Shown here: one piece after another, positions 1-64,000 of the stretch
Numbering within the stretch: the first letter of the stretch is position 1
How the letters are laid out: the number at the start of each line of letters is the position of its first letter
Source: Sphagnum magellanicum
Lineage: Eukaryota > Streptophyta > Sphagnopsida > Sphagnales > Sphagnaceae
Direction of reading: 5' to 3'
Assembly: GCA_021904315.1 (NCBI GenBank)
Contig: CM038917.1
Span: 2,046,001-2,110,000, forward strand
DNA: 64,000 nucleotides
Notes under the pieces: generated by a model
Database searches by the model: none
Told to the model about the DNA's origin: nothing
The model's input: the letters and a program-made list of their open reading frames with translations, nothing else
Position numbers and translations under genes: made by a program

Positions 1-1259
1 TGGGGAGATGCTTCTTTTCTTTATTATAAATTTTATAAATTAATTTATTAATTTATATACCCAGCCAATCATAAATAAACCAAAGCACCCAAGAAAGTAA
101 TTTTAATAATTATCATTATGTAATATGACCACATACGATATCTGAATTTTTATATTAATTAATACAGTAATTATTATGGTGTGATAATATTTAAAATAAC
201 TAACTGAAATGATAATTATAATTATTATTGAATCATTATGTTAGCTATGAATTAGGCTAGCTAGATTATTATTATTATTATTGTTGTTATTAGTATGAAT
301 TTTATCATCTTTTTAGTTACATGTATTATTATTAGCTATACTAATCAATATTTAATAATAATAATAATAACAAGATAATAATAATTTTAATAGGTATAAT
401 AAACCTTTGGATACACTTATGATATGGCCATTATATATTTTGTATACATTTAAAATACAACTTTAATATACCCAAGGAGGAAAATACTTGACTATTTTCA
501 AAATTGAATTACTAGAACCTAAATCAGAGGTGCTGCCCTATTTTTTAAACAAAAGTTTAGGTTTGCTAGATATATATGTATAGTTTTATTTAAAAATTAA
601 CAAATTTGGCCATAAGATTTTACAATTTGGATAAGTTATTGGATTTAATTGGTTTACATAATTAATATTTTCATAATCTTGGAGTTTGTGTACTAGTTAA
701 ACAAACTAATTACACAAATTTTATTATTTTAGGTTTAGTTGGGTGTAGGCATTAATGGAGATGGAACTAAACAACACTAATTTATACCAATGTTGATAAG
801 TTCTTGGATTTTAGCAAGTTTAGGTCCAAGTTATAGGTTACGTTTTAGGATCTCCGAGTCAAACGTTTAGAATTCTCTTGGAACCACCATTGGAACCTAA
901 TGAGAGAATTGACCTAGTTACAAAATATAATTAAAATTTGAAATTACGGGTGTTGTCTCGTCTTAAAAATAAATTCACATTTCTTTACATCATATGCACA
1001 ATTTTATTGGAAAAAAATATTAAACTTGACCCCTACATTTTAGACAAGTATATTAAATTTGATGGGTTATACACAAAATTAATCTTATATAATCTTTAAT
1101 TTTGAACTATGTTGTGCACTAGTGAAACAAACTAATAAAAAATTTGCGCCCAAAAGAAAATTTAGGTTTAATTGCATTCTTCCTTGATGCCCAAGCCAAA
1201 GCCAACTTGTTTCCCAAGCCAACGAGAACTTTCTCGGTCATTTCCCCCTTTCCCTCCTC
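1..1259. other. AT-rich intergenic DNA with ATT/AAT microsatellites
   Basis: No gene is visible. The first 480 bases are extremely AT-rich and carry short (ATT)n and (AAT)n runs near 264-297 and 353-371. The remainder is degenerate AT-rich sequence with stops in all frames. Confidence 0.7.
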
Positions 1260-2184
1260 ATGGCGTTGATTAGTGTTGGCATCCTTACTCCGGAAATGCC
1301 TTCATCGTCGGGCTTCATCCATTTTATGTTTGGAACCCCTCTTCACGTCATTCGAACCCCGGTAGAAAATATTTTCCTAACTATGTTTGTCAACTCTTTT
1401 GGCCCCCCTTTTGGCTTAGGCTCATGCAAGGGGACAAATGTATTTTACCAATGGGGGTCCCTCGTGATGCCACATACTTTGGGCAAAACAAGCGATGCGA
1501 CCCCAAACGTATCTGTACGCAATCATCACCTACCAAATGGCATTCAATTTTCTATATTTCACGACGTCAAGTATGATCGAGTTCCTTTTGTCCCATAGAA
1601 CAACAACTTTCTTTACATTAAAAATTTCCTTGGGGAACAAACAAACGAATACATTGTCACGGTATGAACTTTAGCCCATAAGATCGAGCTATTTTTTTTA
1701 CATAAGCATTACTTTACCCTCCGCCTTTTAAGGCCTTAGCTTGCTCGATTTTGTCATTCATATATGGATTGTTTATCCCATTGTGCGGACATAAGATGTT
1801 TCATTATAAGTTACTTGTGGGTACACCCCAATAAATAACCCAAAAAAAATAAAAAAAATTGCTTTTGTGATGGGCATGAGTATATTCATGGATATAAGAT
1901 ACGTTCCAAATGCACTTGGAGATTTCTCGAAGTGCTTTATGCCCTTTATCACTATCAATGGCACCATCTAGGCTAGATCTAAGCACTTGTGTCAAGTTCA
2001 TAAAATAGTGTTTAGCCAAGATAGAGAGGTAGGATGTTAAATAGCCCTTCCAACAAGTTTTGACAAGACAATAATGTGCTACACCAAATGCTCTTTGATG
2101 GTTGTTTTGCAATGTTAAGGTAGGATTATTGGGTGATGTTTGTCATGTTAGGATTAGTATATGTGCTCATGACAAGTGCATGCT
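1260..2184. other. Intergenic; one unrecognised 112-codon open frame
   Basis: An ATG-initiated frame of 112 codons runs from 1260 to 1598 on the plus strand in a locally less AT-rich patch. Its product has no domain, signal peptide or family resemblance that I recognise, and no splice-linked neighbour. It may be a fragment of an old element or chance. The rest, to 2184, shows no coding signal. Confidence 0.4.
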
Positions 2185-2308
2185 AGGTTGTGTGGCATTA
2201 TTTGGTCTTCTCATGTAGGAAGATCATTACTTCAATTTGGTATGGGAGGTTGTGTGGCATTATTTGGTCTTCCCATGTAGGAAGATCACTACCTCAATTT
2301 GGTATTCC
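2185..2308. repeat. Two-copy tandem repeat, 62-bp unit
   Basis: The block starting AGGTTGTGTGGCATTATTTG at 2185 is repeated at once from 2247 with only a few substitutions. It is a recent-looking local duplication with no coding content. Confidence 0.85.
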
Positions 2309-3452
2309 CATATGGTTGACATCGATTGCAATGTGCATAGTATCCATTTTTGAGGCACATGACATGATATGCCATGAAATAATTGTTATGCATGTTTTTA
2401 TTGAAATAATTGCCTTAAAAAAGTGAGGAATAATTTGTCATAGAATGAATGGGAAAACAAAAGAGAATTTGATATTTAGATTGGATCTAGGATTGAAAAG
2501 AAAAAAGCTCTAAGGAGTGATAGAGGCCTCTATACAATATCTATCATTCCTCAATCAATCATGTGTATGCACTTGCACCTACCCATTGCCCACCAACAAC
2601 ACTACCCGAATGTGAATTTTGTGCATAAATTATCACCCAATTTTATGGTCCTTTTTGGACCTGTGTTGGGATCTCCCCCCAAGCAAGGCTGATTTTCTCA
2701 CCCATCACAAGCACATCAAAGGGTAGAGGACATCTAGTTCCCACCCCCTCCCCCCCGGTCCCGACAAAGAAAAAAAACATGGGAAAAGAAATGCAATATA
2801 AAGGAAGGAATCATATTGAAATTCGAAAGTCACAAACAAAAGAAAGGCAAGGGAAAGTCATATACTTTGGTACTTTGGTCATGATAGCTTGTATACAACC
2901 ATACATATATACATACACCTTGTGAATATTGCTCAAGGACTAAAGGATGTACAAGTTACCAAAAGCACAAACCAGATGGACTTTTCTCTCGGGTTATCAA
3001 GATCAATTGAGAAAATTTAGAAGCTAATCGAAAGCCACTAAAGTATATAAGGCCTTGGTTTCTTGTTGCATGAACATCTGCATGCATTCCGTTGGAGGAG
3101 AGCTGCAGCAATTGAGTTGAAAACGTAGTTTATCAATGTTGAGAACATTGGGAACCATGTTTCCATGAAAGAAAGAGAGATGTCACTTTGTGTTGAGTCA
3201 CACTTTGGCTCAAATTTGTCACTACTACTTGTGTTAACTATTTGGTATATATGTGCTTGAGAAGTCAAGCCATGAAACGAATGCAAGCATTATAGGTAGC
3301 TAGAAAAAAATTTAATGGAAAACTGATATGATCATGACATCGCAAATGCAATGATGTTTTTTAATACTTTGGTAATCATGCTTTCATCATAGGGCCTTAC
3401 CCTACACAAAAACAACATCTAATTTTCAATGTTATAATGTTTTGTTAGACTC
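2309..3452. other. Intergenic, nothing recognised
   Basis: No gene, RNA or structured repeat is seen. Short open frames here are isolated and featureless. A C-rich patch lies near 2740-2757. Confidence 0.6.
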
Positions 3453-3626
3453 GTACATAACAAACAAACCTCCAACATACATACCTTTGCAAAGCATTAA
3501 ACTTCACGAGCGTCAAAGCACATGCTTGTTCGCAATTGTGTACATAACAAACAAACCTCCAACATACATACCTTTGCAAGGCATTAAACTTCATGAGGGT
3601 CAAAGAACATGCTTGTTGGCAATTGT
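3453..3626. repeat. Two-copy tandem repeat, 87-bp unit
   Basis: Copy one starts GTACATAACAAACAAACCTC at 3453 and copy two at 3540. Both end in a CAATTGTG context and differ by about five bases. A short open frame crosses both copies because 87 is divisible by three, which also gives a repeated peptide; it is not evidence of a gene. Confidence 0.85.
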
Positions 3627-4588
3627 GTGCTTTTACCGGAAGGAAGGGCGGGGGCGGGTTGTTAGCCAAATGTTGGTGAAGAAGGTCTTTGTTGGGAGAG
3701 TGTGGACATGGTAGGTAGATGTATAACATCTTATTTATTGGCAAGTCCAAGTGTGTTTGTGATATGCCTTGTTAAACACGAAAGGAGAAGGGGTCGTAGC
3801 ATGTGCTTGGAAGCAGGCTACTGATAGTAGATAGATGGTTGCTATTTACACTCACTTGGGTGCCAAGGTTGAATTCAGCTCTTTGGAGGAGAACATAAAT
3901 ATCGGTTTTTGTTTAGGGTTTAGGGTTTACGGTAAATAAAAACATGAATGTGTATTCTTCTTTACAATTCTTTGAAGAACAACTGCATAGAAGATGGGTA
4001 ATAAAATAACCGAAAAAAAAAAGCACATTGTTCGAATTTAATACCCAAGTGCCATAATGTCAATGATTAGGGCTAAACTAGAAGTCAGACTACAATTACC
4101 TATAGCCTATATAGAATACCATAGTAGTACCTGGGGGCGAGTTCGACACAAAAGTTTTGAATAATTTAATTTATTTAAAAATTTAAGATTCAACATGCGA
4201 GTTTTTAATTTTAAGCTTTTTGGCACGTAAAGAATATAAATATTAAATTGTGACTCAATTTCAGTGTTCTTTTATTGTCCTTGTGGTTAGTGTGTTCTCA
4301 GCTAATGTGCTTATCTATATTAGGTTAGGGCTTGATTCCAAATTCTTGAAATTCTCAACAAGGGCTAATTTTTTTTCAAAACTTTCAACAAAATAAAAAA
4401 ATAATTTAATTTATGCCAAAGTCACCCATGTATTACAATATATCATATCTTTTTACAAAATATAACTTTGCCACACACTTCTTTGAAAAACCTCATATTT
4501 TCATTAGCTAACTTTGGTACGTAAGATAGGTAATAAGTCATTAGTGAGTTCCCCCCCATTCTTGAGTACTACCTTGAGTATGATACTC
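3627..4588. other. Intergenic with a short telomere-like motif
   Basis: No gene is visible. Positions 3912-3929 read as about two and a half TTTAGGG units, the plant telomere motif, too short to be more than an interstitial trace. Confidence 0.55.
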
Positions 4589-4959
4589 AGAGCATGCTGA
4601 GTATGTGAACCTGAGAAAAGATTTTTCACATCCAAGTTTAGTTATGTACTCTTTTGCAACCCCACCGATAAAATTGAATCTGGGATAGCAAATAGGTGAG
4701 GGGGGGGACTACTAATAACAAACCACCAGGACCAATCATTATGATGGGCCAATCAGAAACACTGAGCAACAGTTAGATCATATTTATTACACTCTTTTTT
4801 GGCAGGTGCACAGCACCACTGAGCCTTTTACCAGCCACGGCAAGCTGCGCAATTATGCTGAGCCAAAACCATTTTGTAGAGTCGAACCGACGTATGTTGG
4901 ATTTTCTTCATCCATTTTACTGTTCAGGATCACATATTGAGCACCGCTGGAGATGCTCT
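4589..4959 (+). mobile_element. MITE-like element, copy A (GAGCATCTCC-type ends)
   Basis: The left end reads AGAGCATGCTGAGTATGTGA and the right end is close to its inverse, ending GGAGATGCTCT, giving degenerate terminal inverted repeats of about 30 bp. The interior has no coding capacity. It shares an ordered set of blocks (a TTTTTCACATCCAAGTTTAG block, an ACAAACCACC.GGACCAAT block, an ACTGAGCAAC block) with the element at 34874-35156, which lies in the opposite orientation. That makes this a dispersed non-autonomous DNA-transposon family. No clear target-site duplication was seen, so the superfamily is left open. Confidence 0.7.
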
Positions 4960-5702
4960 CACAAACCCAATTGCTACCACTACCTATGTGTACCCATTTT
5001 GGTGCACTAAAACAAACTATTGCATACACTTCCCTAAACAACCTCCAAAATCTTCCCGACTAACTTTGGTTCTGATACTAGGTAACCACCCAATTGTAAC
5101 AACTATACCTATATTTTTGGGTCAAACACAACCATTGCATACCGTTACAAATTCCCTAAACAACCTCCCCAATCTTCATTACCAACTTTGGCATGATATG
5201 CATCACTCCAAATGTTACAACTAGCTATATTTGAGCCTTGATTTGTGTTCCAACCACATGAAATGAAATGGGTATGACATCACCTTTTTTTAGTCGGTTA
5301 GGCTAAATGGTTGAATACACAACTTTGTTCCATACACTTCCCCGTAAAGATCTCCAAGAAAAGTTTTAGTGTATTTCGAAGGCAACTTATATTCATGAAT
5401 ATTTTCCTCCTAGAAAAGATGAAGGAGCTCTTACACCTATTATTGAAGAACAAAAAAGGAGCTTCACTTTACTTGTAGGTGTAAGTTCCATTGGGTTCCC
5501 AAATCATAGGCTTAGGACTCCTTGTGATCTACCTATGCTTAGGCTTATGATAAGTTTTACTTGATGATGCTTTACCATGGGTAAGGCCCATGGGTGGGTA
5601 AAGGCCCATGGGTGGAAGACATTCCCAAAATGGGAGGCTGAGACCATTGTTGTGTGGTTATTAGAAACAAAAATAAACTGGGGGTACTTATTCTGTTTCA
5701 AA
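4960..5702. other. Intergenic with CCCATGGG palindromes
   Basis: No gene is visible. Positions 5576-5618 hold a short tandem of GGCCCATGGGTGG-type words. The phrase AAACTGGGGGTACTTATT occurs near 5678 and again near 6124, so the boundary of the next repeat family may lie a little to the left. Confidence 0.5.
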
Positions 5703-5985
5703 TTAATTAGATGGGGGTGCCTCACAAGTTCAACTTTTTTTTTTTTTTTTGGGGGCAATGAGCCAATTTGATTGGCCCATTGGAAAATAATGTTGAAACT
5801 ATGGAGGCTCCCCAAAATAGAAGATTCTAGGGAAAGATGGAGTGCCTCCCCCTTTGGCCCACCTGTAGAGGTGAGAAGGGGAAGACTTCGGGCAAAACGT
5901 ATGGGATTAAAGCGAGGTGCTATTGGGAACAGCTTTGAGAACCCATTGGGAACTTGAAGGGAACATGTTGAGAACAAAAGAAAAA
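5703..5985 (+). mobile_element. Dispersed repeat family, copy 1
   Basis: This segment begins TTAATTAGATGGGGGTGCCT and ends among GGGAAC words. Internal landmarks are a GATTGGCCCATTGG block, a GAGGCTCCCCAAAATAGAAG block and a block holding GTATGGGATTAAAGCGAGG. The same landmarks recur in inverse order at 6635-6939 and in direct order at 6993-7225. The family is non-coding. A 196-codon minus-strand frame across this copy (5504-6094) has no recognisable domain and is judged incidental. Confidence 0.7.
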
Positions 5986-6634
5986 TGAAAAAAATCCCAC
6001 CCCCCTTCCGCCCCAAATCAAGGCAGTTTGAGTGCCTAATGAGCCTTCCCATTGGCTGCATGAAATTTTTATTTCCAAAACTACTTGTCACCATTTTTGG
6101 CCTGGGCTAATACCTCAATTATAAACTGGGGGTACTTATTTATTAAGGTGGTACTTAGGATTCATGATCAGACTCCTAAAAAGAATGAAAAACCGGCTTC
6201 CGGTATTTAATAAATTGTGGTTTCAGTTTTTGAAAAAAATTAAATAATGGATCATTCTTCGGTGTTTGGTTCTTCCTGAAAATCAATGGTTCTTTTAAGG
6301 CTTTCGAGATAACTGGGACTAACAATTATTTGATTTAAATTTTTCAAAAAACCATAACCATACAGAATTCAATCTACCCATATTAATACATAACAAGTGT
6401 GAATCCCGTGCCTAATGCACAGGTGTGTGCCACCTAGGTGCTTCAGTTACCCACTTACCTTGGGGTTACACCCCTCTGTGGAGTCCGGCAAAATCTGGCA
6501 TGGGGCCTTCTGCTTCACAGAATGGACCATTTTGAAGGAGTGAAATGCGTTGTGGCCATGGAAACTGAATTAAATTGCTATTATGTGCTCACCCAAGGCT
6601 TTGCTGGGAGCTAGAAGGATTTTTTTTTTCATTT

Positions 6635-6939
6635 TTCTCTGGTTCCCAATGTGTTCCCTTTAAGTTCTCAATGGGTTCCTAATATGTTGCCCAAGTTCCC
6701 AATGTATTCCCCAATATATATTGTCCATAGCATCTCACTTTAATCCCATATGCTTTGGCAAATTGTTGTCCTCCTTTCACCCATATGGGTGGGCCAAAGG
6801 GGAGGAACTCAATACTTCAAAATAGAACCTTCTATCTTGGGGAGCCTCTATAGTTTCATTTTTTTGTGTGATGGGCCAATCAAATTGGTTCATTATGAAA
6901 AACAAAATAACAAAATTGGGAGGCACCTCATCTAATTAA
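6635..6939 (-). mobile_element. Dispersed repeat family, copy 2 (inverted)
   Basis: This is the reverse complement of copy 1 at moderate divergence: it runs from GGTTCCCAATGTGTTCCC through CTTTAATCCCATATGCTTTG, TTGGGGAGCCTCTATAG and GGGCCAATCAAATTGG to AGGCACCTCATCTAATTAA. With copy 1 it forms inverted arms of about 290 bp separated by about 650 bp. That could be a single element with long inverted repeats or two insertions in opposite directions. Confidence 0.7.
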
Positions 6940-6992
6940 CAAAAGAGGTGAATAGCTAGGGTGTTCTTAGGAATGTCATAGTGTGATTCATA

Positions 6993-7225
6993 TTAATTAC
7001 ATCATGGGTGCCCTCACAACTTTTTTACTTATTTTAATGGAGCCATATTGATTGGCCCACCTGCAATTGTTTTGGAACTTTGGGGCATGCCCCCAATAGA
7101 AGTACCTCTTTGGACCCCCAGTTGCAAAATAGAAACAAATGTGCACCCTTGGATTATAGTTTATTTATAGGGGAGTTTGAACTTTGGGCAAAGCATATGG
7201 GTTAAACACCCAGGTGCTATTGGCT
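6993..7225 (+). mobile_element. Dispersed repeat family, copy 3
   Basis: This copy shares with copy 1 the TTAATT.ATGGGTGCCCTCAC start, the GATTGGCCCACCTG block, a CCCCAATAGAAG block and the tail GCAAAGCATATGGGTTAAAC followed by GGTGCTATTGG. It is more diverged and shorter. Its tail overlaps the first copy of the duplicated block at 7192-7267. Confidence 0.6.
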
Positions 7226-7530
7226 AACTTGCAACATTTCTACAGCAACAACATCATCATCTTAAATTTTTGTAGATTTCATTCCTGGTTTATTTCCTTC
7301 CCATTCTTGGTGGGCAGAAAGTTGCAGTGTTAGACTCAGCAGAGGGATGGTGTGTAGCGGGCAACCTCGGAGCTTCCAGGGTGTCCATTCGCATGGACGA
7401 CCGGACGGATGACGAGACGCACGGATTCAGGGGAGGCTTCATTCTTCCTTTATGGGTTAAACACCCAGGTGCTATTGACTAACTTGCAAATTTTTTGCAG
7501 CAACAACAACATCATCATCTTAAATTATTA
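7192..7530. repeat. Direct duplication upstream of the ABCB gene
   Basis: A block of about 75 bp (ATGGGTTAAACACCCAGGTG, then GCTATTG.CTAACTTGCAA, a pyrimidine stretch ending in CAG, and CAACAACATCATCATCTTAA) occurs at 7194-7267 and again at 7452-7528. Each copy lies near a GGACGGATGACG word, at about 7402 and 7560. The pyrimidine-CAG-CAACAACA part looks like an intron 3' end or an untranslated region, so this may be a duplicated piece of a 5' region rather than a transposon. Confidence 0.6.
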
Positions 7531-8296
7531 TCCGCAGGGACGATTGGACGGATGGACAGAGGACGGATGACGGGACACCGAGCCGCCCCCCCCCCCAAGG
7601 TGTGAAAGTACTGTTAAACAGACAACTCCAAAACATGCACAACATGGGCTGAAAGTGTGTGTTGGGCATCATCCATCTATTCATCCATCCATTCATTCAT
7701 TCATTAATTTGAATACAGGACTTTCTCATCCGATGACTTGTATCGGTAGTTTTTCATCCATCCATCCATCCATCCCGCTAGCCCGCTTGCCGCTCCCTCC
7801 AAGGCGACGAAGCTACACGCGAAGATACGCTCCTGCTCTGCCGCTGCCGTACTCTCTGGCTCGCTGGCTCGCTGGCTCTAGCGCTTTTCTCCTTGGCGGT
7901 CCCGACGGAGGATTCTTGTCCTACAATTTGTGGCAGGCTGCTGGGGGCATTTGCGTGTGGGTTACGTTCGGATCTTGGCCCCGATGTGGTACAAATCCAT
8001 TAACAAAAGCTGTGGTGGTGGTGGTCTTTTGGGGGTAGCAGCAGCATCAGACAGAATTTTTCCATGATCTCTTCTTCTTCCTCTCCTACTAGTGCCTGCT
8101 TCCTGCTGCTGCTGCTGCTGCTGAGCTGATTGATGTGCTCCACTTGTTTTGTTTTCTTGGAATGAAGTAGCGGAAGTAGCGGAAGAAGAAGAAGAAGAAT
8201 CATTTTCTCATTGTACTAGAGCCTTGAATCCCATCATCATCATCATCATCATCATCTTCTGAATGTGAAGACTTAGAAATCCAGCTTCAATCATTG

Positions 8297-8359
8297 ATGG
8301 GTGAGCTCCACAGCTCTAGTTGTGGAGATTCAGGAGGCAAAACCCCAGTCGATCTGTAG
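8297..8359 (+). promoter_or_regulatory. Possible upstream ORF 1 (20 codons)
   Basis: An ATG at 8297 in an ATTGATGG context opens a 20-codon frame that ends at TAG 8357-8359, about 180 bases before the ABCB start. If the transcript begins upstream of it, it would be read first by scanning ribosomes and could damp translation of the transporter. This is inference only. Confidence 0.3.
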
Positions 8360-8372
8360 TAGCTACGGACTC

Positions 8373-8417
8373 ATGTGGCCTCAAGAAGAAGAGGAAGAAC
8401 AAGAAGCAGAAGATTAA
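8373..8417 (+). promoter_or_regulatory. Possible upstream ORF 2 (14 codons, acidic)
   Basis: An ATG at 8373 opens a 14-codon frame (MWPQEEEEEQEAED) closed by TAA at 8415-8417. Its Glu-rich content comes from a purine-rich GAA/GAG stretch of the 5' UTR. It lies about 120 bases before the main start. Function is not shown. Confidence 0.25.
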
Positions 8418-8537
8418 GCAACATTTGGTTGTAGCTGGAGTGTACAATTACGCGCGGCGCGGGATCTCAAATAATATTTCACGTTGAAAGAAAGATTTGG
8501 GTCTGCACAGCAAAGACGCAAAAATAAAAATAAAATC

Positions 8538-11500
8538 ATGGACCCAAAGGAGAATTTGCCGGAGCAAGAAGATGATCTGGAGATAGAGCGGCCAGTGAAT
8601 CCTGTCCGGGATTCGGGAGTTGTAGATGAAGAAGCTGCTGCTGGAGATGAGAAGAATGAGGAGGAGACAACAACAACAAAGGGGGAGGCATTGGAGATAG
8701 ACGGAGGAGGAGGAGGAGCTGCTGCTGCTGGGTTGAATCAGGATTCAAAGCTGCAGGAGGTGGCGGAGGGGGGGAAGAAGAAGAAGAAGAAGAAGAAGAA
8801 AGAAGGAGAAGAAGACGAGGGTGGTGCTGGTGGGTCAGTGTCCATTTTCAAGCTTTTCGCATATGCGGATAGCTTCGACTATTTGCTCCTCGTGGTGGGG
8901 ACAGTGGGCGCTGTGGTACATGGTGCGGCTTTGCCTGTGTTCTTCGTCATCTTCGCCAAGCTGCTCAATGGCTTCGGCTCCAATATCAATACTCCAGACA
9001 AGACCACTGCCGTTGTGGGCAAGGTAGGTAACCCCCCATCATCATCATCATCATCATCATCATCAGAACAGAAGAAGAAGAAGAGGAAGAAGGGGAAGAA
9101 GATGCTGCTGCTGGTTTTTTGTTGTGGAATCTGTTTTACTGTTGCCATCCATTTTGTTTTTGATCATTTGCATCTTTCTCTTTTGGACACATGGCCAAGA
9201 GTGATGTTCATGTTATTGGGGTTCTCTGGCATTTGTTTGATCTCTGTCTCATTTGTAATGTTGAAGATGATGATGATGATGATATTGGGATTCTTCAATT
9301 TTGCAAATACAGAAGAAGTCAGATTCACATCTTGTCACTTGTTTTTTTAATCACAAATTAACTGCATTTTGTGGTGATGGTGGTGGTGGTTGTTGTTGTT
9401 TTTGATTTATTTTTTGGGTGCATTTGTTTGATCCGCATCTCTCTGCTCTGCAATGTCAACAATGATGATACCTGATGCTGCATTTTTTTGCAAATGAGGA
9501 ATTAGTTGGAATCACGACTTCTCACTTGTGTTTGATCCCAGTTTTTAGCTTAAGCAATCTGAAGGTTAAATTCCATAAGTACCCATAGATTCTCCAATTG
9601 GGTTTTTGTATTAAATTGCAGTAGTGAAGAACTAGTTGCAAAATAAAAAATAAAAAATCATGATTTCTCAATGTGTTCTGAAATTACTAGGCTCTGACAT
9701 ATCTCCAACAGTTTGCAACCCACTGCTACTACTACTTTAGAATACACAAGAATTTGGACATTGAAGCAGCTCCTAATTAATGCGAGAGTTGGGGTGGATG
9801 GTGGGTTTGCAGTATGCACTTTATCTTCTATACCTGGGAATTGTCACTTGGATTTCATCATGGGCAGGTACAAGAAAAACTTACCATCTCTCTGCTTCAT
9901 TTTGTTCTTGAAACTTTTGTTTAGAATATATATATATATGGTCCTATTCTTTTATCATCTTCTCTTTCATTTTGTTGTCAAAACTTTTGTCTAGAAAATT
10001 AGATATTGGTTACTGTGTTCTCTTTCACTTTTTAATCAAAAAATTTGTGTAGAAATTCACAGCTGGGTATTATGATATAGTAGTAGTTGTAGTTGTAGTA
10101 GTAGTACTACTAGTAATAGTAGTAATAGTGTTATACCCTAGTTTTAGAGGTTTTAGAGTTCTTACTAGTCTCTACCAAGAAAGGTCAATCAATGGTGAAG
10201 GAAAAAGATCCAGTTCTTATATTGTAATCAACTTAGAGAGCTAAACCTAATTGCAATGATCCTCAAGGTCATCAAATCTTCAACCCCTTCAATTAGAGGT
10301 GTGTTGTTTTTTTTTTTTTGGTGGGTGAGGGGGGGGGGGGTGGGGGGCGATTTAACTGACAAATGTTGGTGACTCTCAATGTGTATACACAGAGGTGGCA
10401 GCTTGGATGCAAACAGGTGAGAGACAAGCAGCACGAATTCGGGCAAAATATTTGGAAGCATTGTTAAGCCAAGATGTTGGCTTCTTTGACACTGATGCAA
10501 GAACTGGTGAAATTGTGAACAGCATATCAAGTGAAACTCTACTCATACAAGATGCTATCAGTGAAAAGGTGTTTAATTCGAACCCCTCTTCTGCTTCCCC
10601 CTTGCACCTTGCATTGAGTCACATTGCTATCTAGAAAGTGGGCAGTTGGAGTTATGTAATTTTAGCCAAATGGGTGTTATTGATTGTGGTCAGTGATGGA
10701 AAATCAGCTGGTGAAAATTCTGCAAAAAACTCAGAGTCAAACAAGATTTCACAAGAGTCAAATGTTTTGCTACAGCCTTCTTCATCACCCTTGCACTCCC
10801 TGTCATAGTGCTCAGATGTATTGATGTTCTTTTGTTATTGCTTGTTTTTGTTTAACTGGACTGGGCAAAGCTCAGATGGGAAACTACATCCATTATATGT
10901 CGACGTTTGTGGCCGGATTCATAGTTGGATTCTCAATGTTGTGGAAGTTGGCCCTTGTGACTCTAGCAGTAGTTCCAGCAATAGCACTCGCAGGTGGATT
11001 TTATGCCTATGCTCTAACTGGCCTAACCTCCAAAAGCCAACAAGCATATGGAAAAGCAAGCGTTGTTGCTGAACAGGTAAAGAATCAAAATACGACCAAA
11101 ATTACTGTATCTCACTAAATTACTTGTGATTAGGTATACAGATTAGCACTTTGTGAGCAACAGTACTGCAAAAGATAACCCCAAAATGAGATTGACTCAA
11201 ATTAGTGATATGTTAATTATGAGAAATTGGGTGAAATTAGTGTTATGTTAATTATGAGAAAATGGGTGAGATTAGCAACGTGTTAAATAATTTACGACGA
11301 GTTTGATGAAATTAGGGATCTGTAAAATTGTGTGAGTGAGACTGACTTGTGGGTGGGTGGGGGTGATTTATATTTTGGTTTCTGTTTTTTCAGGCAATTG
11401 CACAAATAAGGACTGTGTACTCATTTGTTGGGGAGACAACAGCAGTGCATCAGTTTTCAAGGGCCTTACAATCGACTTTGAAGCTGGGTTACCAAGGGGG

Positions 11501-14500
11501 TCTTGCCAAAGGTCTGGGGATGGGCATCACATACAGTGTTCTTTTCTGTTGCTGGGCTTTGCTTCTATGGTATGGAGGAAAGCTCGTCCGTGAGGGTGAA
11601 GCCAATGGTGGCAAAGCGTTATCCAGCATATTCGCAGTTATAGTTGGAGGAATGTGCGTAATTAATTTTTTCCATTTGTTCCCATCTGGGTGGTTGTTCA
11701 TCAAGAAATCCAAATTTAAAATATTACTTGTTGTGACAAAAAAAAGTGCACTACTTATGGTCCAAATAATCTACAACAAGTAGTAGATTATCGGCTTTAA
11801 ATGATTTGTGTTTGCATTTGTGGTGGGGGCTGGGAATGGGGCATCTACAGTTCATTGGGTCAGTCAACACCCAATTTGGCAGCTTTTGCAAAAGCAAAAG
11901 CTGCAGCTTACAATGTATTCAAGATGATGGAACTCAAGCCGGTTATCAATGCCAACATTGGCACACAAGAGGTGCCTACATCAATCCAAGGAAATATCGA
12001 GTTTAGTCATGTTGAGTTCAGCTACCCATCACGACCAGATGTACTCATTTTCAAGGACTTCTCATTGACTATCCCAGCAGGCAAGACGGTGGCCATTGTA
12101 GGTGGGAGTGGTTCTGGAAAAAGCACAGTGGTGTCGTTGATTGAACGCTTTTATGACCCAAATGCAGGTGTGCTGATTATCTTTGTTGTGCTGTAAAATT
12201 TGAGGCTTGCATTGACTTTAGTTTTAGTGACCAAAAAAAAGTTTGCTATATTATTTGTGAATTTTTTTTTCCCACACCCAATTTGCTATCTAAGCTCCTG
12301 AATTCTGCCACAAGAAAATAAAATAAAATCTCATGAATAAAACTGACTCTTTTAAGGGCCAAGCATTTTCTACTGATGTATACCAATACAAAACTCTCAT
12401 TGATAGTCTAGAGGCAATTGTAATGAAAACTTCGTTGTAATGAAGACTGTCTTTAGAACTAGAATTCAAGACATGACGTATATGTACATGGGTTTTTTTG
12501 CAGGAACTGTGCTATTGGATGGACGCAACATTCGAACAATTCCGATAGATTGGCTAAGGGATCAAATTGGATTAGTCAACCAGGAGCCAACACTATTTGC
12601 AACAAGCATCAAGGAAAATATTTTGTATGGCAAGAAGGATGCATCAGATGCAGAAATTGAAGAAGCTACCAAATCGTCAAATGCCCATTCATTTATTGTC
12701 AAATTGCCTGAGGGCTATAACACGCAGGTTCTGAGGACTTGCCCTCCCAACTGCAATTTGTGAGTTTTCAAGGATTGTAGTTCATCGAGCTTGCTGATTT
12801 GTGTGTGTGTGTGTTTTCCTTTGGTTTTCTTCAGGTGGTGATTTTTTTGTTGTGTTTGGGGCAGGTGGGTGAGCGTGGAGTGCAAATGTCAGGTGGTCAG
12901 AAACAGCGAATAGCAATAGCAAGAGCAATGCTGAAGAATCCAGCAATACTTCTACTTGATGAGGCCACAAGTGCACTTGATGCCGGCTCCGAAAAAATAG
13001 TGCAAGAAGCACTAGATCGTGTGATGGTGGGTCGCACCACAGTCGTGGTTGCACACCGTCTCTCAACCATCCGTGATGCTGATTTTATTGCTGTTGTTCA
13101 GCAGGGTGAAATTGTTGAGATTGGAGATCACAATACACTATTGGCAAAGAATGGTGCATATTCCGCCCTTGTAAGGCTACAAGAGATGGCCATGTCTAAA
13201 GATCAATCAGTTACAGCACCAACAGTCACACGAGTTTCTTCTGGCTCCAGGTGTGCTATGCAGTTTTTCTACAATTTTTCTCTTGTGAATTTGATGGATT
13301 GGAGGTTTTTGTAGTACTCTCACTGATGACAAAATGATTGTGTATGTATGTACATACAGGGCTTCAATGTCAAATTCGATCACAGTGTCCCACTCTGGCA
13401 GGAGATTCAGTAGGCAATACAGTGCAACAAGGTCCGAAAATGAGTCCTCAATTCAGGAACTGAAAGAGGAGCTTGAACCTGTGCCAGCAGCAACCATGTG
13501 GCGTTTACTGAAGATCAATCGACCAGAATGGGGATACGGTGTGTTGGGTTCCCTTGGATCCATTGTTTCAGGCTGTATGAACCCTGCATTTGCACTTGTT
13601 ATCAGCAATGTTCTGTATGCTTATTATGATTCCAACCTGCGAAAGATGGAACATGATATCAGGACGTATGCGCTTATCTTTGTTGGCCTTGGAGTTATTG
13701 CCATCTTTGGCTACTTCACTCAGCATTTCTTCTTTGGTATTATGGGAGAAAATCTGGTGAAACGCATCCGCGAATTGATGTTTGCAAGTATGCTTTCAAC
13801 ATCCCTTTTTTTCCCCCTATCTTTCCATATCTATTATGTTCAACGTGGTTTGTTTGTCTTTTTTTACCTCAGTTTTGGGTAAATGTGTTTTGTGGAGTTT
13901 TGTCTCTGCAATTAATTCCATGTTGATAATTTACACGACTTGGGTAAATGGGCTATGTTCTGGATGAGATGTTTTTCATTCTTTTTGTGCTTTCTCTTTT
14001 GCAGATATTCTGAGAAATGAGGTTGCTTGGTTTGACATTGACGAGAACAACAGTGGCCAAATCTCTTCCCGACTGTCGGCAGATGCCACAACTGTGAAAG
14101 GTGCTATTGGGGAGCGCATTTCACTAATCATCCAGAATACCACATTGATGATTGCTACCTTAGTAATCGCTCTTAAGCTACAGTGGCGTATGGCATTGGT
14201 GCTTCTTGCAACTTTCCCACTCCTAGTTTTTGCTGCTATTGTGGAGGTAAATTGAATAAAATTGGCAATTGATTTCATGTTCCACATTGTCTACACTACT
14301 CTTAGTTTGGGTTAATCCAGTGAATGATAACATGAGCATTGTGAGTGCATCCCATGCTTTATTCAATCTATCCACTCTTTCTCGTGCTTAATCCTAGACT
14401 TGGGAAAAATTGTTGCTTACCAAAATTGCCCTAAACCCTAAACCCCATAGTACCAAAGTGAGTTTTTTGAATGCAACAAATCTGTTTCTTAAATTGTTCT

Positions 14501-16415
14501 ATTGAGGATGCATACATTGAAAGATGAGTTATCATTAAAATTGATGATGGCAATAATAAGAGCTAAAACAACAGAGAGGGGTTGTGTGGTCACTGTGTGC
14601 AGCAAATGTTTTTGAAAGGGTTTGCAGGAGACATATCCAAGGCACAGGCACGAGCCAGCATGGTAGCTGGGGAAGCAGTGAGCAACATCCGTACTGTTGC
14701 CGCATTTAATGCAGAGAAGAAAGTTCTTGCATTGTTTGAACATGAACTTGAAGGCCCTATGAAAGCTGGATTTCTCCGAGGCCAGGTTGAAAATCCTCCT
14801 GTTATTACTTTTGTTTTGGGGGTTTAACATTCCTTTGGGTGGCTATTTATATATTTTTCTTCGAAGTATTCCCATTTCATTGATTCAATTGCTCTGCTAT
14901 GCACCTGCTATGGCACTTAGATCTGGGTTCTTCAATGTGGGTTTTCTACATGGTGTTTTCTCAATGTGGGTTTGTACAGAGTGTTTTTCCAATGTTGGTT
15001 TTTCTACAAGCTGTTTTTTTCAGTGTGGGTTTTTCTGCAGGGTGTGTTTTTTTGTCATCTGGGTTTTTCTACAAGATGTGTGTTTTGCAATGTGGGTTTT
15101 TCTATATGGTGTGTTTATTTTGCAATGTGGATTTTTCTACAGGGTGATGTTTACAATGTAGATTTTTGGGTTAACTGGGTTGAATGTGAGCAGGTTGCAG
15201 GTTTTACCTATGGAATCTCGCAACTATGTTTGTTTGGATCCTATGCTCTGGGTTTATGGTATGGCTCCTTGTTGGTTAAACAAGGTCATGCTACGTTTGG
15301 AAACGTGGTGAGAGTGTTCTTTGTTGTGATTGTTGCGGCTTTTGCTGTGGCTGAAACACTTGCTCTTGCTCCTGATCTCGTTAAAGGAGGGCAAGCAGTG
15401 CAGTCCGTGTTTAGGGTACTTGACCGACGTACAGCGATTGATGCAGATGATCCTGAGAAGGAAAAAGTTGAGTCGATTAAAGGCAATATCGAACTCAAGA
15501 ATGTTGTATTTGCATACCCAACACGACCAGAAATTACAATTTTCAAGGATCTGAATTTGAAAGTGCGATCAGGAAAGTCTTTGGCACTTGTGGGCGCAAG
15601 TGGATCAGGAAAAAGCTCAATTATCTCACTTGTAGAAAGATTTTATGATCCTATAAGTGGCCACATCTACATTGATGGAAAAGATATCAAATCAGTAAAT
15701 TTGAAATCCTTGCGTCGCCACATTGCTCTTGTCCAACAAGAGCCTGCATTGTTTGCAACAACAATCTATGAGAATATTGTGTATGGGCGGGAAGGGGCAT
15801 CTGAAGCCGAAGTTTATGAGGCAGCCAAAGCAGCAAATGCACATAACTATATCAGTGCATTACCGGATGGCTACAAAACTCAAGTAGGTGAAAGGGGTGT
15901 GCAACTCTCAGGTGGGCAGAAACAACGCGTTGCAATTGCCAGGGCTGTTTTGAAGAACCCAGCAATTTTGTTGCTGGATGAAGCTACCAGTGCACTCGAT
16001 GCAGAATCCGAAAGTATTGTTCAAGAAGCTTTGGATCGCCTCATGCAGGTATACATATGTATATATGAACACACATTTTTGATTTCTAGGACTCACATAC
16101 TCATATACCTGGCCACTTTGTTTGTATGTTTTTGTTGGTGTGGCATTGTCAGTTTTGATAGTGTTGGGTGCCAATGTAGTAGCACAAATTATATGTAACT
16201 GATCCATTTCTCTCTTACTGGAAAATTTTGTGTATATGGTTTGTTGGCGCAGGGACGAACATCCTTGGTAGTGGCTCACCGTCTTTCAACAATCCGGAAT
16301 GCCAATAGCATTGCTGTGATCCAAGATGGTGTTATAATAGAGGAAGGTTCTCACCAAGATCTAATGAGTAGATCTGATGGAGCCTATTCCCGTCTAGTTG
16401 CCTTGCAAAGCCGTC

Positions 16416-16420
<5 letters not shown>
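8538..16420 (+). CDS. ABCB-type ABC transporter (MDR/P-glycoprotein, ABCB19/ABCB1-like), 13 exons
   Basis: Full-size ABC exporter, plasma membrane, order TMD1-NBD1-TMD2-NBD2. Plant relatives export auxin or other hydrophobic ligands; the substrate here is inferred only. Coding exons: 8538-9023, 9813-9867, 10393-10568, 10876-11076, 11394-11653, 11851-12167, 12504-12727, 12865-13250, 13360-13787, 14005-14246, 14603-14785, 15194-16048, 16253-16420. All introns are GT-AG and phases join without a stop, giving 1326 residues. NBD1: A-loop Y451, Walker A from G477 with K483, Q-loop Q525, signature MSGGQ 581-585, Walker B D605/E606, H-loop H637. NBD2: Y1094, Walker A from G1120 with K1126, Q1168, LSGGQ 1224-1228, D1248/E1249, H1280. 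All catalytic residues are present. A Ser/Arg-rich linker spans about 682-745. The first 100 residues are an unusual acidic, Gly/Ala-rich extension with nine Lys in a row. The start is the first ATG; the frame is open upstream but without an ATG. The 55-base second exon and the exon 5 donor (AT|GTGCGT) are the least certain joins. Confidence 0.95.
8775..8804 (+). repeat. Coding AAG microsatellite (poly-Lys)
   Basis: A run of AAG codons in exon 1 of the transporter encodes nine consecutive lysines, followed by Glu/Gly-rich codons. It lies before the first membrane segment and probably varies in length between individuals. Confidence 0.8.
9037..9063 (+). repeat. (CAT)9 microsatellite just inside intron 1
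   Basis: About nine CAT units lie 13 bases after the intron 1 donor (GT at 9024), followed by a purine-rich AAG/GAA stretch. The exon frame reads through this as poly-Ser, but the downstream family match resumes only at 9813, so it is intronic. Confidence 0.75.
14429..14446 (-). repeat. Telomere-like CCCTAAA motif in intron 10
   Basis: About two and a half CCCTAAA units, the plant telomere motif on the minus strand, lie in intron 10 of the ABCB gene. Such short traces are common in plant introns and promoters (telo-boxes). Confidence 0.6.
14925..15165 (+). repeat. Degenerate tandem repeat filling intron 11
   Basis: Roughly eight diverged units of 25 to 35 bases, each close to CAATGTGGGTTTTTCTACA followed by a G(T)GTGTTTT stretch, make up most of intron 11. 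They keep an open frame in two phases, which produces long cysteine/phenylalanine-rich shadow translations. The true exon 12 resumes at 15194 after the CAG acceptor. Confidence 0.75.
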
Positions 16421-16446
<26 letters not shown>

Positions 16447-16450
16447 ATAA
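16418..16450 (+). repeat. (TAG)9-(TAA)2 run at the ABCB stop codon
   Basis: The stop codon TAG at 16418-16420 is the first of nine TAG triplets followed by two TAA, all in frame, so eleven stop codons lie in a row. The codon just before is CAG. It is a TAG microsatellite placed exactly at the end of the reading frame. Confidence 0.9.
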
Positions 16451-19042
16451 TGTAGCATTTTAAGAAATTATTCCTCTTGGTGGTCAGGCAGGTGGATCGA
16501 TTCTTTTTCCTTTGCCCAGATTTCTTAACCTCAAAAGCGTTATTAACTTTTGCAAATCCACAGAAGATATAATTTGGAGGGGAAAAAAATGATATATGGG
16601 AGTAGAGATAGTAGTCAGCTCACTCTTGGTGTAAAGTAGATTTTTGTTGTCCTCTGGGTCTTAGATTGAAAGCTAGCAGCATGTAATGCCCATCTGCTTT
16701 GATCAATTTCCTTATGTAAAACCAACGACCTAATTAATGAAGGATGCAAAATGCATTCATTATGCTTTCAGGCTGTATCTTTTAGCTCAATAACAACAAG
16801 CATAAAATTACCTTTAATGCTCTTACTAAATCACGAAGGATGAAACATACAAAGGATTTTCTAACCAACTATGCAATCCAAGCTTAGAAAGCAAACTGAC
16901 CAGAGACGATCAAACCATGCAAACCTTCTCATGCAAGTAATATTTCTCAAGCAGCTCTCTATTTCTACTCTTCACTCTGTTGGTGTACAAAATTTGTGTA
17001 CATTACTTACAAAAACCCAAATCATGGTTCCAAGTATTTTACCATTATTGACTTTGTAGCAAACCCTTCATTTTTCAAAAAAAAAGGGTTTATTCCATTC
17101 TTGTGCAAGAACTTGGGTATGCTTTAAACTAAAACCAATTGTTAAAACCAATAGCGGAAATTAACCCATGAAAATTTCAAAAATAATTTATTAATTGACA
17201 GACATGTGTGGAAGAAGCTGAGGTACTAAGCTAAGGTACTACAGAGAGATGTGTTTAGTGAAAAAAAGCATGAAAACCTGCAAAGCTTGCATGAGAACAA
17301 AAGACTGACCTTTCTTTTCTTGTAGGTTTTGGTTTCTATGAAGTGGAATTCAGCTTAAGGAGTCTAGCTTCTTTGGAGGCCCCAATGTTGTGGCCTCTTG
17401 TCTAGGAATAGCTGCTGAATAGAATTGCAAAATTGCTCAAAGAAATCAGAGTTCCACTTGAAAAGTTGAAGATAAGAAAACCCTCCTGGAATCTTGATCA
17501 CTAATGGTTAGAAGTGTGTCTCCTGGGCCTGTCCCCATTAAAACTCTGACAACCCATCTAGACTTTGGATACTAGCAAAATGGAATATTTGCATTCCAGA
17601 CAAAAGCATACATCATCAACAAAGGCACAATATAAAAGAGGTTGTCAAGAGGTTGTCAAGAGTCTTTCCAGCAATTTTAGACACACGTACCTAATATTCT
17701 TTTGTTTGTTGAGGTGTAAAGAACCAAATTTTTTAAGGAGAAAGAATTCCCCCAAAAAAAACCCATCATCATACCCACAACAACATTGAGCTATTTGAAT
17801 TTGAATGTGATTGGCAGAATCCATTGTGGAGACAAACCTATCTATGTCTATGTCCATTCAAGAAAAAAACCTACACCATGAAGAAGATTCTAATGCCAAG
17901 CACCAAAAAAAACACAATCCTAATATGAGGTCAGTTTGTCTGCAGGTTTGTTGCTGTCCTCTTGTGGCACAATTGAATATAAAACAGCTAGTTCTAGCAT
18001 CAGCTTTTTTGCAAGACACCCAAAGAGCCACATGTGTGTGTGTGTGTTTTTTGGGTTTATCTAAAGGCAAAAGAAGAAGAATTATGGAAACTCAAATATA
18101 TTTCACCATTGCAAAAATACACCTAATCTTCAAAAAATCCTCTAAAAAGAAACCCAAAATCCTTCAAGATAGAATATAACTCTATAACTAATCTCAAGTT
18201 TCAACACAAGCCAAAATGATCATGTTTTTAAAATCCTCACATATAAAAATAGACCCGGCTATTACTACCTAGGGGGACCAAAATCCCTTAAAAGCTACTA
18301 CTAGGTATACTCTATAATGAATCTAATAAACACAATATCCTTCTTGCCTTGGTAGTAGGCAAGGCCAACAAATTCAGACCACCAAATCCAGAAATTTTCA
18401 TTGGCCATAACATTGTTTCTGCACACCTACTAACACAAGCATATTCAACACCCATTGTATATAGCAAAATGTATGAATACTACATCCCTTGTTTGTATAC
18501 AGACATGGTTAAAATCTGCTTCAGTACATGTTCATTTCTCAATATGATAATTTCATCTTTTGCAAAGCCTGGTAGCCTTATACCTACCAATTCAGTCAGC
18601 ATGGTGAATGAGTGAATGATGGATGATGATTCAGGCTCCTTTGCCATCATCATCCATAAATGTTTGGACACTCTTTGTTGAACACATTTGGCTCTTTAGA
18701 ATCAAAAGACAGCAAACACCCATTTATTTCTTCAAAGTTGGGTTGGTTGCTACTCTGAACTTGGATAATAACTACTAAGAAAGGGTCCCACAACCTTTAC
18801 ATAATGAGTGGGATGAAGCCCCTTCCCTCTCCACCTTCTTCTTGTGTACATGTTTTGATTTTGTGGGTGGAACTTTTATGACGGGGTCCTATTATTCTTG
18901 AAGAGCTCTTTAGTTTCTTCACAGAAATGTGGTGGACCCATTTGCCCATTCTGTTGTTCCAGCAGCTTCAGCTTTAGTTATGCAAAGTAAAGCATTTCAG
19001 CAAGACTCTATATATTACATTACATTCTGTATAATTGTATGA
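16451..19042. other. 3' UTR of ABCB, then intergenic DNA
   Basis: The first 200-300 bases are presumably the 3' UTR of the transporter; I cannot fix the poly(A) site. Beyond about 16800 there is AT-rich DNA with only short, unrecognised open frames on both strands and a (GT)n run near 18033-18047. No gene is supported. Confidence 0.5.
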
Positions 19043-19096
19043 ATATCACATATCAACTTGTAATTGTATGAATAATCACAAGTTGATATGCGATAT
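19043..19096. repeat. Inverted repeat, 19-nt arms
   Basis: ATATCACATATCAACTTGT at 19043 is matched by its inverse at the right end (ACAAGTTGATATGCGATAT) with one mismatch, across a 16-base spacer. The arms form a strong hairpin in intergenic DNA. Confidence 0.8.
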
Positions 19097-20339
19097 ACAC
19101 ACTCTGTGAAAATTTTGCAAAGTGATTCGATAGCAATGAAACTCATTTTTTGCAGCCAAACTCTGGATAGCTCAAAAACTCAACACAAGAGACTTGCAGA
19201 ATCAAAGCCCAAATGATGAACAATCAAGTCACCATCTAGTGTTAGGTGGGTAATTGATTTTTGTTTCATAACCATTTGTTTTGGTTTTTTAAATGAAAGA
19301 AATCAGAATCGAAGAACTCCAAGTTTCAGTTACTTTCAAAACCTCAAAGAAAATCGATCATTTTCATACATCAAATAATCGGTGAAGAATCAATCATGAT
19401 GGTTGTAAAGGAAGTCATTTGATTTCAAACTTTTGAGACCCATGGTTGTATATCCAAATCGTATTATTTGAGACTTGTAGTTATGAAACCTACAAACCAC
19501 ATTGATAACCATGGGGGGGTTTGTTCTTGCTTCTCGTGGCCACCCAAACACTACACCATCTTCTAATGTCAACAATAAATGAATGTGGATCTTTGAATTT
19601 TGAAATGGGCCAAGCTAGAGTGGATGATTATTGAGGACCCATAAAAGACATGTATTGTTTCAACCACCTATGAACCCTCCCAAACCTTAGTCGAAACCTA
19701 CATCAAAAGGTACTAATGCCATTTGTTGTGGTGGATCAAATTCTGAAATTTTATAAGTAAAACCCACAAAGTCCATTAGAGTCTTGAAAAACATGTTGTT
19801 TATGCAAAGAAAATTTCAGAAGCCAAAAGAAGTATATTTGAAAAGGATTTATAAAAATCAAATCAATTTTGACCTTTCAAAAGTACATGACCAAAATGTG
19901 ATTAAAGTTTTTGTTAAAAAAAAATTCACATATGATTTTATTATTTCATTCTTTAACACATATTCAATCAATATAAATAATTTGGATTGAAATCCAATAT
20001 GAATATCTCAATTTTTTGAGATTCTAGTTCAATAATGAGTTCATATTTCTAAACTTCAAAAGTCTATTATTGATCATAAATGCATTATTTGCAAAAATAA
20101 TTACATTGAAAAACTTTCAAAATGAAATTATACATAATATTTTTGCTTGAAATTTTAGTTGAAGAATGATAATGATACAAGCAACTTTAGGAAAGTAACC
20201 CAAATTGGGGAAAGTTGTTGGAGTTGCTAAACATTTTCATAATCAAACATGTGTGCATTTGTAAGCCATTTAGAAATTTCATTAAGGCAAACTTTTCCTT
20301 GGGTGGTAGCCGAACTCTTCATTGACAACACTCAAGTTT
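19097..20339. other. Intergenic; segment shared with 30.08-30.13 kb
   Basis: No gene is seen. The phrase GATAACCATGGGG with TGTTC.T.CTTCT-like sequence, at about 19503-19540, recurs near 30091-30125, so an old dispersed repeat probably lies here. The part from 19700 to 20280 is very AT-rich. Confidence 0.4.
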
Positions 20340-23300
20340 GCCTGCCCTCCTTTATCTAAGGGCACAAGGACCAGAAAGACTTATGCGTGGTATTATGGAA
20401 CATGCACGGGGTGGTGTAAATAAACTAAAAATGGGGTTGCAAATACTAGAGTTGTTTTAAGGTGTTAACCTTGTTTTATTAACTGAAACTTGGCACTTCC
20501 CAGGCTAACATTTGCCACATGTTGAAGGGTTTGACTCACTTGTGGTAGCACGCATTATGCAGCTGGGAAAAACAAAAGCGATAAAACATAGTGGGGGGGT
20601 TGTTGCTTACTTTCGTAGCCACCTTAGCCCAAACTTGTCACAATGGAAGGAAGGAAGCCACGATTCTTATCTATGGCTATGGGTCAACAAGGGTGCTGCC
20701 CTTGACTTGTTGGTTTGCGTGATGTACGTTGCCCCTGTTGGCTCTAAACGTGAGAGCAAATTCCTATTCCGAAACCTGGTAGCAGATATTGCTGAAGTTC
20801 AAACTCTAGGGGGCATAATACTATTAGGAGGGGATTTTAATGCACGTACTGCAACGTTACCATATACCATTGACACTAGCGACCTTTGTGAACTATTATA
20901 GGCGCTTGAGTTCATTAAGATTGAGTAACCAAACGCTGTGGCTAAATAACAGAACCGCAACCCCAATGTTGGTGGTTGGGGCCACGAGCTCTTTGACCTA
21001 TGTTGTGACACTGGGTTGCTCAGCCTTAATGGTTGGACACTTGGCGACGAATCAGGGGAGTTCACTTGCTTGGTAAATGGGGGGCGTAGCACTGTTGATT
21101 ATATTGTTGGCTCATTTGTAGTTTGGCAAGCTATTACACACCTCAAGGTGATAATAGATGACACCCGCTACCACGTGACGGGGGGAGACTCTGACCATAA
21201 GCCGTTGCACCTACAGTTGAACATTGATTACAGCTTTGTTGAACCACAACATACGGTGGTAACAAAAAAATTCTTGCCTAAGTTCAACTATGATAAATCA
21301 AAAGTTGAAGAGTACCAACTTGTCTTAATAGTGAGTCTTGGAAACTTGTGGGTTGTTAACTCGATTAGGCATCTGGGGGCACATGGGTTAGCTGACCTAC
21401 TGTAGTAATGCGTGCATGCTGCAGCAAAGTTTATTTTTGGCAACAAGCCTTCGGGAGGGAGCTGTAGAAAAAGACACTACCATAAACCCTGGTCTAATGT
21501 TGACTGCCATACAACGAAATGTGAGCTAAGGCTCTGGCTGAAAGCTAACCCTAACTCACATGTCGTTAAACATTAGGAAAGTAAATTCAAAAATTTATTA
21601 AAAAGGAAAAGATTTTTTGGGAAATTGCAAGAGCTTAACATATGTGTGCGCTTGCTAAGGTGGATGCACTTTCATTTTGGAAAAAGTACCGGCCAAAGGC
21701 ACCCGTTGTGGATAAAATCAGTGTAGCTACGTTTTTGGAAGGCTTCTACGGGCTAGTTGGTTAGTCTCTGCCACCCATATGGCTCCGAACTAATCACTTA
21801 GCTCTGGTGATCGAACCTCCACCTAGCTACACCTTGAACACATATATCACACTTGCTGAGTTGCTTCAAGCGTTGAAAAAGCTACAAAGGAACAAGGTTG
21901 TCGGTTTGGATGGTATGGAAGCTGAGTTCATTTTGGATTTAAGAAAGTTGCTACACATGTCACTATTGACAACGTTCAATTGCTTTCTGGCGGAAGGTTT
22001 TTTAGAAGCCCTTTCCACTAGGGTGGTCCATGCGTTCTTTAAAGGGGGCAATGCCTCTGAATTTGACAACTACAAAGGGATAACAGTTGGGCCTATGCTA
22101 GCAAAATTGTTTGTTATGATCCTTAGCAAAAGGCTGAGCGAGTGGGCTAAACAACATGGGTTGCGTGCCAAGGGTCAAGCTGGGTTTTGCAAAGATTACC
22201 GCACTACTAACCAACTTTTCATATTACGAATTCTAATAGAATAGAGTAAGGCAAAAAAGAAACCATTTTATTGCTACTTTATGGACTTCAAAAAGACGTT
22301 CAATATTGTGGTGTGTGAAATACTATGGCAAGTGTTGGTTGGCCTCGGGGTGGAGGGACGCTTCTTGCGATGCTTATAGGCGATGTATGCCAAGGATACC
22401 GTATGCATCAACCACCCAAGCGAGGGTGTCACCTCTAGCTTCAGGTGCTAACAAGGTGTGAAGCAAGGTTGTCCTTTCAGCCCCCTATTGTTTGGGCTAT
22501 ATTTAGATGCCTTAGAGGGGTGCTTAGACGGCAGAGAATGCAATGCATCGACCCCAGCAGATGTGCACGTATGGTTGTTGCTTTTTATAGATGACCTCGC
22601 TCTAACGTTGGAGTTAGAGGTGGGACTACAATAATAGTTAGACGCACTCCAACAGTTCTTTGTTGAACATGGATTTATAATGAACGTGAAAAAAACAAAA
22701 GTCATGGTGTTCAATTATGCCGACCCATGCCAAGAGTTTGTGTTTGAAGGTGATGTTATTGAGCGTGTGCAAACTTTCAAATACTTGGGGATCCTGCTCG
22801 AAACCACCCCGAACCTGGATAATGTAGTGGAACATCTAGCAGCTGTAGTAGGCGCTCGTTATTTGCATTAAACCACCACTGTGTAGAGCTACGTATTATG
22901 GATGTTAAGTTACGTTATGACTTTTTCAACATGTTGGTGCGTTCCACATCAAGTTACACCTGTGAGGTTTGGGTGGACTCTAAGAAAATAGAGGCTATTG
23001 AAGTAGTGTACTAAGGGTTCTTCAAGTCTTTATTCGGAGTGTGAAAAAAAACCAGCACGTCCATCGTGCTAACAAAATTTGGCTAATTCCCCTTTGAACA
23101 TTTTGCATGGGGACAAGTGTTACTGTACTATAACCGTGTGAGCACAGTCATTAAAAAACGCATCTTGGGAAAGGCATGGGAAACCCAGCTCGCTATGCTT
23201 GTTCTGGGAAAGAAATGTTGGGTTGGATCCATGAAAAAATGGCTACTCCAGAATCAACCCCAAGAGGTGGTAGGTTTTTTGCTTCTAGCTCAATCACCAT

Positions 23301-24110
23301 TAGAAATGGTGCCTCAGCTTGTAACGAGTCATGCGCTCTAGGTGAAGACTACTCAATTACCACTAGGAACAGTTCCTGGGATAACGTACATACATTCGAC
23401 TTGTCTAGCAAGGGTAAAAGGTTGGGAGGAAAGCCAAGTATTTTGGTGCAATGCACACAACGTATGGGTGGGAGCTTAGATGGCTAAGCTGGCCATGTTA
23501 TAACTAGTGTAACCGACTAGTGGTAGATTTATGACGAGAGGCCCAATTAACCAGGAGGCTTGGGGCCCACCCCCTTTAGGTTTTCCCCACACAATGTTGG
23601 GTGTAAAAAGGGTGAAAGATAATATGCGGTTGACTTTCATTGAAAAGCTCTTTACCAACCATCAGATTGGGATTAGCGTGAAGACAAAATACTTGCGTTT
23701 CAAGGGTATGTCGTATGAAAGCGAAAGCTACTTGTGTGACATCAACTGTGTTTAGCTACGAAAAGCTTTAGTTCATTTTTGGTGTGGCAACACGTAACTT
23801 GAGGCATTGTTAGGTGCGTGGAAGGGTGTGCCATATGTTAAGAGGCTTTGTCGAGGCTGCGACTTAAGGAAGGTAGAGGATGAAAAACACCTATTCCTTG
23901 TTTATCCAAATACACATAAAAGTAGGGAACGTTTTTGTTCGACCTTGCCCCTCACCCACACAAGCACTCTTGTTGAACTCATACAAACTACGAACATGGT
24001 CGCCTTGGCCAAATTTGTGGCATGCTGTTAGTACCAAGAGACAATCTGTCCTCCATGATTTACGTTTTGTCTAATGGATTCTCTGGTCCCAAACGGACAT
24101 AAAATTGTAA
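20340..24110 (+). pseudogene. Degenerate plant LINE (APE endonuclease + reverse transcriptase ORF2)
   Basis: An L1-type non-LTR retrotransposon ORF2 can be followed across frames. Endonuclease: GGDFNAR with Asp at 20833, STVDYIV near 21090, and SDHKPL at 21190. Reverse transcriptase: motif A Asp at 22284 (within MDFKKTF), QGCPFSPLLFGLYLDALEG near 22470, and the catalytic FIDD at 22584-22595. Near the end is a zinc-finger-like CRGC...H...(C to Tyr at 23903) typical of the zf-RVT tail. It is broken by frameshifts near 20415, 21615, 22855, 23370, 23475 and 23577, and by many in-frame stops. Nearly all stops are TAA/TAG where Gln is expected, for example 20458, 20506, 20899, 20926, 20947, 21403, 21406, 21574, 21636, 21762, 22242, 22377, 22449, 22632, 22635, 23012, 23339, 23753, 23795 and 24029. 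TGA at Arg positions occurs at 23042 and 23532. No ORF1 or poly(A) tail was recognised, so the 5' end may be truncated. Confidence 0.88.
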
Positions 24111-25547
24111 ATAATAAACAATAAGCAAGGTGGTACCACTAAAAACCACCTTATCAAAATCATAGGAATGTTGGGTCAAATTAAAAAAATAGAATTTCAT
24201 TTACTTATACATTAGTTTATTTGATTAAATTAAGTGCGCTATGTGTTCCGCACCTATGCACACATTCATGAAAAATCATGAACACCCAAATATGTATAAT
24301 ATGTATTAACATTTAGATTCTTGAACCATTTTTGACGCATTTTTTATTCAATTCCTAATTTTTTTTAAAAATGTGTTTACATTTACAAATTATATATATT
24401 TCCTTGTTTATTTAATACGTTCGCAAGAGAACGATCCAAACTAGTCATTAAAAGAATAAAAGATGAAAATAATTATCCTTTGTGTTTTTAACATCAATGG
24501 CTTTTTGGGGCTTCACGATCTTGATTTCAAAAATTCATAACTAAATCAAAATTGATTCAATCAATTATCTATAAAAGGCATCAAGTAGGTTGGCATTTGA
24601 AGTATTTTCAAAAATTAATATCCAAACAAAAATCTCAAACAATAGATTCCTTTTGTTGTCTTGATCAATATTTTTTTTCATGTGACACCTAAAACTTTTT
24701 CCTTATGCAATCATTTTCTGTATCAAAACACATTTTTTGTAAATTTAGTGAGAGTTTTAAATTACACATGACTTGGTTAACCTTTTGATAAATAATTTGA
24801 AATGAAAAACTTTCTTTATGTAAATCTTATGTTGTTTTGAAATTGGATGGATCACAAAAATTGGGGTGATGTTTCTAATGGTACCACCCAAGGATCAGTT
24901 TGCTAATTACTAAATATTTTTTTCAAAGAAACATTGTTAGTAAAAGAAAAAGCCACTTGGAGGGCAAGGGATGATGTTCCTTTTGCATTTTTTTTTTGTT
25001 TGTTTATGTTCTTCAATCGTAAACATGAGGCCATATGGTTGTAAAAATTTGGGATTAAAATGTGTTATATATTGTGCCTACGTTGAATGTATTTAATTTT
25101 TTTATATTTGATCGTTGAATTAAGATTAATTTTGATTTAAAATGAATGTTGAGGTTTAAAAAGTTATCATGCACATTCTGGTGAAATGTTTTCCTTGAAT
25201 TTAGGATTGTAAAAAGATCGGCACCACGATTCAAGCCTATTGGGCACTAATCTATTAGAGCTTTGCATTGAAATTTTTGTCTTAAGTGGTTCACATGTAG
25301 GCCTATTGTGCTTTCACCTCAACCATGCATCAAAAAATGTGTAGGAAAAGACCACATGTAAACTAGAAATTGATCCAGTTTTGAATTGTGTGCATTTGAA
25401 TATCCACTGCATTTGAGGGTTATTAATGCTCCACCATGTTTTAAAGTAGGCACTGTGCTGCACCCATGTTGGTTCTGAAATGTGTATGTCTTATGGAAAC
25501 ATGGGAATTTATGAGCTAACCAAGATTGAAAATGGTACGGTAGGTGT
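24111..25547. other. AT-rich intergenic DNA
   Basis: Nothing recognisable apart from AT-rich degenerate sequence. The LINE 3' end is not sharply marked and may extend a few tens of bases past 24110. Confidence 0.5.
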
Positions 25548-25576
25548 TGAACATTGCTAAAGTTTAGCAATGTTCA
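25548..25576. repeat. Perfect palindrome, 14+1+14
   Basis: TGAACATTGCTAAA is followed by a single G and then its exact reverse complement. The TGAACATTG word is also the inner part of the terminal repeat of the MITE family at 4589 and 34874, and a fragment of that family starts about 45 bases downstream. Confidence 0.85.
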
Positions 25577-25622
25577 GTTGGGGTACAACTCCTTGGTTTT
25601 CATCTAGAATAATTCCACCCAT

Positions 25623-25678
25623 ACTCAACATTTGACCCTGCAATAATATTTTTCACATCCGAGATTAGCTATAAATAT
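25623..25678 (+). mobile_element. Fragment of the GAGCATCTCC-type MITE family
   Basis: ACTCAACATTTGACCCTGCA followed by ATAATATTTTTCACATCCGA matches, with scattered changes, the terminal and sub-terminal part of the elements at 4589 and (inverted) 34874. The rest of the element is missing or too diverged to follow. Confidence 0.5.
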
Positions 25679-28600
25679 TATATTATCCCAAGCCCCACAC
25701 ATAATTAAACATCTAGTATCTATGAAGGAAAGAAGTTTGTTTGTTTTGTTTTGTACTTATGAGATCCATGGAACCAGGATGCTTCAGATTGTGTTCTTGG
25801 TGTCTTTGGAAAGCTCTCGATGAGGAGAGAGGTACATGGGCTTGGTTACATGATGTTTGGACTTGCGGTGCAAAAGTTCTTGAATATTGAATGATTTCTT
25901 CACTGAAAATTAAATTAAATTAAATTGTAGCTGAAAATTTCAGAGGAATTGGAATATGCCTTTGGAGTTATTGGAAAGATCTTGAAGATGAGCAGGATTT
26001 AATGGAATTTATTTGGTAAGATTTGGATTCAGAATGTGGGAGATATTGATCATCCAAAACATCCAAAACATGCTATGCAATGTGCTGGTGGATCAGATGC
26101 TCTTTTGCAACAGATCAACACTGCAGATGAATTCCTGGCCAATTTCTTGGAGGCCAGGAATTGAAAGCCTGGGGATCAGTAGAGAACTTGTGTGTGATAT
26201 GGGCGATTGATGAACGACCTGTTTGTTTGTTGTTATGATGAACTTACATGCATAATTTTCTGTGATAGATCATTGAAGATGCAAAAGCTGCCAAACTTTA
26301 TTGCAACAGATGATGATCAACATAAGGTACAGACGAGAAGTTCGTCTAGGGATCGAACTTTTGGGGGGACCCATCAAAGAGTTGGAATGGGAAAAGAAGA
26401 TGAAGAAGAAGAAGAAGAAGCAGAAGGAGAAGAAGAGTTCAGCTTGCAAATTCTGTATCCTTTGACAACTCTCAGGAAAACCCATCACCCGTTTGTTTGT
26501 CGCTTTCTGGTGCGGGACCTACGGAGTCTCTCATCACACGGTCACCTTGTAAATAGGCAAGGATCAGTGACCAGTCTCGCTTGATCAGTGGGAATTTACA
26601 GTAGTTGCCGCCGCCTAGTGTATTCATCATTACTCGCAGTTAAGAACCGTGGGGTCCCACGCCTGCAGTTAGATGGTTCGTTCCACCATCGCTGCAGACA
26701 GGCAGGCGGCAGCAGCAGCAGCAGCAGGGAGTCGTGAGTCCTCCTCCCTGGGGAGGAGGAAGAATGAAAGAAAGACAAAAAAAAAATGGAGAAGAAGCGG
26801 CCTGATCTGCACGATTCCAACTCCTTGTTGTTCCTTCCTTTTCGGCACTCATCATGCACGTGTGCATCTAAGATAGATCTCTCACAATACTATCAGTGAA
26901 AAACTTGGTGGCTGGGCCATCCATCTCCTGGCAGCTACCTACCTCGCCATCGGTCGTGGGCCCACTTGGTGGGTGAAATCAATTCTCATGGAAATCCCCC
27001 CCCCCCCCCCCCCCCGAAAAAAAAAACAAGAAAGAGGAAGCTGCTTGGCCGGTGATTTGGTACATAACAAAGTTCCCGGATTCAAAGTTCAAACCTGTGG
27101 GTGAGCATGTGAAAACCTTGTGGTGTCCTTTACCGCTGGGGATGACATGATCTGGGGGTATTGCCAATATATAGCTTGTCAGTTGTCAGCCCAATCTCAT
27201 GCTGTGTTCCCAAAGAGAACAAAAACCAGAATGGAGTGAAATCAATTCCCATGGATGACTATATTTAGCTATGATCATCTTCTTCCTCCCCCAATTTTGC
27301 ATTTGGAAGAAGATCAAAGTCCTCCATGATTGATCTCACCTTGTAAAAACCTCCGCCCAGATTTTACCCTAGACTTGCTAACTTCTAAGCTGGTCATGCT
27401 AGACAGTAGACACAATGATGGAAACCTGATGAGTGTCAGTGGACAAATTACCAGCAACTATTTTTGGTCATAAAAGTCATACATGTCTTTATACCTTAGA
27501 GCTTGGAAGTGGGCCGGTCAAAGCTGAGGTTGAAGGAAAAAATGAATACCCGGACTCTCTCGTTCTTTGCTGCTGATCAGCAGACTAGTGAGACACTAAA
27601 TGGGGCTTTCTTTTCATGTTCGCTGGGCGCTATTGAAGAATCCAGACACGTATCCCTTATGATTCGCACTAATTCGCTTTCTTGGGTGCAGCGATGGATG
27701 TGTAGAATAAATGAATCAATCATTTCTCACCAATCTTTTATTATTACCTTTCAGCAAAAAGATGCAATGAAACTTCATGAGCACCAGCTGAGCCTATGAT
27801 TTGCAATCCAGACTAGTTGATCAACAACAACAACAATAATATATGCATCTGGGGGAAAGGAAAAGAAAAACCTCCACAGACTTACTTACACCTGTTTGTA
27901 GTTTGAATTATGCGTACCTAATAGCCGATCTCCAGTTGCAGTCAAAACCAAAAAAATTGGTCTTCACTTGATGTAATTCAGGAATTGTTGTAACTCTTAA
28001 GACTGTGTTTTTTTGGGGGGTTTTCTGTTGCTTCTAGAATTATAACAGCTTGCTAGCTGCTGCAGATAAAGTTAATTAAGCGCCGTGGCAGAAGATTGAT
28101 ATACCAGGCCCACATACTCTGGACTCTGGATCAGCTGCCATGGACGACAAGTTTTATATTTTTAGCACAACATTATTATAGCCTAGTATCTGACACGAGA
28201 ACTCCAGAAGAAGAATATCACCAGAAAATGTGGACGAAGCTTTAGGCGATGGACTCGGGGATCTCGAGTTTAATTAGCTCAAAATTGATTACAACTCCAA
28301 AAGCAAGAACAGCGAAAAACAAGGCCTGGGCACTCGATCGATGGAGCTTGTGCACACCCCATTGTGAGGCAAGGTGGATCGTGCGTGCGTGGTAGTCTAG
28401 TCTTGTGTAAGAGTGGAGCATGCAAAGAGACAGTAGCTGTAAAGAGAGAGTCAAGAGTCAAGAGTCAAGAGCTGCTGCTTCTTAGACACCACCACCTGTG
28501 GGGGGATGAGGGGACTAACAATAGAATCTAAAAGTCACAATAGAATCTGGGATATTCTCTGCAGATACCAGTGATACTATTGTCTCCAACAAATGGGATC

Positions 28601-28700
28601 CCAAATGGGAATCCAAAAGTGGGTTCTTGGGATTCCTCTAGATTCTCCCCTTCTTGATTCTCGTTCATGTGTCCCCCCTCTATTCTTCGGCCTCTTCATT
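25679..28700. other. Intergenic, locally GC-richer, no gene recognised
   Basis: The stretch 26300-28700 is less AT-rich than its surroundings and holds GAA/AAG and GCA triplet runs, a run of 20 C (26996-27015) and an AGAGTCA repeat near 28447-28470. It resembles the 5' flank of the ABCB gene in composition, as if it were the regulatory or transcribed part of a gene lost or not recognisable. Open frames here are short and follow the simple repeats; I cannot assign any product. Confidence 0.4.
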
Positions 28701-31623
28701 TGCTTGAAACCCTAAGTCAACAGCACTACAAAAGGGGAAACATCAATGGGGGGGCATCCAAAGGGCCACAACTAACTAGAATTCATCAGCACACCACAAT
28801 GCAGGATGGGTGTATGGATGGATGATGGTTGGTTCTTGATTAAGCCGAATTTAACATGTTTTCCTATCTTTTCCCATAGATAACCACATGCAATGGTTAG
28901 CTATGTATGTACTAACTACTAACCATATTCACATGCATCTACCCACCTAGTAGCAATTATCAACTAAATGTCTTACATACTTACCTACCTACTACATTGT
29001 AACCACTTACATTTCTTACCTATTTGTGTATAATAGTTACCCATCTTTACATTCCTAATTACATATTACACTTATGTATGATAGTTACCCACCTACTATG
29101 TATGACCATTACTTAGCTTACATTTCATACTTACTTATGTATTAAAGTTACCCACCTATATTCCATACCTATTTGTCTAGGATTTTTTTGTAGTTATTAA
29201 GGTAGCTTGGCTCATCATTGATCATTTGCCTATGATTGAACAACTGTTTATATCTTCAATCATATGTGCTTCATTTTGAATAATTTAAAATGTTATGGGA
29301 GTGCTACCTCAAGCTCTAGAAATCATCTTTTAAGTGCAAAGGAAAAAGATTAATGAAAAAATAACAAGGAAAAAAAAAAGCCTTCCAATTTACAAAATAT
29401 GTTTTGTTTTTTTTTTCCCTTTTCTTTGGACCCCTCATACTTTCAAATCTCATGATTTTATTTTTTTTATTCATTTTAAACGATTTAAAGTGCTATAGGA
29501 TAGTCACCTGAAGTTTTACAAATCATCTTTGAACTCTAATAACAACAAAACCACATACAATAAATTTTTTGGGTGCTTAGGAACTGGCCTTTGTAATTTT
29601 TAGGGTGCTTAGGAACTAGCCTTTGTAGTGTTTGGTGGTTTGTTTTCTTGAGTTCTTGACCCCTTATATTTGGGGGGAGAGGGGCGGGGGGCCATAACTT
29701 TCCCATTTCTAATCTGTTTTCGATGATTGTTAGTGTGTCAGATGCACCAAGAAGAGGGTTCAAGTTTTGTTTAGACACCAAAACAACGAAATCCTCCCCT
29801 TGGATCTAGCTTAAGTGTTCGATCATTGGCCAGTTTACTCTAGTGTTGTTCAATTATTTTAATTTATAAAGAATTGGTCAATTCTGGTTCCTTGGAAAAA
29901 ATCAGAATGAAAGAACCATAGATGTGCCAATTATTTCAAAAACCTTAAAGAACTAGCACTTTTTGTGTAAAAATCGACAATGAAATGATGATTTTACGAT
30001 CAGTTATTTGAATTTTTTTATCCAGTTGAAAACCAAGGTCATATACTAGGAGTGAATCTTTGATTTTTTGAGAAATACTAAGAACCACCATGATAACCAT
30101 GGGGTCTGTTCCTATTTCTAATAACCATTGAGCATTGATAATTACCCACCTTACATCATAGGGGTAGTTTATTCACCTAGGGAGTGTGAGGGGCTGCCTT
30201 TCTTTGCTTGCTATATATATATATATACATAATTAAAAGTGTACACTAAATCTTCCTCTGGATCATTGCCACTTTGGCTATGTCACAAAATTAACAAAAG
30301 AAACATCAAGGTGAACAAGAAAAGGAGGGTTTCTTATGGATGTCTGGACTCTGCAAGCAGCCACAAGTTTGTCCGAGTCCACATTTGAAAATGTAAAAGA
30401 GCAAATGCGTCTTGGATGTCCTTCCTGCCTTGCTCATGAGATGTCCTTTGTCACCTTGGGAATGAGTTTGGGATCAAAATGAGATATTGCGATTTGTGAC
30501 CAAGTATTTAATAATGTTTTTTAAGAAAATTAAAATCAAGAAATAATGGGTATATTTATGGTATGTGTAGTATAATAAAACCCATTTTTTTTGGGATTAC
30601 GTTAGGTTTGGGTTTGAAATAGTCAACCAAAATAATTTGAAATGAAAATTTAAAAATAATTCATTTCATATATCTTGTCATATTCCATTTGAAAGTGGTT
30701 ATTTATCAAAATGTTAATTTACCACATACTTATGGTCATTGTTTTGAAAAACAACAATTTGTGATATGATAATTATCAAACTTTTCACATGGTTCATAAA
30801 CTTATTGTAATCATATGGAATCACAATGTTTAGTAAATACTATAAATTTCATAAAGACTATAAATCATTTCAATCCTTTTTTGCATATATTTACATTTTT
30901 TAGTATGATATGATGTATATTTTTTTAGTACAAATATATTCTAACATCACATCATATGAAACAAAATAAAGTAGTTTATTTGTCATTTGATTTCTTTGGG
31001 TTTTGACCTACCATAATATGCAAAAACATTATGAAAATCATTCATAATAATGACACGATTTAAGTTCAAACATGGGACCCTTGAAAAACTATACAATGTG
31101 ACAACAATCTTGGGCCCCCCCCTAGTGTGCTTTCACCCCTTATCATTATTCCACACAAAAAGACCTATATAATAATATATATTAAGAACATCTCCATTAT
31201 AGATCATAAAAAAATTTCAACAAAACCATGATTGTTTAGAATTTTGCATGATTTAAGATGGTTTAAAACTATTATGCCACACCAAACCCCATGTCACAAA
31301 ACCCATTACTAGAATCCAAAATCATAAATGCAAAAAATGTTCCAACCTTCTTGTTTGACAACTCTTCTTTTACACAATTGTCAAACATCATTTCATGGTC
31401 ACCAAAATTTCAAAAAATAAATTTAGAAATCAAACCAACATTTTCAATTCAACATCATGATTCTACCTTCTTGAAACTTTCTTGAACCTTATTTTCATAT
31501 TCTTTTTTAGTGTTATCTCCTATGGGATCTAGATCATATGAAACTTTGAAATGTATAAAAACTTTCACATCTACTTAACATAGAAATCAAATTCCATTTG
31601 TATTTTAACATTAAAAGAAGATC
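28701..31623. other. Intergenic; degenerate TACC-rich simple DNA at 28.9-29.2 kb
   Basis: Positions 28890-29175 are cryptically simple, built of diverged TTACCTACCTA, TATGTATGATAGTTACCCACC and ACTTACATTTC words. An (AT)n run lies near 30212-30227. A repeat segment around 30080-30130 resembles 19500-19540. No gene is supported. Confidence 0.45.
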
Positions 31624-31965
31624 CATTTGGAATGCAAGTTGTTAAAGGTCACATAATTGTGCCCTACATTTTCCATATGATCAATGCCAATGCCTTCAAC
31701 CAAAAGGTAGTAATGGCCACCTTCACTTAAATGGAAGTTTCATTTGGAATGCTAATGGTTTATGGGCATAGATATGCACCCCATGCTTATGTATGGTCAA
31801 CATTGATGTTTTCAACCAAAAGGTGACAGTGGTCCACATTCCCTTGAATGAAAATTAATTTTCATTTGGAATGTGCATTGTTGAAGGTCACAAAAGCACA
31901 CTTGTGCCGTATGTATGATTGAGATTAATGCATGCAACCAAAAGGTGGTGATTGCCTTCACCCAC
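31624..31965. repeat. Three-copy tandem repeat, about 120-bp unit
   Basis: Copies start with CATTTGGAATG at about 31624, 31741 and 31863. Each contains an AACCAAAAGGT word about 80 bases later. Copies are well diverged from one another, so the array is old. Confidence 0.75.
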
Positions 31966-34635
31966 CTATGCCTAGAGGCACAAACCTCCTTTACTTCCTT
32001 GCTATACTATAAACTAATGCATAGGCCATTACCATTGTAACTTTCTTTGCATTTTTAATGTGAGGAATGACCTAAATTGCCAACTTCTATTGAGACCAAA
32101 AAGTATAGAAGGGAATGAGATCTAAACAAAATGAAACACAATTATTCTTGTCAAACAAAGTTTGAATTATTAAAGGAAGTTGTACAACAACATCTATTTA
32201 CCACAAACATAAAATTATACAAACTATACATAACAAAAATTTACGTAAAACCCACAAACACAATCCAATGAACTAAATCCTTCTTGAAAAACCCATTGCT
32301 ATTATCATAGCCCATTAATCACCTTGATATACTTACACATCTTTTTGTTTATTGTATTAAGGATTTCGGCACTAGTCTAAAAGTGGGGTTCATTTCATTA
32401 ACTTAAATCATTATGGGATTTTGAAAATGAAATAGGTTCACCCCATCCTAATCATTTCATCTTGTCTAAAATTATGTCATTATAAACTCATTATGTAATC
32501 ATCATATTTCACTATTGGTTAACATAATTCATTGATAATTCAAATAATGCATTACAATAAATATTTTTTTTGATGTTATTTTAAATATTTTAAGTTATTG
32601 TTTTATAAGATAGTCTAGGTTATTCAACCATAGGTTATTTTAAGTTAGTCTATTTTACATTATTATTGGTTTTTATAATTACTGCACATTGGGCTATTGG
32701 ACCTTAAGTTACTAAACCTTACAATAACTTCAGGTAAAATAATTTAAATATTTTAAAATAGTAAAAAATAACTTAAGGTGAAATAATTTAAAATAGCATA
32801 CGGTGGAATAACCTACAATAATTGAGAATAATATGGGGTGAAATAATTAAAAAATTTTAAAGTAAATAAATTAGAATAACTTAAAATTTCAATTTTTAAC
32901 TTTTGGTAGATTAAAATAATTAAGGGTAGCTTACACTAGCTTAGGAATAGTTTAAAGTAGCCTACATTAAGTTAAAAAATCTAGTTTATGGTAGCTTACA
33001 TATAGGTTAAGAAAAAAATGTGCATAATAATACATGGTGACAAGTCATTTTGTTTATTCAAATATTGGTTTAAGTATTAAAGACTTTTTCTTTAAACATG
33101 GAAGTGAGGGGATGTGAGAAGTTCAAACTTTCACACTTACATCTTATGCTAGTGGGTTAGATGGTGTATGTTAGCTTGGGTTTTAAGGTGCCTAACTTAT
33201 GTTAGGTTTTTAAGGTGGCAGATGTTTAACTTAGCCTACATTTCTAACCTAGTTTAGTTATGAGCTAAGAGGTTAGTCTAATGAATTAAATATAAATGAA
33301 TTTGATTAGTTATTAAGTTCCTAGCTTAGGTGGTTAGGTTCCTAAACTAACTTGGCTATAAACTAAAACACTAGTCTAATGAATTTGATTGATTATTAGT
33401 GAATTCATTTGTCCATATCAATTGATCTTTATTCATTAGGGGTTAATCATTTTTGTTATGATGAACTGTCTTCAAGTTCATTCAAAATCCAATGAAATAC
33501 AAAGTGAATTGGAACACATATTGTTGTAGTAAGGTGCTAATGACAACCAATGTTTCATTGCCAATGAACAAGTCTTGAAATGGTGGGGCTAGGTAATATT
33601 TTTTAATATCAAGGCTGTGGTGGGGAGCTCAAAGGCACTTCCTCTTTTAGGATGCTATTGAAGGCCTTGAAAGTTTATGTTATGCTAAAGCCTGTCAAAC
33701 CAAAATGTTGAAAACTAGATGGGAAGATTGAAAACAAATTAGGATGTACTTGACCAATTGCTCAATAATCCATCTTCTATTTCAAAATTGTAAGAATTTG
33801 AAAAACCATAGAGCTCATTTTCTTATGGTTAATATCATCACCTATGGGCATTCCCAACTTATTTTTAGCATGCATTGGAGCCTATTCTTATGATGATGGC
33901 AAAACATAGCAATCTCATTTAGAGAATTATCAACACGTTATGTTTTCCACTAAATGTGCTTCCTTTTTTTTTCTTTTTCTTTATTTTTATTGCTTGAGAG
34001 TAGAATCACATGTACAAGGTTCATTGCAAATTGGGAAAAATAGTGGAACTTAAGATGGAAGGGGACATGCTGGTTTTTGATTTTCATGAAATCAATACCT
34101 AGCCGATGAGGGCCTCATTGGGTCTCTACAAAACTCATATCTCTATCCAGTTCCATAAGAGTTCCAGAATAATACCTCCCTCCAGACACTTGTTGATAGC
34201 TGACCATTTTCTCTTTAACCAGACAACATTAGTTCAATCCTCATGTTATGCAAACACATATAGTCAAACTTTCATCAGTTTGTCTCCAATTTAACATGCT
34301 CAACATACATAAACACATTAGCAGTTAATTTTTGCACCACAGCAACAAAATCAATTGGCAACTTTTGTTTTCATAGTGTAAAATTTAAACAAAATTTCCG
34401 AAATTTTGAAAAAATTCACAAACTTTGGAAACCATAAAAATAGAAAAGAAAACCCTGAATCATGTACACATAACATATTTCAAACAGACATAAACATAGA
34501 CATGCACACATTGGCCAAACCAAGGAGACACTAAAAAGGCTGGCATTGCCTCAGGTCATCATACCCTACCGATACGTTCTTCAACGCCAATACTCATGCT
34601 AGTACTATATACTCATGTTGCACCTTAATAGATAG
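31966..34635. other. Intergenic; cryptically simple TTAAGTTA-type DNA at 32.56-33.3 kb
   Basis: From about 32560 to 33370 the sequence is made of diverged words such as AAAATAACTTAAGGTGAAAT, TAGCTTACATTA and GGTTAGG(T)TCC, without a clean unit. Beyond it there are only short, unrecognised open frames. No gene is supported. Confidence 0.45.
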
Positions 34636-34800
34636 GTATATACCAGTGTTGGTCTGGTATCAACTTATTTTTGATACCAGCCTGGTACTGGTATCAAGCT
34701 GGTACCAGACTTTTGGTCATACTAGACTGGTCTGATATTTGATACCAGTGTTCATACCAGCATTGATACCAGTCTCTGGTACCAGCACTGGTATATACGC
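34636..34800. repeat. Chain of alternating CTGGTATCAA / TTGATACCAG palindromes
   Basis: CTGGTATCAA at 34654 is followed by its exact inverse TTGATACCAG at 34671, and the forward word occurs again at 34688. CTGGTACCAG-type palindromic words continue to about 34800. The whole segment is built from GGTAYCA and its complement, so it can fold on itself in many registers. Confidence 0.8.
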
Positions 34801-34873
34801 AAACAAAACAGAGGTACTGTACCACCAGCACAATTTTTTTTTGCTGTGGCAATCATGGCACACACTGGTAGTA

Positions 34874-35156
34874 AGAGCATCTCCAACAATGTTCAGTATA
34901 TGACCCTGCACTGGATAATCTTAGATGAGGTTCATTAGTCGAAAATATACACAGATTTGAGAGCCCTGGGAGGAGCCCTGGAGTCAAATCGTATTTATTG
35001 TTGCTCGCTGTTTCTAATTGGGTAGATGGTTTCATTGGTCCAAGTGGTTTGCTATTAATAGTCTCCCCACCCACTTGCAGTCCCCCTGTTAACTAAAACT
35101 TGGATGTGAGAAATATTGTTGCAGGCTCACATACTGAACATTGGTGGAGATGCTCT
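34874..35156 (-). mobile_element. MITE-like element, copy B (GAGCATCTCC-type ends)
   Basis: The left end AGAGCATCTCCAACAATGTT is matched inverted at the right end (...ACATTGGTGGAGATGCTCT), giving terminal inverted repeats of about 37 bp that include TTCAGTATATGACCCTGCA and its inverse. The 283-bp element has no coding frame of note. Read on the minus strand, its interior aligns in order with copy A at 4589-4959 (CTCACATCCAAGTTTTAGTTA, GCAAACCAC..GGACCAAT, CAGCGAGCAAC). It is the best-preserved member of the family in the window. Confidence 0.8.
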
Positions 35157-37279
35157 GGGACTCGAGAGGCAGCTGCTACCAGGTACTCCCAGCCACTAAC
35201 TATCTAGTTAGTCTGCGTTGACAACTGTTCAGTAATTTTAATGGTCTTCAATTAATCATCTGATCCTTCTTCAAGCAGAAAAGAATGATTATAAGAGCGA
35301 GTCACACTGCACTAGATGGATAGAAAATTATTAATCCGCCCAAGTTCGAAGTTCCAACTTTCTATCTTCTGATCTAGCCTTAGGTTCCAGAATTTTCGCT
35401 TGACAGAAAACTGTTTTATTGGGAGGGTGTCGCAACATTTATGTCTACTGGCTACTCCTTTAGGATTGCCTTAAAAGAGATCGCCAGTTAAGTCGAAATC
35501 TTCCTAGAGAGAGAGAGAGAGAGAGATAAGTAAAGCTTAAGGGGATCGATCCTTTAATGAGTCACAATGTCAGTTCCAGGAACGAGTCAGAAGTTAGGAA
35601 ACTGTGCGAGAGAGGTGGGCAATTGAATCCAATAGCGCTTAGAGTGCAGTGTAGAAGATCCAGATGGGAATTGAATTCACCACTCACATACATAGGCTAA
35701 CCTCTTAATGCAAAAAGCTATGAAATATTTAATAAACATAGCAAACTTTGACCCATTACGCTTCTTGAGGCAGATTTCGCCTTAACTGGTGATGCTTTTG
35801 TACAGGATCATTCAAACTGTAGCCTGTACACAGACTTGAGGCGACGCGCTTCCCAAGAAAAGGGCCAAGTTGAAATTTGTCCAGGGAGGCTAACTGTTGT
35901 TGTTGATTCACTACAAATTGAAAATAAACATTGATCATGATCTCCTCCTCCTGCTTTCCACACCTTCTGCCATCACCACTCACTCCAGTAATTTTCATGT
36001 TCTGGGCCAACCAATGCAACAACCATCTGCCACCTAATTCTTTTGGGTTTTGATTCAGCAGCCACGCAATGAAAAGAATCATGCCTTAGAAAAAAAAGTT
36101 GAAATTGCCCAAAATAAAAATCCACTTGTATTTAGTGAAGTGATGGCATTTGCAAGAATATTCACACACTTCACTCAGAATGTATGGATTTTCTTAAAAT
36201 GTTAAAGAGCTAAATTTTCAGGATATGGATAAAGGTTCTAAAATGTTTTGAATTCAAGCTTTACTAGAGAGTATAAACTTAAAGAGTTTAAGCTTAGATA
36301 ATAATACAAGATTAGAGACTACAAATCAATGTTGCTCGGTGTTTAGGTTTTTAAAAGAATTGTCGATTTCAAGTATAAATCAAGTTTTTTTTATCATTGA
36401 TTTCCAGTTCTAACAGTTCTTATTTTGATAAGACTCGTTAGTTTGAGAGTTAATCTGCTTCCAAGTTTTAGTGTGTATGGATGACTTGATTAATGAGGCT
36501 AATGGATTTGAGATTACATTACGAGCATTAATGATTTTTTTTTTTCTTCCCTGCAATGGCAACAACAAATCAAGAGAATAGAGTTGTTCATTATTCTGTT
36601 CAAAATTGCCTCATTGTTTACTACCCACATTTACGAACTGGAATTTTAAAACCAACCAAGTAAGTCATGAGAACCATTGAAATACCCCCAAGAAGCTTTG
36701 AACTGGTTCTTGTTACATTCTTCAATCCCTCAAGAATCATCGGACCAATTCTTGAGACAATTCTTGAACTCCCAAAAATCACCAACGAATTTGAGTTTTT
36801 AAAAATTAGAATTAAAACCAAAAACACATGGTACAAACATAAGTGGATGGAAGGTGAAGAATAGATTTTCATTCCTTCATATGATTTAGGGTTTAGCTTT
36901 CTTTCATCAATTTCTTTATCTTTTTCTCATTCTTTTGACCTTACATTCAATTGATCTTGCTAAGAACATTTGATCATGCATTCTTCTCATTTCCACTCTT
37001 TGATTCCAATCATTTAGCCAAGTCTTGTATGTATATTCATTCCTTGTAAACTTCAACACCCTACCTTTGTTTCCACCTCTCCTTCCATTTCCACATTCCC
37101 TAACATGATGGAAAAGCAAGAAATGACCACAATAAAATAAAATAAAAATTACAAATAAATAATGATAATTCTTAAATTGTAACACTCACTTCACTAAAAT
37201 CTCACATTTGATCCTTTGTACAATAAAGAAAAGAACACATCAAGTTGAAAGAAAAAGAAGAAGAAAGCTACAAAAAAGA
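35157..37279. other. Intergenic; one unrecognised 108-codon frame on the minus strand
   Basis: A minus-strand ATG frame from 36082 to 35756 (108 codons) lies in less AT-rich DNA. The product is basic with a Gln-rich patch and has no domain I recognise. An (AG)n run lies at about 35508-35525. Otherwise nothing is seen. Confidence 0.35.
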
Positions 37280-37455
37280 CTATAAAGCCAAGACTGAGCT
37301 AACCACTGTGGTTAACTAAAGGATTGGTGGCTATTGGGTAAATAGATGCATTGTAGATTGTTGGTAGTTAGTACAAAGGGCTAGTGTTTTTGTTAGTAGG
37401 TAGGTAATAAAGCCAGACTGAGCTAACCACTGTGGTTAACAAAAGGATTAGAACT
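37280..37455. repeat. Direct repeat carrying an AACCACTGTGGTT palindrome
   Basis: GACTGAGCTAACCACTGTGG with flanks occurs at about 37290 and again about 125 bases later near 37415. The AACCACTGTGGTTAAC core is palindromic. A similar core (GCTAACCACTGTGGTTTACC) occurs near 55598 followed by ACTACCTACCTACTAAC, which is the inverse of sequence near 37395, so a dispersed repeat family is likely. Confidence 0.6.
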
Positions 37456-37585
37456 CAATGGAAAAATGTTTTCTGTCCACCCACTATCCATCCGGGCTCA
37501 TGGTGCATTGTTGGGTGTTGGTTCACTGTGGCGAGAATAATATGAATGATAATTGTGACCGAATGCCTGTTTGGATGAAAGAAGA

Positions 37586-37812
37586 GGGAACTTCACTCGA
37601 GTAATTGAGGCTCCCTCCACCCTAAACTCATTCATCCCCATGGATGTGTGTATATATTGAGGGAACTTGAGAAGAGTAATTAGAGTTCCCTCCACCTTAG
37701 ACCCATTCATCCCCCATGGATGTGTGTCTACAATAGAGGTAACTTCCAAGCAGTAATTAGAGTTCCCTCCACCCTAAACCCATCCATCCTCCATGGATGG
37801 GTGTTTATAATC
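37586..37812. repeat. Three-copy tandem repeat, 75-76-bp unit
   Basis: Copies begin near 37586, 37661 and 37737. Each carries GTAATTAGAG(T/G)TCCCTCCACC and a CATCC..CATGGATG(T/G)GTGT word with a CCATGG centre. Frames across the array translate to a repeated peptide on the minus strand, but there is no sign of a gene. Confidence 0.85.
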
Positions 37813-39531
37813 GAGAAAAGGGGCCACTTACACTTGTGAAATGAATGCCAAGTTATCATCCATTTCGTGCTTTTGTACACTAATTGAGACACCCCTTTTG
37901 AGTTTTGACTAGGTATCTTCAACAATCTTTGCCACTATGGTTTGTGCTCATGTTTGTTGTACTATTATACACAAGCTTGGATAAATGACCTATTTTTCAT
38001 CTTGTGTTTGATGATGATGATGGCTAAAAAAACAAAACAAACAAACAAACAAACAAACCAATGGTGCACATTTTGAGTTTTATCACTCCACCTACTTTTT
38101 AATATTGTAATATTTTTTCAATGGAGACGTGCACTTTCAATCATGGATAAGTTCAAGCAAGCTAAAAAGCCCAAGCAGTTGGGATTCATGGCCACCTAGC
38201 AATAAGTTGTGGCTAGTATTATTCTTATTGATATTGAATGCTAGATGGTACAATAGCTTGGTTCGATAACCTAGTTATAATAGCTTGGAATTGAGCAAAG
38301 TTTTTACCCATGTCAATAACATTCATGGTTTGGCAATTTCATGTGAAATTCTAACAACATCCATTACAAGTTTTTCAAGAAATGTCTTTGCAAATGTGAT
38401 AACTTATCGTTTGGATATGAACACTATTATATAAATCCATTATCCTCCTTGCCTTTAACCTATTTAACCCATAAATAATAATGACAACTCAATTATTGTT
38501 GGCATATAGCCTCTAAAAATAGGATGCAAACTAAATGACAAATTACATGCCTTACATATGACAAATGGTTTGCCCAACTCCATCCCCAACTTCATCCCGA
38601 TGATCCATAATGATTTAATAAGAAGACACAACTTGTTCTACTAGATGTTGCCTCCAAAGCATTGATAATTGGAGAGAGGGTGTGATTAATACCTATCTGT
38701 TGGAAGGGTCAAGTCTTGATAGAATTGGCCCGGGGAGACACTTAGTGTAAAGTTTGGGATATACGTGTGTCAGACGATCATTTTTTGGGGGTATTAGATA
38801 ATTGTTCAACCCATTTTTTATTATTATTTTATTATTTAATTCTCTAATATATACATATTAAAGCTGCCCTATACTAATTATAATCCATTATTTCAAAGTA
38901 TTGCATATCTTATATTATAATTAAATTGATTATTTGAATAAAATGTACTCTAATTTTTATCTAATTAATTTATATTTTTATCCAACAACCAATATATTGC
39001 ACCTTATATTTTTATTCATGTATTTTTTACTAGTGACCCCGCCCCCCCCCCCCCCCCCCCCTCTGGGAAAATCAGTCATTACCATATTGGTGACAACAAA
39101 CAAGTTGTGGAGCCATTTAATGTCAAATTCATTTTCTCATGTGCAATTTGAATTAGCTTAATGTGCTTGGCCCATTTGAAGGATTTTTTTGCATGGGTGG
39201 CTTATTAATTAATTACATGTGCTTGTTGCAAAAGCTTTGGATAATTTATGCTTCACCCCAATTACAACTTATATGCATGTTTCCATGTTGGCAACAATTT
39301 AATGATCACAAATGGATAAATTCAAAGGAAACTTCTAGATTCTAGACCATCCAAATTCCTTCCCTATAAATTTTTGAGAATATTATCTTTTTAAAAGTGA
39401 AAAAAATCACTCCAAATCCATTATTAGTAAGTGGTTTCAAAACCTTTTAAAAATGCCTCCAAACTAAAGAAGAAAAAAAGATTGAAATTCAATTTTTCCA
39501 TGGTTTGTTATGGTTGATAATAGTGTTGGTT

Positions 39532-39568
<37 letters not shown>

Positions 39569-39911
39569 TCCAGATACTCACCGAATATGGATGAATCCAT
39601 ATCCAAAAAAATTTAAGTTCTAGATATCTAACAACATACACCACCATCGGATGTGTTTTATGTACACATCCTATGTGTAACCATATCTGGTTGAATGACC
39701 TTTAATAAGTAATCGTATTTGGCCAATTAGGGTTTTGAAAATGCCAGATATGGATTTAGGGTTTAGGTTGTATAGGGTTAAGGTTTAAGGCTAGAATGCT
39801 AGAATCTGCAACCCATCGCATTCTCTTTTCAACAATTTTCCTTTACACTTTTGCATACTTGATGATGATGCGTTTGATTTGTGTGATTGGCAAATTTGCT
39901 TTTGTTCTTTT
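37813..39911. other. Intergenic with poly-C and (TA)n tracts
   Basis: Simple-sequence landmarks are (AAAC)n at about 38032-38057, a run of 20 C at 39042-39061 and (TA)16 at 39534-39565. Between 39570 and 39720 there are several ATATGGAT/ATCCATAT words. No gene is recognised. Confidence 0.6.
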
Positions 39912-40545
39912 GTGTTTTGTTATTGGTTTCTTTTGATGTTTGGTGTTCGCTTATTCCTTGGTGCTCATTGCATCAACTTGCCAATGAACTACAATTGGAC
40001 ATGTGCTTTGTAAATTTTATTTTGTTTTTTTGGGTTTTGTTCTTGGTTTCTTTTGATGTTTAACATTCATTAACATTCATTTATTCCTTGGTACTTGCTG
40101 CATTGACTTGTCAACGAACTATAATCAGACATGTGTTTTGCTCCTCTGGGTTTTGTTCCTAATTTGTTTTGTTACTTAGTGTTTGGTTGTTGATTGACGC
40201 TTACTACATCAAGTTCTTTAGTTATTCAACAATCTTCAGCAAGTGCCATAACTCTTAATAGAGGTAAGCTTCAAGCTTCAACCTCCTTTGATCATTATTT
40301 TTTTGTCTTTGGAGTTAAGGTTTTTATTTTAGATAGTGCCAACAAACTACAATGTCTTCTGTGTTTTGTTCTTGGTTTGTTTTGCTACTTGGTGTTTGTT
40401 TGTTGATAAACGCTCGTTGCATCAACTTCATTAGTTGTTCAAGAATCTTTTGTAATGCCGCAACTTCTAATAGAGGTAAACTTCAACCTCAATTTATTTT
40501 ATTTTATTTTATTTTGTCTTTAGATTTGGGGTTTAAGGTTTCTAT
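39912..40545. repeat. Tandem repeats ahead of the hAT relic
   Basis: A block starting G(T/G)GTTTTGTTCTTGGTTT begins near 39912, 40032, 40148 and 40361. It is followed in each by a GTTTGGTG-like word and a GCATCAACTT-like word. The last two units are longer and share AATAGAGGTAA(A/G)CTTCAA. These may be leader or sub-terminal repeats of the transposon relic that follows. Confidence 0.65.
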
Positions 40546-40684
40546 CTTAATTAGTGTTGGATTTTTGAATTGGATGTTTTGATTTGAACTTGATGAGAAT
40601 GGTAGTTGCTTGTTGCCATAACATTGATTTAATGTTTGCTTAGAAAGGACAAAAGAATTATGAGGTTGTTTGATTGAATCCATG

Positions 40685-41110
40685 CAAGTTCTACTATAGC
40701 TACCTAAGGTTTTGCTACAATTGCTCTAAAGTGCTCTACATATTAGTAGCCTACTACAATTGCTCTAAGGTGTTTTACGTTTTAGTAGTATGCTATAATT
40801 GTTTAAGGTTTTGCTATAGCTATTTCAAGCTACTCTAAGGTTATGAAGCTTACTATAACTACCTAAGGTTTTGTTGTAACTATTGTAAGGTTCTACTACA
40901 ACTACTCTAAATTGCTTTAAACATCCTGCTTCAGCTACCTAAATGGTTCTACTATAGTTATTTTAAGTTGTTATGAATTTTTGTTCCAATTGCTTTAAGT
41001 TTTTTTGCAATTGTTCTAAGGTTTTGCTGCAATTGTTTTAAGGTTTTGTATAGTTACTTTGAGGTTCTATTGTAGCTCTTTTAAGGTTTTATTATAATTG
41101 CTCTAAGGTA
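40685..41110. repeat. Cryptically simple CTACAATTGCTCTAAGGT-type DNA
   Basis: Diverged units of about 22-28 bases, each close to CTACAATTGCTCTAAGGTTTTG, run for about 420 bases directly before the transposase relic. No reading frame is conserved. Confidence 0.7.
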
Positions 41111-41165
41111 ATAATAACACCACCACCACCTTTTCAGTTCACTCAAATTTTGTGTTTAGGTTGTA

Positions 41166-42110
41166 ATGGCTGAAAAGGAACAATGTTATGTTGAAAATGT
41201 TGGTGGAGTTGACAAAAATACTCCATCAACTTTTCATGTTCATACGTTATTCACCCTTGGTCATATGTTGTCTGCTCCAATTCATACGCCATTTTCATCT
41301 ATTCAAGATGTTGAAAATGTGCATTTATAAGTTCCCAACATGTCAAATGATGGTATTTCATAGTTTGTTGTTGTAGAAGTGCAAGCTATGGCTTAGAGAC
41401 TCACAGTCACTTATCAATATGTTGGGGACTTTTTGCTATCAATGATGGCTTGCATGTGGATTTGGTGAAACTGCAAATGTTGTAGTGCATAACTTGCAAA
41501 TCTGAGTAGGCATCTAATGATGTTTTGGTTCAAAGATCTACACTCCACAAGGATTAAGCATGGCAAAATAAACAGCATTACTTGTATGATTACTCATGTG
41601 CAAACTACACATCCAAGATTGTTTGCTCAAAGAAAACAACAATTTAATGAAAAGTTGGTAGAACTTGCTATTCATGTTCAAAAATCTGGGAAGAAAAGAA
41701 CAAGTCTATTTACTTATGCAATTATTGCATTTTTGGGTGCCACAAACCCCTAAAAAAACTAATGAACATCAACAACAATTTTTGGAGGATTTGGTGTTAT
41801 ATATCTGCAAGGGTTACATGAAGTCCTTGTCCACTTGTGATAATATTTGGTTTTCGAGGTTAATGTCATGCCAATGCCCTTGCATTTTATTTCCTTCTTG
41901 GTCTTCTCTTATGGAAAAAGTGTTGCTAGCCATGGTCAAAAAGACCATCGACCATCATGTTTTGTCCAATCTTGCATCTGAACTATTATTTTTACTAGTT
42001 TTAACTTATGGATGTTTTGCAACAGTGTGGATATTTTTGCTCCAATAATTATTTCTTGAATGATAAATGGATGCAAAGGGTACTATAAATAGAGTTTTTA
42101 GCTTAGTAAT
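41166..42110 (+). pseudogene. hAT-type transposase relic
   Basis: Starting at an ATG (41166), frame and content can be followed through KRTSLFTYAIIAFLGATNP (about 41696-41750), then after a +1 shift through EDLVLYICKGY and STCDNIW to TIDHHVLSNLAS (about 41985). After another shift it continues TSFNLWMFCNSVDIFAP (about 41996-42046). The last part resembles the SFDLWMSRGG.DTFALV segment around the first catalytic Asp of plant hAT-like transposases; here that Asp is Asn, so the copy is dead on this ground too. In-frame TAA/TAG occur at 41328, 41361, 41394 and 41490 and TGA at 41466. The C-terminal half is not recognisable. Family assignment is from recall of motif order. Confidence 0.6.
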
Positions 42111-43791
42111 TTACAAAATTGACTACTTTTGATGCAACTATTGTTCAAGTTCAAAGGTCTTTTTATTAAAACCAAAACCCAAAATAATTTTTTTTGAAGT
42201 TTTATTTTGAATTTTTTAACATTCATATTAATCATTTAGCACTACATTCCATGATTAACATGGCATTAAAGTGGCACTGCAAAAATATATCTAACAAAAT
42301 TACAATATTTATAGAGTTAATTTGGCAATCGCCCAATGTGCTTTTTGGCTTGTTTGATTATGACTACACTCGAATGCAATTTGATTGGCGTCTAAATATG
42401 ATGTCAAGGTTGTTATTCCTCTTTTGATGGTGTGTTTTGATCAGCTAAACCCTATTGCGATTACATTTGTTGCTACAATTGATTTTGTAGGGCCTAAACT
42501 TGAACTTGAAGAAAACATGTTTAGTGTGGGGGCCTCAATTGAGGAATCTTCTTAAGCACTAGTCACTAGAGAATTATCTTTGTTTAGGAAGCTTTTTATT
42601 CCCTCACTTGCATGTGCAGATCCATCTCCATCCAAAACAAATTTTGGGAATTCCGAGTTCCCAAGTAAAAATTAAACAAATTTTTAGTCATGTTAAAGTG
42701 CTGACAATTTTAAAACGCTACCATTTGCAAGTCGAAAACATGGACCGGATTATTATTGTGGTGAAGAATTAGCCTAATGACCCATGTGCCAATTGCAAAG
42801 CCACATTTAGACTTCAAACAATACTCAAAGGTAGAAGAATCTTTGGCAAAAGAAAAGTACAATTTAATGGAAAAACATAACTTGTTTGAAGAATTGAAGG
42901 TTGATCATGACTAATTTTGTTGGGCTGAAAAATTAGGCTACTATTGTAAAAATTTTATTAAGCAATATACTTGGAAATTTGATATACATATCTTTTGTGC
43001 ATATCCGCCATGTTTTGAAAATTGAAAATCGGCATATACATAATCGACAAAAGAATCTTTTAGAAAATAAATGTGTAACCGGCTATTGTAGTAAAATTGA
43101 TTTTTTTTTGGAATACATATCCTCTTTTGTCCAAAAAAAATTTAAATCTTTATTTGGTATCCACAGGATATGTATGTTGATAACAGGACAACACTGGTTG
43201 ATAGCAATCAATTATACCAAGTCATGAAAACTTAATCTGAAATATGACAAATTACAAAATGCTTGTGTTTACATTGATGATAAGATCCATAACTAGAATT
43301 AGAACTTATTTGACATGAATGATGTGAGCATAATGCAAATGTGACAACATTCTCACAAAATAACCACACATCATAACCATTGATGAGACAAGATAAGTAC
43401 AAAATAAAGAAAAATCGAGAAATTAATCATCAAGCTATTGGAGAGTTGACAAAGGCTAATTACAATGTCGTAGTTTGTGTATTTCAAGTGCATGATCCTT
43501 GAATAAAAAAGACATATTCTTCAAATTGAAAAATAGAAAAAAAACTGCATCATCTACGAATTCGCAATTGGAATTAAACATGGAATCCATTGGACACTTA
43601 AAATAAAGTTGATTTGTGTCCCCTTATGTTTTCTTGTAGTACCCCACATCATAAATCAATGTTTATTTCAAATTGAATCATTGTTCCATCAATGAATAAT
43701 ATCCAATGTAAAATTCCAATAGTATGATATAATTGTTGCATTGCATACTTCAACATTTTAGAATTCACACCTTATATTTTCAGGAAAGTTG
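42111..43791. other. Degenerate DNA, possibly the rest of the transposon
   Basis: Short frames at 42194-42427 and 42979-43227 have compositions compatible with decayed coding sequence, but I recognise no family. They may belong to the 3' part of the hAT relic or to a second element. Confidence 0.3.
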
Positions 43792-44116
43792 AATTTGAGT
43801 CAATTTCAGGGCATTTATATCAAGGATATAATTGAAAAACTTGGTACAAAATTCACCTCTAAAGCTTAATTAGTGAGTATGGTTAAATGCCCCACATCAA
43901 ACAAGCTTTGTCTATGCCATTCAATTTGTGTAATGTGGTATTTCTTTGGGTGAAAGTTGAATTTGGACCAATTTCAGGGGCACCTATGTCAAGGACGAGA
44001 AACTACATACAAATACCTTGAAAGCTTAATTGGTGGGTATGGTTAAAAGGTATATCAAATTGAAGCCCCACACATAAAACCTTCATCCATGGCACTAAAT
44101 TTGTTTAATTTGGCAA
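43792..44116. repeat. Two-copy diverged tandem repeat, about 170-bp unit
   Basis: GAAAGTTGAATTTG near 43787 and 43959 starts two copies. They share TCAATTTCAGGG(G/C), a TATCAAGGA-like word, AAAGCTTAATT.GTG(A/G)GTATGG and a CCCCACA(T/C) word. The copies are about 75-80 percent alike by eye. Confidence 0.7.
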
Positions 44117-44419
44117 AAGAAATTATTCTTTTTTAAGGCAAATTTTTTACACACGTTTAGGATTGATGGTGTGCAAATGAGCAAATGATATCACACTATA
44201 CTCATTTCATGTTTATTACATGGTTCAAACACAATGTGTTGTACAATAAATTTTTGAAACACATTTAAAACTTTAAATAAATATAAAAAGATTGCATAAA
44301 ATATAACTTTCATTGTCATATTCAAGAACTTGATGGATTGTTTGGAACTCTAATATCAATGGCTGATGGAGGCTTGATTTTTGTAAAACTCTTTTCCATA
44401 TGCTCCACCAAGTTTTGAG

Positions 44420-44820
44420 CATGGCATGTAGGGTTTGTTTGCAAAATTTAGGGTGCTACAATGTGGCAGGTGGCCATTGAAACTTTTATAGGGTGACCAA
44501 ATTTTCCTACCACTTACCTTTGAATTCATGATGGGTTTGTTTTCAAATTTTAGGGTTCTATAATGTGGGAGGTGGCAACTGAAACTTTTATGCTTTTATG
44601 TCATGTAGCATAAAAGTTACAATGGCCACATCCCACATTACCCACATTCCCACCACTTACCTTTCAATTCATTGATGGGTTTCTTTTTTAAAATGTCTAC
44701 TTGGGAGGGTTTATGTAACGTGGGAGGTGGCAATTGAAACATTTACCTATGCTTAAATATCACATAGCATACAAGTTTCAATGGCCACATCCCACATTAC
44801 CCACATTCCCGCCACTTACC
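44420..44820. repeat. Tandem array of hairpin-forming units
   Basis: About three units of roughly 140 bp each contain GATGGGTTTGTTTTC, then a GTGGGAGGTGGCAA arm, a spacer and the opposite arm CAATGGCCACATCCCACATT. Two units fold into long imperfect hairpins, 44562-44639 and 44717-44798, with arms of about 33 nt; the first unit (from about 44459) keeps only one arm. The layout resembles a tandemly copied foldback element. Confidence 0.75.
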
Positions 44821-47800
44821 CTGGTACCAGCATTTCTCCAACCCCTTCATTGGAAGACATAGGGGAAGCAATAGAGTTATCCAGAAAGCCACCCTGTCTT
44901 CACCCTGTCTTTGGGCCTACTTTCACCCCCTGTCCCCAAAGGGTAAAGGAAGGAAATCTTAGTGGTATCCACAAAGTAAGGAAATTTTATTAAATCTCAG
45001 TATGAGATGCTGAAACTCAGCATTTAATGCACAAGGTTCAAGAATAATTATAGTAGTTGTACAGGTAGGAGCGGTGAAAATATACCTAGCAGCAGTGGAG
45101 GCACAAAGGCTCGGGCAAAAGGAAAGACATGATGAAACTCAGTTTACCACCAAAATTGGTGAAAAAACTAGTTTGGGTCCCAGTTATTTCGTTTTGTAAA
45201 AAATTTCATTGCCAGTTATGCGTTTGATGCCCTAATATGCTGAAACTGGCCGTTCTGGCCCCCTAATCATGTGACTTTCAGGAGAACTCCAATCTCTAAG
45301 GTTAAAAAATCCCCATGAGAAAGACAAGTTTCAGGCTTTAATTACTGCCACCTGAAAAAAATGGAACTTTGAGGAGTCAGGCCATGCAATGACGCTCCAA
45401 CTGCTGCTGCTGGGCTTCATTTTCTACCAGTCACCCACCTTCACTTCTTCACCTTATAATTTGCTGTTGTTGTTGTTGTTGTTGTTGGTGGTCTCAAAGT
45501 GTTGTGGTACTAGAAAAGCTGTCCTTCATTCAGTCACCATAACATAGCTCAAAAAAGGACTCCAGCTGCTGCTAGCATTCCAGCTTTGGCATTAAGTTCA
45601 AACAAAGGACTTCCAGCTACTAGCATTCCAGCTTTGGCATTTCCTTCACATCCAGACTTCTTTGTTTGGACCTGGTTGTATTCTATTGCATGTCCACTCA
45701 TAGTTGCCATGATCTTTTTCAGTGCAGTATATTCCAGTTGACTTTAATGGCATAACTAGACTTAGAATTCAGGCTATATACAATATATTTCCTGTGAAAC
45801 CTGTGCCAATTTTTAGCTTGAGTTCTTGACATAGTTAACAAGAAATTGTAATAATAACTCCACCTTTGGTTCACAAGGTAAAATCAGGGCTTTTTTTTTC
45901 CCTCCCAGTTTTATGGTACAAAAAATTGGCTAATTTTCCAAGAATTTAGCCAAATTAGCAAGATTAGTCAAATTTATACTTGGGAAAAAAAATCCCAAAA
46001 TTTTCCCAATTCCTTGTTGAAAAAAAAATTAAAAAATTAAGCTCTGGAGAAAAAAACACTGTGTTTAATGAAGAGCTTATTATTTTGTGGCAAATTTTCA
46101 ATAAATTCCGACCTCAAAAAAAAATTTTATAAAAGAATATTCTGTCACAAATTCATTAATTTTTCTAAGAAATTCTCTGAACTAGCAACAAAGAAATTTG
46201 CCAAATTTCAACCCAAGTTTTAGTTTTCAGGCAACAGTTTTTTCTACAACTTGGGTCCACAGTTCTTGAGAAATATGTGGCCAATTAACACTAAATCCTT
46301 TGTTTTTTTGAGTTGATTATGGCTAATGATGCTACATTAGAAAAACCTAAAAAAATAAACACTGAGATAATGCCCTAAACTTTCTCAGTTGTGAGGGCCC
46401 CTTGACAGATGATTTGGGTTTTGCCATATTAAACTGTTTCCAGGGACAATAATTCATCGGAGCTGGTTTAAGTAGAACAACTTTAGGTTTTGTAAGTTTT
46501 CTTTTTTTAAGATGACCATTCCAAATTGGAATCTGTCATTAGACAATTTTAAAGTAAAGAGGATTGAAAAGATGTCTTCTTGGATTTGTGTTTTTCAAAG
46601 TTTTATTTATATAAATAAATAAATATTTTATAAATTAAAAAAAAATCATAGTCAGTCACACACCTTCTACACCAATTTGCGGCCCATTTTTCTTCAATCA
46701 AATTTTAATTCGATCTCAAGTTGCATTGCAATTTCATTCAATATTTTCATTCAAATGGAAGTTTATTTTCACAAAATGAATTCCTTTTTCCCATTAGTTG
46801 ATTGTCATCAATAGTGTGTAACAATGTGGAGCCCAAGTTCTTTTAGTATTGCCTGCAATCTAAGGTTTTATTGCATGTTACTATACATGGTTGATTTGTT
46901 AAAAGTTTCTCTCCATATTCAATCACCAAGATTTTAAACATCACCTACAAAGGGAAGGCCATTACAAAAGATAAAAACACACCCTAAAATGTATGATGCC
47001 CTTTGTTTCTAGGCAATAACATTATGATTTTTTTTATGTTGTCAAATTATTTTGCCTAAAATTTGCTTGGTGATTACATGTAAGATAATGTCTAAGGAGA
47101 GGCATTCCCAAAATAAGCACCCATGCAAGGTGGAGCACTTATTTCCAAGGAACACCTTGCTTTGAAAGTGTTACCTAACATAAAGGGTTTTCTACATTAG
47201 GTATAAAATAATTGTTTTTTGTTTTTTCTTACGATAGCCATGACAAACCCAGATGGTATGAAAGGAAAAAAAGAAAAGGTCAAGCATTATGACAAGAGAA
47301 ATGCTTATTAGAGTGGGGATTTTGTTTCTCAAAATGCCTTGCCTCTTGCAAAGGAAAAGTTTTGCTTGATAACATGCCCTCTAGATACATTAGAATTGTT
47401 TTAGCCAATGCTTTACATGTTGAAAGAAGCTTATATTGGCTAATAAGGATGAGTGCCAATTTAGCCAATGCCTTGATTTGGCTTACTTATGTTAGTGTTT
47501 TTCTTCTCGTCTTTTATGTGTATGAAATTACAATAGGGCCATTGTTGTTGGCCATTAGATGACATGTAATATTTCTTTTTATTTATGGGAATATTGTTAT
47601 GGCTAAGGGCACTACTTGGCTTTTTTAAATATTCTTTATGTATGGGAACTTCATTTGTCTGCAATTTTCAAAATAAGGAAAGGAAACAAAGAAAGTGCAT
47701 GAATATCTAGAGTTGTAGTAGTTGGAAAAATGCATATATCTAAAGTTGTGACAATTGAAAGAGCTAGAGAAATTGCAACAATGATTACAATCACCCTTGG

Positions 47801-48600
47801 AAATTGTGACACATTTAACATTGTTCCCCCCCCCCCCCCCCTTCCCCCCCTCCCATAATAAATTCTCCCCATAGAGACAATTGAATGTCACATTACATGG
47901 AAACAAACTTCACACCTCAATAAATCAAATAGAGTGCAAGAAATGTCGATCAAAATAGTTGAAACCTTTCAAGGTCTACAAATGTTTTACCAAATTTGGA
48001 TATCTTCATAACTTGTAATGTGTTTGTGAATTCTACAATCGTTTTGTGCCTTCAATGTATGCTTGAAAAGTTAGTCCTTTTCTAATTAAGACAAATTTGC
48101 TTGATCAAATAATGATTCCAAATTTATATTTCTTTCATTCTCAATTATCATGTTGTATGGAATCACACAAGTTATCATGGTGTCATAAATTGTGGCCATC
48201 TACCACAATTTGCAAGGGTTTTGCATGATAGCAAAGTGGGATTTTGTGATACACCAAAATTATTTCACAACTATCATTTCAACTATCCACCATGGCACCA
48301 TGGCAAAAATGACTTGTAATCACATATTTGATTACAACATGATTTTAGGTGATAAATGCAACTATGACTTGCAACTATTGTTGGTTTGGATGAAAATGAA
48401 AATGGAAAGCATGTTCATATCATTCACAAATGGTGGCATTCGATAATAAATGAAAATTTAATTGTTTTTGTGATTGGTATGTGCTTCATAAAAGACTAAA
48501 CAACATTTGGCATCTTGTTCAACTTGAATTATCATTATATATCATAGTTGCAGATGTACATGTGTTAGTGATTGGTTACTACATGCAATATGACATGTTA
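44821..48600. other. Intergenic; simple repeats only
   Basis: No gene is recognised. Landmarks are (GTT)n at about 45463-45488, a small duplication of CATTCCAGCTTTGGCATT near 45577 and 45625, and poly-C tracts at 47826-47842. Frames that cross the poly-C tract give Gly/Pro-rich shadows. Confidence 0.5.
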
Positions 48601-49175
48601 ACTTAGATTTCATAAACTTAGGCAACCTTTAAGCAATCCACATAATTTAGGTAGCCCCTATGTAAATTTGTAAATATGGTCTACTTAACTTCAATAGCCC
48701 ATAGGTAGTTTACATAGACCTTAAGTATGGCCCTAGTACCCTAATTAGTCTGGGTAATTTTTAAGTAGCCCTTAGGTAGTCTTTACATAACCTAGGTAAT
48801 TCATAGGTTGGCCCTAGGTAGCCTAAGTAGCCTTTAAATAACCTAACAACCTTAGGTAGCCTAGGGAGCCCTTAACTAGGTTCCAAGGTAGTCTAAATGA
48901 CCCCTAGAAAACCCTTATATAGCATAGTGGCCCATACATACCCTAGATAGTCTAATAGGCCTTAAGTACCCCTTAAGTACTTTAAGTAATTTGGGCAACC
49001 CCTAAGTACACCCTTAAATACTTTAGGCAATTTAAATAGCCCCTAAGTAGGCCATTACGTACTTTCATTAATTTAGGTAACCCTTAGGTAAGCTTATAGT
49101 TACTTTAATTAGTCTGAGTAACCTTTAAATAACTTATGTAATTTAAGCAACCTTTAGGTACTTTAAGTAATATGG
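48601..49175. repeat. Cryptically simple TAGGTAGCC/TTAAGTA DNA
   Basis: About 570 bases are built from diverged words such as TTAGGTAGCCC, CCTTAAGTA, TAACCTAGG and AATTTAGGTA with a loose spacing of about 15-25 bases. Short similar stretches recur near 49845-49930 and 50400-50440. It looks like an old slippage-derived minisatellite; no coding signal. Confidence 0.7.
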
Positions 49176-50489
49176 GTGAAAACATGGTTAGGTGGTTGGA
49201 AAGTGGCATTTGAGAGTCCATAATCTAACATTATCAAGTTTTTTTGTGGTTTTAACAATTATCAAACCATAGATCCTATAATTATCCCTATGTTTTTAAT
49301 AATAAATATTAATAAATTAACCTATGAATATCCCTAAACATGTGATTGATAAAAAAGTTCATGCAAAAGATTAAAATTTTAAATATGAAACGGACTTTCA
49401 AATATAAAAATTCACAATAATCATGTATTTAAAACTTCTAAAAATCAAATATATATATGCAAAAAAATTCATTTCACTGATAAATTTTTCATTTGATGAT
49501 GTTTTATTTATTAATTTTTATTTTGACACTACTTTGACATATTTTTTGAGTCGACATTTTCATTTATTTTGTTTGACAAAGGTAGTGTTGTCATTTCAAA
49601 AGTCCATTACAAGTCCATAATCTTTTTAAAATTCATCCAAAAATTTTATGATTAAAAATTCCCATTAAAATTTATGACAATATGAATGATTAAGAAATTG
49701 ACAATGTTAATTTTGAATATGGCTTTAAATTTTACACTTGTATGTAATTTAGAAAAATTACAAATGTGACAGTCCAAATAGTCCACCTATTCATATTTTC
49801 ACCCACCCAGGTACACCCATGGTGGGGTTTTATGTACCCTAGTTAATCTAGGAAGCCTTTAAAAAGCCCTTATGTATGCCATATGTACTATAATTAATAT
49901 ATCTACAATCTTTAAGTAGGCGTTGACGCATTATAATAAATAGCCCCCCAACTAACTAATTAATAAGTCTAGTAGAAATCTTCAAATATATGACTTACTT
50001 TATAATTAATATTCCAATCATTAAGGAAAAAAATGACTAATACCCCTAAAGTCATTACAATGAATTGTTTAAAATAATAAGCATTTAAAACATGATGTGG
50101 CATAGTGATGTGGCAAATATCATTCATTAGTCATAAAGGACATATGTGAAGTCATTAGTGATAGTTTAATTATTTTTTATTATTAGAATTAAACCCAAAA
50201 ACTTGGGGAATATTTTTTTTAAAATTTATAATATTAGTATAGATTTATTGGATATTTTACTAATAATAAGATATATTTTTATTTTAATTATTTTAATCTC
50301 ATTATTTTTCATCTTAACAATTGTTGACATGTGTCATCACCTAAGCTAAATTTAAAAATTAATTTAAATGACTAATTAAACCACTTTATCTACATATCTT
50401 AGGCCCACCTTGTAACCACCTAACCTAGGTAATTTAGGTAGGTATAAAATATTCAATCAATATTCCAATGTTGATCACAACAAATGTCA
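49176..50489. other. Very AT-rich intergenic DNA
   Basis: Nothing recognisable beyond AT-rich low-complexity sequence and traces of the TAGGTA-type words. Confidence 0.5.
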
Positions 50490-50550
50490 GTTGTGAAATT
50501 GATCCTTGGACCCCATGGATGGAATCCAATTCCTTTACCACCAAGCCACC
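50490..50550 (-). mobile_element. Possible tRNA-derived SINE head
   Basis: On the minus strand TGGCTTGGTGG (50548-50538) resembles a polymerase III A box, and about 35 bases on GGATCAATTTCAC (50505-50493) resembles a B box (GGTTCGANTCC). The spacing fits a tRNA-related SINE. There is no cloverleaf, and the 3' tail is not defined, so it is only a candidate. Confidence 0.35.
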
Positions 50551-52060
50551 CCACTTTGTTGTGACAGTAATTTTATTTTTATTTTATTTAGACCATATTT
50601 CATTTAAATGTGACATAAAACCTCAAATTTGATAATTCATATCTTATTGATAATTTTTAAAATGAAAAAATTGAAATTTTATTAATAAATTTCCTTCAAT
50701 AATGTACCAACTATATAATTTATTTTTGAAAAATATAAATTCAGTTGAAAAGAAAAATTATTTGAATTTTGTTATTGAATAACATTTCAATGGCCATCTT
50801 TTGGAAAATATAAATTCAAACACATAATTTGTAACGGGAAAAACCTTTTGGCTAATACATGAATAAATAAAATATATCTTTCATATCTTAAATCTTCATT
50901 TAATTTATGAATTTATATTATACAAATTTCTTCCAATATATCATAATTTTAATAATAAATTTTGATTTAGATGTATGAGTCCATATAATTTATCCACATA
51001 AAATATTTATAAATGGATCATAAATCAATTATATCTATTTATATATAATTTAAAAATATTAATCATATTGAATTTCATGTATAAACTTAATTTAATTTGA
51101 CTAATAATAATAATAGATATTAAAATATTAATTAATTATCTGAAATTATAAAATTTATTTATTTTTACACATGTAAAATAAATAAATTTATTGATATACA
51201 TATATTATAGAAATTTTTATTTAAATTTATGACCTATAGTTGTATTGAAGTTTAGTTTGGCACTAGATTTAACTGAGTTTTTCTTTGTAGTTCCTTCAGG
51301 TAAAACACTAGTTTGGCATTGGATCAATTATGTGATTTCAAACTTTTATTTAACTATGATGAAACTAAACCAATGTTGTTGATTTTAGATGTGTTGAAGT
51401 GTAGATGTTCATGACATTTCCACTTTTTGTAATTAGCTTCCCAATGTAATTGGGTAAATTTTCATAGGCAACATCTAGAATTGTCTAATAGTGGATTGAA
51501 TCCACAACCATTTGCAATGTATATACATACATTTGATTAGTTGAAAAATATGTGCGAGATCTTTATATTCCAAATTAAATTCACTAAAATATAAAATGTA
51601 ATCAGGAAATTAAAAATTAAATTAAAAATATAGAGCCTAGAGGTCAAATTTAATATTGACCCTTGAGGTTCAGATTGGAAGTTGGAAGTGAGGAGGATGT
51701 GACCATAATTGCAGCATTATGTATGACATTGATGATTGAAGCCCTTGATTGCTATTAGCCAATTTCTTCCTCCACCTTCCATGATGACTATTGGCAGCCC
51801 TACCTTAGCTATGTTCGTGTGTACAATGATTTATTTTTGGTGAACATTTACCAAATTTTCTGTCACAAATTCCTTCTTAGCCAAATTCTTTTTTAAATTT
51901 TTTTTAAAAAAACTTAAATTTGAAGGAAAAAACCATCTTTCCGAGAAAACTTTTATCATATTTTGACAAAGTTTTCAATTTAGGGGCAATTCTGAATAAT
52001 TCTGGTCGAGTCTTAGTTTTCAGTTGACACTTTTTCAAGACACTAGATCCTGTACTAAAA
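50551..52060. other. Very AT-rich intergenic DNA
   Basis: No gene or structured repeat was recognised; the sequence is dominated by AAATTTAT-type words. Confidence 0.55.
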
Positions 52061-52272
52061 GGCGCATTCACACTTGGTGTTAGGGACTTTAGTGTTGAAT
52101 ATCATAACATCGTGTTACTCATGTAAGAGTTAAAACTTACTTACCATGAAATTTCTATGTTAATCTAATATTCACTTAACATGAAGCTATCACCTATTTA
52201 ATATTACATGTCACCTAAGATGCCACCTACATTTTCATTGAACACTCACTTAACATCAAGTGTGAATTCACC
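52061..52272. mobile_element. MITE-like inverted-repeat element (212 bp)
   Basis: The left arm ATTCACACTTGGTGTTAGGG with flanks (52061-52102) is matched by an inverse right arm near 52231-52272 containing TTAACATCAAGTGTGAATTC. The arms are about 40 nt with several mismatches. The short AT-rich interior has no open frame. No clear target-site duplication was found. Confidence 0.6.
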
Positions 52273-53125
52273 ATAACTTCTAACATTATGCCCCTCATTT
52301 TATTAGATCATATTAGATTAGAATGTTGAATGCACTTATTTGATATCAAAGCAGAGTCTAGACCGACCTGAAATATTCACCAACCCAGTTGGAGGTCAAT
52401 GGACTTGACCTAAACCCTAAACTCAATTATGGTCATGACTAGTATTTGGGTTATGCACACTATGATTCATATTTCATATTGGCACCTTGTTGGATTTTTA
52501 AAACTCAAAATTTGTTGCACATGGAAAAATATTTGGATAAATTCATCGTCTCATCAAATAAATTGATGGTTTTGCTTGTTGAATAATTTTTGAAAATTTG
52601 AATATATTGAAGGCGAATAAACTATTATATTATTTGGATGACCTTAGGGCATGAATCGGTCATTCATTTGTAAGTGATTTTGGGTTCAGTCCGTTGTTGA
52701 GTTATGCTCCCTATTACCAAAACAAACATTGATTACAATACTTTCTAAAACTTATCATGAAATTGAGAAATTCTAAAAGGTTTAAAGTCAAATATACTTT
52801 TAACACCTTAGTTCAAAAGGTTATAGTATTGAAATATCCAATATATTAACTTGAAAATGGAAAAAAAGTCTTGCATTACTCCACCCAACATCTTGTTCAG
52901 ATTTTGTAAACAACATTATGATTTTTAACCCAATGTATATTAAATTGAAAATTTCCCTAGTGATAATTAGATTAATTATTTCCTTTGTGCAATGCAATTT
53001 GAAAATTGGATTGGAGAAGTTAGAATCACCCAAAGCACCATAACCACACAAGTGAAGAAAATAGCATGCTACTTCTAGAAATTCATGAGAGAGAATTAAA
53101 AACTCCAATGTGAAGATGGGTTTGG
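52273..53125. other. Intergenic, nothing recognised
   Basis: AT-rich sequence with a 122-codon minus-strand frame (52821-53189) that overlaps the tandem repeat to the right and has no recognisable domain. Confidence 0.45.
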
Positions 53126-53277
53126 TTAAAGAGTATATGGAAACTAGCTTCATCCTACAAGACCAATGTTGCCATTGTGTGTAAAACACAATGGCACATA
53201 ATTAAAGAGTATATGGAAACTAGCTTCATCTTACAAGACCAATGTTGCCGTTGTGTGTAAAACACAATGGCACATAA
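53126..53277. repeat. Two-copy tandem repeat with a perfect hairpin in each unit
   Basis: The 76-bp unit starts TTAAAGAGTATATGG at 53126 and again at 53202. The copies differ at only two or so bases, so the duplication is recent. Each ends in GCCATTGTGT-GTAAA-ACACAATGGC (centre C/T changed to G in one arm of copy two), a 10-bp stem with a 5-base loop. Confidence 0.85.
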
Positions 53278-56200
53278 GAACAATGTGTAAATTTTGAAAT
53301 GAATTTGTTGGTAGCCATACAACATGTTTTTAATGTTTTTGTGTGGTTGTAGCTCTCACCATGAAGGCATGCATTAGTTATTTTTTGTTGATGTATGGAC
53401 ACATTATGAAAGGAACAATTGAAAATTCCTTCAATATTTAATATGCAAGATTTCTTTCCATATTTAAGTTAGGAATTTTATAGAATTATGCATGTAAATA
53501 TAAGCAACGAATGATGAAAAATGAACTATACATGAAATTCTTCATTGAATGCACTTATCAAGAAGTCAATTAAACTTCGACTTAGGAATAAAAAATCAAA
53601 GGGGTCTCAAGAATAATAGTTTACAACTGGAAAATCTTTTTTTTAGGTTCAATTTTGTGGTGTACCTGGAGTTGTGATCATCCATGATATGATTTAGCCA
53701 GATCTGGCTAAGAAAAAAGTATGAAAGTAAAAAGAATTCAAGAGTCTATCTATATTTTTGGCTACCTATTGGAGCTTAATATGGAATCTGGAATATAATT
53801 ACCTATTTTTTCTGAATTTTGGTCAAACAAAAACCCAAAAAAATTGTTTTACACCATTTTGAAAAACAATCACCATTTAAATTTATTAAAATAAAAAAAT
53901 AAAAAAAAAGCCACTGCAACCAGCATCACTGAAGGCAGAAGTTTTTCTTTCAATTTTGTGACATCGAAAAGTTGATGAGTTCTTCCAAAAAATTAGCAAA
54001 TGGGTTGAATTAACATTACAAAAACAAAAAAATTGTCGGAGCTGAAATCAGTGGCTGGAGGCATTGATATATTTCTCACATTTTCTGATTTTCCATCATT
54101 GGTTAGCATTGCAAGAGGGATTTAGCATTAAATGACTGGTATTTAGAACCTGTCTAAATATGTTTTTTAAAAATTAGTTTTAAAATGATACCAAACAAAA
54201 TTCAGAGTCGAAATGTGGTGAAAGGTATTTCAATTTCAGTTTTCAAAATTTGTAAAAAATTTCAGAAAAAGAGGAATATTGATATTGTGTCACAATCTTC
54301 CCATTAAAAAATGTTTTTGCATTTTGACAAAAAATTTGCACCAAAAAAATAAAATGCTGACTGGATGATGGACAACATGCTCAAACTCGTGTACTACTTG
54401 CATTGGAGAGTCAAGACACAAGACTTGGCTGCATTTAACTCACTGCATGGGTTCATTGCTTGCCACTCGAAACAAGGTATGAGTTAAAATCACAAAAAGC
54501 TATTCTAATTATTTGTCACCCAAAGGGAGCAAGCTACTTGCAACAAAGTCCGATCATAAAAGACCACAATTCCTTTCTAGGGCTAAAGAGATGGACTTCC
54601 ACACTTTGACTATGATGTTGGTGTTTGATGGTTTCTTAGATACAACAAGTTGGACACCTCGCATTCTAGAAAGCAAAGAAAGCAACCAATCGACATTGGG
54701 TAATGAACCTTTTTTCCCACCAGAAGCTCAATAGTAAGTGCCGGTCAACTCGCTGACACTAATAAACGTTCTATCACAACACTATATTGCAGATGTATGG
54801 TTCATTTGCCTCCCTTGACTATATGATAGAAGAGTAAAGTAGTTTTAGGCACATGATTGAAGATGGGTGTTCTATTAATTCTAGATTCCTATCAGTTGAA
54901 GTCGACAAATGAAGAAAACAAGCTCTTTAAAATTTTACTATAGAAGTCTATAGAAGTTTTGGTATTTTGCGGTTGCACCTTTTCCTTTTTGCCTTTCACA
55001 CTAGTGGATCAGATGTGGGTGATACATGACTTGCGGGTTAGGATTATTATTATGCAACTACTATGCCAAAAAAATTCAAGCTCCTAAACTTTACCCTCTT
55101 CTAAAGGATTTCCACAACACTAGGGGACACACACAACAAGGGAAAGCTCTAAATAGCCACATTTGGTATCTATTTTAGGGTTGCTGTTACCTTATATATA
55201 ACTTGTTCCTCCCAATGACTTGGATGTCAAAGTTTTCCATGGAAATTTTGTTGCCTATAATATTGTGACTTGTGTGGGACCGTAATAAATTTTGTAATCA
55301 GTGAAGTGGCAAATAGGAAGTGGGACTGTGGAACCCACATGTGGAGGGGTGGGAAGGTCACAAAATGACATTGCCTAGAATGATAAGCTTCTGGCTCCTG
55401 CCCCACGTGAGCTTGTTTGCATGTTATAAATAGCCGAGGAGGTGCTGGTTGAGTGTGAAGCTTCAAAATTACTAACATCGGGCTTTTGACCTTGAAAGTC
55501 GGGGGGCTACATTGAGCCAACAGCCCACCATGAGCGGATGGATGGCATGTGGACATGAGAAACACTTTTTTCCAATGATTTTTAGCTAATTCATTAGCTA
55601 ACCACTGTGGTTTACCTCAGGTTCTGCTTTTACTACCTACCTACTAACATCACACTAGAGCACTTGGCTTCCTATGTACTAAACCATTTACCATGAATGT
55701 AAAACCCTCATACCCACCTATTTATCCTACCCACATGCCCATGTGTCTCTATCCTGTACAACTTACAAGATAGTTTCCCTAAGTGAAACCTGACTTCAAC
55801 TCAATTGGGGTTCATTCATCACAACTAAGTCACAAGAGGCTTTCAAAGGGTGGTGCATCCGTGACTATTGGTTCACTCTGGCTGGAAGTAGGTATCAAGC
55901 CTACAGACTTACTTCAGCTTTTTAGTTCACTTGAGATAAGACTAACATGTATGTCTTCATATTTCATATTTGAAACATCAATATTCGTTAATTTATTTTA
56001 GTATTTTCAAAATTTCTGGAATTTAGGAATATATATATATATTTAGAAAACATTTGTGGTTCAGGTTCACTTGAATTCAAAAAAATCTTGAACATTTTTT
56101 ACTTTTAAAAGTATCCTATAAGAGTTTGTGACTTAGTTGGGTGGACTACCCTAAAAGTGATCACACCAACCCCCTTATTCATCACAAGTTTGCAACAGTA

Positions 56201-57067
56201 GGGAAACTTTAGTACCCAGCTCCCAACCCCCACCTTAGGCCCTACCTAGATTTACTTGAACCCAGAATATATTCATGTATTCAACTTTGGACTCAACAAA
56301 GTTCCAAAAGACACTAAACATCTAACAACAGATAGATAGACTGACCCATCCCAACAGTTTTCAAAATTTTGATGCCTTGAAAAACACTCAACATGGTGGT
56401 TCAAGAGGGCCTAGCAAAAGAGTTCGTTCATCCATCTGGCAAACTTTTTTAGTAGTCTCATTCATTGATCATGTAAAGAACCTCAACTCTGGTTGCTAAG
56501 AATGACCACTAAAATTTAAACAACACATGCTTCCAGGGACTAGTAGTGCATGTCAGTCTCTTGGGTCACACGGTTGTAAATGGGACTTATCCATATATTA
56601 AGATCTAGGCATTTGTTTGTTTGTTTGTTTGTTGGTTCTGCCCATAGGGAAGAGACTAAACTACACATCCGTGTAGTAGGATTTGGGTCTACAATTTTGG
56701 CTCAAATTTCACCCAATGGTTGAGTGAGATCTCGAGTATTATGTGTGCATATACGAATGTGCATGTTCCATAAGAGTGTATGCATCTATATGAGAACTTA
56801 TAGATCCAGTAAGGGAAGCTTTTAGTTTGAACTTGCCATAAGGGACAAGAGTCATTGCCCGATGAGATGAGCCGCTTATTTTTGTTTTGTTTGTTTGGAA
56901 CTGATGACCCCTTTGGTACCACTGGAAAGCCCAGATGAAGTGATGTGCATGTTTTTTTGGTTTCACAATTTCCAGATGAACTGAGAAAAAATTTATTGAA
57001 ATTAGAGTGATTTTTGTCTCTGAAAATTGATTAAAGAAATGAAATTGATTTATCAAGGTTCCTTACA
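53278..57067. other. Intergenic, short unrecognised frames only
   Basis: No gene is recognised. An AACCACTGTGGTT core near 55598, shared with 37.3 kb, and a (GTTT)n run near 56611-56632 are the only landmarks. The region near 55200-55600 is less AT-rich but has no coding signal that I trust. Confidence 0.45.
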
Positions 57068-57130
57068 AACTCTAAGCTAAACCCACCTCAGCTGTAACAA
57101 TAGCATTGGGATGGGTGACCTTACAGCAGG
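57068..57130 (+). mobile_element. Possible 5S-rRNA-like relic (box C region)
   Basis: AACTCTAAGCTAAACC, then AGCATTGGGATGGGTGACCT, resembles the internal-promoter part of plant 5S rRNA in order and spacing (AACTC..AGTTAAGC to TGGGATGGGTGACC). Only this half is recognisable. It could be a decayed 5S copy, a 5S-derived SINE or the LTR of a Cassandra-type TRIM element, which carries such a 5S segment. Confidence 0.35.
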
Positions 57131-58108
57131 TTTAATATACTTGGGCCAAGGGGCAGGGGAACAGAGGCCCACTCTTAAACGTATAAGAGAGAGAGGGTTG
57201 AGGCTGCTGTCCCACTTAAAGCATTCTGTCTACAGGGAAACAGACAGTCCCATGTCCCCTGTGCAATTCAACTCTATCTAAGACAAATTTATAAATGAGG
57301 GGACGAGGAAACCATGCTATGGTGTGAACTTCAAGCTCTACCCAAACTCCAAAGAAGGGCGACGACAGAAATTGGGACCCTTAGTAGTCTACTGTTGAGT
57401 CTTGGGAGCAGGATCCACAACAGTTTGTTGCATCTGCTGCCCCTCTCTCATCAAGCAGACACAAATTTTAATACTAAAAAAGTCTACAAAAGCCAGTTAA
57501 CCATGACGGCTAGTGTACAACAAGCCTATATTAATACTACTGTTCTTGTCTGGTTGGGATCTGTTTGGTTGTTCGGGTGGGAGGCAAGAAGATATGGCGG
57601 TTTTTAATAGCCCATCTTTGATCCTTGGCACTTACTGTGGGCAGTTGAGAAGAGAAGCTCCAAAGCCATGGATCAAAGACTTTCTTCTAAGTTCATCCTG
57701 TAATTAATTGGTTTCCTACTGTCACATGGGTGAACTGAATCAGATAAATTGTCATTCTTATAACCCAATTCAGTCCTTTGTAAACTTAATTGTCTCTTGT
57801 ATAACTACTAACTTCTGTCAAGTAGTATCTGTGTAGTACTACTACTAGGTGATGTTCTAGGTAGTTATATCACTTGGTGCTTGTTTGGATCCTTTGTTAC
57901 TAGCCTTGAGTGGATCAGCGCCCAAGGCTACCATGTTGAAAACCCTAAAGTTTTGGGGTTGCTACTCCCTACTAAACACAATAAGTATCTTGTCCTGTGT
58001 CCATATTTTACATTTACCAGGTTATATATAGCCACTATGAGACTTACTACCAGGGTAGGTGCAGGTTCACACTTGCTATATGTAGATATGTAGCTTACCT
58101 TAACTATT
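57131..58108. other. Intergenic, less AT-rich, no gene recognised
   Basis: Frames of 64-97 codons at 57314-57707 overlap each other and show no known domain. An AGAGAGAG run lies near 57185-57195. Nothing else is supported. Confidence 0.4.
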
Positions 58109-58338
58109 ACAAAATGTGGGTGTAGTTCATTAGTCCCTATTCACTAGACTGGTGAATTTTTCATTGGACCCTGTTCACTACAATCACAAAATGTTGATGA
58201 AGTTCATTAGTCCCTATTCAGTAGACCAGTGAATTTTTCATTGGACCCTGTTCATTACAATCACAAAATGTTGGTGTAGTTCATTAGTCCCTATTCAGTA
58301 GACCAATGAATTTTTCATTGGACCCCATTCACTACAAT
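58109..58338. repeat. Three-copy tandem repeat, 77-bp unit
   Basis: Copies start with ACAAAATGT at 58109, 58186 and 58263. Each carries GTTCATTAGTCCCTATTCA, AGACC(A)GTGAATTTTTC and ATTGGACCC. Divergence between units is only a few bases, so the array is fairly recent. Confidence 0.9.
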
Positions 58339-61300
58339 CAGTGAATTCACTCAAAATTTAGTGAAATTGTTTGGCGTAGAAGGACACCTTTTGTTGTAAC
58401 TTCTACCACCAAGTAACATCATGCTTGCGAACCAAGATGAATCAACACTCACTTCGATACATTCACCTTGAGTAAGGCTTTGTAGTGGCCATATTAAGCT
58501 CAAAAAAAGTTAGATTTGAGCTCAAAAACTGTTGATATAATGAAACTTCATACCTAGATTCAACCTCGAAATACATGGTGGGACTATCACATGTCATAAA
58601 CATGTTTAGGGTTTTGGGATTGATAGCCTACCTTGATAAAATTCTAATAATCTAGACAGGCTACTAGAATTTGAATATTCAATACCTGACTATATATATA
58701 TATATCTCATCAATAGGTGAACATATTGGCAATAAGTGATTTTATTTATTTATAAATAATAAGTTATTTTGAAGGTTTTCAGGCATTTGTATTGAGGGCC
58801 AAAAAAAAAAGAAAAGTTAAAACCGCCACATTCATATATGTGGTTTTCATTTTGTAGGCAAACATATAGAAGGATGATGAAAGATTTGTCTTTTATTTTT
58901 GGTTTATAACCAAATTTGGTTAAATTTTGTAGGGATGATCATCACATTTTCTATATCTTCCAATGAATGATCACCACTTTCGCTACAAAACAAAAATTCC
59001 TAAGAAAAGAATTGTACTCAGAGAGAGGTTTAAAGTTATTTTTTCAAAAAAAATTGTAGCAAACTATCACTCATGCTCTTCTAGTTTTTCTACATTGTGA
59101 CCAACCTAAAGATTATATGGACTTGGTTTTCATATACACACTCAAGCTTAGTACATACAATGGGATTTTGGGAGATGGGTTTCATGATCACATTAATTAA
59201 TGCCATTAATATCATTTAAAATTATCTAGGAATGTCAATTTTTTTTAAATGCAAAAAATGATAGTGCAAATCTTACAAAGGTTTTTTTTGGAAACAATAA
59301 TTGAAATTGCCATATTTAAATAACAAGTTATAACATGCCACCAACACATAACAAGAATCCTAATTTTTATAGGGGGGTCCAAACAATATAGTATGAGCCA
59401 AGAATGCCCTTTTAGGTGATTATTTTCAATCAAAAATATTTTGGGATATTATGGAAATACATCTTTTTAATATATAAAAAATTAAATTTTTTATATTATT
59501 ATGTTAGGGTTTATATTAAAATTTTGCCAAGAATAGCTAGGTATGAATCTTTTTACATCATGCCAAAGGATGTTATAATTGTGTTAAAAGTGTTTTTGGG
59601 TATTTTTTATTCATTAGATTGATTTCAAAAAACATCATACATGTTTTCATGATATATATCACATGAATGTCATTATATAAGTAAATCTCAAAATTTCAAC
59701 ACAAATTTAGATTATCATTTTAAAAGAAAAAATCTAAATAATGGTTATTCCTTTTTTTCTCCTATTAAGATGACTATGAGACCAAGGCCCAACCACAAAA
59801 ATTCAAACCTCAACTTTGAGCTTACAAACAAAGAAAAATCAAAATTAGATTTGAAAGCCATATGAACTCACATACCCTCCCAAGCTACAACCATCTAGTA
59901 TGCCTATGGAAATTTTTTAGCATGTAAAATTGTTGAATAAACATCTTAACCATGAGGTTTAGATGCATGGGTAGGCAATTGCAAAACTTTGATTTGATGA
60001 AATTCAAATTGCTAAAGTATGTTTCATCCTTAATTTAATTAAGAACTTGCACCATGGCAATTTTTACCAACTTCAAATATTTTGCCATCTTGTATGTAAA
60101 AAAGATGGAAATGTAATTTCCTACTTTCATAACTTCTATAGTGGTCACTTTGACAATGTTAATGTGCATTATTTCAACCATGGACTAGCTAAATTTATCA
60201 CACCAATGCTTCTATGGAAAATTCTTGATTTGCAATGTAGCAAGCCTTTCATGCTTTCTTATTCAATCATGGGTTTTCCCTCTCATGGTAGGTGGGAAAA
60301 TGTGACAAAATAAATGACTTTCTTCAAGTCTTCATGTGGCATACCTTGCATACCATGTCCTACATATTTTTCTCACTTCTAAAAACATATAGCAATTCAT
60401 AATTCATAACACATTTTTGACAATCCTTAACCTTTTTCTTACTATCATGTTTGTAAAGAAAATCAAACTTAGGAGTATGAAGCTTTTCTTTACCCATAAC
60501 CTTTGCAAACCTTGCATTGAACATGGGTGACAAACCTATCTTCATTCAAGACATTATCTACCCATGGCAATTTTGCAACCTACACATCTTGAAACTTCCA
60601 TTCAACTCATAAGCATTTTTTTCTTTTCTTACATTCAAGCTTGATTTCTTTTGAAGTTTTTTTAGGCTCAATTCCAAAGGTTAAATAAATTTGGGATGGA
60701 CCTCCCTCATGATCAGTAGTGACTTCCATGTGTCCCTAAAAGCCTTCATAGCACCTTAGTTGTTACTTTTAACAACATTGCTAACCTTGATATTATGTTG
60801 ACCAAACAAAAAATGAAACTTCACGTTGCTTGGGGCTTAAAGAGGAGTCATGTCATGTGACTTGAATTTCACAAAGTACAAAACAAACCTAAAAGGGAGG
60901 AGTTTGGAGCATATTTGAATCTAGGATCGCTTTATACCATGTGCACACACATTTGTAAATTGTAGCTTGTTGATTTATAAAGATCATCAATCATTCATCA
61001 AAGCATGGAACACAAATGTGAACATTACAACAATCCTATCATTTTCAATTTACAAAAGTTTTAATCAAAACAAACGCTAAACAATTTTTGGCTTCATCAT
61101 TCATTTAAGCAAACAATTTGCTAACATTTTTATCATTATCATTATCTGATTGATCATGACTAAAATATGTAATGTTTGTTTTGCCTGAAATATGTCATGT
61201 TCATTTTGCTATAATGTTTGTTTACATGGTAATATTTTTCTCAAAAATAAATAAATTAATATATATATAATTCTGAAATTCTGAAATTTTCAGATTTTGG

Positions 61301-61495
61301 AATTTTGAAATCTATAAATCATAAAAACTATTCATCACTCAAAATTAGGAAACAAAGCCAAACAAAAAAAATTCATTTAAATAGGATTGTAAGCAAATAA
61401 TTGCCTTATTCATATGTTACAAATTCATAATCATACTTAATTAAAAATTTGAGGGGATCATATACATTATGCCACAAGCATTTGACACAAGTAGT
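58339..61495. other. AT-rich intergenic DNA, no gene recognised
   Basis: Short open frames near 59416-59622, 60047-60313 (plus) and 60360-60545 (minus) have no recognisable family. An (AT)n run lies near 58691-58705. The stretch 60000-60900 could be a very old element, but I cannot name it. Confidence 0.4.
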
Positions 61496-61730
61496 ACATC
61501 ACAAACTTACCCCCCCTCATGTATCTATGTTTTTATAACAATGATCTATCATTCATATGATGTTGTAATGGCATTGTAATACATTGATCAATCATCATAA
61601 TGTGTTACAATGTCATCAAAAACATCATATTAATGATTTGTATCAACACTTTGTTAGCATTTAAAACCTTGAACACATTGTTAAAGTGTTGTAAGAGCAT
61701 AGATACATGAAGGGGGGAAGTTTGTGATGT
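61496..61730. mobile_element. MITE-like inverted-repeat element (235 bp)
   Basis: The left arm ACATCACAAACTTACCCCCC continues CTCATGTATCTATG, and the right arm is its inverse, ending GGGGGGAAGTTTGTGATGT. The arms are about 43 nt with four or five mismatches and enclose about 150 bp of AT-rich DNA with further small inverted words (ATGATGTTG/CATCAT). No coding frame and no certain target-site duplication were seen. Confidence 0.75.
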
Positions 61731-63209
61731 ATATTTTAGTCACAATAATCATACATAGTGGCACATCAAGGTCATTTTTTTGTGATTATCATGAGGTCAA
61801 CACTATTATCTCCACATGAATTTGCCACGCTCCATGTGTTGGTAGCAATGTTCATTTTGAATTTTAAAAAAAAAATTAGTTAAATATTTGACATTGTTAC
61901 TTTTGGGTTAGTCAAAACAAACAAAGTTATTAATGTTAATCATGTTGAAATTATTCTAGAATCATCTTGGTCATGATTTGGGGAGGGGGGTGGGGGTGAA
62001 ATGAACATGCTTTTGTTTTAGTGGAAACAAGGAATGTTGATGGTTGAACCTCATCAAAGCTTAATGCAACTTTGTGTGAACATAATAACAAAAATCAATG
62101 AACAATCATTGCTCAACCCTAAACCTAAAGATCTAAACCTTCATGATTCCCTACACAATGCATGTAACATATTTGACAAAGAAAGCTCAAAGCTCAAGCC
62201 TTGAAGACAAACATCAAATTCTAGATTGTAAAGTGCACATTGAGCACAAAGGCAAATGCAAAGACTTGAAAATCAAAAATAAAATCACATTTAATTCAAG
62301 AACTAGCAAAAGATGTTAATTTATCATTGCATTCATCCACTTTCTTGGCTTGCTCAAAAATCAAGGTCTAGCCTCGAAGATCCATCACAATACATGTCTT
62401 TGAAGCTTTGTGTAGTCCTTCAAAGCTGAGTGGCAATCGAACGACTTTTAAGAATACAATAACATTTTAAAACATAAAACTTGCAACATTCCTTTGTTGC
62501 CAACAATCAAAGCACAAGTACAATAAATTCATAGATCCTTGCATTATTTCAACAAGATCCAAGGCAAGAGGGAAAAGGGTAGATGATCAATGCTTGTGAA
62601 AGGAGAGAGCAGGGGTTAGTGAATTGCAAAGGAATGAGCAATGGTGAGGGCTACACCTACCTTAATATTGAATTATAGTCTAATGACTTAGATGGGTGAG
62701 ATGCATCCTATAGGTATTCTTACAATTACAAAATAATCTTTTTGGCATTTCAAATCATCATCACATGGAAGCTTTTAATGAAAGGCAAAAGATGCAAAAC
62801 AACTATTTAGTGCCACTTATGATGGCACATAGGGTTTTTAGCAAAATAGCTAGTTTTTCAAGTGTTTTTTCTTATGATGATGTGTTTGGCCCTTGGCCAA
62901 TGGGAAATTTTTGTGATAATTCACCAAATAAATAAATAAAATGGTCATGTTTTACACATAGTCAAATTTGGCTAAGCCTTCTTGTGGGAAATCACCTACC
63001 TCACAAAACTAAAAAGAAAAGTGTGTTTAGGAGGAGGATGTAAACATAGTCAAGTTTTTAATGTTAAAACAAAAATGAAGGTGGGAACTTTTTCACCAAT
63101 TGATTTTCATGAAGGATGTTGAAAGAACTTTAAATTGATATGTATTATGTGTTTATATTTGTAGCTAAATGTTTTTAGAAGTCTTTAAGTAAAACATGCC
63201 ATTGTGTAG
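61731..63209. other. AT-rich intergenic DNA
   Basis: A G-rich patch (GGGGAGGGGGGTGGGGGTG) lies at 61980-61998. No gene is recognised. Confidence 0.5.
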
Positions 63210-63237
63210 GGTAAAGCCCAAGGTTGTGGGCTTTACC
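63210..63237. repeat. Perfect 11-bp hairpin
   Basis: GGTAAAGCCCA, a 6-base loop, then TGGGCTTTACC. The stem is perfect and unusually GC-rich for this region. No gene ends nearby, so it is not a terminator of anything visible. Confidence 0.8.
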
Positions 63238-64000
63238 AAGCGTAAAGACCTATGTTGATCTTTTAATTTTTATCTTTTTTCTTGTGATACCTAATGGGTG
63301 CTTGCTAGGTATACCAACAAAAAAATTTAAAAAAAATTGTGGGGCATTAGAAAAACAAAACACCCAAGAATTCAAATTTTTGAAATTCACCACAAACAAT
63401 TGAGGAAAAATTACATTAGGTAAGGTGCCTTTGCTTACATTACAAAAATTGACACAAGTGTTTATGTTAAAACAAAAGCAAAATCCACATATGAGATCAA
63501 ATATGGATCAAACTTGTATGAATAGGGTTACAATACACCATGAAGAACATCACAAGAACATCCAAATGATTTGAATAAAAAAGATTGGTTTAAAACAGAA
63601 GATGATATTTTTCAAATGTTCATTTTTTGGATTGACAATTTCAAATACAAGTTAAACAATGGTAATTTGCTATGTTTACATTGATTCCAATATTTTCAAA
63701 TGTTTCAAAACATGGGTTGTGTTGTTCATGTGGGAATTTAACCCAATTTCCACTAGATACATAGGGTAATTAGCCCAACTTTTTGTGAAAGGTGGGATAC
63801 TGGATGAATTTAAACGCTCATAGTGTTAGAAATGAGATGTTTAGCACAATTTCTAGCACAACCAAATAATTTCACCCAATTTTGTTGTTCAAGTGTGATA
63901 GTGGCCAACTCATAAAAATAAATTAAATATTGGGTGAATCATGGGGAAGACTAAAGTTGGCCCAATACCTTGAAGGAAAATAGACAACGGTGAACTTTAG
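63238..64000. other. AT-rich intergenic DNA to window end
   Basis: Nothing recognisable; no open frame of note on either strand. Confidence 0.55.

Follow-up and report, generated by a model that had tools for sequence, protein, structure and literature searches.

The LINE copy at about positions 20306-24120 on the forward strand of the window, which is the whole 64,000-nucleotide stretch of Sphagnum magellanicum DNA analysed here, carries numerous in-frame stop codons, most of which stand where related sequences have glutamine. This study was concerned with the origin of these stops. The original prediction took deamination of methylated CG, CHG and CHH sites as its default and listed as other options C-to-U editing of the LINE RNA before reverse transcription, U-to-C editing that repairs the stops, and descent from a genome that reads TAA and TAG as glutamine. 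A story of recoding or editing is tempting at such a locus; it was put to a direct test, and ordinary decay was found. We hold with high confidence that an old, silenced LINE acquired these stops through ordinary wear, by methylation-context deamination.

The element is a dead, 5'-truncated LINE with an ORF2-like region made up of an endonuclease-like part and a reverse transcriptase. The endonuclease-like region lies at 20443..21114 (Exo_endo_phos PF03372, E = 4.8e-5, with 23.7 bits, which is under the curated cut-off of 24.5) and the reverse transcriptase region at 22068..22793 (RVT_1 PF00078, E = 2.3e-21), both on the forward strand. The best-matching solved structure by sequence for the reverse transcriptase is LINE-1 ORF2p (E = 3.5e-23). 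All of the sister loci compared (29/29) have a common 3' end at 24113-24128, and their 5' starts differ. Because 18 of 28 sister loci align to the longest locus (L012) for a further ~0.6-1.1 kb beyond the 5' limit of the window copy, the window copy is 5'-truncated. Three single bases that are present in more than 80% of the other copies are missing from it, and these losses account for its frameshifts. In the 30 copies first aligned, the longest run between stops in any of the three forward frames measures 133-400 amino acids. A search for relatives in viral contigs gave eight pattern-matched stretches, none of which was confirmed.

Two side observations were also made. A spliced ABC transporter gene is found at 8475-16198 on the forward strand, ~4 kb upstream of the LINE; its last long ORF matches ABC_tran (PF00005, E = 9.5e-35) and the motif glutamines checked in it are CAA or CAG. 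In the genome at large, an RVT_1 search scored at least 150 places (of 3494 candidates), and many of these have a stop-free open frame of 1514-1542 amino acids. So many intact frames suggest an abundant, apparently young retroelement family.

Sister copies of the LINE were obtained by a DNA search of the plant's own genome, a 439-Mb assembly of 31 contigs, in which 40 of 302 LINE candidates were scored. The scored matches were grouped into at least 40 LINE copies, that of the window included, and the main matches are 79-85% identical to the window copy. Twenty-nine sisters were aligned first (30 copies with the window's) and ten were added later (40 copies). Ancestral states are majority calls over the related copies, with CG and CHG sites re-called by rule, which altered 50 of 3731 columns. 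The frame path through the window LINE comprises 1226 codons over three frameshifts, 1216 of which were mapped to the ancestor.

This path holds 24 in-frame decay stops between 20458 and 24031 on the forward strand (12 TAA, 11 TAG and one TGA), alongside 27 CAA, 10 CAG and 27 TGG codons. The TGA at 24056..24058, also on the forward strand, is not a decay stop but the original terminator, which all 30 copies share. At the 24 decay stops the commonest sister codon is CAA or CAG at 20, CGA at three (20947 TAA, 23012 TAA and 23042 TGA) and AAA, for lysine, at one (23084). Two of the glutamine sites, 23477 and 23501, fall in a gap in 20 of 29 sisters, so the ancestral call there comes from nine copies. 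No stop occurs among the 1216 mapped ancestral codons, and TAR is a minority state in the sisters. The observation from which this work started is partly confirmed by these counts. Its estimate of about 24 TAA and TAG codons was close (23), and the 37 or so remaining glutamine codons were found exactly (27 CAA and 10 CAG). Its two or three TGA codons at arginine come down to one TGA, with three stops at ancestral CGA, and its figure of about 20 tryptophan codons was an undercount of the 27 on the path. The placing of TAA and TAG at glutamine in essentially every case holds for 20 of the 23, but two TAA codons were ancestrally arginine CGA and one stop was lysine.

Decay in the family as a whole depends on sequence context and hardly at all on strand. 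Counted over 30 copies on the coding strand, C-to-T compared with G-to-A changes number 1248/5227 versus 1310/5229 at CG (.239 and.251), 1820/6152 versus 1834/6048 at CHG (.296 and.303) and 1320/15132 versus 1728/19213 at CHH (.087 and.090), and A/T sites are changed in 2.9% of cells. Within CHH the rates are.19-.21 for CTC,.17-.19 for CTA,.15-.17 for CTT and.10-.14 for CAA, followed by.03-.06 for CCH (CCA ~.06) and.015-.026 for CAC and CAT. This ranking (CTC > CTA > CTT > CAA >> CCH > CAC/CAT) may mirror the preference of the plant's CHH methyltransferase. Total decay per copy has a narrow range, 13.9-21.9% over 40 copies.

A simple series of events would produce the stops from such decay. 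After insertion, the LINE would have been methylated at CG, CHG and some CHH contexts, and 5-methylcytosine on either strand would have changed to T. Coding-strand decay would turn CAG, which is always a CHG site, into TAG; CAA, a moderately fast CHH site, into TAA; and CGA into TGA. On the opposite strand, the change from CAG to CAA would be silent. In the alignment, the 33 ancestral CAG codons of 30 copies now read CAG in 413 cases, CAA in 288, TAG in 201 and TAA in 34, with a few others, and those of the window copy read CAG in eight, CAA in nine, TAG in nine, TAA in five and other codons in two. Since an opposite-strand change at the same CHG site gives CAA, some of the CAA codons that seem to have survived in the window copy are in fact decayed CAG. 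Stops in the family (30 copies) occupy 235 of 969 ancestral CAG codons, 78 of 699 CAA, 48 of 208 CGA and 54 of 600 TGG. The window copy has 14/33, 4/24, 3/7 and 0/21 respectively, and context rates predict 12.3, 3.8, 2.1 and 2.9 stops. Family stops fall below the prediction from trinucleotide rates, most of all for tryptophan (54 against 89.9, with 235 against 277.2 for CAG and 78 against 85.2 for CAA); thus, the trinucleotide-rate model is incomplete. An extra coding-strand bias in the window copy, ~1.5-fold, would have raised its glutamine stops.

Tryptophan codons were said never to be hit. This is true of the window copy, where 0 of 21 ancestral tryptophan codons are stops compared with 18 of 57 glutamine codons (Fisher p =.002), but not of the family, in which the 54 stops among 600 tryptophan cells (30 copies) consist of 40 TAG, 12 TGA and two TAA. 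Five of the 30 copies, the window's among them, have no tryptophan stop. To become a stop, TGG needs a G-to-A change, that is, decay of an opposite-strand C in CCA (rate.057) or in CAN, where N is set by the preceding base. For the 21 ancestral tryptophan codons this CAN is CAT in seven, CAA in six, CAC in four and CAG in four. Tryptophan would mostly be spared because CCA decays slowly, as do CAT, CAC and CAA, the usual contexts of its other opposite-strand C; the latter is a CHG site only if a C precedes the codon. The absence of tryptophan stops from the window copy is mostly a matter of context plus luck. The coding-strand bias of this copy may have helped, and across 30 copies per-copy strand bias predicts the fraction of glutamine stops (Spearman.55, p =.0015) but gives no prediction of tryptophan stops (Spearman -.15, p =.42). 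For example, one sister (L020) has a bias z of 4.8, yet stops at 5 of its 19 tryptophan codons. Here, CHG-type decay is seen to concentrate stops at glutamine and to leave tryptophan mostly intact.

The pattern of double hits bears on the chemistry of the decay. Over 40 copies, hits on both strands of the same CG number 177 versus 396.6 expected (ratio.45) and of the same CHG 391 versus 697.9 (ratio.56), while for control pairs, taken from sites that decay equally fast and lie 3 to 20 bases apart (ten distances), the ratios are.87-1.10. The deficit persists with plain-majority ancestors (.42 for CG and.54 for CHG) and in well supported columns (.38 and.42). At a symmetrically methylated site, the first hit would destroy the target and so shield the partner cytosine. 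The deficit may therefore be read as the trace of symmetric methylation, and it favours deamination of 5-methylcytosine over editing or a single-strand deaminase. Methylation is thus very probably the cause of the decay, as judged from the sequence pattern.

An old repeat of ~600 bp, unrelated to the LINE, lies next to it at 24300..24903 on the forward strand and served as a second family. Thirty-seven further copies with 79-83% identity were aligned (38 with that of the window); 37 of 38 fetched loci were used and L094 was excluded. The double-hit deficit is also present in this repeat (8 versus 22.0 expected at CG, and 23 versus 44.1 at CHG). CG and CHG again decay fastest, and the strands are less even than in the LINE (CHG 118/237 versus 96/235; CHH 489/3451 versus 364/2900). 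Within CHH, CTH is highest and CAC and CAT lowest, as in the LINE, but CCT (.167) exceeds CAA (.125). As an independent test of per-copy bias, this repeat gave a sum of squared z of 55.1 versus 39.4 in shuffles (p =.055), and the copy adjoining the window LINE has a bias z of only +0.76. However, most of that copy lies inside a stretch, 24394-26050, that is 98% identical to C11:4766269-4767929 on the same contig. This identity points to a recent duplication or insertion, so the repeat may not always have sat here.

The claim of a strand bias holds for the window copy itself, although for the family the refuting outcome named in the original prediction was obtained: both strands decay equally and tryptophan stops do occur in sisters. 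On its coding strand, C-to-T changes number 201 versus 165 expected and G-to-A changes 149 versus 185 expected (z ~4.7), and context does not account for the difference. The other copies are also biased, each in its own way. Oriented by the element, the bias z of the 40 copies extends from -4.38 to +4.89, with either sign. Squared per-copy z values add up to 256.7; in 500 shuffles of strand labels the sum averaged 41.9 and never exceeded 76.2, and in 278 circular shifts it never exceeded 89.9. The sum remains 250.6 on plain-majority ancestors and 228.3 in well supported columns. At rarely hit sites (those with the derived state in no more than 4 of 30 copies) the bias is weaker (61.4, p = 4e-4) and correlates with the full set at r =.79. 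No local patches of bias beyond ~20 bases were seen, the bias being copy-wide, and there was no trend with relatedness (mean z products of -.32, -.53,.72, -.26 and -.31 in five bins of rising identity). A-to-G versus T-to-C changes were not overdispersed among copies (29.9 for 40 copies), and their correlation with the bias in C-to-T is weak (r =.33, p =.04).

The bias extends beyond the element. Skews were taken from true flanking DNA, without 5' element sequence, and the bias follows the TG-CA skew downstream (r =.66, n = 29, p = 1e-4) and on both sides (r =.62, n = 30, p = 3e-4), with r =.36 for upstream alone (n = 25, p =.07). For GC skew the correlation is.47 on both sides (p =.008),.62 upstream and.28 downstream (p =.14); bias and TA skew are uncorrelated (r -.02). 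When the next 3 kb on each side was taken for four copies with strong bias, the sign of the TG-CA skew agreed with that of the copy in five of eight pieces (two of these skews are small,.006 and.034) and was opposite in three. With bias oriented by chromosome strand, copies on the same chromosome agree in sign in 27 of 46 pairs (weighted permutation p =.008), with agreement in 3/5 pairs under 0.7 Mb (p =.03), 5/10 under 3 Mb (p =.055), 9/17 under 5 Mb (p =.02) and 18/29 over 5 Mb (p =.03). This concordance at the scale of chromosomes, no stronger at short range, is suggestive only. Per-copy bias probably reflects a position-dependent strand asymmetry of methylcytosine decay, which may be set by the local direction of replication or transcription, and such an asymmetry would be the reason that the window copy looked one-sided. 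We lean towards the wider view that decay at each insertion persistently favours one strand (up to ~1.65-fold) throughout the insert and into the flank, for CG/CHG and CHH alike, and that old copies record the local direction of replication forks or transcription. If confirmed, insertion-specific bias would mean that the direction of replication or transcription in a plant genome can be read from its dead transposons. The open-access literature searched yielded no account of a strand bias specific to single insertions of plant transposons.

These results can be set against other explanations of the stops. If the LINE RNA had been edited from C to U, or its cDNA deaminated, before integration, the C-to-T excess on the coding strand of the window copy would follow directly. 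However, such an origin predicts a bias to the coding strand, and the 40 copies go both ways, with the first 30 summing to symmetry; the bias also tracks true flanking DNA, as in the downstream TG-CA skew, and the deficit of double hits at CG and CHG would not be expected from a single-strand deaminase. We regard this origin as extremely unlikely. A genome defence that mutated copies in bursts, by a RIP-like process or a deaminase, is scarcely better placed and is also very improbable. Strong C-to-T change with a strand preference in each copy could reflect strand-coordinated bursts, but the preferred sequences (CG, CHG and graded CHH) are like those of plant methylation, the decay of the 40 copies spans a narrow range, local patches are lacking and the bias is common to the flanks.

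It is extremely improbable that the LINE, or a source genome, reads TAA and TAG as glutamine, or that U-to-C editing of RNA repairs the stops. The 20 of 24 stops at glutamine positions are what this explanation has in its favour. Yet the sisters mostly have CAA or CAG there, the mapped ancestor has no stops, two TAA codons were ancestrally arginine and one stop lysine, and the window copy is frameshifted. In the host's ABC transporter gene at 8.5-16 kb, glutamines of the motifs are written CAA and CAG. The interpretation in the original prediction is partly supported overall. Its default, deamination at methylated CG, CHG and CHH sites, fits the context spectrum of the family and the double-hit deficit. 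Editing before reverse transcription fails on the equal strands of the family and the two-way bias of its copies, and neither U-to-C editing nor TAR as glutamine is needed.

Several known systems can be compared with the window LINE and its decay. The window LINE resembles an L1-type ORF2, with its APE endonuclease and reverse transcriptase, in having an endonuclease-like region followed by a reverse transcriptase on one reading path, in the nearness of the latter to LINE-1 ORF2p among solved structures, by sequence, and in belonging to a family with one 3' end and varied 5' ends; it differs in being dead and in an endonuclease score slightly under the Pfam cut-off. A study on the moss Physcomitrella assigns CG, CHG and CHH methylation to MET, CMT and DNMT3b (PMC6453930). 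The decay of plant transposons methylated by MET1/CMT/DNMT3-type enzymes is matched by the LINE, where CG and CHG are fastest and CHH depends on context. For maize and for the heterochromatin of Arabidopsis, CAA and CTA are reported to be the most methylated CHH sites (PMC5221884); LINE decay differs from this in that CTC, CTA and CTT exceed CAA, which far exceeds CAC and CAT, so that CAA and CTA are not simply at the top. Lastly, a review describes a C-to-T excess on one strand that is set by genome position and linked to replication or transcription (PMC10030826). The C-to-T excess of the LINE copies likewise goes by location, although here it is read from plant transposon copies, in contexts that are presumably methylated.
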